Shown piece after piece: positions 1 through 64,000 of a DNA stretch of 64,000 bases. The notes beneath the pieces were generated by a model. It was not told where the DNA came from. It saw only the letters and a program-made list of their open reading frames with translations, and searched no databases. The translations under genes were made by a program, and so were the position numbers. The DNA lies in NCBI RefSeq assembly GCF_900129455.1, contig NZ_FQVU01000003.1, forward strand, positions 434,001 to 498,000. The letters are read 5' to 3'. The stretch is from Jatrophihabitans endophyticus (GTDB lineage Bacteria; Actinomycetota; Actinomycetes; Mycobacteriales; Jatrophihabitantaceae). Position 1 is the stretch's first letter, and every line of letters starts with the position of its first letter.

Positions 1-115
1 GTGGCTGCTCGTCGCCGCGTCCGCGATCACCGTGGTCCAGCGCTTCGCGACCGTCCGCGAGCAGTCCCGTGCCCGCGCCGCCGCCGTGGAGGCGCCCCGG
101 CCGGCGGGCTCCTGA
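1..115 (+). CDS. pgsA: PgsA-type CDP-alcohol phosphatidyltransferase, 3' end only
   Basis: Only the last 37 codons lie in the window, read from base 2 to a TGA at 113-115. The translation begins WLLVAASAITVVQRF, which resembles the final membrane helix and conserved VVQR(F) tail of actinobacterial phosphatidylinositol phosphate synthases. The enzyme joins CDP-diacylglycerol to inositol phosphate in the membrane, the first step towards PIMs. The next gene starts on the A of this stop (TGATG), and PIM acyltransferase and mannosyltransferase genes follow, which fits the family call. The catalytic CDP-alcohol motif lies outside the window, so the call rests on the tail and the context. Confidence 0.7.
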   Translation, partial: WLLVAASAITVVQRFATVREQSRARAAAVEAPRPAGS

Positions 116-1071
116 TGCTCGACGGCGTCCGGGAGCGCGCGACCGGACTCGGCTACTCCGCGGGCTGGAGCGTGGTGAAGTCGCTGCCGCGGGGTGTCTC
201 GGCCCGCGCCTTCCGCGCGGCCGCGGACGCCGCCACCGTCCGCAACGGCGGCGGGGCCCGGCAGCTGCGCAGGAACCTGCGTCGCGTCGTCGGGCCGGCG
301 ATGTCCGAGCTGCGCATGGACGCGCTGGTCGGCGCCGCGCTGCGCTCCTATTCGCGCTACTGGCTCGAGACGTTCCGGCTGGAGGCGATGGACCACGCCG
401 CGGTGGCCGAGAGCTTCGACCGCAACAGCCGGGGCCTGGACCTGCTCGACGCCGGGCTCGCCGCGGGCAACGGGGTCGTGGTGGCGCTGTCGCACTCCGG
501 GAACTGGGACGCCTCGGGGATCTGGTGCATCGAGCGCTACGGGCCGCTCACCACGGTCGCGGAGCGGCTCCGCCCGGCGTCGGTCTTCGATCGCTTCGTC
601 GCCTACCGCGAGTCGATCGGGATGGAGGTCGTCGCGCTCACCGGCGGGGAGCGCCCGCCCATGGCCGTGCTGTCCGACCGGCTCCGGGACAACGGCGTGG
701 TGTGCCTGCTGGCCGACCGCGACCTGTCGCACCACGGCATCGAGGTCGACTTCTTCGGCGAGCGCACCCGCATGCCGGCCGGTCCCGCGCTGCTCGCCGC
801 CACGACCGGTGCCCAGCTGATCGTCGCGCACTCCCGTTTCGTCGGCGACGACGGCTGGGGCCACGACCTGCGCGGCCCCGTCGCGCTGCCGGGGGAGCGG
901 CTGCGCGACCGGGTCGTCGCGGCGACGCAGACGATGGCCGATCTGTTCGCCGAGGGCATCCGCGGCAAGCCCGAGGACTGGCACATGCTGCAGCGGCTGT
1001 GGCTCGCCGACCTGCCGGCCCGCCCCGCGCCACCGGTCGCCGCCGCGCCGGCCGGGACCACCGGACGGTAG
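115..1071 (+). CDS. patA: phosphatidylinositol mannoside acyltransferase (PatA-like)
   Basis: A 318-residue member of the lysophospholipid acyltransferase superfamily (LpxL/HtrB type). Family members move an acyl chain onto the mannose of PIM1/PIM2 at the inner face of the membrane. The HX4D catalytic motif is visible as HSGNWD, H127 to D132, nearly the same position as in mycobacterial PatA. The frame stays open upstream to base 1, but the ATG at 115 overlaps the pgsA stop as TGATG and gives the N-terminus MLDGVRERATGLGY, so this start is preferred. Placement between pgsA and pimA (3-nt gap) matches the conserved actinobacterial PIM cluster. The last 20 or so residues are an Ala/Pro-rich tail. 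Confidence 0.9.
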   Translation: MLDGVRERATGLGYSAGWSVVKSLPRGVSARAFRAAADAATVRNGGGARQLRRNLRRVVGPAMSELRMDALVGAALRSYSRYWLETFRLEAMDHAAVAESFDRNSRGLDLLDAGLAAGNGVVVALSHSGNWDASGIWCIERYGPLTTVAERLRPASVFDRFVAYRESIGMEVVALTGGERPPMAVLSDRLRDNGVVCLLADRDLSHHGIEVDFFGERTRMPAGPALLAATTGAQLIVAHSRFVGDDGWGHDLRGPVALPGERLRDRVVAATQTMADLFAEGIRGKPEDWHMLQRLWLADLPARPAPPVAAAPAGTTGR

Positions 1072-1074
1072 GCG

Positions 1075-2190
1075 ATGCGGATCGGGATCGTGTGCCCGTA
1101 CTCGTGGGACATCCCCGGCGGGGTCCAGGCCCACGTGCGCGACCTCGCCGAGAAGCTCGTCACCCTCGGCCACGTCGTGTCGGTGCTGGCGCCCGGGGAC
1201 GACGAGATCCCCGACCGCCCCGACTATCTCGAGGTGGCGGGCAAGGCGGTGCCCATCCCGTACAACGGCTCGGTGGCGCGCCTGCAGTTCGGCCTGGTGT
1301 CGGCGGCCCGGGTGAGGCGCTGGCTGCGCGACGGGGCCTTCGACGTCGTCCACGTGCACGAGCCCGCGCCGCCGAGCCTCTCGCTGCTGACGTGCATGAT
1401 CCACGACGGCCCGCTCGTGGCGACCTTCCACGCCGCGACCGTCCGCTCCCGCTTCCTCGCCATGTTCGACACCGTGCTGCAGCCCTTCCTGGAGAAGATC
1501 TCGGGCAAGATCGCGGTGTCGGCCGCGGCCCGGCAGGTCATCGTCGAGCATCTCGGCGGCGACGCCGTGGTGATCCCGAACGGCGTCGCCGTCGACCACT
1601 ACGCCGGCGCCGAACCGCTGCCGGGCTACCCCCGGGCCGGTGGCACGGTGGGCTTCATCGGCCGCTACGACGAGGCCCGCAAGGGCATGGACGTCCTCGT
1701 CGGCGCGCTCGAGCTGCTGGCCCCGCTGCGCCCCGAGCTGCGGGTCGTGGTCGCCGGCCGCGGCGACGCGGACGACTTCCGCGCCGGCCTGCCGGCCGGG
1801 CTCGCCGACCGCTTCGACCTGCTCGGCCAGGTGAGCGAGGCCGACAAGGCCCGCATGCTGCGCAGCGTGGACGTCTACTGCGCGCCGAACACCGGGCAGG
1901 AGAGCTTCGGCGTCATCCTGCTCGAGGCCATGGCCGCGCGGACGGCGATCGTGGCGTCGGACATCGAGCCCTTCCGCCGCGTCCTCGACGGGGGTGTGGC
2001 CGGCAGGTGCTTCGCGACCGGCGACCCGCGCGCCCTCGCCGGGGCGCTCGCCGACGTGCTGGACGACGCGCCGCTGCGCAACCGTCTCGTCGCGGCGGGG
2101 ACGCGGGCGGTCGCGCCGTACGACTGGTCGGTGATCGTCGGCGACGTGCTGCGCGTCTACGAGCTGGCGATCGCCGGCGCCGGGACATGA
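1075..2190 (+). CDS. pimA: phosphatidylinositol alpha-mannosyltransferase PimA
   Basis: A 371-residue GT-B fold, GT4-family glycosyltransferase. PimA transfers the first mannose from GDP-mannose to phosphatidylinositol on the cytoplasmic face of the membrane. The N-terminus MRIGIVCPYSWDIPGGVQ carries the conserved glycine-rich donor-domain start, and the C-terminal domain has the EX7E signature in ESFGVILLE (E276 and E284, against 274/282 in mycobacterial PimA). Length is typical. The ATG lies 3 nt after the acyltransferase stop, so the two are probably co-transcribed and act in consecutive PIM steps. Nothing is missing or unusual. Confidence 0.94.
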   Translation: MRIGIVCPYSWDIPGGVQAHVRDLAEKLVTLGHVVSVLAPGDDEIPDRPDYLEVAGKAVPIPYNGSVARLQFGLVSAARVRRWLRDGAFDVVHVHEPAPPSLSLLTCMIHDGPLVATFHAATVRSRFLAMFDTVLQPFLEKISGKIAVSAAARQVIVEHLGGDAVVIPNGVAVDHYAGAEPLPGYPRAGGTVGFIGRYDEARKGMDVLVGALELLAPLRPELRVVVAGRGDADDFRAGLPAGLADRFDLLGQVSEADKARMLRSVDVYCAPNTGQESFGVILLEAMAARTAIVASDIEPFRRVLDGGVAGRCFATGDPRALAGALADVLDDAPLRNRLVAAGTRAVAPYDWSVIVGDVLRVYELAIAGAGT

Positions 2191-2234
2191 GCCACACCTG
2201 CGCGAGGCGTCCCGAGTCTGCCCGCCGTCTCGCC

Positions 2235-2240
2235 TAGAGT
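2235..2240 (+). promoter_or_regulatory. -10 element TAGAGT of a leaderless promoter
   Basis: TAGAGT matches the actinobacterial SigA -10 form TANNNT and lies 7 nt before the GTG at 2248. Transcription would therefore begin at or next to the start codon. No Shine-Dalgarno sequence precedes the GTG, which agrees with leaderless translation. Confidence 0.65.
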
Positions 2241-2247
2241 CCCGCTC

Positions 2248-2835
2248 GTGCTCCCCGTCGGCTGGTTCGTGGCCGCCGTCGTCCTCGCCGTGCTGGTGAC
2301 GATGTGGTTCACGTTCACGCTGACCCGGCTGGACCGCCTGCACGCCCGGGTGGACGCCGCCCAGGCCGCCCTCGACAGCCAGCTGGTGCGCCGGGCCGCC
2401 GCGCTGCAGCACGTCGCCGAGTCGCCGCACACGCGACTGCCCGACGACGAGCGCACCCGCTTCGACGACACCGCGCGGGTCGCGCTGGCGGCCGGGGCCG
2501 GCGGCACGGAGCTGACCGCGCGCGACGGCGCCGAGAACGCCGTGGGACGCGCGGTGGTCGACCTGGTCGCCCGGCCGAGCGACGAACCGGACGCCGCGCA
2601 CGCCGCCGCCGTCGACGAGCTGCGCGAGGCGGCCGCGCGGGTCCTGATCGCCCGCCGCTTCTACAATGACGCGGTCCGTGACACGCGAGCGCTGCGTGAC
2701 CGACGCATGCCGAGAATGCTGCGCATGGCCGGCCGGCGCGAGATGCCGCCCTTCTTCGACATCGACGACACCCTGCCTGCCCCGACGCCCACCGCCGCGA
2801 GGCCCGCGCGCGCCGAACCCACGGAAGAGGACTGA
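2248..2835 (+). CDS. LemA-like membrane-anchored protein
   Basis: 195 residues. One N-terminal membrane helix (about residues 5-25) is followed by a predicted alpha-helical domain and an Ala/Pro/Glu-rich tail. Residues RRFYNDAVRDTR near position 140 match the hallmark SRRFYNDAV motif of LemA family proteins, whose N-terminus is usually in the membrane and whose helical bundle has no established enzymatic role. The start is fixed by a leaderless promoter 7 nt upstream; only a 57-nt gap separates it from pimA. It is followed closely by a DUF3048 lipoprotein gene, so both are probably envelope proteins made from one transcript. The family call rests mainly on the short motif and topology; function is unknown. 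Confidence 0.7.
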   Translation: MLPVGWFVAAVVLAVLVTMWFTFTLTRLDRLHARVDAAQAALDSQLVRRAAALQHVAESPHTRLPDDERTRFDDTARVALAAGAGGTELTARDGAENAVGRAVVDLVARPSDEPDAAHAAAVDELREAAARVLIARRFYNDAVRDTRALRDRRMPRMLRMAGRREMPPFFDIDDTLPAPTPTAARPARAEPTEED

Positions 2836-2837
2836 CG

Positions 2838-3878
2838 ATGACCCCCCTGACCCGCCCGTCCCGCACGCTCGTCGCCGGCGGCGTCGTCGCCACGCTGCTC
2901 GCGGCGTCGGCGTGCAGTGGCGACGACCACAAGCAGCAGAGCTCGGCGTCGGCCACGCCCACGACCCCGTCGTCGTCCAGCTCGTCGTCCCCGGCCGCGA
3001 AGCGGACCCCGGACCCGCTCTTCGGCGGGAAGTTCAGCCGCAACGCCGTGGTCGCGGTCAAGATCGACGACACCGCCAACGGCCGGCCGCAGCGCAACAT
3101 CGACAAGGCCGACGTGGTGTACATCGAGGAGGTCGAGGGCGGCCTGACCCGCCTCGTCGGCGTGTTCCACTCCTCGCTGCCGACCGTCGCGTCCGTCCGC
3201 AGCACTCGCGCCGCCGATCCCGAGCTCGTCAGCCAGTACGGCAAGGTCGCCTTCGTGGCCTCGGGCGGGGCCAAGGTGCCGCTGCGCTACCTCGACCGCT
3301 CCTACCTCAAGACCACGATCAACGACCGTGGCGGCCCGGGGTTCCAGCGCACGGGCGACAAGCCGGCGCCCTACAACCTCAGCGCCAACCTGGCCGTGGT
3401 GGCCAAGGCGCTCAAGGCCCCGGGTGCCCGTGACGTCGGGTTCAGCTGGTCGGCGTCGACGTCCCAGCTCAAGGGAGCGTCGTCCGGCACCCGGGTCGAG
3501 ACGCGGGTCGGCGGCACGGCCGTCGAGTTCCGCTACAACCGCAAGACCCACCGCTACGTCCGCTACATCGACGGCCAGGCGCAGCGGACCGCGAGCGGCG
3601 CCCTCGTCGCGACTCCGAACGTGCTCGTCCAGTTCTGCAAGGTCGTGCCGTTCCGGGCCGACACCGACGTGAACGGCAACCCCAACCAGTTCACCAACAC
3701 CGTCGGCTCGGGCAAGGTCGTGCTCTTCCGCGACGGCAAGCGCGTCGGCGGGACCTGGAAGCGCGCGAAGACGAACGCCGGGACGACGCTGCTCGACGGG
3801 AAGGGCAAGAAGCTCGTCTTCCGTCCCGGCGGCACGTGGGTGGTCCTGACCAAGAACGGCCAGCAGCTCGCCTCCTAG
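2838..3878 (+). CDS. DUF3048 (YerB-like) lipoprotein
   Basis: 346 residues. The first 26 form a lipoprotein signal peptide ending in the lipobox LAASAC, so the mature protein should be lipid-anchored outside the membrane. A Ser/Thr/Pro-rich linker (about 30-58) leads into a DUF3048 domain: the stretches [37 protein letters not shown] and [20 protein letters not shown] are characteristic of YerB-like proteins. The C-terminal part (about 250-346) is the associated second domain with LVQFCKV. Molecular function is not established for the family; a cell-envelope role is inferred. The ATG is 2 nt after the LemA-like gene stop with a GGAAGAGG ribosome site, so the two are coupled. Confidence 0.85.
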
Positions 3879-3896
3879 CGCACTGGCCGCGGCTCG

Positions 3897-3902
3897 TAGA
3901 CT
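3897..3902 (+). promoter_or_regulatory. -10 element TAGACT of pdxS (leaderless)
   Basis: TAGACT lies 7 nt before the pdxS ATG at 3910, so the transcript would begin at the start codon. No ribosome site is present between the two. Confidence 0.7.
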
Positions 3903-3909
3903 CGGGTCC

Positions 3910-4827
3910 ATGTCCGAGCACAGCAGCGAATCCACCCCGGCCGATCACACCGTCGGCACCGGCCGCGTCAAGCGAGGCATGGCCGAGATGCTCAAGGGCG
4001 GCGTCATCATGGATGTCGTCACGGTGGAGCAGGCGAAGATCGCCGAGGACGCGGGCGCGGTCGCGGTGATGGCGCTGGAGCGCGTCCCGGCCGACATCCG
4101 GGCCGAGGGCGGCGTGTCGCGGATGAGCGATCCGGACATGATCGACGGCATCATCGCGGCCGTCTCCATCCCGGTCATGGCCAAGGCGCGCATCGGCCAC
4201 TTCGTCGAGGCGCAGGTCCTGCAGTCCCTCGGCGTCGACTACGTGGACGAGTCCGAGGTGCTCACCCCGGCCGACTACGCCAACCACATCGACAAGTGGC
4301 AGTTCACCGTGCCCTTCGTGTGCGGGGCCACCAACCTCGGCGAGGCGCTGCGCCGCATCACCGAGGGGGCGGCCATGATCCGCTCCAAGGGCGAGGCCGG
4401 CACCGGTGACGTCTCCAACGCCACCACCCACATGCGCAAGCTGCGCGACCAGCTCCGCTGGCTCGGCTCGCTGCCCGAGGACGAGCTCTACGTCGCGGCC
4501 AAGGAGCTGCAGGCGCCGTACGAGCTGGTGGCCGAGGTCGCCCGCAACGGCAAGCTGCCGGTCGTCCTCTTCACCGCCGGCGGCATCGCCACGCCCGCGG
4601 ACGCGGCGATGATGATGCAGCTCGGCGCCGAGGGCGTGTTCGTGGGCTCGGGCATCTTCAAGTCCGGTAACCCCGCCCAGCGTGCCGAGGCCATCGTCAA
4701 GGCCACCACCTTTCACGACGACCCCGACGTCATCGCCAAGGTCTCGCGCGGCCTCGGCGAGGCCATGGTCGGCATCAACGTCGACGAGATCCCGCAGCCG
4801 CACCGGCTCGCCGAGCGCGGCTGGTAG
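3910..4827 (+). CDS. pdxS: pyridoxal 5'-phosphate synthase lyase subunit PdxS
   Basis: 305 residues, the usual length. PdxS forms the dodecameric TIM-barrel core that condenses ribose 5-phosphate, glyceraldehyde 3-phosphate and ammonia into PLP. The sequence carries the family blocks [16 protein letters not shown] (about residue 22), [10 protein letters not shown], the Schiff-base lysine region [10 protein letters not shown], and the phosphate-binding [19 protein letters not shown] and FVGSGIFKS blocks near the C-terminus. The start is supported by the leaderless promoter 7 nt upstream. Its glutaminase partner pdxT is not directly adjacent: a 310-nt gap with a tandem repeat array and a small gene lie between them. 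Each has its own promoter. Confidence 0.97.
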
Positions 4828-4909
4828 GCACCACCCGCGCCGGGTGTCGCCGGTCTGCCGGGACCCTTGTTCGTGATGTAGGACGGCGCGTGTGCGCGTC
4901 GTGTGCAGG

Positions 4910-4986
4910 CCGCACACGGCGTGCATACGGCGTGCATACGGCGTGCATACGGCGTGCATACGGCGTGCATACGACATGCACACGGG
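4910..4986 (+). repeat. 11-bp tandem repeat array, unit GTGCATACGGC
   Basis: Four identical contiguous copies of GTGCATACGGC occupy 4921-4964. A fifth copy with one changed base (GTGCATACGAC) is at 4965-4975, and degenerate copies flank the array at 4910-4920 and 4976-4986. The period of 11 bp is close to one helical turn, so every unit shows the same face of the DNA. There are no spacers. Such iteron-like arrays are often binding sites for a DNA-binding protein; a ribbon-helix-helix gene starts about 150 bp downstream. Replication slippage of a short motif is the simpler alternative. Confidence 0.9.
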
Positions 4987-5077
4987 CCGTGTGACACCGC
5001 GCCGAGGGCCCGCGGTCGACGACCGCCGGGGCTGCCATGTGGCGCGCCGGGCGGCCGAAGCTGTCGTAGGCCCGTCC

Positions 5078-5083
5078 TAGCTT
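5078..5083 (+). promoter_or_regulatory. possible -10 element TAGCTT of the RHH gene
   Basis: TAGCTT fits TANNNT and lies 54 nt before the ATG at 5138. It would place the start of transcription near 5090, downstream of the 11-bp array, so the array would sit just upstream of the promoter. Confidence 0.4.
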
Positions 5084-5137
5084 GGGACGTGCGAGCCGCG
5101 TGGCGGAGTCGCGGGGCCGACGACGGGGGCGGTAGCG

Positions 5138-5503
5138 ATGGAACTGGAACAGCACGTTCGGGCGCGGTGCGCGGCGGCCGGGCTCGACCCGGACGAGATG
5201 GAGCGGCTGCTGGTCGAGTCGGGGTCGATCAGCCGCGTCCTGGCCCGGATCGGGGGCGCCGAGGTCGACGCGTGCCGCCCGATCGAGCGCGGTGACACCC
5301 CGGCGGGACGGCCCGTGGGGGTCGGTACCCGCCGCTGGCGGGCCACGCCCGGATCCTCGGCCACGCTGAGCCTGCGCCTCGACCACGACGAGATGGCCGA
5401 GCTGCGCGGCCGGGCCGAACGCCAGGGTGTCGGGGTCAGCGTGCTGGCGCGCGCGTACCTGCGACGGGCGCTCGCGGCCCCGCCGGACGCCCGGCCGTGG
5501 TGA
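5138..5503 (+). CDS. small protein with C-terminal ribbon-helix-helix (CopG-like) domain
   Basis: 121 residues, with an acidic helical N-terminal half (about 1-45), a basic Gly/Pro/Arg linker (about 46-72) and a C-terminal segment reading [19 protein letters not shown] followed by [14 protein letters not shown]. That pattern (a short beta strand with alternating residues, then two helices) is the ribbon-helix-helix fold of CopG/Arc-type DNA-binding proteins. RHH proteins dimerise through the strand and often bind arrays of short repeats. The 11-bp array 150 bp upstream makes an autoregulatory pair plausible (inference). It sits between pdxS and pdxT, has no obvious toxin partner next to it, and is not a family I can name. 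A weak GGGGGCGG ribosome site precedes the ATG. Confidence 0.6.
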
Positions 5504-5538
5504 CCGTCGGCGGCCGCGGCGCGCGAGCCGGCGCTCGG

Positions 5539-5544
5539 TAGGCT
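5539..5544 (+). promoter_or_regulatory. -10 element TAGGCT of pdxT (leaderless)
   Basis: TAGGCT lies 8 nt before the GTG at 5553. It decides the pdxT start, because the reading frame stays open for 42 codons further upstream. Confidence 0.7.
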
Positions 5545-5552
5545 CGGACATC

Positions 5553-6146
5553 GTGCCGACGATCGGGATCTTCGCGCTGCAGGGTGACGTGCGCGAGCAC
5601 GCCCGCGCGCTGGAAGCGGCGGGCTGCGGTGCGGTGCCGGTGCGCCGGCCCGCCGAGCTCGCGGCGGTCGACGGGCTGGTGCTGCCGGGGGGCGAGTCGA
5701 CGACGATCCTGAAGCTCGCCCGCACCTTCGAGCTGCTCGACCCGCTGCGCGAGCGCATCGCCGACGGGCTGCCGGTCTACGGGTCCTGCGCCGGGATGAT
5801 CCTGCTCGCCGACCGCGTCGACAGCGGCGGGTCGCCGCTCGCCGAGACCATCGGCGGCCTGGACATCGCGGTGCGTCGCAACGCCTTCGGCAGGCAGGTC
5901 GACTCGTTCGAGGAGGACGTCGCCGTCGACGGGGTCGACGGCGGGCCGGTGCGCGCGGTGTTCATCCGGGCGCCCTGGGTGCAGGAACTTGGCCCCGCGG
6001 CGCGGGCCCTCGGCACCACCCGTGCCGGGCAGGTCGTCGCCGTCCGGCAGGGAGCGCTGCTGGCCACGTCCTTCCACCCCGAGATGACCGGCGACGGTCG
6101 CGTGCACGCCTACTTCTGCCGGATGGTCACCGAGACCGCCAGGTAG
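5553..6146 (+). CDS. pdxT: pyridoxal 5'-phosphate synthase glutaminase subunit PdxT
   Basis: 197 residues of a class I glutamine amidotransferase that hydrolyses glutamine and channels ammonia to PdxS. The N-terminus [15 protein letters not shown] is diagnostic. LPGGESTT is the oxyanion-loop region, the nucleophile lies in [11 protein letters not shown] (cysteine near residue 79), and the His-Glu pair of the triad is in SFHPEMTGD. The GTG at 5553 is chosen because the conserved N-terminus starts there and a -10 element lies 8 nt upstream. The TAG stop is at the same time the first half of the -10 element of yebC. Separation from pdxS by a repeat array and an RHH gene is unusual. Confidence 0.96.
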
Positions 6147-6149
6147 ACT
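6144..6149 (+). promoter_or_regulatory. -10 element TAGACT for yebC, overlapping the pdxT stop
   Basis: TAGACT starts on the pdxT stop codon TAG. It is 40 nt from the yebC GTG, giving a short leader with a GGACGGGAG ribosome site. Confidence 0.55.
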
Positions 6150-6189
6150 GGATCGTTGGGATCACGAGCGACAGGACGGGAGCGCCGAC

Positions 6190-6945
6190 GTGTCAGGCCA
6201 CTCCAAATGGGCGACGACCAAGCACCAGAAGGCCGCGAAGGACGCCAAGCGCGGCAAGCTGTTCGCCAAGCTGATCAAGAACATCGAGGTCGCGGCCCGC
6301 ACCGGTGGCGGTGACCCCGACGGCAACCCGACCCTGTATGACGCCATCCAGAAGGCGCGCAAGAACTCGGTCCCGATCGACAACATCGACCGCGCCGTGA
6401 AGCGCGGGTCGGGCGCCGAGGCCGGTGGCGCCGACTGGCAGACGATCATGTACGAGGGCTACGGCCCGAGCGGGGTCGCGGTGCTCATCGAGTGCCTCAC
6501 CGACAACAAGAACCGCGCCGCCATGGAGGTCCGCACCGCCATGACCCGCAACGGCGGCAACATGGCCGATCCGGGCTCGGTGGCGTACCTGTTCAACCGC
6601 AAGGGCGTGGTGGTCGTGCCGGCCACCGACCTGGCCGAGGACGACGTGCTGCTGGCCGTCCTGGACGCCGGGGCCGAGGAGGTCAACAACCTCGGCGGGG
6701 CGTTCGAGGTCGTCAGCGAGGCCACCGACCTGGTGCCCGTCCGCACCGCCCTGCAGGACGCCGGCATCGAGTACGACTCGGCCGACTCCTCGTTCCTGCC
6801 CAGCGTGCAGGTGCCCCTCGACGAGGAGGGCGCGCGCAAGGTGCTCAAGCTCGTCGACGCGCTCGAGGACCTCGACGACGTCCAGAACGTCTACGCCAAC
6901 TTCGACGTCAGCGACGACGTGCTGGAGGCCGTCGGCGCCGAGTGA
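6190..6945 (+). CDS. yebC: YebC/PmpR family protein
   Basis: 251 residues, typical. The start [19 protein letters not shown] is the family signature (SGHSKWxxIxxxK), followed by [27 protein letters not shown], split here into KRGSGAE and [10 protein letters not shown], and the ending FDVSDDVLE. YebC proteins were first described as transcription regulators; more recent work ties members of the family to relief of ribosome stalling. In actinobacteria the gene sits just upstream of ruvC, as here, although in this window three minus-strand genes intervene. GTG start with a GGACGGGAG ribosome site. Confidence 0.95.
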
Positions 6946-6953
6946 GCCCAGGG

Positions 6954-7484
6954 TCAGAGGCCCGCGGCGATCGCGCGCGCCAGGGCCATGACCTGCGGGT
7001 CGTTGCGCGCGAGCGCCGCCGCCTGCATGGAGTGACCGATCGCCTGGACGCCGAAGAGCACCGCTCCCTGCTGCACGACCACGGTGTGCACCTGGTCGCG
7101 GATGGCCCCGTCGCCGATCGGGACCGCGGTGAACGCGATGTCGTTGTCCTTGCACTGCTGCTTGTACTGGGCGAGGGTCGTGCCGTCGAAGTAGAAGACG
7201 TTGACCTTGGTGACCGACCCGGACGCGACGGCGAACTCGCAGTTGCGTACCGAGCCGGCCTTGCCGGCCGCCGCGCCGGGGAACACCGAGGCGACCGTCG
7301 TCCGGTCCGTGACGTCGCACGGCCCGTCCACCGATCCGCCGCCGGCTTTCGCGCCGACCTTCGCGCCGGCGTCGGTGCGGTCCACGCCGGCAGGCCCGTC
7401 GGCGCCGTCCGAGCCGCAGCCGGCGAGCAGGGCGGCGGCGGCGATGGTGGCGAGCAGCGCGGCGGCGGGGCGGGGGTTGCGCAT
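6954..7484 (-). CDS. small secreted lipoprotein of unknown function
   Basis: 176 residues. The N-terminus MRNPRPAAALLATIAAAALLAGC is a lipoprotein signal ending in lipobox LLAGC (cysteine about 23), so the protein should be lipid-anchored on the outer face of the membrane. A Gly/Ala/Asp linker is followed by a compact domain containing CDVTDRTTVASVFPG and RNCEFAV; the two cysteines may form a disulfide. The layout resembles small actinobacterial DUF3558-like lipoproteins, but I cannot assign it firmly. The start is supported by a GGAGGA ribosome site 6 nt upstream. It is the last gene of a minus-strand group with the esterase and metalloprotease and converges on yebC with an 8-nt gap. Confidence 0.75.
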   Translation of the reverse strand: MRNPRPAAALLATIAAAALLAGCGSDGADGPAGVDRTDAGAKVGAKAGGGSVDGPCDVTDRTTVASVFPGAAAGKAGSVRNCEFAVASGSVTKVNVFYFDGTTLAQYKQQCKDNDIAFTAVPIGDGAIRDQVHTVVVQQGAVLFGVQAIGHSMQAAALARNDPQVMALARAIAAGL

Positions 7485-7492
7485 GGTGTCCT

Positions 7493-7525
7493 CCGGAGGG
7501 CGGGTGGGTGTCGCCCACCCTCCGG
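7493..7525 (-). repeat. hairpin between esterase and lipoprotein genes
   Basis: CCGGAGGG (7493-7500) pairs with CCCTCCGG (7518-7525), and an alternative inner pairing of GGGTGGG with CCCACCC is possible. On the minus strand it follows the esterase stop and directly precedes the lipoprotein ribosome site, so it may act as a partial terminator or modulate that site. Confidence 0.45.
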
Positions 7526-7543
7526 ACGGACCTTCGGGCAGCC

Positions 7544-8353
7544 TTAAGGTCGCGCGAGGTGCCGGCCAGCGAAGCGCAGGTCGGCCGGAAGCTGACTGCG
7601 CCAGTACGCGTCGTCGTGGCCGCCCGGCTCGATCCCGCCCGCCGGTCTGGGACGGATCCGCGCCCGCAGATCGGTGACGACGTAGCGGAACCCGTCGCGG
7701 TCGCCGCACGAGATCCGCGCCGGGATGCCGTCGAGCCGGCTCGCCCTCGGCAGGACGGCGTGCCGGTCGAAGTCGGCGTCGTCGTCGAAGGAGCCCTCGA
7801 CCCGCTGGCCCGCGCGGTGCCACATGGCCGGGCTCTCCGCGACGAGCGCGGCGACGCGGCCGCGGCCGAGGACGGTCGCGAGGTAGAGCGCGCCGTAGCC
7901 GCCCATCGACCACCCGATGAAGGCCACGCGCCGGGTGTCGAGGTCGTGCCGCGCGAGCAGGGGGAGGAACTCGTGGACGACCATGCCCGCCGGATCGGTC
8001 CCGCGCCGCGGGTGCCAGTACTCGTGGTCACCGCCGTCGACCGAGGCGATCGCGAAGGGCGCCGTGCCCGAGCCGACGACGTCGGCCAGGACGCGGTCGA
8101 GACGCAGGTTGGTGAAGACCGCGCCGTGGTCGCCGCCGCGGGCGTGCAGCGCGACCAGGACCGGCAGCCGGTCGTGGGCGTGGCCGGCGGGGCGGGCGAT
8201 CGTCCAGCCCGTGGCGGCATGCCGGTAGCGCGAGCGGAACGTGCCGCCGGTGACGATGCCGACCGTGTCGTCCGCGCCGCAGGCGGCGAGCGTGCCGGCG
8301 ATCCCCGCGAGCACGGCCGCGCCGCCGAGCAGGAACCGGCGGCGGTCGGTCAC
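7544..8353 (-). CDS. alpha/beta-hydrolase (esterase-like), Tat-type lipoprotein
   Basis: 269 residues. The fold is indicated by the nucleophile elbow GWSMG (S149), the preceding strand RRVAFI and a C-terminal GGHDDAYW that supplies the likely catalytic histidine; the pattern recalls D-type esterases and antigen-85-like secreted esterases. The N-terminus TDRRRFLLGGAAVLAG contains a twin-arginine motif, and the region h ends in LAAC, a lipobox. It is therefore probably exported folded through Tat and then lipidated. The substrate is unknown. The GTG start overlaps the metalloprotease stop by 4 bp, so the two are translationally coupled. The frame is open far upstream on this strand, but nothing there resembles protein and it is opposite ruvC. 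Confidence 0.8.
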   Translation of the reverse strand: MTDRRRFLLGGAAVLAGIAGTLAACGADDTVGIVTGGTFRSRYRHAATGWTIARPAGHAHDRLPVLVALHARGGDHGAVFTNLRLDRVLADVVGSGTAPFAIASVDGGDHEYWHPRRGTDPAGMVVHEFLPLLARHDLDTRRVAFIGWSMGGYGALYLATVLGRGRVAALVAESPAMWHRAGQRVEGSFDDDADFDRHAVLPRASRLDGIPARISCGDRDGFRYVVTDLRARIRPRPAGGIEPGGHDDAYWRSQLPADLRFAGRHLARP

Positions 8354-9177
8354 GCCGGTTTCTCCCAGAACTGGAAGAAGTACCGCCCGACCCCGGCGAA
8401 GCCGTCCTGGATGCCGGTGAGCCGGCACAGCGCGTCCACGAGATCGAAGAAGGCGTCGTTGAGGGGGGTGAAGACGATGAGCAGGACGATGACGGCGAGC
8501 ATGCCCCACGGCTTGACCCGGTCGCCGTACTGCTGGGTCTGCGGGTCCAGGTAGGGCTCGACGATCGCGTAGCCGTCCAGCCCGGGCACGGGCAGCAGGT
8601 TGAGCACCGCGGCGGTGACCTGCAGGAAGCCGAGGAAGGCGACTCCGCCCCAGAACCGGGCGTGGTTGTCCTGCCCGGTGAAGTAGAGCCCGACGTCGGT
8701 GGCGTGCTGCTTGGCCAGCACGAGCAGCACGACACCGAGCACGAGGTTGGTGAGCGGGCCGACGGCGGCCGCCACGCTCTGCATCGCCCGGCTGCGGAAC
8801 GCGTGGCGGTGCAGGTACACGGCGCCGCCGGGCAGGCCGATGCCACCCTGCACGATGAAGAACAGCGGCAGGACGATCGAGAGCACCGGGTGGGCGTACT
8901 TGAACGGGTTGAGGGTGAGGTACCCCGCGGCCTCCACGCTGCGGTCGCCGGCCCGGTAGGCCGCGTAGGCGTGGGCGAACTCGTGGAAGCACACCGAGAC
9001 GACCCAGCCGCCGAGCACGAACACGAAGACGCCCATGTTGCCCGGGATCGACCCGGCGCCCGACTGCGTCCAGGCGAGCAGGCCACCGAGCGCCGTGACC
9101 GCGACGAAGACCAGGAACAGCGGGCTCGGCCGGCGGTTCCCGGTGCTGCGGCGATTGCCGAGGTTGTACACCGACAT
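8350..9177 (-). CDS. M50/site-2-protease-like membrane zinc metalloprotease
   Basis: 275 residues with about six membrane segments. The zinc motif HEFAH occupies residues 65-69 in the second helix, and the second conserved site NLLPVPGLDG (NPDG-like, third zinc ligand) is in the C-terminal half. Rhomboid or eukaryotic S2P-type proteases cut membrane-bound substrates; this short form without a PDZ domain belongs to the YwhC-like group whose substrates are mostly unknown. The ATG at 9177 is chosen over the GTG at 9186 because a -10 element TACCGT lies exactly 7 nt before it. The gene is divergent from ruvC and starts the operon with the esterase. Confidence 0.88.
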   Translation of the reverse strand: MSVYNLGNRRSTGNRRPSPLFLVFVAVTALGGLLAWTQSGAGSIPGNMGVFVFVLGGWVVSVCFHEFAHAYAAYRAGDRSVEAAGYLTLNPFKYAHPVLSIVLPLFFIVQGGIGLPGGAVYLHRHAFRSRAMQSVAAAVGPLTNLVLGVVLLVLAKQHATDVGLYFTGQDNHARFWGGVAFLGFLQVTAAVLNLLPVPGLDGYAIVEPYLDPQTQQYGDRVKPWGMLAVIVLLIVFTPLNDAFFDLVDALCRLTGIQDGFAGVGRYFFQFWEKPA

Positions 9178-9184
9178 GCCGCGC

Positions 9185-9190
9185 ACGGTA
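9185..9190 (-). promoter_or_regulatory. -10 element TACCGT for the metalloprotease (leaderless)
   Basis: Read on the minus strand, TACCGT ends 7 nt before the ATG at 9177. It overlaps the alternative upstream GTG (9186), which excludes that codon as the start of a leaderless transcript. Confidence 0.55.
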
Positions 9191-9214
9191 CGGGAGCGAG
9201 CCGTGCGCGTGACC

Positions 9215-9220
9215 TAGGCT
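9215..9220 (+). promoter_or_regulatory. -10 element TAGGCT of ruvC
   Basis: TAGGCT fits TANNNT and would start transcription near 9227, the left edge of the LexA box. A leader of about 34 nt with a GGGAGG ribosome site (9250-9255) follows. Confidence 0.6.
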
Positions 9221-9226
9221 GACCGG

Positions 9227-9242
9227 TCGAACGACCGTTCGA
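9227..9242 (+). promoter_or_regulatory. LexA (SOS) box
   Basis: TCGAACGACCGTTCGA is a perfect palindromic match to the actinobacterial LexA consensus TCGAAC-N4-GTTCGA. It covers the predicted start of transcription of the ruvC operon, where bound LexA would block RNA polymerase. This makes ruvC-TPR-ruvA-ruvB a DNA-damage-inducible operon. Confidence 0.9.
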
Positions 9243-9260
9243 TCCGGCTGGGAGGTACGG

Positions 9261-9776
9261 GTGCGGGTACTCGGTGTCGACCCGGGCATGACGCGGTGCG
9301 GCATCGGGGTCGTGGACGGCGCGCCGGGCCGTCCGCTGCGGCTCGTCCACGTCGCCGTCGTCCGCACGCCGCCCGACGCGGCCATCGGCGAGCGGCTGGT
9401 GGCCCAGGCCGACGCCATCGGTGCCGCCATCGCCCGGCACCGTCCCGACGTCGTCGCCGTCGAACGGGTGTTCAGCCAGCACAACGTGCGCACCGTGATG
9501 GGCACGGCGCAGGTGGCCGGTCTCGCCATCGTCGCGGCGACCCGCGCCGGGCTGCCGGTCGCCCTGCACACGCCGAGCGAGGTCAAGGCGGCCGTCACCG
9601 GGTCGGGCACCGCCGACAAGGCGCAGGTGGGGGCGATGGTCACCCGCCTGCTGCGGCTGGCCGAGACGCCCCGCCCCGCCGACGCCGCCGACGCGCTGGC
9701 CCTGGCGATCTGCCACGTCTGGCGTGGCAGCGCGCAGCGGCGGATGTCCGACGCGCTTGCGAGAGTGAGGACATGA
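9261..9776 (+). CDS. ruvC: Holliday junction resolvase RuvC
   Basis: 171 residues. RuvC is a dimeric Mg-dependent endonuclease that cuts Holliday junctions after RuvAB branch migration. The N-terminus [13 protein letters not shown] carries the first catalytic aspartate (D7), AVERVF the glutamate near residue 70, and the C-terminal [13 protein letters not shown] block the remaining acidic residues. The GTG is preceded by GGGAGG with 5-nt spacing. The operon is under a perfect LexA box. The stop overlaps the next ATG (ATGA). Confidence 0.97.
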
Positions 9777-10318
9777 CCGAGACGCCCGAGGGCCCCGAGC
9801 TGCGCTACGACCCCCACACGCTGCGCGAGACGACCACGGCCGACGCCGCCCCCCACGTCACCCGGTTGCAGGGCGAGATCCGCGGCGCCGACGACGAGAC
9901 CGGCGAGCTCCTGGCGCGCGGCGACCTCGTCGACCTGCTGCGGGTCACCGGGGCGCTCGACGAGGCGCTCGACGAGGCCAACGCCGCGGTGGACCGGGCC
10001 GAGATCGCGGGCACCGCGGCGCAGCAGCACCTGGCACGGCTGCGGCTCGCGCGGGTGCAGCAGTGGCGCGGCGCCTTCGTCGAGTCGAACCCGGTCTACA
10101 CCGAGCTGCTGGCCGCGGCGTCGCAGTTCGGGCCGGTCGTCGACGCGTTCACCCACCAGCACGCGGGGGAGAACGACTTCGACCAGGAGCACTGGGACGA
10201 CGCGCGGGAGCACTTCGCCCGCGCATTGGCGATCCGCGAGCGGCTCGAGCTCGACGAGGCGGAGTCGTCGCGCACCGCGCTGCGCGCCGTCGAGCGGCGC
10301 CCGCGGGAGGGGTCGTGA
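9773..10318 (+). CDS. TPR-like helical protein within the ruv operon
   Basis: 181 residues, acidic, with no signal peptide or membrane segment. Helical stretches such as [19 protein letters not shown], and later [20 protein letters not shown], have the small-residue spacing of tetratricopeptide repeats (about 45-85 and 140-170). It overlaps ruvC by ATGA and ruvA by GTGA, so the translation of all three is coupled and its expression should be SOS-regulated. I do not recognise a named family. A gene in this position is not part of the usual ruvC-ruvA-ruvB order, and a link to DNA repair is only an inference from context. Confidence 0.8.
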
Positions 10319-10935
10319 TCGCGAGCGTCCGCGGCACCGTGGCCGCGGTCGCGCCCGACGGGGCGGTCGTCGAGGTCGGCGGCGTCGGGCTGGCGGTCTC
10401 GTGCTCGCCCGGGACGCTCGCCCGGCTGCGCGTGGGGGAGACCGCCCGGCTGGCCACGTCGCTGGTCGTGCGCGAGGACTCGCTCACCCTGTACGGCTTC
10501 GCCGACGACGACGAGCGGGCGCTGTTCGAGCTGCTGCAGACCGCGAACGGGGTCGGACCCAAGCTGGCGCAGACCATGCTCGCCGTCCACCCGCCCCGCG
10601 AGCTGCGCCGGGCGATCGCGACGTCCGACCTCGCCGCGCTGGTCACGGTCCCCGGCATCGGCCGCAAGGGCGCCGAGCGCATCGTCGTCGAGCTGCGAGA
10701 CCGCATCGGCGCGATCGACGGCGACGACGCGGGCGTCCCGACCGGCGAGGGGGTCGTCGCGGTGGCCCCGTGGCGCGACCAGCTCGCGCACGCTCTCGCC
10801 GGCCTCGGCTTCTCCGCGAAGGAGGCCGGTGACGCCATCGAGGTCGTCGCCGCCGACCTCGGCGACGAGGGCGCCGCGCCCGACGTCCCGACGCTGCTGC
10901 GCCGCTCCATCCAGCTGCTGGGCCGCACGCGATGA
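10315..10935 (+). CDS. ruvA: Holliday junction branch migration protein RuvA
   Basis: 206 residues. RuvA tetramers bind the four-way junction and load the RuvB motor. The OB-fold domain starts [12 protein letters not shown] and continues to [16 protein letters not shown]; two helix-hairpin-helix motifs follow ([12 protein letters not shown] and [16 protein letters not shown]), and a flexible linker leads to domain III ([16 protein letters not shown]), which contacts RuvB. The GTG start overlaps the preceding stop (GTGA) and has a GGGAGGGG ribosome site. Confidence 0.97.
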
Positions 10936-11981
10936 CCGAGTTCGAGGAGGATGTCGTCGACCCCGCCGTCCTGCCCGACGAACGCGACGTCGAGAACTCG
11001 CTACGGCCGCGCCAGCTCGACGAGTTCGTCGGCCAGCCCAAGGTGCGCGAGCAGCTGAGCCTGGTGCTCGAGAGCGCGATGCGCCGCAACCGGCCGCCCG
11101 ACCACATCCTGCTCTCCGGCCCGCCGGGGCTCGGCAAGACCAGTCTCGCCATGATCGTCGCCGCCGAGCTGGGTGCGCCCATCCGGGTCACGAGCGGTCC
11201 GGCCATCGAGCGAGCCGGCGATCTCGCCGCGCTGCTCACCAGCCTGGGCGAGGGGGAGGTGCTCTTCGTCGACGAGATCCACCGCATCGCGCGCCCCGCC
11301 GAGGAGCTGCTCTACATGGCGATGGAGGACTTCCGCGTCGACGTGGTCGTCGGCAAGGGGCCCGGCGCCACCGCGATCCCGCTCGACCTCGCCCCGTTCA
11401 CGCTGATCGGCGCCACCACGCGGGCCGGGCTGCTGACCGGCCCGCTGCGCGACCGGTTCGGGTTCACCGCGCACATGGACTTCTACGATCCCGACGAGCT
11501 GGAGCAGGTGCTGCGCCGCTCGGCGGACCTGCTCGGGGTGCAGCTGCGCGGCGACGGCGGCGCCGAGATCGCGAGCCGGTCGCGGGGCACGCCCCGCATC
11601 GCCAACCGGTTGCTGCGCCGGGTGCGCGACTACGCCGAGGTCCGGGCCGACGGCGTCGTCACCACCGCGGTCGCGGCCGCCGCGCTCGCGGTCTACGACG
11701 TCGACGAGCTCGGTCTGGACCGCCTCGACCGGGCCGTCCTGGACGCGCTCGTCCGGCGGTTCGGGGGTGGCCCGGTCGGGGTCGGCACCCTCGCGGTGGC
11801 CGTCGGCGAGGAGGTCGAGACCGTCGAGGAGGTCGCCGAGCCGTTCCTGGTCCGCGCCGGTCTGCTCGCCCGCACGCCGCGTGGCCGGGTCGCGACCCCG
11901 GCGGCCTGGACACACCTCGGGGCGGTTCCGCCGCCCGGCGGCGGCGGCGATTCCCCGGGCCGGACACTGTTCGACGCGTAA
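10932..11981 (+). CDS. ruvB: Holliday junction branch migration ATPase RuvB
   Basis: 349 residues, an AAA+ hexameric motor. Walker [10 protein letters not shown] starts at G63, Walker B is LFVDEIHR, sensor 1 lies in [10 protein letters not shown] and the arginine-finger region in [10 protein letters not shown]. The C-terminal winged helix ends about residue 330, followed by a short Gly/Pro tail. The ATG overlaps the ruvA stop (ATGA). Together with RuvA and RuvC it resolves recombination intermediates after DNA damage, which matches the SOS box at the head of the operon. Confidence 0.98.
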
Positions 11982-12021
11982 CCTCTGTCCTCGTACCTGC
12001 TCTTCGACGCTGGGACCCGTC

Positions 12022-12381
12022 GTGAACTACCTGCCCCTGCTCGCCTTCGTCGCCGCGATCGCGGTGCTGCTCCTGCTCGCCGGCCGTGCGCGACGTCGCC
12101 AGGCCGCCACCCAGGCCGCGATGGCCGGGCGCATCGGCGTGGGCACCGACGTCATGACCACCTCGGGCCTGCACGGCACCGTCGTCGCCCGCAACGACGA
12201 CGACACCGTGCAGCTGTCCATCGCGCCCGGCGTCGAGGTCCGGTGGGAGCTCGCCGCCCTGCGCGACGCCGCGTCGCTGCCGCCGCGCTACGGGGCCGCC
12301 GTCGACCGCGATCCCGACGCGGTACGGCTCGACAAGCCCCTGGGGACGGACGAATCCGGCGAACGCGGCGAGCCGCGCTGA
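12022..12381 (+). CDS. yajC: preprotein translocase accessory subunit YajC
   Basis: 119 residues. One N-terminal membrane helix (LLAFVAAIAVLLLLAG) is followed by a basic patch RARRRQAA and a small beta domain with TDVMTTSGLHGTVV, the conserved YajC turn. It associates with SecDF and helps Sec-dependent export. The GTG at 12022 is chosen because the helix starts directly after it. A possible -10 TAACCT (11979-11984) overlaps the ruvB stop and would give yajC-secD-secF their own promoter. Confidence 0.88.
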   Translation: MNYLPLLAFVAAIAVLLLLAGRARRRQAATQAAMAGRIGVGTDVMTTSGLHGTVVARNDDDTVQLSIAPGVEVRWELAALRDAASLPPRYGAAVDRDPDAVRLDKPLGTDESGERGEPR

Positions 12382-12502
12382 GCCCTTCCCCCGACCGTTC
12401 CGCAGCCCCGTCGGCCGCCCTCAGGGCGTTTGCCGGGTGCCGTCGGTCATACTGACCCGCGGCCTGCACCCCGACCGAGCAGCACCGAGGAGTTCGTTTC
12501 CC

Positions 12503-14746
12503 GTGGCACCACCCCCAGGGACCCTGCGCGTCTCCCGCTATTTCACCGCGCTGGGCATCATCCTCGGCGTCTTCTACCTGATCGTCCTGCTCCCCGGGAC
12601 GGCGAACACCCCGAAGCTGGGCATCGACCTCGTCGGCGGCATCCGCGTGATCTTCACCGCCCAGCCGCCGGCCGGCGAGACCGTCACCCAGACCTCGATG
12701 CAGCAGGCCCGCCAGATCATCGAGGACCGCATCAACGGCAGCGGCGTCACCGCGTCCACCGTGCAGATCCAGGGCGACGACCAGCTCGTCGTCTCCATTC
12801 CCGGCGGTACCGACACCGACGTCGCCCGGCTCGGGCAGGCCGCCCAGCTCAACTTCCGGCCCGTGATCGCGCCGGCCGTGGCCGTCAGCTGCGTCTCGAC
12901 GACCACGCCGGCCGGGTCGGCCTCGGCCAGCAGCACCGCCTCGCCGTCGTCGAGCGCGTCGTCGGTGCCGTCGGCGACGTCGTCGCCCCAGGCGTCCGCG
13001 TCGGCAAGCGAGTCGAACGCCCCCAAGGCCCGCAACGAGCGCAAGCTGGCGCCGGCGAGCAACAGCAGCAGCACCGCCGCCCGCTCCGGCTCGTCGGGGG
13101 CATCGGCCGCCACGGGCGCGGCCAGCGGCAGCAAGACCCCCACCGGGTCGGCCTCGGCCACGCCCACGGCGTCGGCCAGCAGCGCCCCGGCCCAGAAGTG
13201 CGTGCGCGCGCCGCTCGCGGCGACGGGCTCGGCGGCGGTCCTCACCGTCGCGCAGCAGAAGGCGCTGACCACCGAGGCCGCGTACACCAAGCTGCCGCAG
13301 GCCACCCAGACCAAGATCGCCCAGGCGCTCACCACCTTCGACTGTGCCTCGGCGGGCCGGCAGCAGGACGTCGCCGACCACTACTACATCGCCTGCGAGA
13401 AGCAGGGCGGCACCAACATCGCCTACCTGCTCGGCAAGGTGATCCTGCGCGGCACCCAGGTGGACGAGGCGGACGCCGTCGCCCCGAGCACCAGCGGGCA
13501 GGGCGGCTCGACGACCTGGACGGTGTCGCTCACCCTCGACGACTCGGGCCAGAAGGCGTGGGGCGCGTGGACCACCGCGCACAACACCGCCAAGCAGAGC
13601 GGGTCCCCGTCGCAGTGCGGCACCGCGGCCGGCGGCCTGCCCTGCGAGGACTTCGTCGCCTTCACCCTCGACGGCGAGGTGAAATCCGCGCCGGCCACCA
13701 ACGAGCCCATCACCGGGCAGGCCACGCAGATCTCGGGCAACTTCACCCAGGCCTCGGCCAAGGCGCTGGCCGACCAGCTGAAGTACGGCGCGCTGCCGCT
13801 GTCGTTCCGCACCGACTCCAACGAGCACGTCTCGGCGAGCCTGGGCACCTCGCAGCTCAAGGCGGCGCTGCTCGCCGGCGGCATCGGCCTCGTCCTGGTG
13901 GTCATCTACTCGCTGCTGTACTACCGCGGCCTCGGCCTGGTCACCATCGCCTCGCTCATCGTCTCCGGGCTGCTGACGTACGCGATGATGGTCATCCTCG
14001 GTCAGCAGATCGGCTTCACGCTCGACCTCGCCGGCATCGCCGGCCTGATCGTCGCGCTCGGCATCACCGCCGACTCGTTCGTGGTGTTCTTCGAACGGAT
14101 CAAGGACGAGGTGCACGAGGGCCGCAGCGTGCGCGTCGCCGTACCGCGGGGCTGGATCCGGGCGCGGCGCACCGTCATCTCGGCCGACATCGTGTCGTTC
14201 CTCGCGGCGCTGATCCTCTACATCTTCGCCTCGGCCGACGTGAAGGGCTTCGCGTTCACGCTGGGCCTGTCGACGGTGCTGGACCTCGTCGTCGTCTTCC
14301 TGTTCACGCACCCGATCGTCTCGCTGCTCTCGCGCAGTCGCGCCTTCGGCTCGCCTCGCTTCACCGGCCTCAACGCGGTGCGCTCCGGCGGCATCACGCC
14401 CGACCGGGACGAGCCGCGCGGCAAGCGGGCCGCCGGCCGGAGCCGGGGCGACGCCGCGGCACGGGCCGCCGCCCGCCGCGGCACCACGAGCTCGGCGGTG
14501 GTCCTCGACAAGCGTGCGGCCGAGGCCGAGGACGACGAGACGGTGGCCGCCGACGCCGAGCCCACGACCGCCGTGCCCGACGAGCTCGCCGACCGGCCGG
14601 CGAGCACGCCGGACGCCGAGGACACCGCGGCCGACGACGAGCCCACGCCGCGGCGGCGGTCCACGCCGGCCGCGGGCAGTGCGGCCGAGCGGGCCGCTGC
14701 CCGCCGGGCGCGCCAGCGCAGGCAGCACGAGGAGGAGGGTGAGTGA
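12503..14746 (+). CDS. secD: protein translocase subunit SecD with a large Ser/Ala-rich insertion
   Basis: 747 residues. SecD, with SecF, uses the proton gradient to pull exported proteins out of SecYEG. The first helix, the GIDLVGGIRVIF motif, the periplasmic P1 domain and five C-terminal helices with the LDLAGIAGLIVALGITADS block are present. Two oddities stand out. About 100 residues of Ala/Ser/Thr/Pro/Gln-poor sequence are inserted in P1 between C130 and C233. The last 85 or so residues form a charged Arg/Ala/Glu tail. The GTG at 12503, with GAGGAG 11 nt upstream, is preferred over an ATG at 12437, which would precede the helix with 22 atypical residues. A weak -10 CATACT is at 12448. Confidence 0.93.
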   Translation: MAPPPGTLRVSRYFTALGIILGVFYLIVLLPGTANTPKLGIDLVGGIRVIFTAQPPAGETVTQTSMQQARQIIEDRINGSGVTASTVQIQGDDQLVVSIPGGTDTDVARLGQAAQLNFRPVIAPAVAVSCVSTTTPAGSASASSTASPSSSASSVPSATSSPQASASASESNAPKARNERKLAPASNSSSTAARSGSSGASAATGAASGSKTPTGSASATPTASASSAPAQKCVRAPLAATGSAAVLTVAQQKALTTEAAYTKLPQATQTKIAQALTTFDCASAGRQQDVADHYYIACEKQGGTNIAYLLGKVILRGTQVDEADAVAPSTSGQGGSTTWTVSLTLDDSGQKAWGAWTTAHNTAKQSGSPSQCGTAAGGLPCEDFVAFTLDGEVKSAPATNEPITGQATQISGNFTQASAKALADQLKYGALPLSFRTDSNEHVSASLGTSQLKAALLAGGIGLVLVVIYSLLYYRGLGLVTIASLIVSGLLTYAMMVILGQQIGFTLDLAGIAGLIVALGITADSFVVFFERIKDEVHEGRSVRVAVPRGWIRARRTVISADIVSFLAALILYIFASADVKGFAFTLGLSTVLDLVVVFLFTHPIVSLLSRSRAFGSPRFTGLNAVRSGGITPDRDEPRGKRAAGRSRGDAAARAAARRGTTSSAVVLDKRAAEAEDDETVAADAEPTTAVPDELADRPASTPDAEDTAADDEPTPRRRSTPAAGSAAERAAARRARQRRQHEEEGE

Positions 14747-15930
14747 TGGCCACCGACACGACACCGCCGGACGGCGGCAACGACGTCCCCGAGGCGCCCG
14801 CCGGCCCCACCACCACCGCGACCCGCCCGGCCGACGCCGACAAGCACTCGATCCTGAGCCAGCTCTACCGGGGCGAGACCCGCATCGGCTTCGTCAAGGC
14901 GCGCCGCAAGTGGTACGCAGTCTCCGCGATCGTCATGCTGATCTGCATCGGCAGCCTGGTGTTCCGCGGCTTCAACTTCGGCGTCGCGTTCGCCGGCGGC
15001 ACGACCTTCCAGATCAAGACCAGCAACGAGAGCATCACGACCGACAAGGTCAACGACGCGTTCGTCAAGGCGGGCGAGGAGCCCGACGGCGCGCCGCAGG
15101 AGGTCGGCAACGCCGCCAACCGGCAGCTCATCGTCAACGTCGGCACGCTCACCCCGGCGAAGCAGGAGGCGCTGCAGACCAAGGTCCAGCAAGAGCTCGG
15201 GCTCGGCAGGAGCAGCTTCACCTCCACCAGCATCGGCAGCCAGTGGGGTCACGACACCACGATCAAGGCGGCGCAGGGCCTGGTCATCTTCCTGATCGCG
15301 GTCACGATCTACATCGCGCTGCGCTATCAGTGGCGCATGGCGGTGGGCGCGATCAGCGCGTTGATCTTCGACCTGATGATCACGGCCGGCATCTACTCGA
15401 TCATCGGCTTCGAGGTCACGCCCTCGACCATCGTCGGCCTGCTGACCATCCTGGGCTTCTCGCTGTACGACACCGTCGTCGTCTACGACAAGGTCGCCGA
15501 GAACGCGAAGGACATCCTCGCCGGCTCGCGCACCACCTACGGCGAGGCCGCCAACCTCGCGGTGAACCAGACGCTCATGCGCTCGATCAACACCTCGCTC
15601 ATCGGCCTGCTGCCGGTGGCCGGGCTGCTGTTCGTCGGGGCCGGCGTGCTCGGCGTGGGCACGATCAAGGACCTCGCGCTCATCCTGTTCGTGGGGCTGG
15701 CCTCCGGTGCGTACTCCTCGTTGTTCCTGGCCACGCCGATCGTCGTCGACCTCACCGAGCGCGAGCCGAGGTACAAGGCGCTGACGGCGCGGGTCGAGGC
15801 CAAGCGCAACAGCCTGCGCAAGCGCAGCGAGGACGACGGCACCCTCGCCGCGGCCGGTCCGGTCAACCGGGGTGGTCCCATGCCCGCGCCGAAGCCGGGC
15901 GTGCGCCCGCAGCAGCGACGGAAGCGGTAG
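14746..15930 (+). CDS. secF: protein translocase subunit SecF
   Basis: 394 residues, six helices with a periplasmic domain after the first. Typical blocks are FNFGVAFAGGTTFQIK (equivalent of the SecF FxxGxDFxGG motif), YIALRYQWRMAVGAI and ILGFSLYDTVVVYDKV. A low-complexity cytoplasmic N-terminus of about 45 residues and a basic C-terminal tail are usual in actinobacteria. The ATG at 14746 overlaps the secD stop (TGATG); a GTG one codon earlier is equally possible. GGAGGAGGG provides a strong ribosome site. SecD and SecF act as a heterodimer, so coupled translation fits. Confidence 0.96.
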   Translation: MATDTTPPDGGNDVPEAPAGPTTTATRPADADKHSILSQLYRGETRIGFVKARRKWYAVSAIVMLICIGSLVFRGFNFGVAFAGGTTFQIKTSNESITTDKVNDAFVKAGEEPDGAPQEVGNAANRQLIVNVGTLTPAKQEALQTKVQQELGLGRSSFTSTSIGSQWGHDTTIKAAQGLVIFLIAVTIYIALRYQWRMAVGAISALIFDLMITAGIYSIIGFEVTPSTIVGLLTILGFSLYDTVVVYDKVAENAKDILAGSRTTYGEAANLAVNQTLMRSINTSLIGLLPVAGLLFVGAGVLGVGTIKDLALILFVGLASGAYSSLFLATPIVVDLTEREPRYKALTARVEAKRNSLRKRSEDDGTLAAAGPVNRGGPMPAPKPGVRPQQRRKR

Positions 15931-15932
15931 CG

Positions 15933-16463
15933 ATGACCCAGGTGGATCCGTCGCTGTCGGCACGGATCGGCGCGCTGCTGCGCGACGTGCCCGACTTCCC
16001 GCAACCCGGCATCCTGTTCAAGGACATCGCGCCGCTGCTGGCCGACGCGGACGGGTTCGCGGCGACCGTGACCGCGCTCGGCCCGACCGAGCCCGTCGAC
16101 CTCGTGGCCGGCATCGAGGCGCGCGGCTTCGTGCTCGCCGGCGCGCTCGCCCACGAACTCGGCTGCGGCCTCGTCCCCGTCCGCAAGGCGGGCAAGCTGC
16201 CGCCGCCGACCGTCCGGCGCAGCTACGACCTCGAGTACGGCAGCGCCGAGATCGAGGTGCCGGTCGGCGTCCTGGAGGGCAAGCGGGTCCTCGTCGTCGA
16301 CGACGTCCTGGCCACCGGCGGCACGCTCCGCGCGAGCGTCGAGCTGCTCGCCGAGGCGGGCGCGACGGTCGTCGAGCTCGCGGTGATCCTGGAGATCGCG
16401 GCACTGGGCGGCCGGGCCGCGCTGGCCGACCTGCCGCCGCTGCGCGCGCTCGTCACCGCCTGA
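15933..16463 (+). CDS. apt: adenine phosphoribosyltransferase
   Basis: 176 residues. Apt converts adenine and PRPP to AMP in purine salvage. The start region [19 protein letters not shown] is diagnostic, EARGFVLAG follows, and the PRPP-binding loop is [13 protein letters not shown] around residues 123-135. The ATG is 2 nt after the secF stop. The order secD-secF-apt-relA is conserved in actinobacteria and links nucleotide salvage to ppGpp metabolism. Confidence 0.96.
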
Positions 16464-16507
16464 GCGGCGATCACCGGCACGTCTCGCAAGCGCTACCGGT
16501 GCGGCCG

Positions 16508-16513
16508 TAGACT
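16508..16513 (+). promoter_or_regulatory. -10 element TAGACT for relA
   Basis: TAGACT fits TANNNT and would start a leader of about 50 nt. The only strong purine tract in it is GAGGGGG (16538-16544), 7 nt before an in-frame CTG at 16552 and 25 nt before the ATG at 16570. Confidence 0.55.
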
Positions 16514-16569
16514 CGGACGCGTTCACCTGCGACAGGCGAGGGGGTCCGGCGCTGACTACCGAGGCCGGC

Positions 16570-19140
16570 ATGCAGCCGCCGTCACGCCCTGCGAAGACGA
16601 CCCAGGGGGACGCCGACACGTCCCGCGCCGCCGACGAGACCGCCGAGACCGCCGCGACCGACGCGACCGACGCGACGTCGCACCCGGGCGAGGACGCCGC
16701 GACGTCGCCGGCCGAGCCCGCGGCGGCGACGAAGCAGGCGCAGCCGCCGGCGACGGCGAAGCCCGCGGCACGACCTGCGGCGAAGACCACCGCGAAGCCC
16801 GCGGCACCGCAGCCGTCCGCCGCGCCGGCGACGTCCCCGGACTCCCCGGCCGCGGAGTTCCACCGGCGCCGGGTGCGTGACCGTCTCGCGCGCCGGCTGG
16901 TCACCACGAACCGGCAGCCCTCGGTCAAGCCCGTCCTGGAGCCGCTGCTCGCGATCCACCGCGCCGCGCACCCGAAGGCCGACGTCCGCAAGCTGCAGCG
17001 CGGCTACGACGTCGCCGAGGACTCCCACCGGGGGCAGCTGCGCAAGAGCGGCGACCCCTACATCACCCATCCGCTCGCGGTCGCGACGATCCTCGCCGAG
17101 CTCGGCATGGACACCACGACGCTGATCGCCGCCCTCCTGCACGACACGGTCGAGGACACCGGCAAGACCCTGGACAGCATTCGCGGCGAGTTCGGCGAGC
17201 AGGTCGCGCACCTCGTCGACGGCGTCACCAAGCTCGACAAGGTCAAGTACGGCCACGCCGCCGAGGCCGAGACGATCCGCAAGATGATCACCGCGATGTC
17301 GCGTGACCCTCGCGTGCTGGTCATCAAGCTCGCCGACCGGCTGCACAACATGCGCACGCTGCGCTTCCTGCCGCCGGAGAAGCAGGAGCGCAAGGCCCGC
17401 GAGACCCTCGAGGTGCTCGCGCCGCTCGCGCACCGCCTGGGCATGAACACGGTCAAGTGGGAGCTCGAGGACCTCGCGTTCGCGACCCTCTACCCGAAGC
17501 GTTACGACGAGATCGTCCGGCTCGTGGCCGAGCGGGCCCCGAGCCGCGACACCTACCTGCACGAGGTCATCGAGCGCATCAACTCCGACCTGCGCGGCGG
17601 CGGGCTCAAGGCGCAGGTCACCGGCCGGCCGAAGCACTACTACTCGATCTACCAGAAGATGATCGTGCGCGGTCGCGAGTTCACCGACATCTACGACCTC
17701 GTCGGCATCCGCGTGCTCGTGCAGGAGGAGCGTGACTGTTACGCCACGCTGGGTGTGATCCACGCGAACTGGCAGCCCGTCCCGGGCCGGTTCAAGGACT
17801 ACATCGCGATGCCGAAGTTCAACATGTACCAGTCGCTGCACACGACGGTCATCGGCCCCGGCGGCAAGCCGGTGGAGCTGCAGATCCGCACGCACGCCAT
17901 GCACCGCACGGCCGAGTTCGGCATCGCCGCCCACTGGAAGTACAAGGAGCACAAGGACGTCGCGGTCGCCGACCCGGCCGGCATGTCCGACGAGATGGGC
18001 TGGCTGCGGCTGCTGCTGGACTGGCAGCGCGAGGCGCAGGACCCCGACGAGTTCCTCGACAACCTGCGCTACGACCTCAACGCCAAGGAGGTCTACGTCT
18101 TCACCCCCAAGGGGGACGTCGTCCCGCTCCCGAGCGGGTCGACCCCGGTCGACTTCGCGTACGCGGTGCACACCGAGGTCGGCCACCGCTGCATCGGTGC
18201 GCGCGTGAACGGCAAGCTCGTCGCGCTCGAGAGCGTGCTGGACAACGGCGACAGCGTGGAGGTGTTCACCTCCAAGTCCGAGAACGCCGGCCCCTCGCGG
18301 GACTGGTTGTCCTTCGTCAAGTCGCCGCGCGCCCGCAACAAGATCAAGTCCTGGTTCGCGCGCGAGCGGCGCGAGGACGCGATCGACGCCGGCAAGGCCG
18401 CGCTGTCCAAGGCCATGCGCAAGGCGGCGCTGCCCATGCAGCGGCTGCTCGGCGGCGACCAGCTGCTCACGCTGGCGCACGACATGCACTACACCGACAT
18501 CTCCGCGCTCTACGCGGCGATCGGCGAGAACCACGTGTCGGCGCAGTCGGTGGTGCAGAAGCTGGTGGCGCAGTTCGGCGGCTCGGAGGGGTCGGTCGAG
18601 GACATCGCCGAGGCCACGATGCCCAGCGTCGACCTGCCGGTGGCCGGGGTTCGGCGCTCGAGCAGCGACGTCGGCGTCGTGGTGCGCGGTGTCAGCGACG
18701 TGTGGGTGAAGATCGCGATGTGCTGCACGCCGGTGCCCGGGGACGAGATCCTCGGCTACGTCACCCGCGGGGGCGGTGTCTCGGTGCACCGGCGGGCCTG
18801 CACCAACGCCGCGTCGCTGCTCTCGCAGCCCGAGCGGCTGGTCGAGGTCGAGTGGGCGCCGTCCAGCGGGTCGACCTTCGTGGTGTCGGTGCAGGTCGAG
18901 GCCCTGGACCGACGCGGCCTGCTCTCGGACATCACCCGGGTGCTCTCCGACGAGCGGGTCAGCATCCTGTCGGCCAACGTGACGACGAACCGCGACCGCG
19001 TGGCCGTCAGCCGTTTCACCTTCGAGATGGCCGAGGCCAAGCACCTGGACAGCCTGCTGCGCGCGATCCGCGGCGTCGAGGGGTGCTACGACGTCTACCG
19101 GGTGCACGCCGTCAACGCGACGGCCGACGTCGCCGACTGA
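16570..19140 (+). CDS. relA: bifunctional (p)ppGpp synthetase/hydrolase (RSH)
   Basis: 856 residues from the ATG. A disordered Ala/Thr/Pro-rich N-terminus (about 1-95) precedes the HD hydrolase domain with HDTVEDT (H191), the synthetase domain with [19 protein letters not shown], a TGS domain ([20 protein letters not shown]), the zinc-finger-like region with CCTPVPGD and CTNAAS, and a C-terminal ACT domain. All HD and synthetase blocks look intact, so both activities are expected. The ribosome site GAGGGGG suits an in-frame CTG at 16552 better than this ATG, so the protein may be six residues longer. It transcribes away from apt and converges on the cyclophilin gene. Confidence 0.95.
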
Positions 19141-19148
19141 CACCCCGC

Positions 19149-19174
19149 CATCCTCCTGCGCCTCGCGCGGGATG
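19149..19174 (+). terminator. hairpin between convergent relA and cyclophilin genes
   Basis: CATCC (19149-19153) pairs with GGATG (19170-19174), enclosing a further GC-rich stem around GCGC-CTC-GCGC. It lies in the 62-nt gap between two convergent stops and has no U-tract, so it could serve both directions as an actinobacterial hairpin-only terminator. Confidence 0.45.
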
Positions 19175-19202
19175 ACGCGGTGCGGCGGCGCCCGGTCGCG
19201 GG

Positions 19203-20039
19203 CTAGGAGGTCAGCTTCTGCAGCGTCACCGGCAGGGCAGGCTTGCCGTCGCTGCCGCCGCCGCTGACGCCCTTGGCCGCGACCTTGGTGACGACGTCCA
19301 GCCCGGACGACACCGTCCCGAAGACGGTGTACTTCGGGTCGAGCGTGGAGTCGCGGTAGACGACGAAGAACTGGCTGCCGTTGGTGTCGGTGCCGGCGTT
19401 GGCCATGGCGAGCACGCCCTTGGTGTACTTCTCCTTGCCGGTCAGCTCGTCGGCGAAGGAGTAGCCCGGGCCGCCCGATCCGGAGGCGGTCGGGTCGCCG
19501 CACTGCAGCACGTACAGGCTCGGGCCGGTGGTGAGGCGGTGGCACGAGGTGGCGTCGAAGTACTTCTGCTTCGTCAGCGACAGGAAGCTCGCGACCGCGC
19601 ACGGCGCCTTGGCGCGATCCAGCGTGAACGTCATCGTCCCCCGGGACGTCTGGACCCGGACCTTCGCGGTGCCCTTGCGTGACGGCGTCGTGCTGCTCGG
19701 CACGCTCACCTGCTTGGCGGCGGTGCCGGACTTCGTCCAGGTGCACGGATACGCCGCGGCCGGCTTGCTGCTGCTCGATGCCGATGCCGATGCCGATGCC
19801 GATGCCGATGCGGATGCCGACTCCGTCGCGGACGGGCTGGGGGAGGAGGCGGTGGTGTCGTCGTCGTCCCCGCTCGTCCCGACGAGCAGCGCGATGACGG
19901 CGCCGACGACGACGAGCACGCCGACGATCGACACGATCACGTTCAGCCGCCTGCGGCGGGCGGCGCGCTCCTGGCGCCGCTCGACCTGGCGCTGCAGCCG
20001 GCGCCGCTCGGCCGCGCGCCGCTGCTTGTCCGTGGGCAC
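19203..20039 (-). CDS. membrane-anchored cyclophilin-type peptidyl-prolyl isomerase
   Basis: 278 residues. A basic cytoplasmic N-terminus rich in Arg and Gln (1-31) leads to one membrane helix (about 32-53), an Asp and Ser/Ala low-complexity linker (about 54-95) and a cyclophilin domain: VRVQTSRGTMTFTLD, YFDATSCHRLTTG, NGSQFFVVYRD and YTVFGTVSSGLDV. The domain faces outside and would speed folding of exported proteins. The conserved cyclophilin loop FHRV is SCHRL here, as in related actinobacterial forms. It follows the FKBP gene by 3 bp and shares its N-terminal anchor design, so the two form an operon. The linker is encoded by a 6-bp repeat at 19777-19818. Confidence 0.92.
   Translation of the reverse strand: MPTDKQRRAAERRRLQRQVERRQERAARRRRLNVIVSIVGVLVVVGAVIALLVGTSGDDDDTTASSPSPSATESASASASASASASASSSSKPAAAYPCTWTKSGTAAKQVSVPSSTTPSRKGTAKVRVQTSRGTMTFTLDRAKAPCAVASFLSLTKQKYFDATSCHRLTTGPSLYVLQCGDPTASGSGGPGYSFADELTGKEKYTKGVLAMANAGTDTNGSQFFVVYRDSTLDPKYTVFGTVSSGLDVVTKVAAKGVSGGGSDGKPALPVTLQKLTS
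19777..19818 (+). repeat. 6-bp tandem repeat GATGCC inside the cyclophilin linker
   Basis: Seven consecutive hexamers, six GATGCC and one GATGCG, run from 19777 to 19818. On the coding (minus) strand they specify alternating Ser-Ala. Slippage at such a tract would change linker length by two residues per unit and keep the frame. Confidence 0.9.
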
Positions 20040-20042
20040 GGG

Positions 20043-20765
20043 TCAGCCGACCTTCGTGAGGTCGATGACGAAGACCAGCGCGGAGTTGGCGGGGATCCCG
20101 TTGTTGGCCTGGGCGCCGTAGCCGAGCGCGGCGGGCATGACGACGATGCGCCGACCGCCCACCTTCATCGGCTTGACGGCCTTGCCGTTGCCCCCGATGC
20201 CCTGCGTGAACCCGGGCACGACCTGCTGCAGGTTGAACGGCGCCGCCTTGCCGCGCGACCACGACGAGTCGAACTGGGTGCCCTTGCGGTAGAGCTGGCC
20301 GGTGTACTGGACCGTGACGTTCGACGTCAGTGCCGGCGCCTTGCCCTTCCCGACGACGAGGTCCTTGACCAGCAGCGCCTTGGGGTCGGCCTTGCCGGCC
20401 GAGCACACCTTGGGCTCCTTCTTCAGGTTCGTCGGGTTGGCGACCGTCACGCCCTGGAACGTGACGGCACCCTTGAGCTTCGCGACGTCGTCGCAGTTCG
20501 CGGCCGCCGCGGCCGTGCTCGAGGCCGCCGCGCTCGACGACGCCGTCTTCGACGGCTGACCGCCGGACTGCGCGGACGTGTCGTCGTCCCCGCCCGACGT
20601 GCCGGCGATCACGGCGACGACCACGACGGCGATGACGACGAGCGTCCCCACGACGGAGGCGATGAGGGTGAGCCGCTTGCGAGCAGCCTCGCGCTGGCGA
20701 CGCTGGTCGAGCTGGCGCTGCAGGCGCAGCCGTTCGGCGTCGCGGCGCTGCTTGTTCGTCGCCAC
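20043..20765 (-). CDS. membrane-anchored FKBP-type peptidyl-prolyl isomerase
   Basis: 240 residues. The N-terminus TNKQRRDAERLRLQRQL is basic and closely resembles that of the adjacent cyclophilin, followed by a membrane helix (about 33-54), an Asp/Ser/Ala linker and an extracytoplasmic domain. The FKBP core is seen in VTVQYTGQLYRKGTQFDSSW, the VVPGFTQGI region and MPAALGYGAQANNGIPANS. FKBPs catalyse cis-trans isomerisation of X-Pro bonds. GTG start with AGGAGG 7 nt upstream and a TAGACT promoter element. Two different PPIase folds behind matching anchors suggest a chaperone pair at the outer face of the membrane. Confidence 0.93.
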   Translation of the reverse strand: MATNKQRRDAERLRLQRQLDQRRQREAARKRLTLIASVVGTLVVIAVVVVAVIAGTSGGDDDTSAQSGGQPSKTASSSAAASSTAAAAANCDDVAKLKGAVTFQGVTVANPTNLKKEPKVCSAGKADPKALLVKDLVVGKGKAPALTSNVTVQYTGQLYRKGTQFDSSWSRGKAAPFNLQQVVPGFTQGIGGNGKAVKPMKVGGRRIVVMPAALGYGAQANNGIPANSALVFVIDLTKVG

Positions 20766-20803
20766 CGGCGGTCCTCCTGGGGAGTCGGAACAAAACCTCC
20801 GGC

Positions 20804-20809
20804 AGTCTA
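20804..20809 (-). promoter_or_regulatory. -10 element TAGACT for the FKBP-cyclophilin operon
   Basis: On the minus strand TAGACT lies 38 nt before the FKBP GTG, leaving a short leader that contains the AGGAGG ribosome site. Confidence 0.6.
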
Positions 20810-20858
20810 CGGAAACCGCCCCGGTGTCACCTGAGCAGACCGCCCGGCGGTCGCTCGG

Positions 20859-20864
20859 TAGGGT
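20859..20864 (+). promoter_or_regulatory. -10 element TAGGGT for the MBL-hisS-aspS operon
   Basis: TAGGGT lies 41 nt before the GTG at 20906, with AGGAG (20892-20896) in the leader. It faces away from the FKBP promoter about 50 bp to the left. Confidence 0.55.
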
Positions 20865-20905
20865 GAAGCGTTCCTCGCCGCCGACATCGTCAGGAGTGTC
20901 CCGCC

Positions 20906-21565
20906 GTGCTCATCGCGGGCTTCCCGTCCGAGGCGACCGCGACCAACTGCTACGTCGTGGCCCCGGCCGCCGGGGAGCAGTGCGTGGTCATCGACCCCGG
21001 TATCGGCGTCACCGGGCAGCTCGACGAGGTGATCGCCGAGCACCGGCTGCACCCCGTCGCCGTGCTGCTGACCCACGGCCACTTCGACCACACCTTCTCG
21101 GTGCTGCCGGTGTGCCAGGCGCGCGACGTCCCCGCCTACATCCACCCCGGCGACCGCCCGCAGCTGGCCGATCCGTGGTCCGGCGTGGGCATGCCGAAGG
21201 GCACGCCGCTGTTCGGGATGCTCACCGCGGCCGAGCCCGACGACGTCGTCGAGCTCGCCGACGCCTCGACCGTCCCGCTCGCCGGGCTCGAGTTCGGGGT
21301 GCGGCACGCGCCGGGTCACAGCCTCGGCTCGGTCGTGTTCGACCTGCCCACCGGGGACGAGCCGGTGCTCTTCGCCGGCGATGTCCTGTTCGCGGGCTCG
21401 ATCGGTCGCACCGACCTGCCCGGCGGCTCGATGGCGGACATGACGAGCTCGCTGCGGCGGGTCGTCCTGCCCATGGCCGACGCCACCGTGGTGCTGCCCG
21501 GCCACGGGCCGCAGACCACGATCGAACGCGAACGCGCCACCAACCCCTACCTGCAGGATCTCTGA
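20906..21565 (+). CDS. metallo-beta-lactamase-fold hydrolase (glyoxalase II-like)
   Basis: 219 residues. The metal motif THGHFDHT, the downstream HAPGHSLGSV histidine, ELLFAGDVLF-like FAGDVLFAGSIGRTDLPGG aspartate region and the final PGHGPQTTI histidine make a complete binuclear site. The pattern is that of glyoxalase II-like thioester hydrolases; a homologue lies next to relA and hisS in mycobacteria. The substrate is not known for these actinobacterial proteins, which occur in organisms using mycothiol instead of glutathione. GTG start with AGGAG 9 nt upstream. Three nt separate it from hisS. Confidence 0.88.
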   Translation: MLIAGFPSEATATNCYVVAPAAGEQCVVIDPGIGVTGQLDEVIAEHRLHPVAVLLTHGHFDHTFSVLPVCQARDVPAYIHPGDRPQLADPWSGVGMPKGTPLFGMLTAAEPDDVVELADASTVPLAGLEFGVRHAPGHSLGSVVFDLPTGDEPVLFAGDVLFAGSIGRTDLPGGSMADMTSSLRRVVLPMADATVVLPGHGPQTTIERERATNPYLQDL

Positions 21566-21568
21566 CCC

Positions 21569-22897
21569 ATGGTCTCCGGATTCCCCGAACTGCTGCCCGG
21601 CCAGCGATTCGTCGAGCTCGCCGTGCTCGACCGGCTGCGCTCGACCTTCGAGCTGCACGGCTTCGCCCCCCTCGAGACGCCGGCGGCCGAGCCGCTGGAC
21701 ACCCTGCTGCGCAAGGGCGAGATCGACAAGGAGGTCTACGTCCTGCGCCGGCTGCAGGCGGGCGACGACGCGTCGGACTCCGGGCTCGGCCTGCACTACG
21801 ACCTCACCGTGCCGTTCGCCCGCTACGTGCTCGAGCACGCCGGGCACCTGGAGTTCCCGTTCCGCCGCTACCAGATCCAGAAGGTGTGGCGCGGCGAGCG
21901 GCCACAGCAGGGGCGCTACCGCGAGTTCACGCAGGCCGACATCGACATCGTCGCCCGCGACACGCTGCCCTTCCACCACGACGTCGAGATCGCCCGGGTC
22001 ATGGCCGAGGCCCTCGCGGCGCTGGACTTCCTGCCACCGCTCACGCTGCAGGTGAACAACCGACGGCTGATCGAGGGCTTCTACCTCGGCATCGGTGCCC
22101 CGCACGTCGGCGCCGTCATGCGCGAGATCGACAAGCTGGACAAGGTCTCGGTCGACCAGGTGCGCGCGCTGCTCACCGGGGTCGCCGACCTGGACGAGGG
22201 GCAGGCCGACGTCTGCCTGCGGCTGGCCGAGATCCGCTCGACCGACACGTCCTTCGTCGACGAGGTGCGCGCGCTGGGTGTCGAGCACGAGTTGCTGGCG
22301 CAGGGGCTCGACGAGCTCGCGGCGGTGATCGAGGGCGCCGCCGCGATCGAGGGCGTGACGGTGGAGGCCGACCTGCGCATCGCGCGCGGCCTCGACTACT
22401 ACACCGGCACCGTCTTCGAGACCCGGATGTCCGGCTGGGAGTCGCTGGGCTCGATCTGCTCCGGCGGCCGGTACGACGCGCTCGCCTCCGACGGCAGGAG
22501 CACCTACCCGGGCGTCGGCATCTCCCTCGGCGTCACCCGGTTGCTCATGCCGCTGTTCCAGAGCGGCGAGCTCACCGGTTCGCGCGCCGTCCCGTCGGCC
22601 GTGCTCGTCGCGCTGCCGAGCGAGGACGCCCGCGCCGCGTCCGACGACACCGCGCAGGCGTTGCGGCGCCGGGGGATCGCGGCCGAGGTCGCGGCGACCC
22701 CGCAGAAGTTCGGCAAGCAGATCCGCTACGCCGAGCGACGGGGCATCCCGTTCGTCTGGTTCCCCGGTGCCGCCGGTGCGCCGGACGAGGTCAAGGACAT
22801 CCGCTCCGGCGAGCAGCACGAGGCCGACGCCACGACCTGGACACCCCCTGAATCCGACCTGCGCCCGCAGGTGATCGCAACGAAGGTTGACCGATGA
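21569..22897 (+). CDS. hisS: histidyl-tRNA synthetase, unusual archaeal/eukaryal-like form
   Basis: 442 residues. HisRS charges tRNA-His. Class II motifs are present: [32 protein letters not shown] (motif 2), [13 protein letters not shown] (HisA) and CSGGRYDAL (HisB), with the anticodon domain from about residue 345. Features such as [11 protein letters not shown] in place of the usual KGTRD start, [14 protein letters not shown] and [12 protein letters not shown] look closer to archaeal and eukaryal HisRS than to the common bacterial type (for example Mycobacterium). The assignment as HisRS is secure; the subfamily is inferred from memory of these motifs. It overlaps aspS by ATGA. Confidence 0.93.
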
Positions 22898-24696
22898 TCC
22901 GAACCCACGACGCGGGCACGCTCCGCGCGTCCGACGCAGGCACGACCGTCACCCTGGCCGGGTGGGTGGCGACCCGGCGCGACCACGGTGGCGTCACCTT
23001 CATCGACCTGCGTGACGCGTCGGGCGTCGTGCAGGTCGTGGTGCGGGAGAACGAGCTGGCCCACGGCCTGCGCAACGAATGGGTGCTGAAGGTGACCGGC
23101 GAGGTCCGCAGCCGCGACGCGCAGAACGTCAACCCCAACCTGCCCACCGGCGAGGTCGAGGTCGCGGCCACCGCCGTCGAGGTGCTGAACGAGGCCGCCG
23201 CGCTGCCCTTCCAGCTCGACGCCCATGCCGAGGTCGGCGAGGAGGCGCGGCTGCGCTATCGCTACCTCGATCTGCGCCGCGCCGAGCCCGCTGCGGCGAT
23301 CCGGCTGCGCAGCAAGGTGAACCAGGCCGCCCGGGACGTCCTGCTCGACCGCGACTTCGTCGAGATCGAGACGCCGACGCTCACCCGCTCCACCCCCGAG
23401 GGCGCCCGCGACTTCCTCGTCCCCGCGCGGCTGCGGCCGGGCAGCTGGTACGCGCTGCCGCAGTCGCCGCAGCTGTTCAAGCAGCTGCTCATGGTGGCGG
23501 GCATGGAGCGCTACTTCCAGATCGCCCGCTGCTACCGCGACGAGGACTTCCGCGCCGACCGGCAGCCGGAGTTCACCCAGCTCGACATCGAGATGAGCTT
23601 CGTCGACCAGGACGACGTCATCGCGCTCGCCGAGGCGGTGCTGCGCGCGCTGTGGCAGCTCATCGGCCACGAGGTCGGCGAGATCCCGCGGATGACCTAC
23701 GCCGACTCCATGCGCCGCTACGGCTCCGACAAGCCCGACCTGCGCTTCGACCTCGAGCTCGTCGAGTGCACCGACTTCTTCGCCGACACCCCGTTCCGGG
23801 TGTTCCAGGCGCCGTACGTGGGTGCGGTCGTCATGGCGGGCGGCGCGTCGCAGCCGCGTCGCACCCTCGACGGCTGGCAGGAGTTCGCCAAGCAGCGCGG
23901 GCACCGGGGCCTGGCGTACGTCCTCGTGGGGGAGGACGGCGAGCTCGGCGGACCGGTCGCCAAGAACCTGTCCGACGCCGAACGCGCCGGCATCGTCGCC
24001 CACGTCGGGGCGAAGCCGGGCGACTGCGTGTTCTTCGCCGCGGGCACACCGTCCTCGGCTCGCGGGCTGCTCGGCGCCACCCGCCTCGAGATCGGCCGCC
24101 GGCTCGGGCTGATCGACGAGAACGCCTGGTCGTTCCTCTGGATCGTCGACGCCCCGCTGTTCGAGCCGGCCTCCGAGGCGGTCGCCTCCGGCGACGTCGC
24201 GGTCGGCAGCGGCGCATGGACGGCCGTCCACCACGCCTTCACCTCGCCCAGGCCCGAGTCGCTGGACACCTTCGACACCGACCCGGGCTCGGCGCTCGCG
24301 TACGCCTACGACATCGTCTGCAACGGCAACGAGATCGGCGGCGGGTCGATCCGTATCCACCGCCGCGACGTGCAGGAGCGCGTCTTCCGGATCATGGGGT
24401 TGGACGACGCGCAGGCCCAGGAGAAGTTCGGCTTCCTGCTCGACGCGTTCAGCTACGGCGCGCCGCCGCACGGCGGCATCGCCTTCGGCTGGGACCGCAT
24501 CTGCGCGCTGCTGTCCGGCGCGGACTCCATCCGCGACGTCATCGCCTTCCCCAAGTCCGGCGGCGGGTACGACCCGCTGACCGCCGCGCCCGCGCCGATC
24601 ACGCCCGAGCAGCGCAAGGAGGCCGGTGTCGACGCCGAGCCGGCGAAGGACGAGCCGGCGAAGGACAGGCCGGCGAAGGACGGGTCCGATGAGTGA
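22894..24696 (+). CDS. aspS: aspartyl-tRNA synthetase
   Basis: 600 residues, the bacterial-type AspRS. The OB-fold anticodon domain starts with [22 protein letters not shown]; the class II core contains [20 protein letters not shown], motif 2 [20 protein letters not shown] and motif 3 [10 protein letters not shown], with the GAD insertion domain between. The C-terminus carries a repetitive Pro-Ala-Lys-Asp tail (about 581-600) encoded by three 15-bp repeats. hisS-aspS adjacency is a conserved bacterial arrangement. The next gene starts 8 bp before this stop. Confidence 0.97.
24637..24681 (+). repeat. three 15-bp repeats encoding the aspS tail
   Basis: GAGCCGGCGAAGGAC occurs twice exactly (24637-24651, 24652-24666) and once with AGG as first codon (24667-24681). 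Each unit codes for (E/R)PAKD. It lies beyond the conserved aspS core. Confidence 0.9.
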
Positions 24697-25123
24697 CATG
24701 AACCAGCGCATCATCGACGAGTTCCACACGAAGGACGGCATCGTCTCCGGGCCGTTCGACGGCGCGAACATCGTGCTGCTGCACCACACCGGCCGTCGGT
24801 CCGGCACCGGATACGTCGCGCCCGTCGTGTGGTTCGCGGGGCCGCCCGGCGCGATCCACGTGGTCGCGTCGGCCGCCGGGGCGCCCACCCACCCGCAGTG
24901 GTACGAGAACCTGGTCGCGGCGGGCCGGGCCACCGTCGAGGTCGGCCGGGGCGACGGCGTCGGCGGCATCGACACCCACGACGTGACCGTCCGCGAGCTC
25001 GACGGCGAGGAGCGCGACCGCGTCTACGCCGACATCGTGCGGCAGGCCCCGTTCTTCGGCACCTACGCGGAGAAGACGGCGGGCGTGCGCACCATCCCGG
25101 TCCTGGAGTTGACGCGATCATGA
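24689..25123 (+). CDS. DDN-family F420-dependent oxidoreductase-like protein
   Basis: 144 residues. The pattern [19 protein letters not shown] is the FMN/F420-binding signature of the deazaflavin-dependent nitroreductase (DDN) family, followed by [10 protein letters not shown], typical for the C-terminal half. Family members use reduced F420 to reduce quinones or other acceptors; F420 is common in actinobacteria, and the substrate here is unknown. The ATG at 24689 overlaps aspS by 8 bp; an ATG at 24698 would drop three residues. The stop overlaps the next start (ATGA), so it travels with the aspS operon. Confidence 0.88.
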
Positions 25124-26019
25124 GCTCGCCCACCGACATCCCCGGCTTCGGGGGCGGCCACCCCGATCCCGTCGACCCGTCCGCCGGTCCCGACGCGGCC
25201 GGCGGGATCCGCAACGACGCGGTGCGGGCCGCGCTGGACGCGTCGGCCGAGTCGCCGGGGCCGCGGACGAGCGTCGACATCCTGCGCCACTGCCTGTTCG
25301 GCTACCTGCTGCTGGACGTCACGGGCTCGGAGATCACGGTGACCGACGAGGGCGAGGTCGCGCCCGGTTCGACGATCTCGGTACGCGGCGGCGAGGGCCC
25401 GGACGGTCAGCCGGCGATCTTCGCCTACACCTCGCACGACGAGATCGTGCGGATGTACCCGCCCGAGGGACCGGGGGACGGCATCGAGGTGCAGTCCCTG
25501 GTCCAGGACGCCGCGGGCGTGCTGGAGCTCGCCCGCGCGCAGGAGGCCGGCTGGCTCTACCTCGACCCCGCCGGGCCGAGCGCGGCACTGGCGGCCGAGG
25601 ACATCGACTTCGCGCTCCGGGTGCCCCGCAACGACGCCGTCCGGGCGACGCTCGAGCCCGGCGTGCCCCGCGCCGAGCTGCTCGCCGCGCTCACGGCGGA
25701 GGGGCCGCTCTCCCTCGCGGTCATCGCGCCCGACGTCGAACCCGGCGTCGCCGAGGAGGGCACCCAGGTGCAGGTGCGCACCGTCGACGCCCCGGAGCTC
25801 ACCGACGGCGCGCAGGCGCTCGCCGTCTTCACCTCCGGTCCCGAGGTCGTGGCCAGCGCGCCCGAGGACCGGATCGCGACGCAGACCGCCGCCGACGTCG
25901 TCGAGCTGGCCCGCGAGGGCGGCTTCGCCGGGCTGCTGATCAACCCGGCCGGGCCGTGGGCCTACGTGAGCGCCGACGAGCTGGCCGGGCTCGACACCGC
26001 GGGCGGCGCGGGGGAGTAG
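25120..26019 (+). CDS. SseB-like protein with two tandem domains
   Basis: 299 residues, very acidic, no signal peptide. After a Pro/Gly-rich N-terminus two similar halves follow. Both contain a RNDAVRA block (about 27 and 170), a strand region ending in FAYTSHDEIV or AVFTSGPEVV, and a closing WLYLDPAGPSA or LLINPAGPWA block. That order is the SseB N-terminal domain pattern seen twice. SseB was named for serine sensitivity enhancement, but the biochemical role is unclear. It overlaps the DDN gene by ATGA. A 178-nt gap follows in which I see nothing definite. Confidence 0.8.
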   Translation: MSSPTDIPGFGGGHPDPVDPSAGPDAAGGIRNDAVRAALDASAESPGPRTSVDILRHCLFGYLLLDVTGSEITVTDEGEVAPGSTISVRGGEGPDGQPAIFAYTSHDEIVRMYPPEGPGDGIEVQSLVQDAAGVLELARAQEAGWLYLDPAGPSAALAAEDIDFALRVPRNDAVRATLEPGVPRAELLAALTAEGPLSLAVIAPDVEPGVAEEGTQVQVRTVDAPELTDGAQALAVFTSGPEVVASAPEDRIATQTAADVVELAREGGFAGLLINPAGPWAYVSADELAGLDTAGGAGE

Positions 26020-26197
26020 CCGGGCCCGGGCGTGCCCGGTCTGCCCCGTTCGCCCGCCCGCCGGTCAAGGTGCTGCTGTGCCGGCGTCAACTCGCTCTTA
26101 AGTCCCGCTGTGGACGCTGCGGTCCGCGACGCACCGGCCGATGCAGGGGACGAGCCGGCCGCCGGTGCCGGTGTCGTTCCCGAGGAGAGGACCAGCC

Positions 26198-26776
26198 ATG
26201 ACCGCTGTCTCCGGCCTGAGCAGCATCGCGAGCTCCACGCTCGCCGCGACGACGCAGCAGAGCCGCCCCAAGTCCGCGATCGACGTCGCCGCCGACCTGT
26301 TCGGCATGAGCACGACCGACCTGACCAGCGAGCTGAAGTCCGGCAAGAGCCTGACCGACGTCGCGTCCGAACAGGGCGTGTCGAGCGACGACCTCGTGTC
26401 GGCGCTCGTCTCGACCATGCCGAAGGACCTCGCCGCGAGCGGCGACCCGACCGAGATCGCCACGACCATCGCCGAGCAGGTCGGCCTGCCGCAGGGCGGC
26501 CCCGGCGGCCCCGGCGGCGTGGGCGGCCCGGGCATGCCGCCGCCACCTCCGCCGGCGGACGCGTCGGACTCGTCGGACTCCGCCACGGCGTCGTCGGGCT
26601 CGACGACGTCGGTGCTGGACGAGCTGAGCACGCTGCTCGGCACCGACTCCGACACCCTCACCGGGCAGCTCACCAGCGGCACCAGTCTCGCCGACCTGCT
26701 CGGGAACGCCGGCGTCAGCATGACCAGCCTGGCGAACGTGCTGCAGACCGGGCTGCTGCTCGACGAGACCGCCTGA
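26198..26776 (+). CDS. protein with two LG-x-S-type helical modules joined by a Gly/Pro linker
   Basis: 192 residues of no family I can name. Two related modules of about 45 residues are visible: LFGMSTTDLTSELKSGKSL then TDVASEQGVSSDDLVSAL (about 30-66), and LLGTDSDTLTGQLTSGTSL then ADLLGNAGVSMTSLANVL (about 145-180). Modules of the form LGxSxxxLxxxLxSGxSLxDxAxxxGVS recur in actinobacterial and firmicute secreted or surface proteins. A Gly-Gly-Pro and poly-Pro linker (about 95-118) and a Ser/Asp stretch join them. No clear signal peptide. The ATG has GAGGAGAGG upstream. It converges on the antiporter gene; a small GGGCC/GGCCC hairpin lies between (26781-26794). Confidence 0.7.
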   Translation: MTAVSGLSSIASSTLAATTQQSRPKSAIDVAADLFGMSTTDLTSELKSGKSLTDVASEQGVSSDDLVSALVSTMPKDLAASGDPTEIATTIAEQVGLPQGGPGGPGGVGGPGMPPPPPPADASDSSDSATASSGSTTSVLDELSTLLGTDSDTLTGQLTSGTSLADLLGNAGVSMTSLANVLQTGLLLDETA

Positions 26777-26804
26777 CGGCGGGCCGGGCGGCCCGTGGCG
26801 CGGG

Positions 26805-28301
26805 TCAGTCGTCGTCGCCGGTCTCGCCGAACCAGCGGGCCAGCGAGCCGCGCCGGCTGACCGCGCGCAGCCGCTGCTCGGTGACCTCGCGCTCCTTGCG
26901 GCTGGTGACGATGAGCATCTCGTCGCCCACCCGCAACCGCGTGGTGTGATCCGGCACGAAACTGCGACCGTCGCGGATGACGAGCGTGATGACGCTGCGC
27001 TGGGGCAGCCGCAGCTCGAGCACCGAGACCGAGTCCAGCCGGGAGCCGCGCTGGATGGCGACGGTGAGCAGCTCGGCGTCCAGGACGTCCAGGGGCGCGG
27101 CCTCGACCTCGAGATCGCGCAGCGCATCCCGCGGCGCGAGGCCGAGCAGCTTGGCGAACGGCGACAGGCTGGGGCCCTGCAGCAACGTGAAGACCACGAC
27201 CAGCACGAAGACGATGTTGAGGACGCGCTCGCTGCCGTCGATGCCCTCGACGATCGGGAACGTCGCCAGCACGATGGGGACGGCCCCGCGCAGCCCGGCG
27301 AAGGACAGGAACGCCTGCTCGCGCACCGGCACCCGGAACGGCAGCAGCGAGGCGAACACCGACAGCGGCCGGGCGACGAGCAGCAGCACCAGGCCGGCCA
27401 CCAGGGCGGGCACGACCTGTCTGGGCAGCGCGCTGGGATCGACGAGCAGGCCGAGCAGGACGAACAGCCCGATCTGCGCCAGCCAGCCGAACCCCTCGGC
27501 GAACGACCGGGTCGCCGCCCGGTGCGGCAGGCCGGTGTTGGCGAGCACGAGCGCGGACAGGTACGCCGCGAGGAACCCGCTCGCGTGCGCCGAGCCGGCG
27601 GCCGCGAACGCGACCATGCCCAGCCCGAAGATCGCGAGCGGGTAGAGGCCGGACGCCGGCAGGGCGAGGCGCGAGAGGGCGTACGTGCCGGCGAAGCCGA
27701 CGCCCACCCCGATCGCGGCGCCCACGCCGAGCTCGTAGACCAGCTCGCCGACCAGGTGCAGCGGGTCGAGGTGGAACGGCGTGGCGCTGAAGATGGCGAC
27801 GAGGATGACGGTGGGGGCGTCGTTGAAGCCCGACTCGGCCTCGAGCAGGCCGGCGACCCGCTTCGGCAGCGGGACGACACGCAGGATCGCGAACACCGCC
27901 GCCGCGTCGGTCGAGGAGACGATCGCTCCCACGAGCAGTGCCAGCTGCCAGTCGAAGCCCAGCAGCAGGTGGACGCCGACGGCGGTGGTCACCGTGCTGA
28001 TGCCGACGCCCAGCGTGGCGAGCAACCCCGCCGGCGCCATGACGGACCTGACCTCCGACCATCGGGTCGTCAGCCCGCCCTCGACCAGGATGACGGCGAG
28101 GGCGGCGGTGCCGAGATCCTGCGCGGCCTGCGCGTTGTCGAAGTTGATGCCGAGGACGTCCTCGCCGAGCAGGACGCCGAAGGCGAGGAAGAGCAGCAGA
28201 CTGGGCAGGCCGGCGACGGAGGCGAGCCGGGTGGCCCCGATGCTGACGAGCACGACCAGCCCGCCGACGAGCAGCACCAGATACAGCTCGTCGAGGGTCA
28301 C
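26805..28301 (-). CDS. CPA1-type potassium/proton antiporter with TrkA-C domain (NhaP2/CvrA-like)
   Basis: 498 residues. About 12-13 membrane helices make up residues 1-390, with the family blocks GAIVSSTDAAAVFAIL, EAESGFNDAPTVILV and SFAGLRGAVPIVLATFP. A cytoplasmic TrkA-C-like domain (about 410-480, DSVSVLELRLPQRSVITLV, VGDEMLIVTS) follows and probably binds a nucleotide or second messenger. It would exchange K+ or Na+ for protons across the membrane. A -10 TAAACT lies 33 nt upstream on the minus strand. No neighbouring gene points to its cue. Confidence 0.92.
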   Translation of the reverse strand: MTLDELYLVLLVGGLVVLVSIGATRLASVAGLPSLLLFLAFGVLLGEDVLGINFDNAQAAQDLGTAALAVILVEGGLTTRWSEVRSVMAPAGLLATLGVGISTVTTAVGVHLLLGFDWQLALLVGAIVSSTDAAAVFAILRVVPLPKRVAGLLEAESGFNDAPTVILVAIFSATPFHLDPLHLVGELVYELGVGAAIGVGVGFAGTYALSRLALPASGLYPLAIFGLGMVAFAAAGSAHASGFLAAYLSALVLANTGLPHRAATRSFAEGFGWLAQIGLFVLLGLLVDPSALPRQVVPALVAGLVLLLVARPLSVFASLLPFRVPVREQAFLSFAGLRGAVPIVLATFPIVEGIDGSERVLNIVFVLVVVFTLLQGPSLSPFAKLLGLAPRDALRDLEVEAAPLDVLDAELLTVAIQRGSRLDSVSVLELRLPQRSVITLVIRDGRSFVPDHTTRLRVGDEMLIVTSRKEREVTEQRLRAVSRRGSLARWFGETGDDD

Positions 28302-28334
28302 GCGGGTCCTTCCCGGCCGGCTGGGTGGCCCTCC

Positions 28335-28340
28335 AGTTTA
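28335..28340 (-). promoter_or_regulatory. -10 element TAAACT for the antiporter
   Basis: On the minus strand TAAACT lies 33 nt before the start at 28301 and is one of the few AT-rich hexamers in this neighbourhood; GGAAGGACC in the leader is the likely ribosome site. Confidence 0.5.
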
Positions 28341-28394
28341 AGGGGGACGTGACCGGTGGGCGGCCACGGGGCACAGGCGCCGGCGGGCCGCGGG

Positions 28395-29090
28395 TCAGCC
28401 GACCGCCGCGGCGAGCGAGGACGGGCCGTCGAGGTGGCCGACGACGGTGGCGCCGAGGAACGCCAGCACGCAGACCGCCGACAGCGCCGCGGTGAGCGCG
28501 ACGGGCAGCACCGCCCGCCGCGCGGGGCGTCGGGCGGGGCGCCGCCCGCCGTCGCGCAGCACGGGCCGCGAGCCGGCCGTGGCGCCGAGCCACCCGAGCA
28601 GGGCGACCACGAACCCGGCGGTGCCCGTGACGATCACGATGTCGGCGAGATTCCAGTAGTGACCGGCGAAGGGCAGGTAGTCGACCGCGCCGCGCACGCT
28701 GTCCGGGGCGGTGAGGTAGTGCAGCCCGAGCCGGTCGCCGAGGTTGCTGGCCCAGCCCGCCAGGGCCGCGCCGCCGGTCAGGGCGACGGCGCGCGTCGGG
28801 CTGTGGCGGGCGAGCAGCAGGCCGGCCAGGGCGACCAGCGCCGCGTCGACGACGTCGAACACCGCGCCGGTGACCCGGCCGGTCAGCAGCCCGCCGACCA
28901 CGCCGCCGGTGAACGGGTTGCCGCCGGAGTTGACGTGGACGTCGCCGAGGACCCGCCAGGCCCATGCCTTGAGCACCTGGTCGAGCGCGGCCACCGCGAT
29001 CACCAGGACGGTGACGACCGCGCCGTAGGTCCGCAGCCGCTTCGGCGGCACTCGGCGGACGGGGGCGGGCGCGGGCGCGAGTGCGGTCAT
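28395..29090 (-). CDS. LspA-like (signal peptidase II family) membrane protein
   Basis: 231 residues, about five helices. The catalytic aspartate motifs of lipoprotein signal peptidase are recognisable as NLGDRLGL (about residue 110) and WNLADI (about 142), with VDYLPF before the second. It departs from the housekeeping enzyme in two ways: the usual NxGxAFS block is replaced by VNSGGNPFTGG, and a fifth hydrophobic segment (about 203-224) is added at the C-terminus after an Arg-rich loop. It may be a paralogue with a special substrate. The ATG at 29090 starts a Pro/Ala-rich N-terminus; the gene is divergent from the IPT gene across about 267 nt without a clear promoter. Confidence 0.8.
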   Translation of the reverse strand: MTALAPAPAPVRRVPPKRLRTYGAVVTVLVIAVAALDQVLKAWAWRVLGDVHVNSGGNPFTGGVVGGLLTGRVTGAVFDVVDAALVALAGLLLARHSPTRAVALTGGAALAGWASNLGDRLGLHYLTAPDSVRGAVDYLPFAGHYWNLADIVIVTGTAGFVVALLGWLGATAGSRPVLRDGGRRPARRPARRAVLPVALTAALSAVCVLAFLGATVVGHLDGPSSLAAAVG

Positions 29091-29333
29091 CGTGCCAGCG
29101 AATCGGGTGGCGCTGGCCGCGCGGCGGGTGTGACCCCGGTGGCCGCTGGGCCCGCGCTGTGCAGGAACGATGCGCCGTGGCCCGGCCGTCGTCACGCGGC
29201 CGACCGGTTCGTGTCGCGGCGGTCGGGGCCGTCGCGAAACTTGTGCGCGCACGGGCTCAACTCGCGCCGCGACCGGTCGATGGACAGGGGAGCCGCACGG
29301 AAGCGGCGGCCGCGGCCGGATCCCCCGGGCCGC

Positions 29334-29353
29334 ACTACTTATGGAGGAGTAGT
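29334..29353 (+). promoter_or_regulatory. hairpin carrying the ribosome site of the IPT gene
   Basis: ACTACT (29334-29339) and AGTAGT (29348-29353) form a perfect 6-bp stem. The loop TATGGAGG holds most of the GGAGGAG Shine-Dalgarno sequence; its last two bases are in the stem. The ATG is 4 nt beyond. Such a structure can present the site on a loop or limit access depending on temperature or a ligand. The stem is AT-richer than anything around it. Confidence 0.55.
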
Positions 29354-29357
29354 CCGA

Positions 29358-30377
29358 ATGTCCAAGACCATCACCCGGCGCGTCGTCGCCGGCGTCGCCG
29401 CCACTGCGGCCACCGCGGGCGCCCTGATCATGGGCGGTGGCTCGGCCGAGGCCACCCCGACCATGGCCATCTCGTCGTTCAACGTCCACCACCTGCCGGC
29501 CACCACCGCGAAGTCCCTGCTGACCATCACCGGCACCGCCTTCAGCGAGTCCGCGATCAGCGGCGTCGCGATCAACGGCTGCACCGCCGGCTCCTACGTC
29601 GTCACCTCGTCGACCACGATCGTGTTCAAGACCGACAACAGCTGCGCGAAGTCCTCGACCGGTGTCGTCACCATCAGCAAGGCCGCCGGCGGCAGCGTCG
29701 TCTCGGCGAACTCCGGCAAGACCGCGCTCGCCTTCGTCGACCTGCCCTCGCTGGCCACCAACGACGACTCCGCCAGCGACCCGGTCGTCACCGCGGGCAC
29801 CGCCGGCCAGGCCTTCGCCGACCAGACCAAGACCGCGTCGCTCTCGGGTGGCCAGGCCATCCGCGTCACCGCCGGCACGGTCAAGTTCGTCAACAGCGCG
29901 TCCTACCCGCTGTCGGCCACGGTCGACGGCTACGCGCTCAAGTCGATCACCATGCCGACCGGCGGCAACTACTTCACCGGTGTGCTCCCGGCCATGGCCG
30001 CCGACGCCGCCCCGAAGCTCGCGGTGACCAGCAACGGCGTGACCAAGACCTTCAGCTACGCCGCCGGCAACAGCAGCGCCGTCGCCGACTCGTTCGACTT
30101 CCAGATCTCGGCCAGCCCGACGATCTCGGTCACCCCGGCCTCCGGCCCGCTCGACGGCACCAACGTCATCGCCATCAAGGGCAGCGGCTTCACCGCCTCG
30201 ACCACGGTCACCGTCGACAGCGCGAGCTGCCCGGTCGTGGCCAGCACGGTCAAGGCCACCTCGCTGAGCTGCACCGTGGCCGCCGGCACCACCACCGGCC
30301 CGGTCACGGTCCAGACCTCGACCGGCGGCACCACCAGCATCGTCAGCGCCGGCAGCACCTACACCTACGTGGACTGA
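29358..30377 (+). CDS. secreted protein with IPT/TIG-like repeats
   Basis: 339 residues. A Sec signal peptide MSKTITRRVVAGVAATAATA with cleavage probably after SAEA (about residue 32) is followed by a Ser/Thr-rich beta protein. Two IPT/TIG-like units are visible: ISSFNVHHLPATTAKSLLTI through INGCTAGSYVVTSSTTI (about 36-100), and ISVTPASGPLDGTNVIAIKG through VTVQTSTGGTT (about 256-330). Each contains a pair of cysteines that may form a disulfide. Codons end almost only in C, the ribosome site GGAGGAG is ideal, and a strong hairpin follows, all signs of a highly expressed surface or matrix protein. No anchor motif is seen at the C-terminus. Ligand unknown. Confidence 0.85.
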   Translation: MSKTITRRVVAGVAATAATAGALIMGGGSAEATPTMAISSFNVHHLPATTAKSLLTITGTAFSESAISGVAINGCTAGSYVVTSSTTIVFKTDNSCAKSSTGVVTISKAAGGSVVSANSGKTALAFVDLPSLATNDDSASDPVVTAGTAGQAFADQTKTASLSGGQAIRVTAGTVKFVNSASYPLSATVDGYALKSITMPTGGNYFTGVLPAMAADAAPKLAVTSNGVTKTFSYAAGNSSAVADSFDFQISASPTISVTPASGPLDGTNVIAIKGSGFTASTTVTVDSASCPVVASTVKATSLSCTVAAGTTTGPVTVQTSTGGTTSIVSAGSTYTYVD

Positions 30378-30424
30378 TCCGCGCAGCAGCACCACCGCAC
30401 CACCGCATCACCAGCACCACCCGC

Positions 30425-30461
30425 GGCGGTGGCGGCAGGCCCTCGGGCCGCCGCCACCGCC
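30425..30461 (+). terminator. strong hairpin terminator after the IPT gene
   Basis: GGCGGTGGCGGC (30425-30436), a bulged A and GGCCC pair with GGGCC and GCCGCCACCGCC (30445-30461) around a 2-nt loop: 17 base pairs. No U-tract follows, as is common in GC-rich actinobacteria. It insulates rarA from the IPT gene. Confidence 0.75.
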
Positions 30462-30503
30462 GTCGGCGTTCCCGGACCGGCCACCGGTGTCGCCTCACGG
30501 CCC

Positions 30504-30509
30504 TACGCT
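30504..30509 (+). promoter_or_regulatory. -10 element TACGCT of rarA (leaderless)
   Basis: TACGCT ends 6 nt before the GTG at 30516. It rules against an upstream start at 30429, which lies inside the terminator hairpin. Confidence 0.65.
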
Positions 30510-30515
30510 GGGGCG

Positions 30516-31883
30516 GTGACGCTGTTCGAGTCCGACGTCTCGCGCCCAGCCGCGCCGAGCGCCGCCGGCGCGGCCGCCGAGGCCGACCCCCAGGGCCCGC
30601 TCGCCGCCCGTATGCGGCCGCGCACCCTGGACGAGGTGGTGGGCCAGGAACACCTGCTCGCCCCCGGCTCGCCGCTGCGCCGCCTCGTCGAGGGCGACGC
30701 CCCCATGTCGCTGATCCTGTTCGGGCCGCCGGGCACCGGCAAGACCACGCTCGCGCTCATCGTGTCGAGCGCCACCAACCGCCGCTTCGAGCAGCTGTCC
30801 GCGCTGAACGCCGGCGTGAAGGACGTCCGCGAGGTCATCGCCCGGGCCAAGGCCGAGCTCACCCACCAGGGCCGGCAGACGGTGCTGTTCATCGACGAGA
30901 TCCATCGCTTCTCCAAGACCCAGCAGGACTCGCTGCTCGCCGCGGTCGAGGCCCGCCACGTGACGCTGGTCGCGGCCACCACCGAGAACCCGTTCTTCTC
31001 GATCGTGTCGCCGCTGCTGTCGCGCAGCCTGCTGCTGACGCTGCAACCGCTGGACGAGGCCGCGGTGGGGCAGCTCGTCGACCGGGCGATCGTCAGCCCC
31101 CGCGGCCTCGACTCGCGGGTGACGCTCGACGCCGACGCCCGGGCGCACCTGCTGCGCCTCGCCGGCGGCGACGCGCGCCGGGCCCTGACCGCCCTGGAGG
31201 CCGCGGCCGGCACGTCGCTGGCCGAGGGGCGCGCGGCGGTCGACCTCGCCACGCTCGAGCAGGCCGTCGACAGCGCCGCGGTCCGCTACGACCGCGACGG
31301 CGACCAGCACTACGACGTCATCAGCGCCTTCATCAAGTCGATCCGCGGCTCGGACGCCGACGCCGCCGTCCACTACCTCGCCCGCATGATCGAGGCGGGG
31401 GAGGACCCCCGCTTCATCGCGCGCCGCCTCGTCGTCCACGCCTCCGAGGACGTCGGGCTCGCCGACCCGACGGCGCTGCTGGCCGCGACCGCCGCGGCGC
31501 AGGCCGTGCAGCTGGTCGGGCTGCCCGAGGCGCGGATCAACCTCACCCAGGCCACCGTCCACCTCGCCCTCGCGCCGAAGTCCAACGCCGTGGTGCGGGC
31601 GATCGACGCGGCCCAGGCCGACGTCCGCAACGGTCTCGCCGGGGCCGTCCCACCCGCCTTGCGCGACGCGCACTACGCGGGGGCGAAGAAGCTCGGCGCG
31701 GGCGCGCGCTACGTCTACCCGCACGACACCGCCGAGGGGGTCGTGGCGCAGCAGTACCCGCCCGACGAGCTCGTCGGGCGGGACTACTACGAGCCCGCGG
31801 GACGCGGCGCCGAGCGGCACATCCTGGAGCGGGTGACCAAGCTGCGCGGCCTGCTGCGGGGCGGGCGCCGTTCCGGCAGCTGA
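30516..31883 (+). CDS. rarA: replication-associated recombination ATPase RarA (MgsA)
   Basis: 455 residues, clamp-loader-like AAA+ ATPase acting at stalled forks. After an N-terminal Ala/Pro-rich stretch come [15 protein letters not shown], Walker [13 protein letters not shown], Walker [11 protein letters not shown], sensor 1 [13 protein letters not shown] and the arginine-finger region PLLSRS. The C-terminal MgsA domain includes [19 protein letters not shown] and [17 protein letters not shown], typical of the family. The GTG is defined by the leaderless promoter 6 nt upstream. The gene lies upstream of alaS, as in other actinobacteria. Confidence 0.95.
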
Positions 31884-31904
31884 GAGCCCGGCGTGACGAG
31901 ACGA

Positions 31905-31910
31905 TAGGGT
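31905..31910 (+). promoter_or_regulatory. -10 element TAGGGT upstream of the DUF948 gene
   Basis: TAGGGT lies 10 nt before an in-frame GTG (31921) and 58 nt before the ATG at 31969. The ATG has GAGGGG at 9-nt distance, so a short 5' leader is more likely than a leaderless start. Confidence 0.5.
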
Positions 31911-31968
31911 CGCGCTACGGGTGAGGCGCATCCCGCGCAGCCCAGTCGTCGTCGAGGGGTACAGACCT

Positions 31969-32376
31969 ATGTCCGGAGCGGCCATCGCCGCGCTGATCGC
32001 CGCGGGCGCGTTCGTGTTGCTCGTCCTGCTGCTCGCGATCCCGCTGCTCAAGCTCGGCCGCACCCTGGACGAGGCGACCCTCGCCGTGCGCAAGACCCAC
32101 GAGGGCGTCGCGCCGATCATGTCCGAGGCGCAGACCGCGGTCACGCAGCTCAACGCCCAGCTCGTGCAGATCGAGGGCATCGCGACCAACGTCAACTCCA
32201 TGACCACGAACGTCGCCGCGATGACCGCGGTCGTGTCGTCCACGCTCGGCAGCCCGATGATCAAGGCGGCGGCCTTCACCTACGGCGTGCGCAAGACGGT
32301 GTCCGACCGGCGCGACGCCGAGGCGGTCAAGGCGGCGCGACGCAAGCACCGGGCGAGCCGGGGGCGGCGCGCGTGA
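31969..32376 (+). CDS. DUF948 membrane protein
   Basis: 135 residues. A single N-terminal membrane helix (IAALIAAGAFVLLVLLLAI) is followed by an amphipathic helical region with LGRTLDEATLAVRKTHEGV and heptad-like spacing, then a basic tail. This is the layout of DUF948 proteins, short membrane-tethered coiled coils of unknown role. The ATG with GAGGGG is preferred over the GTG at 31921, which would put 16 polar residues before the helix. It sits between rarA and alaS together with another small membrane protein. Confidence 0.82.
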   Translation: MSGAAIAALIAAGAFVLLVLLLAIPLLKLGRTLDEATLAVRKTHEGVAPIMSEAQTAVTQLNAQLVQIEGIATNVNSMTTNVAAMTAVVSSTLGSPMIKAAAFTYGVRKTVSDRRDAEAVKAARRKHRASRGRRA

Positions 32377-32437
32377 GGATCCGGACGCAAGCTGCTCACC
32401 CCCAGCGGGCCACGGTGTCGGTCACGGTGGTCGGGCC

Positions 32438-32716
32438 ATGAGGCGGCTGTTCTGGCTCGCCATGGGCGTCACGATCGGCGTCCTGGTCGTGCGCAAGCTG
32501 AGCGCGGTGGCCGAGCGGCTGACCCCCCGGGGCATGGCGAGCGGGCTGGGTGAGGGCCTGGCCGAGCTGTCGGCGGCGATCCGCGACTTCGGCACCGACG
32601 TGCGGGCGGCGATGTCCGAGCGCGAGGCGGAGCTGCGCGAGAACACCGGCATGGACGGTCGCCCCGAGCGGCCCCGGCTGGGCGGCCGCGGCGACCGCGC
32701 CCCGGAGCGCGAGTAG
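32438..32716 (+). CDS. small membrane-associated protein (DUF6167-like)
   Basis: 92 residues. The N-terminus MRRLFWLAMGVTIGVLVVRKL is one hydrophobic helix, followed by SAVAERLTPRGMASGLGEGL, an amphipathic helix and an Arg/Pro/Gly tail. Small proteins of this layout are found directly upstream of alaS across actinobacteria, and I recognise the pattern as DUF6167; there is no known function. The ribosome site is weak, so translation may depend on the DUF948 gene 61 nt upstream. Confidence 0.75.
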   Translation: MRRLFWLAMGVTIGVLVVRKLSAVAERLTPRGMASGLGEGLAELSAAIRDFGTDVRAAMSEREAELRENTGMDGRPERPRLGGRGDRAPERE

Positions 32717-32734
32717 GCACGAGCACCGGTCTGG

Positions 32735-32740
32735 CAGAGT
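32735..32740 (+). promoter_or_regulatory. possible -10 element CAGAGT of alaS (leaderless)
   Basis: CAGAGT differs from TAGAGT only in the first base and ends 6 nt before the alaS GTG at 32747, the spacing seen at other leaderless genes here. No ribosome site lies between. Confidence 0.45.
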
Positions 32741-32746
32741 GGAAAC

Positions 32747-35454
<2,708 letters not shown>

Positions 35455-35458
<4 letters not shown>

Positions 35459-35925
35459 CCCCGCCGACGCCGTCCGGACCGGGCGCGGTCGGCCGCGACA
35501 CGCCCGGCGTCTGGTTCGGCGTCGACGTCGGCACGGTGCGCGTCGGCGTGGCCCGCAGCGACCCCGGCGGCGTCCTCGCGGTGCCCGTGACGACGCTCGC
35601 CCGCGACGCCCGCACCGACCACGACATCGCCGAACTCGCGGGGCTGGTGGCCGAGTACGAGGCCGTCGGCGTCGTCATCGGACTGCCCCGCACCCTCGCC
35701 GGACGGGAGGGGCGTTCGGCCGGCATGGCCCGCGAGTACGGCGACGCGCTCGAGCCGCGGGTCGCCCCCGTCCCGGTGACCTACCTGGACGAGCGGCTGA
35801 CCACCGTGTCGGCGACGCGTAAACTCGCCGAGAGCGGGGTGCGAGGCCGCGCCGGACGCGCCGTCATCGATCAAGCGGCCGCAGTCGAACTGCTGCAACA
35901 CTGGCTCGACACCGGTGCCCGGTGA
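35455..35925 (+). CDS. ruvX: YqgF/RuvX RNase H-fold nuclease
   Basis: 156 residues. The fold starts at [19 protein letters not shown] (D near residue 24), continues with [31 protein letters not shown] and the closing [16 protein letters not shown], all standard YqgF blocks with acidic catalytic residues. Members process pre-16S rRNA ends or act as Holliday-junction resolvases. The first 16 residues are a Pro/Gly-rich extension. GTG start overlapping the alaS stop; alaS-ruvX-mltG-aroE is the conserved order. Confidence 0.93.
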
Positions 35926-35973
35926 GGGCCGTACGGAGGCCGCAGACGACGTCAACACGACGGGAGCGAAGGC

Positions 35974-37305
35974 GTGGCGCGACGCGATCGCGAGTCGGTC
36001 TACGACTCCGACACGCACGACCTGCTCTTCGGTCCGGGTGCCGACCGGGACGAGTTCGACGACCAGGACCCCCACGACGGCGGCCATGACGACGACAGCC
36101 ATGACGACGAGATCGGCGACGCCGGTCACCATCGACCGACGCCCCGGGCCGCGCACCGGCCGGGCTCGCGCAGCGCGCGGCGCAGCGCCGACCGAGACCG
36201 TCGCCGGCGCCGTGCGATCGCGGTGCTGGCGACGCTGCTGGTCCTCGTCCTCGCCGCGGGCGTGTACTTCGTCGCGCTGCCGATCTATCACTACCTGAGC
36301 CCCGACGACTACGACGGCGCGGGCTCGGGCTCGGTCGTGGTCACCGTGCACGCCAACGACGGCTCCTCGCAGATCGGGCAGACGCTGGAGAAGGCGGGCG
36401 TCGTCGGCAGCGAGCGTGCCTTCGCCGACGCCGCCGAGGACGACGACCGCGCCCAGAACATCCAGCCCGGCTCCTACCGGCTGCGGCGGCACATGTCGGC
36501 CGACAGCGCGCTGGCCCTGCTGCTCGATCCCGCGTCCAAGGTGAGCTCGGGGACGGTCGTCACCGAGGGCGCCACCGTCGTCGACGTCGAGAAGCGGTTG
36601 GTGGCCAAGGCCTGCGCGGCTGGCGGCGCCGCGGCGTCCGGGTGCGGCCCGGGGATGTCCGCGGCCGCCGTCACGAAGGCGCTGACCGACGTCAAGGCCC
36701 TCGGCATCCCCACCGACTACCTGCCCAAAGGCAAGGACCCGGCCTCGGTCGAGGGGTTCCTGTTCCCCGCCACGTACACCTTCGACGAGGAGACCCAGCC
36801 GACCGAGGCCCTGCAGCAGATGGTCGGCAAGTTCACCGACGTCGTGCGCAGCAGCGGGTTCTCGGCCAAGGCCAAGGAGCTCGGCCTCTCGCCGTACCAG
36901 GCGCTGATCGTCGCCTCGATCGCGCAGGCCGAGGCCAAGTTCGCCGAGGACTTCCCGCGGGTCGCGCGCGTCATCCTCAACCGCATCGCGGCCGACCGGC
37001 CGCTGCAGGTCGACGCGACGAGCGCGTACGCCGCCAAGCTCAAGGGGCTGGACCCGACCGAGGAGATCTACGCCCAGACCCAGGGGCCGTTCAACACCTA
37101 CCGCAACGCCGGGCTGCCGCCGACGCCCATCGGCAACCCGGGGAGCGAGGCCCTCGCCGGCGCCGTCGCCCCGGCCGCGGGCAAGTGGCTGTTCTACGTC
37201 AACAAGGACGCCGCCGGCCACCTCGGCTTCTACGACGACGAGAAGTCGTTCACCCGGGCGCAGCAGAAGTGCCACGACGCGGGCTGGGGCTGCGCGGCGC
37301 CATGA
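35974..37305 (+). CDS. mltG: endolytic murein transglycosylase MltG
   Basis: 443 residues. A long acidic His/Asp-rich cytoplasmic N-terminus (about 1-83), basic patch RDRRRRR, one membrane helix (about 86-108), then LysM-like and YceG catalytic domains outside the cell. Conserved blocks are QNIQPGSYRLRRHMSADSAL, EGFLFPATYTF, ASIAQAEAK with the catalytic glutamate, VILNRI and the ending FNTYRNAGLPPTPIGNPG. MltG cuts nascent glycan strands and sets their length. GTG start with GACGGGAG upstream. It overlaps aroE by ATGA. Confidence 0.95.
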   Translation: MARRDRESVYDSDTHDLLFGPGADRDEFDDQDPHDGGHDDDSHDDEIGDAGHHRPTPRAAHRPGSRSARRSADRDRRRRRAIAVLATLLVLVLAAGVYFVALPIYHYLSPDDYDGAGSGSVVVTVHANDGSSQIGQTLEKAGVVGSERAFADAAEDDDRAQNIQPGSYRLRRHMSADSALALLLDPASKVSSGTVVTEGATVVDVEKRLVAKACAAGGAAASGCGPGMSAAAVTKALTDVKALGIPTDYLPKGKDPASVEGFLFPATYTFDEETQPTEALQQMVGKFTDVVRSSGFSAKAKELGLSPYQALIVASIAQAEAKFAEDFPRVARVILNRIAADRPLQVDATSAYAAKLKGLDPTEEIYAQTQGPFNTYRNAGLPPTPIGNPGSEALAGAVAPAAGKWLFYVNKDAAGHLGFYDDEKSFTRAQQKCHDAGWGCAAP

Positions 37306-38174
37306 CCCGAGCGGGAGTGCTCGGCCGCCCCATCGCCCACTCGCTCTCGCCCGCCCTGCACCGGGCCGCCTACGGTGCGCTGGGGCTGGCGTGGACGTAC
37401 GAGGCGATCGACTGCGGGGTCGCCGACCTGCCCGCCGTGCTCGCCGCGCGCCACGACTGGCGGGGCTTCTCGTGCACCATGCCGCTGAAGCACGCCGTGC
37501 TCGCGGCGGCGGCCGAGGTGCGACCCGTCGCCGCGGCGGTGGGCTCGGCCAACACGCTGCTGCCCGGCGCGGCCGGCTGGATCGCCGAGAACACCGACGT
37601 CGACGGCGTGCTCGGGGCATGGGACGAGGCGGGGATCGTGCCGCTCGAGGTCACCGTCCTCGGCGCCGGTGGCACCGCACAGGCGGTGGTGGCGGCGCTC
37701 GCCCGCCGCGGCGTCGACCGGTGCACGGCCCTGGTGCGCGACCGCGCACGGGCGGCGGACCTGCTCGCGACCGGCGAACGGCTCGGCGTCGCCGTCCGCA
37801 CCGCCCGGCTCGACGTCGACGCCCCGGCGCTGGCCGCCCCGCTGGTCGTGTCGACGCTGCCCGCCGGTGCCGCCGATGCCGTCGCCCGTCGGCGGTGGGA
37901 CGCGGGGCAGGCACTGCTGGACGTCGTGTACGCCCCGTGGCCGACGGCGCTGGCCCGGGCCGCGGCCGGGGCGGGCGCCACCGTGGTGGGGGGCGCGGCG
38001 ATGCTGCTGCACCAGGCCGCCCGGCAGGTCGAGCTGATGACCGGCCGGCCCGCGCCGCTGCCCGCCATGCGCGATGCGTTGCCGGTGCCCGCGGACCGAC
38101 CCCCACCGGCGGATTCCGGATTACGCTCGAACGATGCCCGTCAGCACCACACGACGCGCGGTGGTGCGCCGTAA
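37302..38174 (+). CDS. aroE: shikimate dehydrogenase (with C-terminal extension)
   Basis: 290 residues. AroE reduces 3-dehydroshikimate with NADPH. GVLGRPIAHSLSPALHRAAY binds shikimate, FSCTMPLKHAVL supplies the catalytic lysine, NTDVDG the aspartate, and VLGAGGTAQAVVAAL the nucleotide loop. Conserved sequence ends near residue 260 (GRPAPLPAMRDAL). About 30 Pro/Asp/His-rich residues then run through the fdhD promoter and 41 bp into fdhD in another frame, which is unusual. The start overlaps mltG (ATGA). Other shikimate genes lie at 45436-48708. Confidence 0.94.
   Translation: MTRAGVLGRPIAHSLSPALHRAAYGALGLAWTYEAIDCGVADLPAVLAARHDWRGFSCTMPLKHAVLAAAAEVRPVAAAVGSANTLLPGAAGWIAENTDVDGVLGAWDEAGIVPLEVTVLGAGGTAQAVVAALARRGVDRCTALVRDRARAADLLATGERLGVAVRTARLDVDAPALAAPLVVSTLPAGAADAVARRRWDAGQALLDVVYAPWPTALARAAAGAGATVVGGAAMLLHQAARQVELMTGRPAPLPAMRDALPVPADRPPPADSGLRSNDARQHHTTRGGAP
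38122..38127 (+). promoter_or_regulatory. -10 element TACGCT of fdhD (leaderless), inside aroE
   Basis: TACGCT ends 6 nt before the fdhD ATG at 38134 and lies within the last codons of aroE. The same hexamer and spacing are seen before rarA. Confidence 0.65.
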
Positions 38175-38946
38175 CGGCGACGCCCAGCCGGCTCGCACCC
38201 CCGACGACCTCGCGGTCGAGTCACCGCTGGTGCTCGGGCTCGAGGCCGCGACCGGTGCCGGCAGCGACGCGATCGCGACCCTGATGCGCACGCCCGGTCA
38301 CGACCTGGAGCTCGCCGCCGGCTGGCTCGTCGTCGAGTCCGGCGTACGGCGGCCCGACGACATCGTGACCATGCGGACCTGCCGCGAGGACGACACCGAC
38401 CGCGTCCACGTGACGCTGCGCGCCGGCGTCCGCCCGCCCCGGCCGCGGGCCTTCGTCACGAGCGCCGCGTGCGGCGTCTGCAGCGCCGACGTGCTCGACC
38501 TGTCCCCGCTCGCCGGCGGCCCGCCGCACACCGAGGGCTGGACGGTCGCCGCCGACGTCCTCGCCGGGCTGCCCGCCAGCATGCGCACCCGACAGCGCGC
38601 GTTCGACCGCACCGGTGGCGTCCACGCCGCCGCGATCGCCGACGCCGCGGGTCGGCTCGGCCCGGTCCGCGAGGACGTCGGCCGCCACAACGCCGTCGAC
38701 AAGGTCGTCGGCAACGCGCTGCTGGCCGGGGGCCTTCCCGCCCGCGACCGGGTGCTGGTCGTCTCGGGCCGGGTGTCGTTCGAGATCGTGCAGAAGGCGG
38801 TGGCCGCCGGGGCGGCCGGCATCGTGGCGGTGTCTGCCCCCTCCAGCCTCGCCGTCGACCTCGCCCGCGAGCACGGCCTGCTGCTCGCCGGGCTCGTCCG
38901 CGAGGAACGCTGGAACGTCTACGCCGGCGACGAGCTGATCGCCTGA
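38134..38946 (+). CDS. fdhD: formate dehydrogenase accessory sulfurtransferase FdhD
   Basis: 270 residues. FdhD carries a sulfur from a cysteine desulfurase to the bis-MGD cofactor of formate dehydrogenase. The active cysteines are in ACGVCSAD (C113, C116). Further family blocks are TPGHDLELAAGWLV, REDVGRHNAVDKVVG, VVSGRVSFEIVQKA and AVSAPSSLAVDLA. The ATG at 38134 is set by the leaderless promoter; it overlaps aroE by 41 bp. No formate dehydrogenase gene is in the window, but mobA, another molybdenum-cofactor gene, lies 3.6 kb downstream beyond the GH92 gene. Confidence 0.95.
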   Translation: MPVSTTRRAVVRRNGDAQPARTPDDLAVESPLVLGLEAATGAGSDAIATLMRTPGHDLELAAGWLVVESGVRRPDDIVTMRTCREDDTDRVHVTLRAGVRPPRPRAFVTSAACGVCSADVLDLSPLAGGPPHTEGWTVAADVLAGLPASMRTRQRAFDRTGGVHAAAIADAAGRLGPVREDVGRHNAVDKVVGNALLAGGLPARDRVLVVSGRVSFEIVQKAVAAGAAGIVAVSAPSSLAVDLAREHGLLLAGLVREERWNVYAGDELIA

Positions 38947-38950
38947 TCGT

Positions 38951-39000
38951 CCGCTTTTGGCGGCTGAGCGCAGCATGCTGCGCTCAGCCGCCAAAAGCGG
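38951..39000. repeat. perfect 50-bp palindrome between convergent genes
   Basis: The left arm (38951-38975) begins CCGCTTTTGGCGGCTGAGCG, and the right arm (38976-39000) is its exact reverse complement, with no unpaired centre; the middle is AGCATGCT. It fills the 59-nt gap between the fdhD stop (38946) and the GH92 stop (39006). As RNA it forms a 23- to 24-bp hairpin in both directions, with short T-runs inside the arms and no U-tract after them. A two-way terminator is the simplest role; a member of a dispersed palindrome family is the other. Confidence 0.9.
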
Positions 39001-39005
39001 GGGTT

Positions 39006-42000
39006 TCACCCGACGCTGAACGCGAACACGTGCAGGTCACCGCTGTCGACCTCGGCGGGGAAGGTCACGCTCTGCACGGTCTTGCCCGCCGCGATGTCCG
39101 CGTGGGCCGCGAACAGGTACGTCGCGATCACCTGCCGACCGCCCGAGGCCGTGTCGCGGTACGGCATGCTCGACACCACGGTGTTGCCGTAGGACGGCGC
39201 GGTGGTGCCGTCGCCGCCGAGCGTCCAGTCCGACAGGCCCAGGGTCACCGACTGCGTGGTGCCGTCGGTGAAGTGCAGGACGAACGTGCCGCGTGACCCG
39301 GGCGACGCGTTGGTCGCGCTGCCCAGGATGCCGAACGACGACCCGGCGGTCGGCGTCGCCAGCGCGATCTGCTGGCCGCCGGCGACGATGTTGTCGTACT
39401 CGCCGGCCGCGACGGCCGGCAGCGCGTAGGTCAGCCCGTCGGCGGTGACGCTCTTGCCCGGCGCGACACCGTCCTCGGCGAGGGCCTGTGCGGAGTACGA
39501 CCACCCCCCGCCGTCGTAGTCGCCCTGGTTCGTCGCCCCGTCGTTCGAGACGCCCGCGTTGTCGTAGTACGGCCAGAGCTCGCCCGGCTTCGCGACATCG
39601 ATCTCGGCGACGACCTTCGGCAGCTCGACGCCGCCGGCGCCCGCCATCGAGAACGCCACCGGGTAACGGCCGTCGGCGCTCGGGGCGGTGAGCGTGACGG
39701 TCTGCGTCGCGTCCTTGCCGGGCTTGACGTGCACCGTGCCCGAGGAGGGGGAGGCGGCCGGGCCGTCCCCGGCGATCGCCTTCCACGAGACGTCCTGCGC
39801 ACCCTTGCCGACGGCGCGGGCCCCGAGCGTCAACCGCACCGTCTTGCCCGGCTCGACGACGAGCTGGGGGTCGGTGACGTAGCCCAGCGCGGGCAGCAGG
39901 CCGGTGGTGTCCGACGGCGGCGCGTCGGCGGCTGCGCTCGCCCAGCCCTTGTCCGGCGTGGTGCCGAGCGTGAACGCGAGCTTCCCGCCGGTCTGGACGA
40001 GGTCGGGGGAGAGGTACGCGTGGTTCCACGCCGTGCCGCCGAGGGTCAGACCGTGGACGTAGGGCGCGTCGGCCGTCGCGCCCGCGCCGGTGATCGTGAG
40101 CTTCTTCCCGCTCGCGAGCGTCACCACGGCCTTCGGGAACACCGGGCTGCCGACGGCGAGGTCGGCCGTCCCCGGCGTCTCGGGGTAGAAGCCGAGCGCG
40201 GAGAAGACGTACCAGGCGCTCATGGTGCCCAGGTCGTCGTTGCCCGCGATCCCGGCCGGCTTCGCCGGGAAGATCTGCTGCTGGATCGCGCGGACCGTCT
40301 GCTGCGTCTTCCACGGCGCACCCGCGTAGTCGTACTCCCACGGGATCTCGATGCTCGGCTCGTTGCCGAAGTCGGCGTTGGACGAGTCGATGTCCTTGAT
40401 CGTGGACGTGAGGCCGTCCAGCTTCTCGATCCACGCGTCGTTGCCGCCGGCGGCGGCGATGAGGCCCTTCACGTCGTGCGGCGACATCGGCGTGTACTGG
40501 TAGCTGTTGCCCTCGACGAAGCCGAGGCTCGACGACGGGTTGAAGTTGCCGTTGAACTGGCCGTTCGCGAGCTTCGGCTGCAGGAAGTTCGTCGCCGGGT
40601 TGAAGACGTTCTGCCAGTTGTTGGCCCGCCTCGCGAACGTCGTCGCGGTGTCGCTGTCGCCGAGGGCCTTCGCGAACGACGAGATCGCCGAGTCGGCGGT
40701 GTCGTACTCCTGCTGCGTCGAGACCGGGCCGTAGAAGTTGCAGCAGCCGTAGCTGCCGTCCAACGGCAGGTAGCCCTTGTCGAGGTACTGCGACAGGCCG
40801 GGACGGATCTTGTTGGGCTGGTTGGCCTCGGTGAGCATCACGTCGAGCGCGTGCGCGGTGTCGAAGTCACGGGCGCCGAAGGCGTAGGCGTCGGCGATGA
40901 TCGCGTCGGCCGGGTCGCCGACCATCACGTACGACTCGCCGTTGTACAGCTCCCACTTGGGCAGCTGGCCGGTCTGGTCGTACTGGTCGAGCATCGAGCG
41001 AACCTCGTCGCTCGCGGCCTGCGGTTCGAGCATGGCCTCGAGCTGCGCCTGGCTGCGGTAGATGTCCCACCCGGAGAAGTTCGCGTACTCGACGTGGCCC
41101 TTGGCCGTCTTGTGCACCTCGCCGTCGAAGCCCAGGTACTGCCGGTTGACGTCGCTGTAGACGTTCGGGTGCAGCAACGCGTGGTAGAGCGCGGTGTAGA
41201 AGACGCGCTGCTCGTCGGCCGTCCCGCCGCTGATCGTGATCTTGGACAGCGTGTCGTTCCAGGCGTCGTGCGCGGCGGTGGCCACGGCGTCGACGTCCCA
41301 GCCCGGGATCTCGGTGGTGCGGTTCTTCTTCGCGTTGGCGGTGCTGACGTAGCTGATGCCGACCTTGGCCTTCACCGTCGGGTTCTCGGCCGTGTCGAAG
41401 CCGAGGTACGCGCCGTTGACGTCGGCGACCGGTGGGGACGCCTGGGGAGTGACCTTCGCGGGAGCGGCCTTGCCGTGCAGTTCGGGCGACGTCCGCCGCT
41501 CCCCGTTGGCGGTGCGGTGGGAGCCGTCGGTGGCGTGGGCGCGCGAGGCGGCGCGGGTGTGGGTCGTCAGGGACCGCTTGCCCTTCGCGACGTCGGCGCC
41601 CTGCCAGGTGCCGGTGCCGGTGAAGTCGTGGTCGAAGGTGAGGTCGAAGTACACGGTGTAGGTGTCGTCCGCGCCGCAGAAGTGACCGCTGGTCACCCAG
41701 CCCGCGACCTCGTGCTGGTTGACGACCTGGAAGTGCGTCGCGTCGGTGCCGGCCGCGCTGCCCGAGAGCTTGAGCAGCAGGGTGGCGGGCTGGTCCTTCG
41801 CGAAGGTGAACGCGCCGAGGCCGGCGCGCTGCGTGGTCGTCAGCCGGGTCGAGACGCCGCCGGCGTCGAGCGTGTAGTCACCGGCCTCGGCGCGCTCCTT
41901 GCCGTGGTCGAGCGGCAGCGTGGCGTCGTCGGGCTTCGCGGGGACGTCGCCGCTGACCGGCAGCAGCGGGACGTCGCCGCCGGCCGCACAGCCCGGCCCG

Positions 42001-42335
42001 CTGATGTGGGTGAGGCTGAAGCCGGTGGTCGCGTCGTCGGTGTACTCGTACCCGCCGCCCGCCGGCCGGCTCGGCGTGTCGGGACTCCACTGGACCATGC
42101 CGAACGGGACGTCCGCGCCGGGGAAGTCGTCGACGTACCCCGACGTGCCGATCGTCGGATCGACGTGCGCCGCCGGGTCGGTGACGGCGGCCGGCGCGGC
42201 CGTGGCCGCCGGCGCGAGCGTCAGGACCGTGGGGGAGAGCCCCAGCACGGCGGCCGCGAGCAGGGCCACCCGGCGGCGTCGTGCGGAGCGGGGTGGACGA
42301 GGGGCGGTCGGGACGGCGCAGATCCGATCGGGCAT
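39006..42335 (-). CDS. secreted GH92 alpha-mannosidase with C-terminal beta domains
   Basis: 1109 residues. A twin-Arg-like basic N-terminus and hydrophobic stretch (about 19-45, ALLAAAVLGLSPTVL) form a long signal peptide. The GH92 region begins VDPTIGTSGYVDDFPGADVPFGM and includes SLTHISGPGC, the catalytic acid region NEPSIEIPWEYDY (about 657) and the base motif DDLGTMSAWYVFSALGFYP (about 700). GH92 enzymes are Ca-dependent, inverting exo-alpha-mannosidases. About 300 C-terminal residues make NEW3-like and NPCBM-like beta domains that may bind carbohydrate. The ATG at 42335 has AAGGAG upstream. A LacI-type operator lies 63 bp before it. Substrate may be fungal, plant or the cell's own mannans. 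Confidence 0.93.
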   Translation of the reverse strand: MPDRICAVPTAPRPPRSARRRRVALLAAAVLGLSPTVLTLAPAATAAPAAVTDPAAHVDPTIGTSGYVDDFPGADVPFGMVQWSPDTPSRPAGGGYEYTDDATTGFSLTHISGPGCAAGGDVPLLPVSGDVPAKPDDATLPLDHGKERAEAGDYTLDAGGVSTRLTTTQRAGLGAFTFAKDQPATLLLKLSGSAAGTDATHFQVVNQHEVAGWVTSGHFCGADDTYTVYFDLTFDHDFTGTGTWQGADVAKGKRSLTTHTRAASRAHATDGSHRTANGERRTSPELHGKAAPAKVTPQASPPVADVNGAYLGFDTAENPTVKAKVGISYVSTANAKKNRTTEIPGWDVDAVATAAHDAWNDTLSKITISGGTADEQRVFYTALYHALLHPNVYSDVNRQYLGFDGEVHKTAKGHVEYANFSGWDIYRSQAQLEAMLEPQAASDEVRSMLDQYDQTGQLPKWELYNGESYVMVGDPADAIIADAYAFGARDFDTAHALDVMLTEANQPNKIRPGLSQYLDKGYLPLDGSYGCCNFYGPVSTQQEYDTADSAISSFAKALGDSDTATTFARRANNWQNVFNPATNFLQPKLANGQFNGNFNPSSSLGFVEGNSYQYTPMSPHDVKGLIAAAGGNDAWIEKLDGLTSTIKDIDSSNADFGNEPSIEIPWEYDYAGAPWKTQQTVRAIQQQIFPAKPAGIAGNDDLGTMSAWYVFSALGFYPETPGTADLAVGSPVFPKAVVTLASGKKLTITGAGATADAPYVHGLTLGGTAWNHAYLSPDLVQTGGKLAFTLGTTPDKGWASAAADAPPSDTTGLLPALGYVTDPQLVVEPGKTVRLTLGARAVGKGAQDVSWKAIAGDGPAASPSSGTVHVKPGKDATQTVTLTAPSADGRYPVAFSMAGAGGVELPKVVAEIDVAKPGELWPYYDNAGVSNDGATNQGDYDGGGWSYSAQALAEDGVAPGKSVTADGLTYALPAVAAGEYDNIVAGGQQIALATPTAGSSFGILGSATNASPGSRGTFVLHFTDGTTQSVTLGLSDWTLGGDGTTAPSYGNTVVSSMPYRDTASGGRQVIATYLFAAHADIAAGKTVQSVTFPAEVDSGDLHVFAFSVG

Positions 42336-42355
42336 CCGGGGGCTCCTTCGGCGCA

Positions 42356-42374
42356 CCGGGTCCGCGGGACCCGG
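42356..42374 (-). repeat. hairpin in the GH92 leader
   Basis: CCGGGTCC (42356-42363) pairs with GGACCCGG (42367-42374) around a 3-nt loop. It stands about 20 nt before the GH92 start and directly before the ribosome site, so it may influence translation. Confidence 0.5.
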
Positions 42375-42397
42375 GGGTCGCTGGTCGCGCCACGATT

Positions 42398-42411
42398 TGA
42401 CAACGTTGTCA
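42398..42411. promoter_or_regulatory. LacI-family operator TGACAACGTTGTCA
   Basis: A perfect 14-bp palindrome with the central CG of LacI/GalR-type sites. Operators of this form precede glycosidase genes in many actinobacteria and are released on binding of the sugar. The regulator gene is not in the window. Confidence 0.75.
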
Positions 42412-42576
42412 GGACCCGTCGCACAGCCTGCACCCATTCGGCGAAACCGCCCAAGGGCCCGCGGATGGCACGAAACTGCCCGGCAACTTCCGGTCACCGG
42501 TGACGGGTGCGGGTGCTGGGTCCGGCGGATCCTCCTGCGCTACGCGCGCCGGGCGTCGCCGCTCGCGCGTGCGCCG

Positions 42577-43146
42577 TCAGTCGTGGACGCGGGCGCGGGC
42601 GGCGGCGAGGTCGTCCCAGGTGTCGCAGTCCTGACCCCAGCCTCCCCGGTCGGTGACCCGGACGGTCGCGACGTCCGCGGCCAACGAGCGCATCGACGCG
42701 CCGGCGAGCACGGGCAGGCGGGCGAGCGCGGCGAGCAGCGTGGCGCGGCGCCAGCATGCGGCGAGATGGTTGTCGCGACCGCCGGTGTCGGCGAGCACCG
42801 CCCGACCGTCGGGCGGGACGGCGGCGAGCAGCAGCGGGACCGCCGGCGCGACCCAGGGCAGGTCGGCGGCCAGCACGACGAGCAGGGCCGCGGTGGTCAG
42901 CGGGACCGCGGCCGCCAACCCGGCCACCGGGCCCCCGCCCGCGGGCTGTTCGACGCACCACGAGACCGCTCGTGCGACCGGCCGGCGCGGCCCCGCGACG
43001 ACGACCCGCCCGGCCCCGGGGACGGCGCCGAGTGCGCGGTCGAGCAGCGACGCGCCGCCGACGAACTCGGCGGGCTTGTCGGCGCCGGCCAGCCGGCGGG
43101 CCCGGCCGCCGGCCAGCACGATCGCGTCGTGTGCCGGCCCGTCCAC
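42577..43146 (-). CDS. mobA: MobA-like molybdenum cofactor guanylyltransferase
   Basis: 189 residues. MobA attaches GMP to molybdopterin to make the MGD cofactor. IVLAGGRARRLAGADKPAEF is the nucleotide-binding start (LAGGxxxRxGxDK), VVLAADLPWV the metal-binding aspartate region, and AACWRRATLLAAL the usual C-terminal block. A short GTG-started protein, typical size. A TAGGGT -10 and GGGGGAA ribosome site precede it. Together with fdhD it indicates that the cell makes molybdoenzymes. It is separated from GH92 by 241 nt holding the operator and leader of that gene. Confidence 0.87.
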   Translation of the reverse strand: MDGPAHDAIVLAGGRARRLAGADKPAEFVGGASLLDRALGAVPGAGRVVVAGPRRPVARAVSWCVEQPAGGGPVAGLAAAVPLTTAALLVVLAADLPWVAPAVPLLLAAVPPDGRAVLADTGGRDNHLAACWRRATLLAALARLPVLAGASMRSLAADVATVRVTDRGGWGQDCDTWDDLAAARARVHD

Positions 43147-43193
43147 CCGTTCCCCCTGACCGCCTGCGAGGCTTGCCGATCCTGCGTCGCGCC

Positions 43194-43199
43194 ACCCTA
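43194..43199 (-). promoter_or_regulatory. -10 element TAGGGT for mobA
   Basis: On the minus strand TAGGGT lies 47 nt before the mobA GTG. It is back to back with the pilD promoter 33 bp to its right, so both share one control region. Confidence 0.5.
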
Positions 43200-43231
43200 T
43201 TCGCCGGGACGGCCGGGCCGAGAGCGCTCGC

Positions 43232-43237
43232 TAGGCT
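43232..43237 (+). promoter_or_regulatory. -10 element TAGGCT of the prepilin peptidase gene (leaderless)
   Basis: TAGGCT ends 7 nt before the GTG at 43245 and decides this start over the frame's extension to the left. Confidence 0.65.
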
Positions 43238-43244
43238 CCGCGGC

Positions 43245-43922
43245 GTGTCCTCCGAGCTGACCGGCGCGCTCGTCGCGGCCGGCGCGGCCGTCCTCGTCGC
43301 CCCGTATCTCGCCCGACTCACGCTCTCGGTGCCCGACCGTACCGCCGCGCGGTGGTGGCGGGGACGGCCCGCGTCCCCCGCCCGGGTCGGGGTCACCGCG
43401 CTGCTCGCCACGGTGCTCGGCGCGCTCGGCGGCCTCGCCGCCGCGACGACGGCGGTGCTGCCGGCGTTCGTGCTGCTCGCGGTCGTCGGGGCGCCCCTGG
43501 TCGTCATCGACTACGAGCACCACCGGCTGCCGAACCGGCTCGTGTTCGCCCTGGTCACGGCCGCACCGCCGCTGGCCCTGCTCGCCGCGGGCCCGGCCGG
43601 CGAGTGGTCCTGGCTGCTGCGCGCGGCCGAGGGCGCGGCCGCCGTCTTCGCCGTGCTGTTCCTGCTCGTGTTCCTCGCCCCCCGCTCGTTCGGCTACGGC
43701 GACGTCAAGCTCGGCGGCGTCCTCGGCGGGTACCTCGGGTGGTTCGGCTGGGCGCAGGTCTACTACGGCATCTTCGGTGGGTTCCTGCTCGGCGCGGTGG
43801 TCTCGCTCGCGCTGCTTGCCGGTCGCCGCGCCACCATGAAGACCGCGATCCCGTTCGGTCCGATGCTGCTGCTGGGGGCGTTGCTGGTGCTCGCGTTCGA
43901 CCTCACGCCCGATCTCGGCTGA
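43245..43922 (+). CDS. A24-family prepilin peptidase
   Basis: 225 residues, about seven membrane helices. The two catalytic aspartates are D89 in VIDYEHHRLPN and D153 in FGYGDVKLGG, the GxGD site of type IV prepilin peptidases. The N-terminal methylase domain with its cysteines is absent, as in other short actinobacterial forms. It would cut leader peptides of type IV pilin-like or Tad pilus proteins at the inner membrane; no pilin genes are in the window. The position near aroE and aroC is conserved in actinobacteria. Confidence 0.9.
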   Translation: MSSELTGALVAAGAAVLVAPYLARLTLSVPDRTAARWWRGRPASPARVGVTALLATVLGALGGLAAATTAVLPAFVLLAVVGAPLVVIDYEHHRLPNRLVFALVTAAPPLALLAAGPAGEWSWLLRAAEGAAAVFAVLFLLVFLAPRSFGYGDVKLGGVLGGYLGWFGWAQVYYGIFGGFLLGAVVSLALLAGRRATMKTAIPFGPMLLLGALLVLAFDLTPDLG

Positions 43923-43980
43923 CGCCAAGTCGTCATCGCCGGGTGGGTGCCCGGGCTCGCCGCGCGGGTATGCCCGAGGG

Positions 43981-45387
43981 GTGACGTCCGACGCCCGCCC
44001 CGGCCCCACTGTCTTCGTCCTCTACGGCGCGACCGGCGACCTCGCCAAGCGCATGGTGCTGCCCGCCTTCTACACGCTGGCCACGGCCGGGCTGCTGCCC
44101 GATCGGTGGCTCCTCGTCGGCAACGGTCGCGGCGACGTGTCGCACTACGACTTCCAGCAGCACGTGCGCGAGGTGCTCGCCGACACCGGCGAGTCCCTCG
44201 ACGACGGGACGTGGCGCGAGTTCGAGAAGCGGCTGCGCTTCGCCGGCGGCGGCTTCGCGAAGGACGACCCGGGCAGCCTGCTCGACGTCCTCGGCGAGGC
44301 ACGCGAGGAGGTCGGCGACGACGCGCAGCTCGTCCACTACCTCGCCATCCCGCCGAGCGCCTTCGAACGCATCACCGAGGGCCTGGGCGAGCACGACCTG
44401 GCCAAGGGCAGCTACGTCGTCTACGAGAAACCGTTCGGGACGTCGGCGGAGAGCTTCCGCGAGCTCGACGAGATGGTGCACAAGGTGCTCGACGAGAAGC
44501 AGGTCTTCCGCATCGACCACTTCCTGGGCAAGGAGGCCACGCAGAACCTGCACGTGATGCGGTTCGCCAACGGTCTGTTCGACGCCGTCTGGTCGAAGGA
44601 GCACATCCGCGCGGTGCAGATCGACGTGCCCGAGCAGCTCGGCATCGCCGACCGCGCCGAGTTCTACGACGAGACCGGCGCGGTGCTCGACATGCTGGTG
44701 ACACACCTGTTCCAGCTCGTCGCCGAGGTCGCGATGGAGCCCCCGACCAACCTGTCGCCGGAGAACCTGCAGGCCGCCCGCGAGGAGGTCATCGGCTGCT
44801 TCCGCAAGATCGACCCCGACGACGTCGTGCTCGGCCAGTTCGAGGGCTTCACCGACACCGAGGGCGTGCGCAAGACGTCGCGTACGGACACGTACGTCGC
44901 CGCGCGGATGTACATCGACAACGACCGCTGGCGCGACGTGCCCTTCCTGCTGCGCACCGGCAAGCGACTGCACGCGAGCGAGCAGCGGGTGAGCCTGATC
45001 CTGCGCGAGCCGAAGGGCACGCTCGAGGGCGTCCCGAAGAACGGCAACGTGCTGACCTTCGACCTTGCCGGCAGCGGCGCCATCGACCTGCGGCTCGTCA
45101 CCAAGCGACCCGGCCCCGAGATGGACCTGGATGCCGCGGACGTGACGCTGCACCTCGACTCGCTGCCCGACGGCGACCCGCTGCCGCCCTACGTCCGGCT
45201 CATCAACGACGTGCTCGTGGGCGACCGGTCGCTGTTCACGCGCCCGGACGGCCTCGCCGCGGTGTGGGAGGCCGCCGGCCCGCTGCTGGACGACCCGCCG
45301 ACGCTGCACCGCTACGCCCCCGGCTCGTGGGGTCCTGCGGCCGCGCGTGCCCTGGCCGAGCCCGACGGCTGGCTGCTGGGCGGCTGA
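43981..45387 (+). CDS. zwf: glucose-6-phosphate 1-dehydrogenase
   Basis: 468 residues. The nucleotide loop is LYGATGDLAKRMVLPAFY and the substrate and catalytic motif RIDHFLGKE runs from R177 to E185; YVVYEKPFG and LPPYVRLINDVLVGD are other family blocks. The enzyme makes NADPH and 6-phosphogluconolactone at the head of the pentose phosphate route. The GTG at 43981 has GAGGGG directly touching it, which is too close for a normal ribosome site; TATGCC (43969-43974), 6 nt upstream, could instead mark a leaderless start. It is not next to other pentose phosphate genes but feeds erythrose 4-phosphate supply for the aro genes that follow. Confidence 0.96.
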   Translation: MTSDARPGPTVFVLYGATGDLAKRMVLPAFYTLATAGLLPDRWLLVGNGRGDVSHYDFQQHVREVLADTGESLDDGTWREFEKRLRFAGGGFAKDDPGSLLDVLGEAREEVGDDAQLVHYLAIPPSAFERITEGLGEHDLAKGSYVVYEKPFGTSAESFRELDEMVHKVLDEKQVFRIDHFLGKEATQNLHVMRFANGLFDAVWSKEHIRAVQIDVPEQLGIADRAEFYDETGAVLDMLVTHLFQLVAEVAMEPPTNLSPENLQAAREEVIGCFRKIDPDDVVLGQFEGFTDTEGVRKTSRTDTYVAARMYIDNDRWRDVPFLLRTGKRLHASEQRVSLILREPKGTLEGVPKNGNVLTFDLAGSGAIDLRLVTKRPGPEMDLDAADVTLHLDSLPDGDPLPPYVRLINDVLVGDRSLFTRPDGLAAVWEAAGPLLDDPPTLHRYAPGSWGPAAARALAEPDGWLLGG

Positions 45388-45422
45388 TCGGGTGGCGCTC
45401 GGGGTGGCTTCGCCCGGCCTGA

Positions 45423-45428
45423 CACACT
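45423..45428 (+). promoter_or_regulatory. possible -10 element CACACT of aroC (leaderless)
   Basis: CACACT keeps the A and final T of TANNNT and ends 7 nt before the GTG at 45436. No ribosome site lies between. Confidence 0.35.
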
Positions 45429-45435
45429 GAGCGGC

Positions 45436-46662
45436 GTGTTGCGCTGGATCACCGCCGGTGAGTCGCACGGCCCCGCTCTGGTCGCCGTCCTCGACGGGCT
45501 GCCGTCCGGGGTCGCCGTGACGACCGGGGACGTCGCCGTGGAGCTCGCCCGGCGTCGCCTCGGCTACGGCCGGGGCGCGCGGATGAAGTTCGAGCAGGAC
45601 GTCGTGGAGCTGACCGGCGGCGTCCGGCACGGCGTGACGATGGGCGGCCCCGTCGCGGTGCGGGTCGGCAACACCGAGTGGCCCAAGTGGGAACAGGTCA
45701 TGTCGGCCGACCCGGTCGACGCCGACGTGCTCGCCGAGCTCGCCCGCAACTCCCCGCTGACCCGGCCCCGCCCCGGGCACGCCGATCTCGCGGGCATGCA
45801 GAAGTACGACGTCGACGACGCGCGACCCGTGCTCGAACGCGCGAGTGCCCGCGAGACCGCCTCCCGCGTCGCGCTCGGCACGGTCGCCCGCGCGTTCCTG
45901 CGCCAGGCGCTCGGCGTCGAGATCGTGAGCCATGTCGTCGGGATCGGCGCGGTGACCGCGCCCGCGGGTGTCGTCCCCCGCCCGGCGGACGCGGCGGCGG
46001 TGGACGAGTCGCCGGTGCGCTGCCTCGACGCGGCCGCGGGAGCGGCGATGGTCGAGGAGATCGACCGCACCCGCAAGGACGGCGACACCCTCGGCGGCGT
46101 CGTCGAGGTGCTGGCCTACGGCCTGCCGCCCGGCGTCGGCAGCTTCACCCACGGCGACCGCCGTCTCGACGCGCGGCTCGCCGCCGCGCTCATGGGCATC
46201 CAGGCCATCAAGGGCGTCGAGGTCGGTGACGGCTTCGAGCTCGCCCGTATCCGCGGGTCGCTGGCCCACGACGAGATCGTGAACGACGGCGGCGTGCTGC
46301 GGCGCGTGTCGGGACGCTCCGGCGGCACCGAGGGCGGCATGACCACCGGCGAGGTGCTGCGCGTGCGGGCCGCGATGAAGCCGATCTCGACCGTGCCACG
46401 CGCACTGCGCACCGTCGACACCGAGACCGGCGAGGCCGCGGTGGCCATCAACCAGCGCTCGGACGTCTGCGCCGTCCCCGCCGCCGGCGTGGTCGCCGAG
46501 GCCATGGTGGCGCTGGTGCTCGCCGAGGCCGTCCTCGACAAGTTCGGCGGCGACTCGGTGGCCGAGACGCGGCGCAACGCCGACGCCTACGCGGCCCGGC
46601 TCGTCGAGCGCGGGCTGACCCCGGCCACCGAGCCGGCGACGGAGCGGGCCGCCGAGCGATGA
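45436..46662 (+). CDS. aroC: chorismate synthase
   Basis: 408 residues. AroC removes phosphate from EPSP to give chorismate, using reduced [57 protein letters not shown] and [13 protein letters not shown] are the standard blocks, and DFSTVPRAL-like [12 protein letters not shown] is present near the C-terminus. A tail of Pro/Thr/Glu repeats ends the protein. It overlaps aroK by ATGA and heads the aroC-aroK-aroB-aroQ operon. Confidence 0.97.
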
Positions 46663-47180
46663 CCCCGCGCGCGGTGCTGGTGGGCCTGCCGGGCGCCGGC
46701 AAGAGCACGAGCGGGCGCCGACTGGCCAAGATCCTCGGCCTGCCCTTCGCCGACTCCGACGACCTCGTCGAGGCCGCCGCCGGGCGCAGCGTCGCCGCCG
46801 TCTTCGCCGACTCCGGCGAGCCCGGATTCCGCGAGGTCGAGGCCGCCGCCATCGCGTCCGCACTGAGCGACTTCGACGGCGTGCTCGCCCTGGGCGGGGG
46901 AGCGCTGAGCACGGCCGCGACCCGCGACGCGCTCGCCACGGCCGGGGTGCCGGTCGTGCTGCTGCGCGCGACGCTGCACACGCTGACCGCACGGGTGGGG
47001 GACGGGCGCACCCGGCCGTTGCTCGCCGCGGACCCACCCGGCCGGCTGGGCGCCCTCGCCGCGGAGCGGGACCCGGTCTACCGGGCGGTCGCGACGATGA
47101 CGATCGACACCGACGGCCGTACCCCGGGCCAGGTCGCGGCCACCGTCGCCGCCCGACTGCACGAACGGAGCCGCGCGTGA
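46659..47180 (+). CDS. aroK: shikimate kinase
   Basis: 173 residues. The P-loop is [15 protein letters not shown], the shikimate-binding D is in FADSDDLVE, and [10 protein letters not shown] and LGGGALS are further family blocks (Walker B-like and substrate contact). AroK phosphorylates shikimate at O3. The start overlaps the aroC stop (ATGA) and the end overlaps aroB (GTGA). Confidence 0.95.
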
Positions 47181-48250
47181 CCCCCACCCGTATCGAGGTC
47201 GGCGGCCCGCAGCCGTACCCGGTCCTCGTCGGTCACGACGTCACCCGCGAGCTGGGCGGCCTGCTCACCGGGGCGACCCGCGTCGCGCTGCTGCATCCAC
47301 CGACCCTGCGCGAGCGCGCGGCGCGGGTGCGCGACGACCTCGTCGCCGCGGGCTACGCCGTCCACCCCATCGAGGTGCCCGACGGTGAGGCGGCCAAGAC
47401 GCTCGCCGTGGCGGGGCGGTGCTGGGACACGCTCGGCGAGCTCGGCTTCACCCGCTCCGACGCCGTCGTCGGCCTCGGTGGCGGAGCGACGACCGACCTC
47501 GCCGGTTGGGTCGCCGCCGCCTGGCTGCGCGGCGTGCGGGTCGTGCACGTGGCGACGACGCTCGCCGGCATGGTCGACGCCGCGGTGGGCGGCAAGACCG
47601 GGATCAACACCGCCCGGGGCAAGAATCTCGTCGGTGCGTTCCACCCGCCGGCCGGGGTCGTCTGCGATCTCGCCGCGCTGGCCACGCTGCCGGCCGCCGA
47701 CTACCGCGCCGGGCTGGCGGAGGTCGTGAAGTGCGGCTTCATCGCCGACCCCGCGATCCTGGAGCTCGTCGAGGCCGACCCGGCCGCCGCGGTCACCCCC
47801 GGCAACCCGGCCGAGCGCGAGCTCGTGGAGCGCAGCGTGCGGGTCAAGGCGCGGGTGGTGGGCGAGGACCTCACCGAGCAGGGCCTGCGCGAGATCCTCA
47901 ACTACGGCCACACCCTCGGCCACGCCATCGAGCGGGCCGAGGACTACCGATGGCGCCACGGCGACGCGGTCGCGGTCGGGCTCGTGTACGCCGCCGAGCT
48001 GGCCCGCCGGCTGGGCCGGCTGGACGCCGCCACCGCCGCGCGGCACGGGGCGGTGCTGCGCTCGCTCGGGCTGCCGACGACGTACCGCGCCGACGCCTAC
48101 CCCGAGTTGCTGGCCACGATGCGCATCGACAAGAAGGCCCGCGGCAACCGGCTGCGCTTCGTCGTCCTCGACGGGGTGGCGCAGCCGGTGTCGATCGACG
48201 AACCGGACGCGGAGACGCTGTCCGCCGCCTACTCGGAGGTCTCCGCATGA
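47177..48250 (+). CDS. aroB: 3-dehydroquinate synthase
   Basis: 357 residues. AroB closes the ring of DAHP in an NAD- and metal-dependent step. [19 protein letters not shown] binds [21 protein letters not shown] is the substrate loop, and metal ligands occur in LAEVVKCGF and [11 protein letters not shown] plus the later RHGDAV-type [11 protein letters not shown]. The GTG overlaps the aroK stop. Length and order match actinobacterial aroB. Confidence 0.97.
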
Positions 48251-48708
48251 CCGATCCCGCCACCCCCGCCGGCGCCCGCCGGGTCCTCGTCCTCAACGGC
48301 CCCAACCTGGGACGGCTCGGCCGGCGCGAGCCGGCCGTCTACGGCACCACGACGCACGCCGAGCTCGCGGCGCTGTGCGTCCGGGCCGGCGCCGAGCTCG
48401 GCCTCGCGGTCGAGGTGCGCCAGACCGACCACGAGGGCGAGCTGCTGGGCTGGCTGCACGAGGCCGTCGACGACGAGGTGCCGGTCGTGCTCAACGCCGG
48501 CGGGCTCACCCACACCTCGGTCGTCCTCGGCGACGCCTGCGCGATGCTCACCGCGCCGCTGGTCGAGGTGCACCTCAGCAACGTCCACGCCCGTGAGGAG
48601 TTCCGCCGCCACAGCTACGTCTCGCCCCATGCCGCGGGCGTGCTCGTGGGGCTCGGCGCGGAGGGGTACGTCCTCGCGCTGTCGTGGCTGTCGTCGCTGG
48701 ACAGCTGA
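48247..48708 (+). CDS. aroQ: type II 3-dehydroquinate dehydratase
   Basis: 153 residues. [20 protein letters not shown] is the type II start with the catalytic tyrosine, [15 protein letters not shown] and [15 protein letters not shown] follow, and [20 protein letters not shown] is the C-terminal signature. The enzyme forms dodecamers and dehydrates 3-dehydroquinate. The ATG overlaps aroB by ATGA. With aroE at 37302 the window holds every step from DAHP to chorismate except EPSP synthase. Confidence 0.96.
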
Positions 48709-48724
48709 CCGGGACCACGCCGAC

Positions 48725-49651
48725 ATGCACTTCGACTGGCTCATGGCCGCCGCCGCGCTCGGGATCGGCGTCGTCGTCGGGCTGACGGGCATGGGCGGGG
48801 GTGCGCTGATGACCCCGGTGCTCGTGCTCTTCTTCGGCGTCGCGCCGCTGGCCGCCGTGTCCAGCGATCTGGTGGCCGCCGCGGTGATGAAGCCCGTCGG
48901 CTCGGCGGTGCATCTGCGCAACGGCACCGTGCGCCTCGACCTCGTCCGGTGGTTGTGCGTCGGGTCGGTGCCCGCGGCGTTCGCCGGTGCGTGGCTGGTG
49001 GGCCGGCTGCACGGCGACGCCGGGTTGGACGAGGCCGTCAAGACGACGCTGGGGGTGGCGCTGATCGTCGCCGCCGCCGGCCTGTTCGGCCGGGCCTACC
49101 TCCGTCTCGCCGAGCGCGCGCGGCACCGGGACGGGCGGCGCGGCGCCGACCCCACCGGCCCGCCCGGGGTCTCGCTGCGTCCGGTGCCGACCGTCCTGAT
49201 CGGTGCGGTCGGCGGTCTGGTCGTCGGCATGACGTCGGTCGGCAGCGGCTCGCTGATCATCATCGCGCTGATGTTCCTGTACCCGACGCTGCGCGCGAGC
49301 GAGCTCGTCGGCACCGACCTGGTGCAGGCGGTGCCGCTCGTGGCCGCGGCCGCGGTCGGGCACCTGGTGTTCGGCGAGCTCGAGTTCGGGGTGACCCTCG
49401 CACTGCTCGTCGGTTCGATCCCCGGCGCGTACCTCGGTGCCAAGCTGTCGACGCAGTTGCCCGGCGCGCTCATCCGGCGGGCGCTCGCCTTCGTCCTGCT
49501 GGCCTCGGCGCTCAAGCTGCTCGGCGTGCCCACCGCGGCGACCGGGATCGTGCTCGCCGCCCTGCTCGTCCTGGCCGGCCCGGTGTGGATGGCGTTGCGG
49601 CACGCCCACGGCTTCCCGGCGCTGCCGTCGCGCAAGCGCGCCGACGCCTGA
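48725..49651 (+). CDS. TauE/SafE-family membrane permease
   Basis: 308 residues with about eight helices in two related halves. The halves start with ALGIGVVVGLTGMGGGAL and GAVGGLVVGMTSVGSGSL, the duplicated glycine-rich motif of TauE/SafE sulfite and sulfoacetate exporters, and each has a D-x-V block (SSDLVAAAVMKP, GTDLVQAVPLV). Transport of sulfite, sulfonates or other small anions is the family role; the substrate here is unknown. The ATG at 48725 is 16 nt after aroQ and may be co-transcribed. A hairpin follows it. Confidence 0.9.
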   Translation: MHFDWLMAAAALGIGVVVGLTGMGGGALMTPVLVLFFGVAPLAAVSSDLVAAAVMKPVGSAVHLRNGTVRLDLVRWLCVGSVPAAFAGAWLVGRLHGDAGLDEAVKTTLGVALIVAAAGLFGRAYLRLAERARHRDGRRGADPTGPPGVSLRPVPTVLIGAVGGLVVGMTSVGSGSLIIIALMFLYPTLRASELVGTDLVQAVPLVAAAAVGHLVFGELEFGVTLALLVGSIPGAYLGAKLSTQLPGALIRRALAFVLLASALKLLGVPTAATGIVLAALLVLAGPVWMALRHAHGFPALPSRKRADA

Positions 49652-49655
49652 CCCC

Positions 49656-49702
49656 GATCGTGGACCGATCCGCTCGATCCGCCGGCATGTCGGTCCACGA
49701 TC
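49656..49702 (+). terminator. hairpin after the TauE/SafE gene
   Basis: GATCGTGGACCGA (49656-49668) is the exact reverse complement of TCGGTCCACGATC (49690-49702), with a 21-nt loop. It starts 4 nt after the stop codon and ends 27 nt before the next promoter, so it probably closes the aro-tauE transcript. Confidence 0.7.
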
Positions 49703-49729
49703 CGGGCTGTGCGCTGGGTTACCGGCGGG

Positions 49730-49735
49730 TAACGT
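49730..49735 (+). promoter_or_regulatory. -10 element TAACGT of the DUF4442 gene (leaderless)
   Basis: TAACGT ends 7 nt before the GTG at 49743. Confidence 0.6.
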
Positions 49736-49742
49736 CACGGCC

Positions 49743-50216
49743 GTGGACGTCCTCGCGCTCTACGACCGAGCCAGCCGCGTGCCGCTCGGGCGGGGGGCCT
49801 TCAGCCTCGCGTTCGCGCTGAAGGCGCCGTACTTCCTCACGATCGCGCCGACACTGGTCGAGCTGCGGCCGCACCGCGCGGTGGTGCGGGTGCGCAACTG
49901 GTGGGGCGTGCACAACCACATCGGGACGGTGCACGCCATCGCCGTGGCCAACGGGCTCGAGATGGCGATGGGCGCGCTGGCCGAGGCCACGATCCCGGAG
50001 CACCTGCGCTGGCTGCCCAAGGGCATGGAGCTCGAGTACCTCGCCAAGTCGTCTTCGACGCTGCTCGCCACCGCCGAGACCGACCCGGCCGACTGGTCGG
50101 GTCCGGGCGAGGTGGCGGTGCGCGTGGTCGCGACCCGCGACGACGGCACCGCCGTGGTCCGCGGCGTCATCCGGCTGCACGTGACCGAGCGGCCCGCTGC
50201 CGACCCCACCGGCTGA
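49743..50216 (+). CDS. DUF4442 hotdog-fold thioesterase-like protein
   Basis: 157 residues. The order MDVLALYDRASRVPLGRGAFS, APYFLTIAPTLVELRPHRA, RNWWGVHNHIGTVHAIAVAN then WLPKGMELEYLAKS is that of DUF4442 proteins, a hotdog-fold group related to PaaI-type thioesterases. HNHIGTVHA supplies the usual N/H residues at the active cleft. Acyl-CoA hydrolysis is likely from the family but the substrate is unknown. A leaderless promoter sets the GTG. It lies just upstream of efp without sharing its promoter. Confidence 0.85.
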   Translation: MDVLALYDRASRVPLGRGAFSLAFALKAPYFLTIAPTLVELRPHRAVVRVRNWWGVHNHIGTVHAIAVANGLEMAMGALAEATIPEHLRWLPKGMELEYLAKSSSTLLATAETDPADWSGPGEVAVRVVATRDDGTAVVRGVIRLHVTERPAADPTG

Positions 50217-50223
50217 GCCCCAC

Positions 50224-50229
50224 TAGACT
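50224..50229 (+). promoter_or_regulatory. -10 element TAGACT of efp (leaderless)
   Basis: TAGACT ends 8 nt before the efp GTG at 50238 and 8 nt after the preceding stop. There is no ribosome site in between. Confidence 0.7.
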
Positions 50230-50237
50230 CGCCCGCT

Positions 50238-50801
50238 GTGGCTACCACCAACGACCTCAAGAACGGCCTGGTCCTGAACATCGACGGCCAGCTGTGGACC
50301 GTCGTCGAGTTCCAGCACGTCAAGCCCGGCAAGGGCGGCGCCTTCGTGCGGACCACGTTGAAGAACGTGCTGTCGGGCAAGGTCGTCGACCGCACCTTCA
50401 ACGCCGGGACGAAGGTCGAGACGGCCAACGTCGACAAGCGCGCGATGACCTACCTGTACAAGGAGGGCAGCGACTTCGTCTTCATGGACAGCGACACCTA
50501 CGACCAGATCCCGGTCGGGGCCAACGTGGTGGGCGACGCCGCCCACTACCTGCTCGACAACGCCGAGGTCGCCATCGCCGTCCACGACGGCGCGCCGCTC
50601 TACATCGAGCTGCCGACCAGCGTCGAGCTCGTCATCAGCCACACCGACCCCGGCCTGCAGGGCGACCGCAGCACCGGCGGCACGAAGCCCGCGACGCTCG
50701 AGACCGGCGCCGAGATCCAGGTGCCGCTGTTCGTGTCGACGGGCGAGAAGGTCAAGGTCGACACCCGCGACGGCCGGTACCTCGGCCGGGTCAACAGCTG
50801 A
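50238..50801 (+). CDS. efp: translation elongation factor P
   Basis: 187 residues. EF-P enters the ribosomal E site and rescues ribosomes stalled on proline runs. Domain I reads [20 protein letters not shown] to [20 protein letters not shown], where the loop KPGKGGAF holds the lysine that is modified in some bacteria (actinobacteria often keep a Pro-Gly-Lys-Gly loop). The ending [19 protein letters not shown] is the EF-P signature. Poly-proline runs in this window, for example in the protein at 26198, are typical clients. Leaderless start. nusB follows after 1 nt. Confidence 0.98.
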
Positions 50802-50802
50802 C

Positions 50803-51222
50803 TTGTCCGCGCGATCGAAGGCACGCAAGCGCGCCCTGGACGTCCTCTACGAGGCCGACGTCCGCGGCGCCGACGCGCTCACCACGCTGGCCGACCGGGT
50901 GGCGCTCGCCGAGCCGCCGGTCAACGACTACACCGTCGAGCTCGTCGAGGGCGTGCACGCGCACCGCGGCGACATCGACGGCATCCTCGCCGAGTACGCC
51001 GAGGGCTGGACGGTCGACCGCATGCCCGACGTCGACCGTGCCGTCCTGCGCCTCGGCGTGTACGAGCTGCTGTGGCGAGAGGACGTGCCCGACGCGGTTG
51101 CGATCGACGAGGCGGTGCAGCTCGCGAAGTCGCTGTCGACCGACGAGTCGCCGCGTTTCGTCAACGGCGTGCTGGGCAAGGTCGCCCGCGAGGTGCCGGC
51201 CCGGCCGTCCGCAGCGGACTGA
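50803..51222 (+). CDS. nusB: transcription antitermination factor NusB
   Basis: 139 residues. NusB with NusE binds boxA RNA and supports rRNA antitermination. SKARKRALDVLYEADVRGAD is the typical first helix; EGWTVDRMPDVDRAVLRLGVYELL and FVNGVLGKVARE are the core and C-terminal blocks. The start is TTG at 50803, the only good one: it begins one base after the efp stop and gives the conserved N-terminus. TTG starts are rare in this window. The stop faces the bldD stop with a 3-nt gap. Confidence 0.94.
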   Translation: MSARSKARKRALDVLYEADVRGADALTTLADRVALAEPPVNDYTVELVEGVHAHRGDIDGILAEYAEGWTVDRMPDVDRAVLRLGVYELLWREDVPDAVAIDEAVQLAKSLSTDESPRFVNGVLGKVAREVPARPSAAD

Positions 51223-51225
51223 GGC

Positions 51226-51768
51226 CTACGGCTCGCCGTCGACGATGACGCTCTCGGGCGCGAGCACCTGCCACCGGACGAGGCGCTCGGTGAGCGCCTC
51301 GATGGTGGTGTCGTACATGAGCGCGAGCGTGCGCAGATCTTCGTGCCGCACCGGGAACGAGCGGGCGCCGAGGTCGCCGCGCTGCCGCTGGATGGAGGCG
51401 ACGAACCGCCGCAGGATGTCGGCGTGCGGGTCCTGCAGCGAGGTGACCTTGTCGAGGTTGAGCACGATGCGCGAGAGCGGGGTGCCGGCCGAGCCGCCGT
51501 TGCCGAAGGGGGAGTCCTCGGGCGGGAGCAGGTCGCTGACGGGGACGCCGTAGAAGTCGGCCAGCTCGGAGAGCCGCTGCACCGACACCGCGCGGTCGCC
51601 GCGCTCGTAGGACCCGACGACGACGGCCTTCCACCGACCGGATGACTTGCGCTCGACTCCGTGCAGGGACAGGTGCTGCTGCATGCGCACGGCACGCAGC
51701 CGCGCGCCGAGGGCCTTGGCGTAGCCGTCGTTGGCGACGGCGTCCTCGTCCGTCGATCGTCCAGTCAT
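51226..51768 (-). CDS. bldD: developmental regulator BldD
   Basis: 180 residues. BldD is a global repressor that dimerises around tetrameric c-di-GMP and controls development in Streptomyces. The N-terminal XRE-type helix-turn-helix spans about 12-82 (ALGARLRAVRMQQHLSLHGV, SGRWKAVVVGSYERGDRAV). The C-terminal domain keeps the c-di-GMP signature RGD-x8-RxxD as R130-G131-D132 and R141 to D144. Hence ligand control is likely even if the organism does not sporulate. The ATG at 51768 fits the known N-terminus; the frame is open further upstream but reads nonsense. It converges on nusB and diverges from the pyr operon. Confidence 0.95.
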   Translation of the reverse strand: MTGRSTDEDAVANDGYAKALGARLRAVRMQQHLSLHGVERKSSGRWKAVVVGSYERGDRAVSVQRLSELADFYGVPVSDLLPPEDSPFGNGGSAGTPLSRIVLNLDKVTSLQDPHADILRRFVASIQRQRGDLGARSFPVRHEDLRTLALMYDTTIEALTERLVRWQVLAPESVIVDGEP

Positions 51769-51828
51769 CGTGTCCCCGTGTGCGCCGCGCCGTCCGACGG
51801 CGTGGTCTGCACGCCGAGAAGCAACCGG

Positions 51829-51858
51829 ACCGTAACTATCCCGGTCACTGCCTGTCAA
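51829..51858 (-). promoter_or_regulatory. bldD promoter with a BldD-box-like half-site
   Basis: On the minus strand TTGACA (51858-51853) and TACGGT (51834-51829) are separated by 18 nt. The spacer contains AGTGA (51849-51845), the conserved half of the BldD operator, with a weaker second half TTACG. Autorepression, known for BldD, is suggested. Confidence 0.5.
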
Positions 51859-51977
51859 AGATGCCCATTCTTGCTGTGGACAGGCCCCGACGGTACCTCG
51901 GGACGTCGCGGGAATGATCACGTTCGCGCGTGCGGTGCCGGGTCCGGTGCCGGGACCGCGGTGCCGCGGCGGCTTGC

Positions 51978-51983
51978 TAGGGT
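51978..51983 (+). promoter_or_regulatory. -10 element TAGGGT of the pyr operon
   Basis: TAGGGT would start the transcript near 51990, just before the PyrR-binding hairpin at 51996-52033. Confidence 0.6.
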
Positions 51984-51995
51984 GAGCGCGAACCA

Positions 51996-52033
51996 CTCCT
52001 TTAAGGGACCGTCCCGTGAGGCGGACAAGGAGG
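51996..52033 (+). promoter_or_regulatory. PyrR-binding RNA hairpin masking the pyrR ribosome site
   Basis: CTCCTT (51996-52001) pairs with AAGGAG (52027-52032), the Shine-Dalgarno sequence of pyrR. Inside, GTCC (52011-52014) pairs with GGAC (52023-52026) around the loop CGTGAGGC. The order CUUUAA, GUCC, GAGGC, GGAC, AAGGAGG matches the conserved PyrR binding loop known from Bacillus anti-antiterminators and from mycobacterial leaders. PyrR with UMP should hold this hairpin closed and stop translation when pyrimidines are plentiful. No separate attenuator terminator is visible. Confidence 0.85.
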
Positions 52034-52037
52034 CGCT

Positions 52038-52712
52038 GTGCCCTCGGAGCATCGTCGTGCCCGGACGACCGTCGTCGGCGACGCCGACGACCGTCCGCTC
52101 GATCCCACCGGCTCACCCGACCCCACCGGTCCGCCCGACCCCGGTGACCCGCCCCCGGTTCTCACCGCCGCCGACGTCGCGCGCATCACCGACCGGATGG
52201 CCCACCAGATCATCGAGAACGTCGCGCGCAGCGACTTCGACGCCGTGCTGCTCGGCATCCCCACCCGCGGGGTCCCGCTCGCGCACCGGCTGTCGGCGCG
52301 CATCCTCGCGTTCGCCGACGTCGAACTGCCGGTGGGCTCGCTCGACATCACTCTCTACCGCGACGACCTGCGCCTGCGCGGCGTCCGCCCCCTGGGCGAG
52401 ACGGTAGAGCCCGACGGCGGGGTCGACGGGCGGGTGGTGATCCTCGTCGACGACGTGCTCTGCTCGGGCCGCTCGTGCCGTGCGGCGCTGGACGCGCTCA
52501 CCGAGCTGGGGCGGCCCCGCAGCGTGCAGCTCGCCACGCTCGTCGACCGCGGCCACCGCGAGCTGCCGATCCGCGCCGACTACGTCGGCAAGAACCTGCC
52601 CACCGCCGCCGCCCAGGACGTGCGTGTGCTGCTGAGGGAGATCGACGGCGACGACCCGGGCGACGCCGTGTACGTCGACGACTCCGAGGCTTTCGGGACG
52701 GGGGCGTCGTGA
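52038..52712 (+). CDS. pyrR: bifunctional pyr operon regulator / uracil phosphoribosyltransferase PyrR
   Basis: 224 residues, longer than the usual 180-190 because of an N-terminal segment with Asp-Pro-Thr-Gly repeats (about 20-38). The core follows: [42 protein letters not shown] and the PRPP motif [19 protein letters not shown]. PyrR binds the pyr leader RNA and has weak UPRTase activity. The GTG lies 4 nt after AAGGAGG, the sequence masked by the leader hairpin. The stop overlaps pyrB (GTGA). Confidence 0.95.
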
Positions 52713-53650
52713 GCGCCCACCTGCTCTCTGCCGCCGACCTCGACCGGGACGCGGCGACGGCGATCCTCGACACCGCTGAACGCATGCACGCCGTGCAGAC
52801 CCGCGAGGTGAAGAAGCTCCCGCCGCTGCGCGGTCGCACGATCGTGAACCTGTTCTTCGAGGACTCCACCCGTACCCGCTCGTCGTTCGAGATCGCGGGC
52901 AAGTGGCTCTCGGCGGACGTGATCAACGTCAGCGCCAAGGGGTCGAGCGTGAGCAAGGGCGAGAGCCTGCGCGACACCGTGCTGACGGTGGCGGCGATGG
53001 GCGTCGACGCGCTGGTCGTGCGCCACCACGCCTCGGGCGCGGTGAACCGGATCGCGACCTGGGTGGGGTGCAGCGTCGTCAACGCCGGCGACGGCACGCA
53101 CGAGCATCCGACCCAGGCGCTGCTGGACGCGTACACGCTCCGGCGCCGACTCGGTGAGCTCGCCGGCCGGCACGTCGTCATCGTCGGCGACATCACCCAC
53201 AGCCGGGTGGCTCGCTCGAACGTGCTGCTGCTGTGCACGCTCGGCGCCCGCGTCACCATCGTCGCGCCGCCGACGCTGTTGCCCTCCGGCATCGGCAGCT
53301 GGCCGTGCGAGACCAGCTGGGACCTCGACGCCGTGCTGTCGGGCAAGGCCCACGGCGACGTCGACGCCGTGATGATGCTGCGGGTGCAGCGGGAGCGGAT
53401 GAACGGCGGCTACTTCCCTACCGAGCGCGAGTACGCGATCGGGTACGGGCTCACCCCCGAACGGCTCGACCTGCTCGCCGAGCACGCGCCGGTGTTGCAC
53501 CCCGGTCCGATGAACCGCGGCCTGGAGATCTCGTCGGTGGCGGCCGACAGCGAACGCTCGGTGGTGCTCGACCAGGTGCAGGCGGGGGTCTCGGTGCGCA
53601 TGGCCGTGCTCTACCGGCTGCTCGCCGGCGCGGGGGAGGTCGCGCTGTGA
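52709..53650 (+). CDS. pyrB: aspartate carbamoyltransferase catalytic subunit
   Basis: 313 residues. The carbamoyl-phosphate site [19 protein letters not shown] is intact, with [31 protein letters not shown], and [13 protein letters not shown] as further blocks and [11 protein letters not shown] at the C-terminus. It condenses carbamoyl phosphate with aspartate. No regulatory pyrI subunit is present, as usual in actinobacteria. The start overlaps the pyrR stop (GTGA). Confidence 0.97.
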
Positions 53651-54942
53651 GCCTGCTGCTGCGGGGAGCCGCGCTCCTCGGTGCCGACCCGACCGACGTC
53701 CTCGTCGAGGACGGCGTGATCGCCGAGGTCGGGGCGGGGCTGTCCGGCGACACGGTGGTCGACGCCGACGGTCTGGTGCTGCTGCCCGGATTCGTCGACC
53801 TGCACACGCATCTGCGCGAACCGGGCCGCGAGGACGCCGAGACGATCGCGACGGGGTCGGCCGCGGCCGCGCTGGGCGGTTTCACCGCCGTGCACGCCAT
53901 GGCCAACACCGACCCGGTGGCCGACAGTGCCGAGATCGTCGAGCAGGTGTACCGCCGCGGGCGGACGGCGGGGCTCGTCGACGTCCGTCCCGTCGGCGCG
54001 GTGTCGAAGGGGCTCGCGGGCGAGACGCTCGCCGAGATCGGCAACATGGCGCGCTCCGCCGCACAGGTGCGGGTGTTCAGCGACGACGGCCGCTGCGTGC
54101 ACGACGCCCGGCTCATGCGACGGGCCCTGGAGTACGTGAAGGCGTTCGACGCGGTCGTCGCGCAGCACGCCCAGGACCCGCGGCTCGCCGACCACGCCGC
54201 CTGCGCGCACGAGGGTGAGCTCTCGGGCCGACTCGGGCTCGCCGGCTGGCCGGCGGTGGCCGAGGAGTCGATCGTCGCGCGCGACGTCATGCTCGCCGAG
54301 CACGTCGGGTCGCGGCTGCACGTGTGCCACGTGTCGACGGCCGGCACGGTCGAGGTGCTGCGTTGGGCCAAGGCCCGCGGCGTCGCGGTCACCGCCGAGG
54401 TCACGCCGCACCATCTGCTGCTGACCCACGACCTGCTCGAGACCTACGACCCGCTGTACAAGGTGAACCCGCCGCTGCGGCCGGCCGAGGACGTCACCGC
54501 GCTGCGGGCGGCGCTGGCCGACGGCACCGTCGACGCGGTCGCCACCGATCACGCGCCGCACGCCGCGCACGACAAGGACCACGCGTTCGGCGACGCGGCA
54601 TTCGGCATGCTGGGGCTGCAGACCGCGCTCGGCGTGGTCGCCGAGACGATGGTCGACACCGGCCTGCTCGACTGGGCGGGGGTGGCCGACCGGATGTCGA
54701 CCCGGCCGGCCACGATCGGGCGCGTGCCCGGTCACGGTGGCGGGCTCGGTGTCGGGGCGCCGGCCAACCTGGTGCTCGTCGACCCGGCCGGCGCCTGGAC
54801 CGTCGACCCCGCCGCGCTGGCGTCGAAGGCGCGCAACACCCCGTTCGCCGGGCACCGGTTCCCGGCGCGGGTCGTGGCCACGGTGTTCCGTGGCCGACTC
54901 ACCGTGCAGGACGGATCGATCGTGGAAGGGGTGCCCGCGTGA
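53647..54942 (+). CDS. pyrC: dihydroorotase
   Basis: 431 residues, class I dihydroorotase of the amidohydrolase superfamily. Metal ligands are in [11 protein letters not shown], further histidines in [11 protein letters not shown] and [11 protein letters not shown], and the base aspartate in [12 protein letters not shown]. It closes carbamoyl aspartate to dihydroorotate. Length and motifs are normal. It overlaps pyrB (GTGA) and carA (GTGA). Confidence 0.97.
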
Positions 54943-56038
54943 CGGCACTGCTCGTGCTGGAGGACGGCCGGACGTTCGCCGGCGAACCGTTCGGGGCCGA
55001 GGGGGAGACGGTCGGCGAGGCCGTCTTCAACACCGGCATGACCGGCTACCAGGAGACGCTCACCGACCCGTCGTACCACCGTCAGGTCGTCGTGCAGACC
55101 GCGCCGCACATCGGCAACACCGGCATCAACGACGACGACCCCGAGTCGCGTCGCATCTGGGTCGCGGGCTACGTCGTGCGCGACCCCGCCCGCCGGGCGT
55201 CCAGCTGGCGTTCCCGCCGTTCGCTCGACGACGAGCTCGCCGCGCAGGGCGTGGTCGGCATCAGCGGCGTCGACACGCGCGCGCTGACCCGCCACCTGCG
55301 CGAGCGGGGCGCGATGCGCTGCGGCATCAGCAGCATCGGCGACCGAGACGCGCTGCTGGCGACGGTGCTCGCCTCGCCGGCCATGGCCGGCAGCGACCTG
55401 TCGGCCGAGGTGACGACCCCCGACGCGTACCGGGTCGACGCGCTCGGGAAGCATCGCTTCACCGTCGCCGCGCTGGACTACGGCATCAAGACGATGACGC
55501 CGCACCGGATGGCCGAGCGGGGCATCACGTCGCACGTGCTGCCCTCCACGTCGAGCGCCGACGCGGTGGTCGCGACCGGCGCCGACGCGGTGTTCCTCGC
55601 CAACGGCCCGGGCGACCCGGCGACCGCCGATGTCGCGGTCGAGACGGTGCGCGAGCTGCTGCGCCGACAGGTGCCGGTCTTCGGCATCTGCTTCGGCAAC
55701 CAGGTGCTGGGCCGCGCGTTCGGCTTCGGCACCTACAAGCTCGGCTACGGCCACCGCGGCATCAACCAGCCGGTGCAGGACCGCCGCACCGGCAAGGTCG
55801 AGATCACCGCGCACAACCACGGCTTCGCCGTCGACGCGCCGGCCGACCGCGCCACCGACACCGAGTTCGGTGCCGTCGAGGTCAGCCACGTCTGCCTCAA
55901 CGACGGTGTGGTCGAGGGACTGGTCGCGCGCGACACCCGCGCCTTCAGCGTGCAGTACCACCCGGAGGCCGCGGCCGGTCCGCACGATGCCGCCTACCTC
56001 TTCGACCGCTTCGTCGAGCTCTTGGAGGGCCGCCGCTG

Positions 56039-56039
<1 letters not shown>
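54939..56039 (+). CDS. carA: carbamoyl-phosphate synthase small (glutaminase) subunit
   Basis: 366 residues. CarA releases ammonia from glutamine for CarB. The N-terminal domain has [21 protein letters not shown] cut here to [16 protein letters not shown]; the class I amidotransferase domain has FLANGPGDP, the nucleophile C251 in [10 protein letters not shown] and the triad histidine in [10 protein letters not shown]. The first base of carB is the last base of this stop (TGATG), so the subunits are made together. Confidence 0.97.
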
Positions 56040-59335
<3,296 letters not shown>

Positions 59336-59359
59336 CCCGCCCCGTCCGCCCCAGCCTAT

Positions 59360-59445
59360 CGACTGGCGACTTTCGCGCCGACTGGCGACCTGTAGGTCGC
59401 CAGTCGGCCGCGAAGTCGCCAGTCGGCGGGAGAAGTCGCCAGTGG
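59360..59445. repeat. inverted-repeat cluster of five GACTGGCGAC boxes between carB and pyrK
   Basis: GACTGGCGAC occurs on the plus strand at 59361 and 59380 and as its complement GTCGCCAGTC (last copy GTCGCCAGTG) at 59396, 59415 and 59434. The inner pair forms a 15-bp perfect stem (59377-59391 with 59394-59408) on a 2-nt loop, and the outer pair extends it by 13 bp with a small bulge, about 66 nt in all. It lies inside the pyr operon and could slow RNA polymerase, protect mRNA ends or be a dispersed element. Confidence 0.9.
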
Positions 59446-59468
59446 ATTCGCGGGGAGGGGGGCAGTCG

Positions 59469-60326
59469 ATGAGCGTCGTGCAGGAGCAGGCGGAGATCTT
59501 CTCGGTCACCAGGGCGGGGGAGTACTTCCAGTTCACGGTGATCGCGCCGCGCATCGCCGAGGGGTTCCGCCCCGGGCACTTCGTGGCCGTCGCGGTCGGC
59601 GGCGAGAACTCGGCGATGGGGTTGCGCCGCGCGTTCGCGATCGCCGGGGCGACGCCGACGGGCGCGTTCGCCGGCACCGTCCAGTTCGTCGTCGCCGAGC
59701 ACGGGCCGGGCACCCGGTGGCTGACGCAGCGCCGCGCGGGCGAGGTCGTCGACCTCGTGGGGCCGCTCGGCACACCGTTCCCGCTGCCGAACGGGCCGGC
59801 ACCGGCCGTCCTCGTCGGCGGGGGTTACGGGTCGGCTCCGCTCATCCCGCTCGCGCACGCCCTGCTCGCCCAGGGTTCGCCGATCGAGTTCGTGCTGGGC
59901 GCGGCGACCGGCTCGCGGCTCTACGGCGAGCTCACCGCCAAGCGCACGGCCGGGCAGGTCACCGTCACCACCGACGACGGGTCGGCCGGCGAGCGCGGTC
60001 TCGTCACCGACGTGCTGCCCGCGGCGATCGAGCGGATCAACGCCGAGATCGTCTACGCCTGTGGCCCGATGCCCATGCTGCAAGCCGTCGGCAACATTGC
60101 GCAGAAACACGCAATACATGCCGCGGTCGCCGTGGAGGAGGCCATGGCCTGCGGCATCGGCGTCTGCATGACGTGCGTGCTCCCGGTGCGGGGGGACGAC
60201 GGCCGCACCAGGCTCGTCCGCTCGTGCGTCGAGGGACCCGTCTTCGATGCGGCCCGGGTGCGGTGGAACGACGTGGGGCACCTGCCCGCCGACCTCGTCG
60301 GCGCGGACGCGATGCGAGGTCACTGA
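59469..60326 (+). CDS. pyrK: dihydroorotate dehydrogenase electron-transfer subunit PyrK
   Basis: 285 residues. PyrK carries FAD and a 2Fe-2S cluster and passes electrons from PyrD to NAD. The FAD domain starts near residue 15 (GEYFQFTVIAPRIAE, RRAFAIAG), the NAD domain has LVGGGYGSAPLIPLA, and the cluster cysteines are C228, C233, C236 and C253 in the usual CX4CX2CX16C spacing. The ATG at 59469 has GGGGAGGGG upstream; the frame is open to 59325 but reads through the repeat cluster. Next to a class 1B pyrD. Confidence 0.94.
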   Translation: MSVVQEQAEIFSVTRAGEYFQFTVIAPRIAEGFRPGHFVAVAVGGENSAMGLRRAFAIAGATPTGAFAGTVQFVVAEHGPGTRWLTQRRAGEVVDLVGPLGTPFPLPNGPAPAVLVGGGYGSAPLIPLAHALLAQGSPIEFVLGAATGSRLYGELTAKRTAGQVTVTTDDGSAGERGLVTDVLPAAIERINAEIVYACGPMPMLQAVGNIAQKHAIHAAVAVEEAMACGIGVCMTCVLPVRGDDGRTRLVRSCVEGPVFDAARVRWNDVGHLPADLVGADAMRGH

Positions 60327-61300
60327 TGGACATGTCCACCCGGCTCGGGACGCTCACCCTGCCCAACCCGGTGCTGACCGCATCGGGCTGCGCCGCCGCC
60401 GGTCGCGAGCTGCACCAGTTCTTTGACGTCGCCGAGCTGGGTGCCGTCGTCACCAAATCGATCATGACCAGGCCCCGGTCGGGACGTCCCACACCGCGGA
60501 TGGCCGAGACGCCCAGCGGCATGATCAACTCCATCGGCTTGCAGGGGCCGGGCATCAACTCGTTCGTCGAGAACGATCTCGCCTGGCTCGCCGAGCACGG
60601 GGCTCGCACCGTCGTCTCCATCGCCGGTGGCCACACCGACGAGTTCGTCGAACTGGCGCGACGGTTGTCCGGGCACCCCGCCGTCTCGATGCTCGAGGTC
60701 AACATCTCCTGCCCGAACGTCGAGTCGCGCGGGCAGGTCTTCGCCTGCGACGCGATCGCGTCGTCACGGGTGATCGGCGCGGTGCGACGCGCGGCCGACC
60801 CGGCGCAGCCGGTGTTCGCGAAGCTCTCGCCCGACGTCACGGACATCACGCATATTGCGCGCGCCTGCGCAGATGCCGGCGCCGACGGGTTCTCGCTCAT
60901 CAACACCCTGCTGGGCATGGTGATCGACACCGACACCATGGCGCCGGCGCTCGGCGGCGTCACCGGTGGACTGTCCGGGCCGGCGATCCGGCCGGTGGCG
61001 GTGCGGTGCGTGTGGCAGGTGCGCCAAGCGCTGCCGCACCTGCCCATCCTCGGCATGGGTGGCATCCGCTCCGGCCTCGACGCGCTGCAGTTCGTGCTCG
61101 CCGGCGCGTCGGCGGTCTCGGTCGGGACGGCCGTGTTCGGCGACCCGTCCGCCCCGGTGCGCGTGCTCGCCGAGCTGGAGCAGGCACTGGCCGAGCGTGG
61201 CTTCGCCTCGCTGCAGGACGCGGTCGGCTTCGGCCACCTCACGGCGCCGCAGCGGGTGGGTCGGCTCCAGCCGAAGGCGGCCGGGGCGGCGGCGTCGTGA
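60326..61300 (+). CDS. pyrD: dihydroorotate dehydrogenase, class 1B catalytic subunit
   Basis: 324 residues. FMN enzyme that oxidises dihydroorotate. TLPNPVLTASGCAAAGRE, TPSGMINSIGLQGPGI, the catalytic cysteine C129 in NISCPNV, and LGMGGIRSGLDAL with GTAVFGDP are the class 1B blocks. A catalytic cysteine (instead of serine) and the adjacent pyrK show the NAD-linked heterotetramer, not the membrane quinone-linked class 2 enzyme of mycobacteria and streptomycetes. Start overlaps the pyrK stop (TGATG), stop overlaps pyrF (GTGA). Confidence 0.96.
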   Translation: MDMSTRLGTLTLPNPVLTASGCAAAGRELHQFFDVAELGAVVTKSIMTRPRSGRPTPRMAETPSGMINSIGLQGPGINSFVENDLAWLAEHGARTVVSIAGGHTDEFVELARRLSGHPAVSMLEVNISCPNVESRGQVFACDAIASSRVIGAVRRAADPAQPVFAKLSPDVTDITHIARACADAGADGFSLINTLLGMVIDTDTMAPALGGVTGGLSGPAIRPVAVRCVWQVRQALPHLPILGMGGIRSGLDALQFVLAGASAVSVGTAVFGDPSAPVRVLAELEQALAERGFASLQDAVGFGHLTAPQRVGRLQPKAAGAAAS

Positions 61301-62121
61301 CCGGCTTCGGCGCGCGCCTCGACGCGGCGCTCGACGAGCGGGGGTCGCTGTGCGTCGGCATCGACCCGCATCCGGGCCTCCTCGCGGCGTGGGGGCTGTC
61401 CGACGACGCGGTCGGCCTCGGCCGTTTCGCCGACACCTGCGTCGAGGCGTTCGGCGGCCTCGCCGCCGTGGTCAAGCCGCAGTCGGCGTTCTTCGAGACC
61501 TACGGCTCGGCCGGCATCGCCGTCCTCGAGCGCACCGTCGTCGCGGCGCAGGCGGCCGGCGCGCTCGTCCTGCTCGACGTCAAGCGCGGCGACATCGGCT
61601 CCACCATGACCGCGTACGCCCGCGCCTACCTCGATCCCGCGTCGCCGCTGGCCGCCGATGCGATCACGGTGAGCCCGTTCCTGGGCGTCGGCTCCCTCGA
61701 CCCGGCCTTCGCCGCGGCGACCGAGCACGAGCGCGGCCTGTTCGTGCTGGCCGCGACGTCCAACCCCGAGGGGCCGCAGGTCCAGCAGGCCGTGGTCGCC
61801 GGCCGCAGCGTGGCCCAGGCCGTGGTCGACGACGTCGGCGCCCGCAACGCTGGCGCGACGCCGCTCGGGTCGTTCGGCGTCGTCGCCGGTGCCACGATCG
61901 CCGACCCGCCCGACTTCACCGCCCTCGGCGGTGCCGTTCTCGCGCCGGGCGTCGGCGCACAGGGGGGCACGGCCGACGACGTCCGGCGGATCTTCGGCGC
62001 CTCGCTGCGCGCGGTGGTGCCGAGCGTGTCCCGGGAGGTGCTGCGCGCCGGGCCGGACGTCGCCGCGCTCCGGGCCGCCGTCGAACGCCTCGTCGCCGAC
62101 TTCGCCTTCCTGCGCGACTGA
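61297..62121 (+). CDS. pyrF: orotidine 5'-phosphate decarboxylase
   Basis: 274 residues, type 2 (long) form. CVGIDPHPGLLAAWGL starts the barrel, VKPQSAFFETYG follows, and the catalytic DxKxxD is in LLDVKRGDIGSTM (D94, K96). TSNPEG and the phosphate-binding APGVGAQGG close the site. It makes UMP. The GTG overlaps pyrD (GTGA). pyrE is not in the window, and the guanylate kinase gene that often follows pyrF in actinobacteria is absent here. Confidence 0.95.
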   Translation: MTGFGARLDAALDERGSLCVGIDPHPGLLAAWGLSDDAVGLGRFADTCVEAFGGLAAVVKPQSAFFETYGSAGIAVLERTVVAAQAAGALVLLDVKRGDIGSTMTAYARAYLDPASPLAADAITVSPFLGVGSLDPAFAAATEHERGLFVLAATSNPEGPQVQQAVVAGRSVAQAVVDDVGARNAGATPLGSFGVVAGATIADPPDFTALGGAVLAPGVGAQGGTADDVRRIFGASLRAVVPSVSREVLRAGPDVAALRAAVERLVADFAFLRD

Positions 62122-62128
62122 GCGGCGC

Positions 62129-62614
62129 TCAGTCCAGCCACTCGACCCGGACGGGACCCACCCGCAGCGTCCCGTCGGTCAGGGGAGTGCAGCGCATGCC
62201 GCCGCGGCCGCGCAGCGCCTTCCACGCGCCCGGGCCGAGCGCGACGTCCAGCCAGGCGCACGGGTGCGCCCGCCGGTTGAGGCGCAGCCGCACCGGGCCC
62301 GTGCCGCTGTCGAGGGAGAGCGTCCGGCCCGGCGCCGCGTCCACGTCGACGCCGCGCAGCAGGACGGTGCGCCGGGTGCGGGCCAGCCCGCCCTCCCAGC
62401 CGGCCAGGGCCTCGGCGGCCATCACCGTGACCGACGCGTCCCGGTGCGCGGGCCGGTTGAAGTAGCGGTCGCCGACGACCCCCAGGCCGGCGCGGACTCC
62501 GATCTCGTCGGTGGTGTCGTCGGCGACCGGCCCGGCCGGATCGGGGCGTCCGGCCCAGCGATGGACCGGCGAGACGAGCAGCTGCACGATCGCGGCGTCG
62601 AACGCGGGTGTCAC
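62129..62614 (-). CDS. MOSC-domain protein
   Basis: 161 residues. IVQLLVSPVHRW is the typical MOSC start strand, AGLGVVGDRYFNRPAHRDAS matches the GLxGDRY(F) plus H-x-D region of MOSC domains, and RRTVLLRGVDV to RLNRRAHPCAWLD includes the conserved late cysteine (HPCAWL). MOSC domains bind sulfur carriers or molybdenum cofactor; this stand-alone form is close to the YiiM-like group. The GTG at 62614 is chosen because the domain begins directly after it. It converges on pyrF with a 7-nt gap and might serve the molybdoenzymes implied by fdhD and mobA. Confidence 0.8.
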   Translation of the reverse strand: MTPAFDAAIVQLLVSPVHRWAGRPDPAGPVADDTTDEIGVRAGLGVVGDRYFNRPAHRDASVTVMAAEALAGWEGGLARTRRTVLLRGVDVDAAPGRTLSLDSGTGPVRLRLNRRAHPCAWLDVALGPGAWKALRGRGGMRCTPLTDGTLRVGPVRVEWLD

Positions 62615-62689
62615 GCCGTCATGGTGCCCGCTTTCACGGAAACCTGACAGAACGCCTCGCGGGTTGCGGTGATCGCCGAGGCCGCTCGG

Positions 62690-62695
62690 TAGGGT
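62690..62695 (+). promoter_or_regulatory. -10 element TAGGGT for the oxygenase gene
   Basis: TAGGGT would start a leader of about 80 nt before the ATG at 62782. The leader includes the palindromic run GACGTACGTAC but I see no known riboswitch fold. Confidence 0.5.
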
Positions 62696-62781
62696 CTGGG
62701 ACGGGCTGTGGCCCATCGGCATCGCACCCGCATGCCGACGTACGTACCTCCATCCGACGTTCCCCACAGGGAAGGCACCTC

Positions 62782-63624
62782 ATGACCAACACGCTCGCAC
62801 TGCCAGTCGTATCCAAGGCCGCTCGCGACATCATCGACCACGGCTATGCCGTGGTGAAGCTCGCCGACCTCGACGCCGCCAACCTGGACAAGGCCATCAG
62901 CACCGCCGTCGCGTTCTTCCAGCGCCCGCTCGAGGACAAGATGGCGCACGGCAGCACCGACCACAACTATGGGTACCGGCCGTTCGGCATCGAGTACTCC
63001 ATCTCCCCCGAGCGCCCGGACATGAACGAGTGCTTCACCGTCTGGTCGAGCCGCCTCGACCTGATCCCGAACGCGCAGGACATCCCGGAGCTCACCGGGT
63101 CGTTCCTCGACTACCGCGACACCCTCGCCCCGCTCGTGAAGGGCATCCTGGACGAGATCGCGCGGCACTTCGAGGCGCCCGAGGCGCCGGCGTTCGAGAA
63201 GGCCGCCTACCTGCAGATCAACTACAGCATCCCGGCGCCGGCCGAGCGCGAGTTCCTGCAGGACAAGCACGAGGACGGCCACATGGTCACCGTCCTGCAC
63301 CCGACCGCGCCGGGCCTGGAGATCTACGCCGAGGGCGAGCACAGCCCGAACGTCGCGCCGATGCTCCCGGCGGCCGACGAGATCGTGATCATGCCGGGCT
63401 CGGTGCTCACCGCGCTGACCGGCGGGGTGATCCAGCCGCTCTACCACCAGGTGCGCAACCACGGGCTCGACGACCGGCAGTCGATCATGTACTTCGTGAA
63501 CCCCGAGATCGACGAGCCGCTGCACAGCTGGGTCGACGACGCCCGGGGCGAGCGGATCGACATCCGCGAGCACGTGCAGAACGCGCCGTCGATGTTCGGC
63601 CTGCCGCCGGTCGAGGCGCTGTAG
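62782..63624 (+). CDS. isopenicillin N synthase-like 2-oxoglutarate/Fe(II) oxygenase
   Basis: 280 residues. The double-stranded beta-helix core has the iron ligands H163 and D165 in DKHEDGHM and H222 in LYHQVRN, and the 2-oxoglutarate-binding R232-x-S234 in DDRQS. The N-terminal DIDHGYAVVK-like IIDHGYAVVKLADLD and FFQRPLEDKM blocks are those of the IPNS/plant-dioxygenase family. It probably hydroxylates or desaturates a small molecule; the substrate is unknown and no biosynthetic cluster surrounds it. GGGAAGG precedes the ATG, which is preferred over the open frame to 62608 because the fold begins after it. A terminator follows. Confidence 0.88.
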   Translation: MTNTLALPVVSKAARDIIDHGYAVVKLADLDAANLDKAISTAVAFFQRPLEDKMAHGSTDHNYGYRPFGIEYSISPERPDMNECFTVWSSRLDLIPNAQDIPELTGSFLDYRDTLAPLVKGILDEIARHFEAPEAPAFEKAAYLQINYSIPAPAEREFLQDKHEDGHMVTVLHPTAPGLEIYAEGEHSPNVAPMLPAADEIVIMPGSVLTALTGGVIQPLYHQVRNHGLDDRQSIMYFVNPEIDEPLHSWVDDARGERIDIREHVQNAPSMFGLPPVEAL

Positions 63625-63641
63625 CCGACACCCGCACGACG

Positions 63642-63673
63642 AGGCCCCGTCCGGATCCGTCCGGGCGGGGCCT
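63642..63673 (+). terminator. intrinsic terminator after the oxygenase gene
   Basis: AGGCCCCG (63642-63649) pairs with CGGGGCCT (63666-63673) and further GC pairs lie inside; TTT follows. It stands between the convergent oxygenase and aldo/keto reductase genes. Confidence 0.8.
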
Positions 63674-63688
63674 TTCGTCGCGTCGCGG

Positions 63689-64000
63689 TCAGCGCGCCGT
63701 GATGTCGTCCAGCTCGGCGAGGTCGGCGGCGGACGGCTGCCAGCTGCCGGCCGCGACGTTGCGGGCCACCTGGTCGCGCGAGGTCGCCCCGGCGATGACG
63801 CTGGCGACCGCGGGCTGTGCCGCCAGGCCGCCCATCGCGACGTCGAGCAGGGTGACGTGGCGCTCCTCGGCGAAGGACTCCAGGGCCTCGACGACGTCGA
63901 ACACCTCGTCGGTGAGGGTCGACTCGCGACCCCACGCCTGGATCCGGCTGCCCTCGGGGGCGGCCTCGCCGCGGCGGTACTTGCCGGTCAGCAACCCGCT
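63689..64000 (-). CDS. aldo/keto reductase, C-terminal part (runs off the window)
   Basis: Only the last 103 codons are present, read from the window edge to a TGA at 63689. SGLLTGKYRRGEAAPEGSRI is the conserved substrate-loop block of AKR proteins and VIAGATSRDQVARNVAAGSW is the C-terminal NADPH-binding motif (IPGA/IAGAT...N). The full protein would be an NADPH-dependent oxidoreductase of about 310-330 residues; the catalytic Asp-Tyr-Lys-His lies outside. Substrate unknown. Confidence 0.88.
   Translation of the reverse strand, partial: SGLLTGKYRRGEAAPEGSRIQAWGRESTLTDEVFDVVEALESFAEERHVTLLDVAMGGLAAQPAVASVIAGATSRDQVARNVAAGSWQPSAADLAELDDITAR

Follow-up and report, generated by a model that had tools for sequence, protein, structure and literature searches.

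The gene for a secreted IPT protein of Jatrophihabitans endophyticus has a leader with two candidate hairpins that carry ANGGAN hexaloops, the second of them over the Shine–Dalgarno sequence, and this layout resembles that of the flagellin leader in the same genome. The IPT gene probably belongs to the motility regulon, as the gene of a flagellum-coregulated secreted protein, with CsrA as the repressor and FliW lifting the repression. The computed part of this CsrA–FliW reading consists of the anatomy of the leader, the presence of csrA and fliW, the flagellin-like layout, the covariation in flagellin leaders, and codon bias. The features of the gene and its surroundings are as follows; positions are those of the window, i.e., the whole 64,000-nt stretch of DNA that was analysed.

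29256–29281, + strand: flagellar (FliA-type) promoter-like element, CTCAAC-N14-GTCGAT, with two mismatches to the flagellin promoter
29292–29307, + strand: SL1, upstream hairpin GCCGC-ACGGAA-GCGGC with an ANGGAN hexaloop, candidate first CsrA site
29334–29353, + strand: SL2, hairpin ACTACTT-ATGGAG-GAGTAGT over the ribosome site with an ANGGAN hexaloop, candidate second CsrA site
29343–29349, + strand: Shine–Dalgarno sequence GGAGGAG, read from the sequence
29358–30377, + strand: coding sequence of the secreted IPT/TIG protein, 339 amino acids, called with our own codon model and one Pfam family and showing codon bias
29358–29453, + strand: probable Sec signal peptide with an AEA cleavage site, read by eye from the translation
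30126–30368, + strand: C-terminal IPT/TIG domain, residues 257–337 (Pfam PF01833)
30419–30469, + strand: strong GC hairpin past the IPT gene, a possible terminator without a T-run

A sequence-only reading of this DNA had described a ribosome site framed by an ACTACT/AGTAGT stem and taken it as the sign of a possible temperature- or protein-responsive switch. The stem is real, forming a hairpin of seven pairs (−6.9 kcal/mol at 37°C in a local fold), and its loop, AUGGAG, matches ANGGAN, the CsrA/RsmE loop, with ANGGA lying over the Shine–Dalgarno sequence. As a sign of a switch, the hairpin by itself is at chance level: perfect stems of at least six pairs surround the Shine–Dalgarno sequence at 12 of the 285 starts that possess one, the shuffle rate being 3.2%, and SL2-type hairpins occur in 38 of 1,087 predicted leaders, against 34 expected from shuffles. 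A sequence search against known RNA families gave no match at the gathering score. SL2 also encloses a three-codon frame, ATG GAG GAG TAG (29341–29352), which is probably due to chance.

It is the joint presence of SL2 and a second hairpin upstream, SL1, which the earlier reading had missed, that exceeds chance. The leader sample covers 1.304 Mb, or 29% of the genome, and comprises 1,087 leaders, whose gene starts were predicted with a simple purpose-made codon model; both hairpins are present in just two of them, those of flagellin and the IPT gene, where shuffles lead one to expect 0.05. Because the IPT gene was chosen for its Shine–Dalgarno hairpin, the fair chance figure is that of the upstream hairpin given SL2, 0.0037 per shuffled leader. 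When gene starts are ignored, the two-hairpin pattern matches six times anywhere in the sample and 14 times in the reversed sequence, i.e., without enrichment; a third two-hairpin match (in locus L082) was discounted, as it lies away from any predicted gene start. SL1 of the IPT leader is predicted to compete with a more stable register shifted by a GCGGCGGC repeat, and the register displaying ANGGAN has a predicted probability of 0.05–0.13. Since the sample represents 29% of the genome, further targets may exist.

The genome encodes both regulators. csrA (PF02599, E = 3.2e-20) adjoins fliW (PF02623, E = 6.3e-25), CsrA, FliW, and flagellin were each confirmed by Pfam, and the PDB relatives of this CsrA are CsrA/RsmE proteins. 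In the flagellar cluster, csrA lies beside fliW, flgL, and flgK, the other strand nearby carries a sigma gene, flagellin, and fliD, and further flagellar genes are close; flgL, flgK, the sigma gene, fliD, and the other cluster names are what we take these genes to be from their translations. Within the family, csrA is present in 15 of 24 genomes, this one included. The flagellin leader of this genome has an upstream hairpin, CCGATCC-ACGGAT-GGATCGG, and a second one, GTTTG-GGAGG-CAAAC, over the Shine–Dalgarno sequence, and both hairpins recur in every one of the 13 leaders of flagellin genes that were found (10 genomes of 15 examined), one of these leaders having an SL1 with just two contiguous pairs followed by a mismatch. 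Compensatory change is seen in both stems: five of eight SL1 pairs are changed on both sides (none of 500 shuffles matched the covariation score), as are three of six SL2 pairs (pairing reached by 3 of 2,000 permutations). These tallies add a fourteenth flagellin leader, from G016, a genome whose csrA locus ends at a contig edge and which was added after the flagellin search in the 15 csrA loci had found 10 genomes positive at E = 1e-40. No flagellin was found in the csrA loci of G019, G013, G008, and G023. Genome G006 (locus L117) has four neighbouring flagellin genes with identical Shine–Dalgarno hairpins, three of them without the promoter element.

Relatives of the IPT gene are rare. No full-length relative of the protein was found among 101 relatives' genomes or 396 genomes of the phylum (this genome included in each), and no homologue was found in the plasmids, phages, viral contigs, and genome_contigs searched. 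Upstream of rarA, the gene is absent from 21 of 21 other loci searched, three of which had less than 600 nt upstream. With the N-terminal 250 residues as the query, a single full-length homologue was found among 394 genomes of the class, in G127, a member of another family; it is 41% identical over most of its length, and its codon bias is likewise above average (rank 27 of 305 by CAI). csrA, fliW, flgK, flgL, and the sigma gene lie on one contig in G127 (423 kb sampled). The leader of the homologue contains GGGGC-ACGGAA-GCCCC, in which the loop is identical to that of SL1 of the IPT gene and the stem is altered. This hairpin forms with a probability of 0.82–0.99 in three longer sequence contexts and 0.46 in the shortest, and hairpins like it occur in G127 at 0.0012 per 100 nt. 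The sequence-only reading had looked to the stem being conserved in relatives: in this one homologue the Shine–Dalgarno sequence reads ACGGAG within a stem of two pairs, so that SL2 is not kept and that expectation fails in part, and the upstream stem is retained. The promoter match of the homologue has four mismatches. The flagellin of G127 has ACGGAGG at its Shine–Dalgarno sequence, similar to the IPT homologue there, and its start is preceded by a perfect flagellar promoter and an ANGGAN hairpin of 13 pairs (L180:16346–16410), just before the end of the contig.

Codon use bears out the claim of C-ending codons and supports that of high expression. C-ending codons number 242, against 202 expected from the amino acids of the protein, and with 23 translation genes as the reference set, the CAI of the IPT gene is 0.865, the second highest among 1,027 sampled genes; the rank stays the same when amino-acid composition is corrected for, and the gene was likewise second of 371 in a first, smaller gene sample. 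Flagellin ranks 50th by CAI. The 26 nt ahead of the IPT start have the second lowest GC content among 371 starts, and across the sample low GC before starts correlates with codon bias (rho = −0.26). These figures bear on the explanation that survives best beside the CsrA–FliW reading, namely that this is an ordinary strong ribosome site in a leader whose GC content has been lowered in favour of high expression, its hairpins being accidental and no regulator involved. The GC trend speaks for it, as does the chance-level frequency of SL2 alone, and the local fold of SL2 is no better than that of shuffles (z = −0.61). However, it does not account for the confinement of both hairpins to the IPT gene and flagellin among the sampled leaders, or for the recurrence of SL1 with an identical loop in the G127 homologue, and we regard it as unlikely.

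Considerably less probable is that a 5′ hairpin stabilises the mRNA and raises the yield without a regulator. The stability of SL2, the exposure of Shine–Dalgarno bases in its loop, and the extreme codon bias of the IPT gene would suit such a role, which leaves the ANGGAN loops and the flagellin-like layout unexplained. The palindrome, with its perfect 6-nt arms, could also be an operator to which a transcription factor binds on the DNA; the genome contains the exact arms a single time (a reversed control pattern occurs four times), no copy is present in 23 family relatives at up to three mismatches, and the palindrome is positioned at the ribosome site, so that an operator was rejected as very improbable. 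An RNA thermometer, in which heat would melt the stem that encloses the ribosome site and free it, was rejected after folding at 10–55°C and is scarcely credible, as the predicted formation of the inner pairs of SL2 never drops below 94% between 10 and 45°C in any context tried (the outermost pair alone is looser) and four of the seven Shine–Dalgarno bases are unpaired in the loop at every temperature folded. Of the two kinds of switch first proposed, the temperature-responsive one thus falls away, and the protein-responsive one gains support from the CsrA-type loop, the presence of csrA and fliW, and the matching layout of the flagellin leaders.

Transcription from a flagellar-type promoter would fit the CsrA–FliW reading. 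The promoter-like element of the IPT gene agrees with the flagellin element, CTCAAG-N14-GCCGAW, at 10 of 12 positions, and its −10 region lies at −82, where flagellins bearing the element or a near match have it at −84 to −90. The final promoter matrix was built from eight distinct sites, none of them from this genome, with the three element-less G006 flagellins excluded, and ranks the IPT leader 10th of 1,087; an earlier matrix that included those three ranked it 13th of 1,087. As chance would give about 1.2 scores as good, the promoter-like element of the IPT gene is supporting evidence only. Leaders that score higher are those of flgB, cheB, flagellin, flhA, cheA, an FlbD gene, and three others, one of them the top-ranking IPT gene described below; all but flgB and these three were identified by Pfam, and flgB is what we take that gene to be. 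A canonical sigma-70 promoter was sought for the IPT gene and none was found. The best flagellar-type promoter of the 1,087 leaders precedes the gene of another secreted IPT protein (L082, minus strand, start 6565; L061, contig C1 of this genome, about 811–813 kb), with a middle part that is presumably of the NlpC/P60 type, and this protein is possibly a second IPT member of the motility regulon.

According to the CsrA–FliW reading, a FliA-type promoter would transcribe the IPT gene, and a CsrA dimer would bridge the two ANGGAN hairpins of the leader, one of which contains the Shine–Dalgarno sequence, thereby blocking the ribosome. Export of flagellin would free FliW, which would remove CsrA, and the IPT protein would then be made alongside flagellin and leave the cell through Sec. 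A wider proposal is more tentative: the actinobacterial flagellin–FliW–CsrA checkpoint may also govern a second, Sec-exported Ig-like protein, timed with flagellin and acting extracellularly, together with the flagellum or at the surface of the swimming cell, and the abundant leader RNA may titrate CsrA.

The IPT identity that had been given to the product is confirmed by PF01833 (TIG), the sole Pfam family in the 339-residue protein (E = 3.9e-12; 46.4 bits against a cut-off of 20.9). A second TIG domain in the N-terminal part was considered and rejected (weak self-match, E = 0.005), and a structure prediction from the single sequence was unusable (pLDDT 38). Like other IPT/TIG proteins (PF01833), the protein has a C-terminal TIG domain and is secreted; for its remainder, the genomes searched contain a single full-length relative. 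The signal peptide, read by eye, and the TIG domain together suggest a surface or matrix protein, and we infer its function to be one exerted at the cell surface or the flagellum; in the motile cell it is probably an abundant component, either extracellular or at the cell surface. The 17-bp terminator reported past the gene is in part upheld: the hairpin is there, with 17 contiguous closing pairs and one bulge (z = −2.76), and as no T-run follows, it is not a canonical intrinsic terminator. Elsewhere in the neighbourhood, the stretch 25120–30377 (SseB-like, unknown, Na/H antiporter, LspA-like, and IPT genes) was not seen upstream of rarA in G002, a genome of the same genus; its place is taken there by an F420H2-reductase-like gene, of which the end is present, and by the gene of a probable membrane protein (names by eye). 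Positions 26198–26776 encode a 192-residue protein with no family match above the cut-off.

The proposed control has parallels in known systems. ANGGAN loops are bound by CsrA/RsmE; most hairpins obtained by SELEX had at most four pairs, whereas SL2 of the IPT leader has seven (PMC7652899). In Campylobacter jejuni, repression by CsrA has been shown for flaA, whose leader likewise has two ANGGA-loop hairpins, the second over the ribosome site, and compensatory changes among Campylobacter species parallel those in the actinobacterial flagellin leaders; the GGA motifs are 21 nt apart in flaA and 44 nt in the IPT leader, and the product here is an IPT protein with Sec-type secretion rather than flagellin (PMC4894983). 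Bacillus subtilis hag is repressed by CsrA through two sites, one over the Shine–Dalgarno sequence, with FliW as the antagonist, and csrA and fliW are also present in J. endophyticus; in contrast to hag, the IPT target is not flagellin, and CsrA control is here predicted from sequence (PMC7652899). Among actinobacteria, a CsrA site over the Shine–Dalgarno sequence of flagellin was predicted in 2008 for Kineococcus radiotolerans; that prediction covers flagellin only, and the hairpins, the covariation, and a second target go beyond it (PMC2587704). A limited open-access literature search of titles and abstract openings found no second actinobacterial CsrA target.

In Bacillus and Campylobacter, the CsrA–FliW pair is an established checkpoint on flagellin. 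In the leader described here, a lone hairpin without statistical weight acquires meaning once the remaining leader is considered. If the reading is true, a second CsrA–FliW target, recognised by its flagellin-like pair of hairpins, would open a way into the regulon of motile actinobacteria and to a secreted protein that is uncharacterised and probably abundant.
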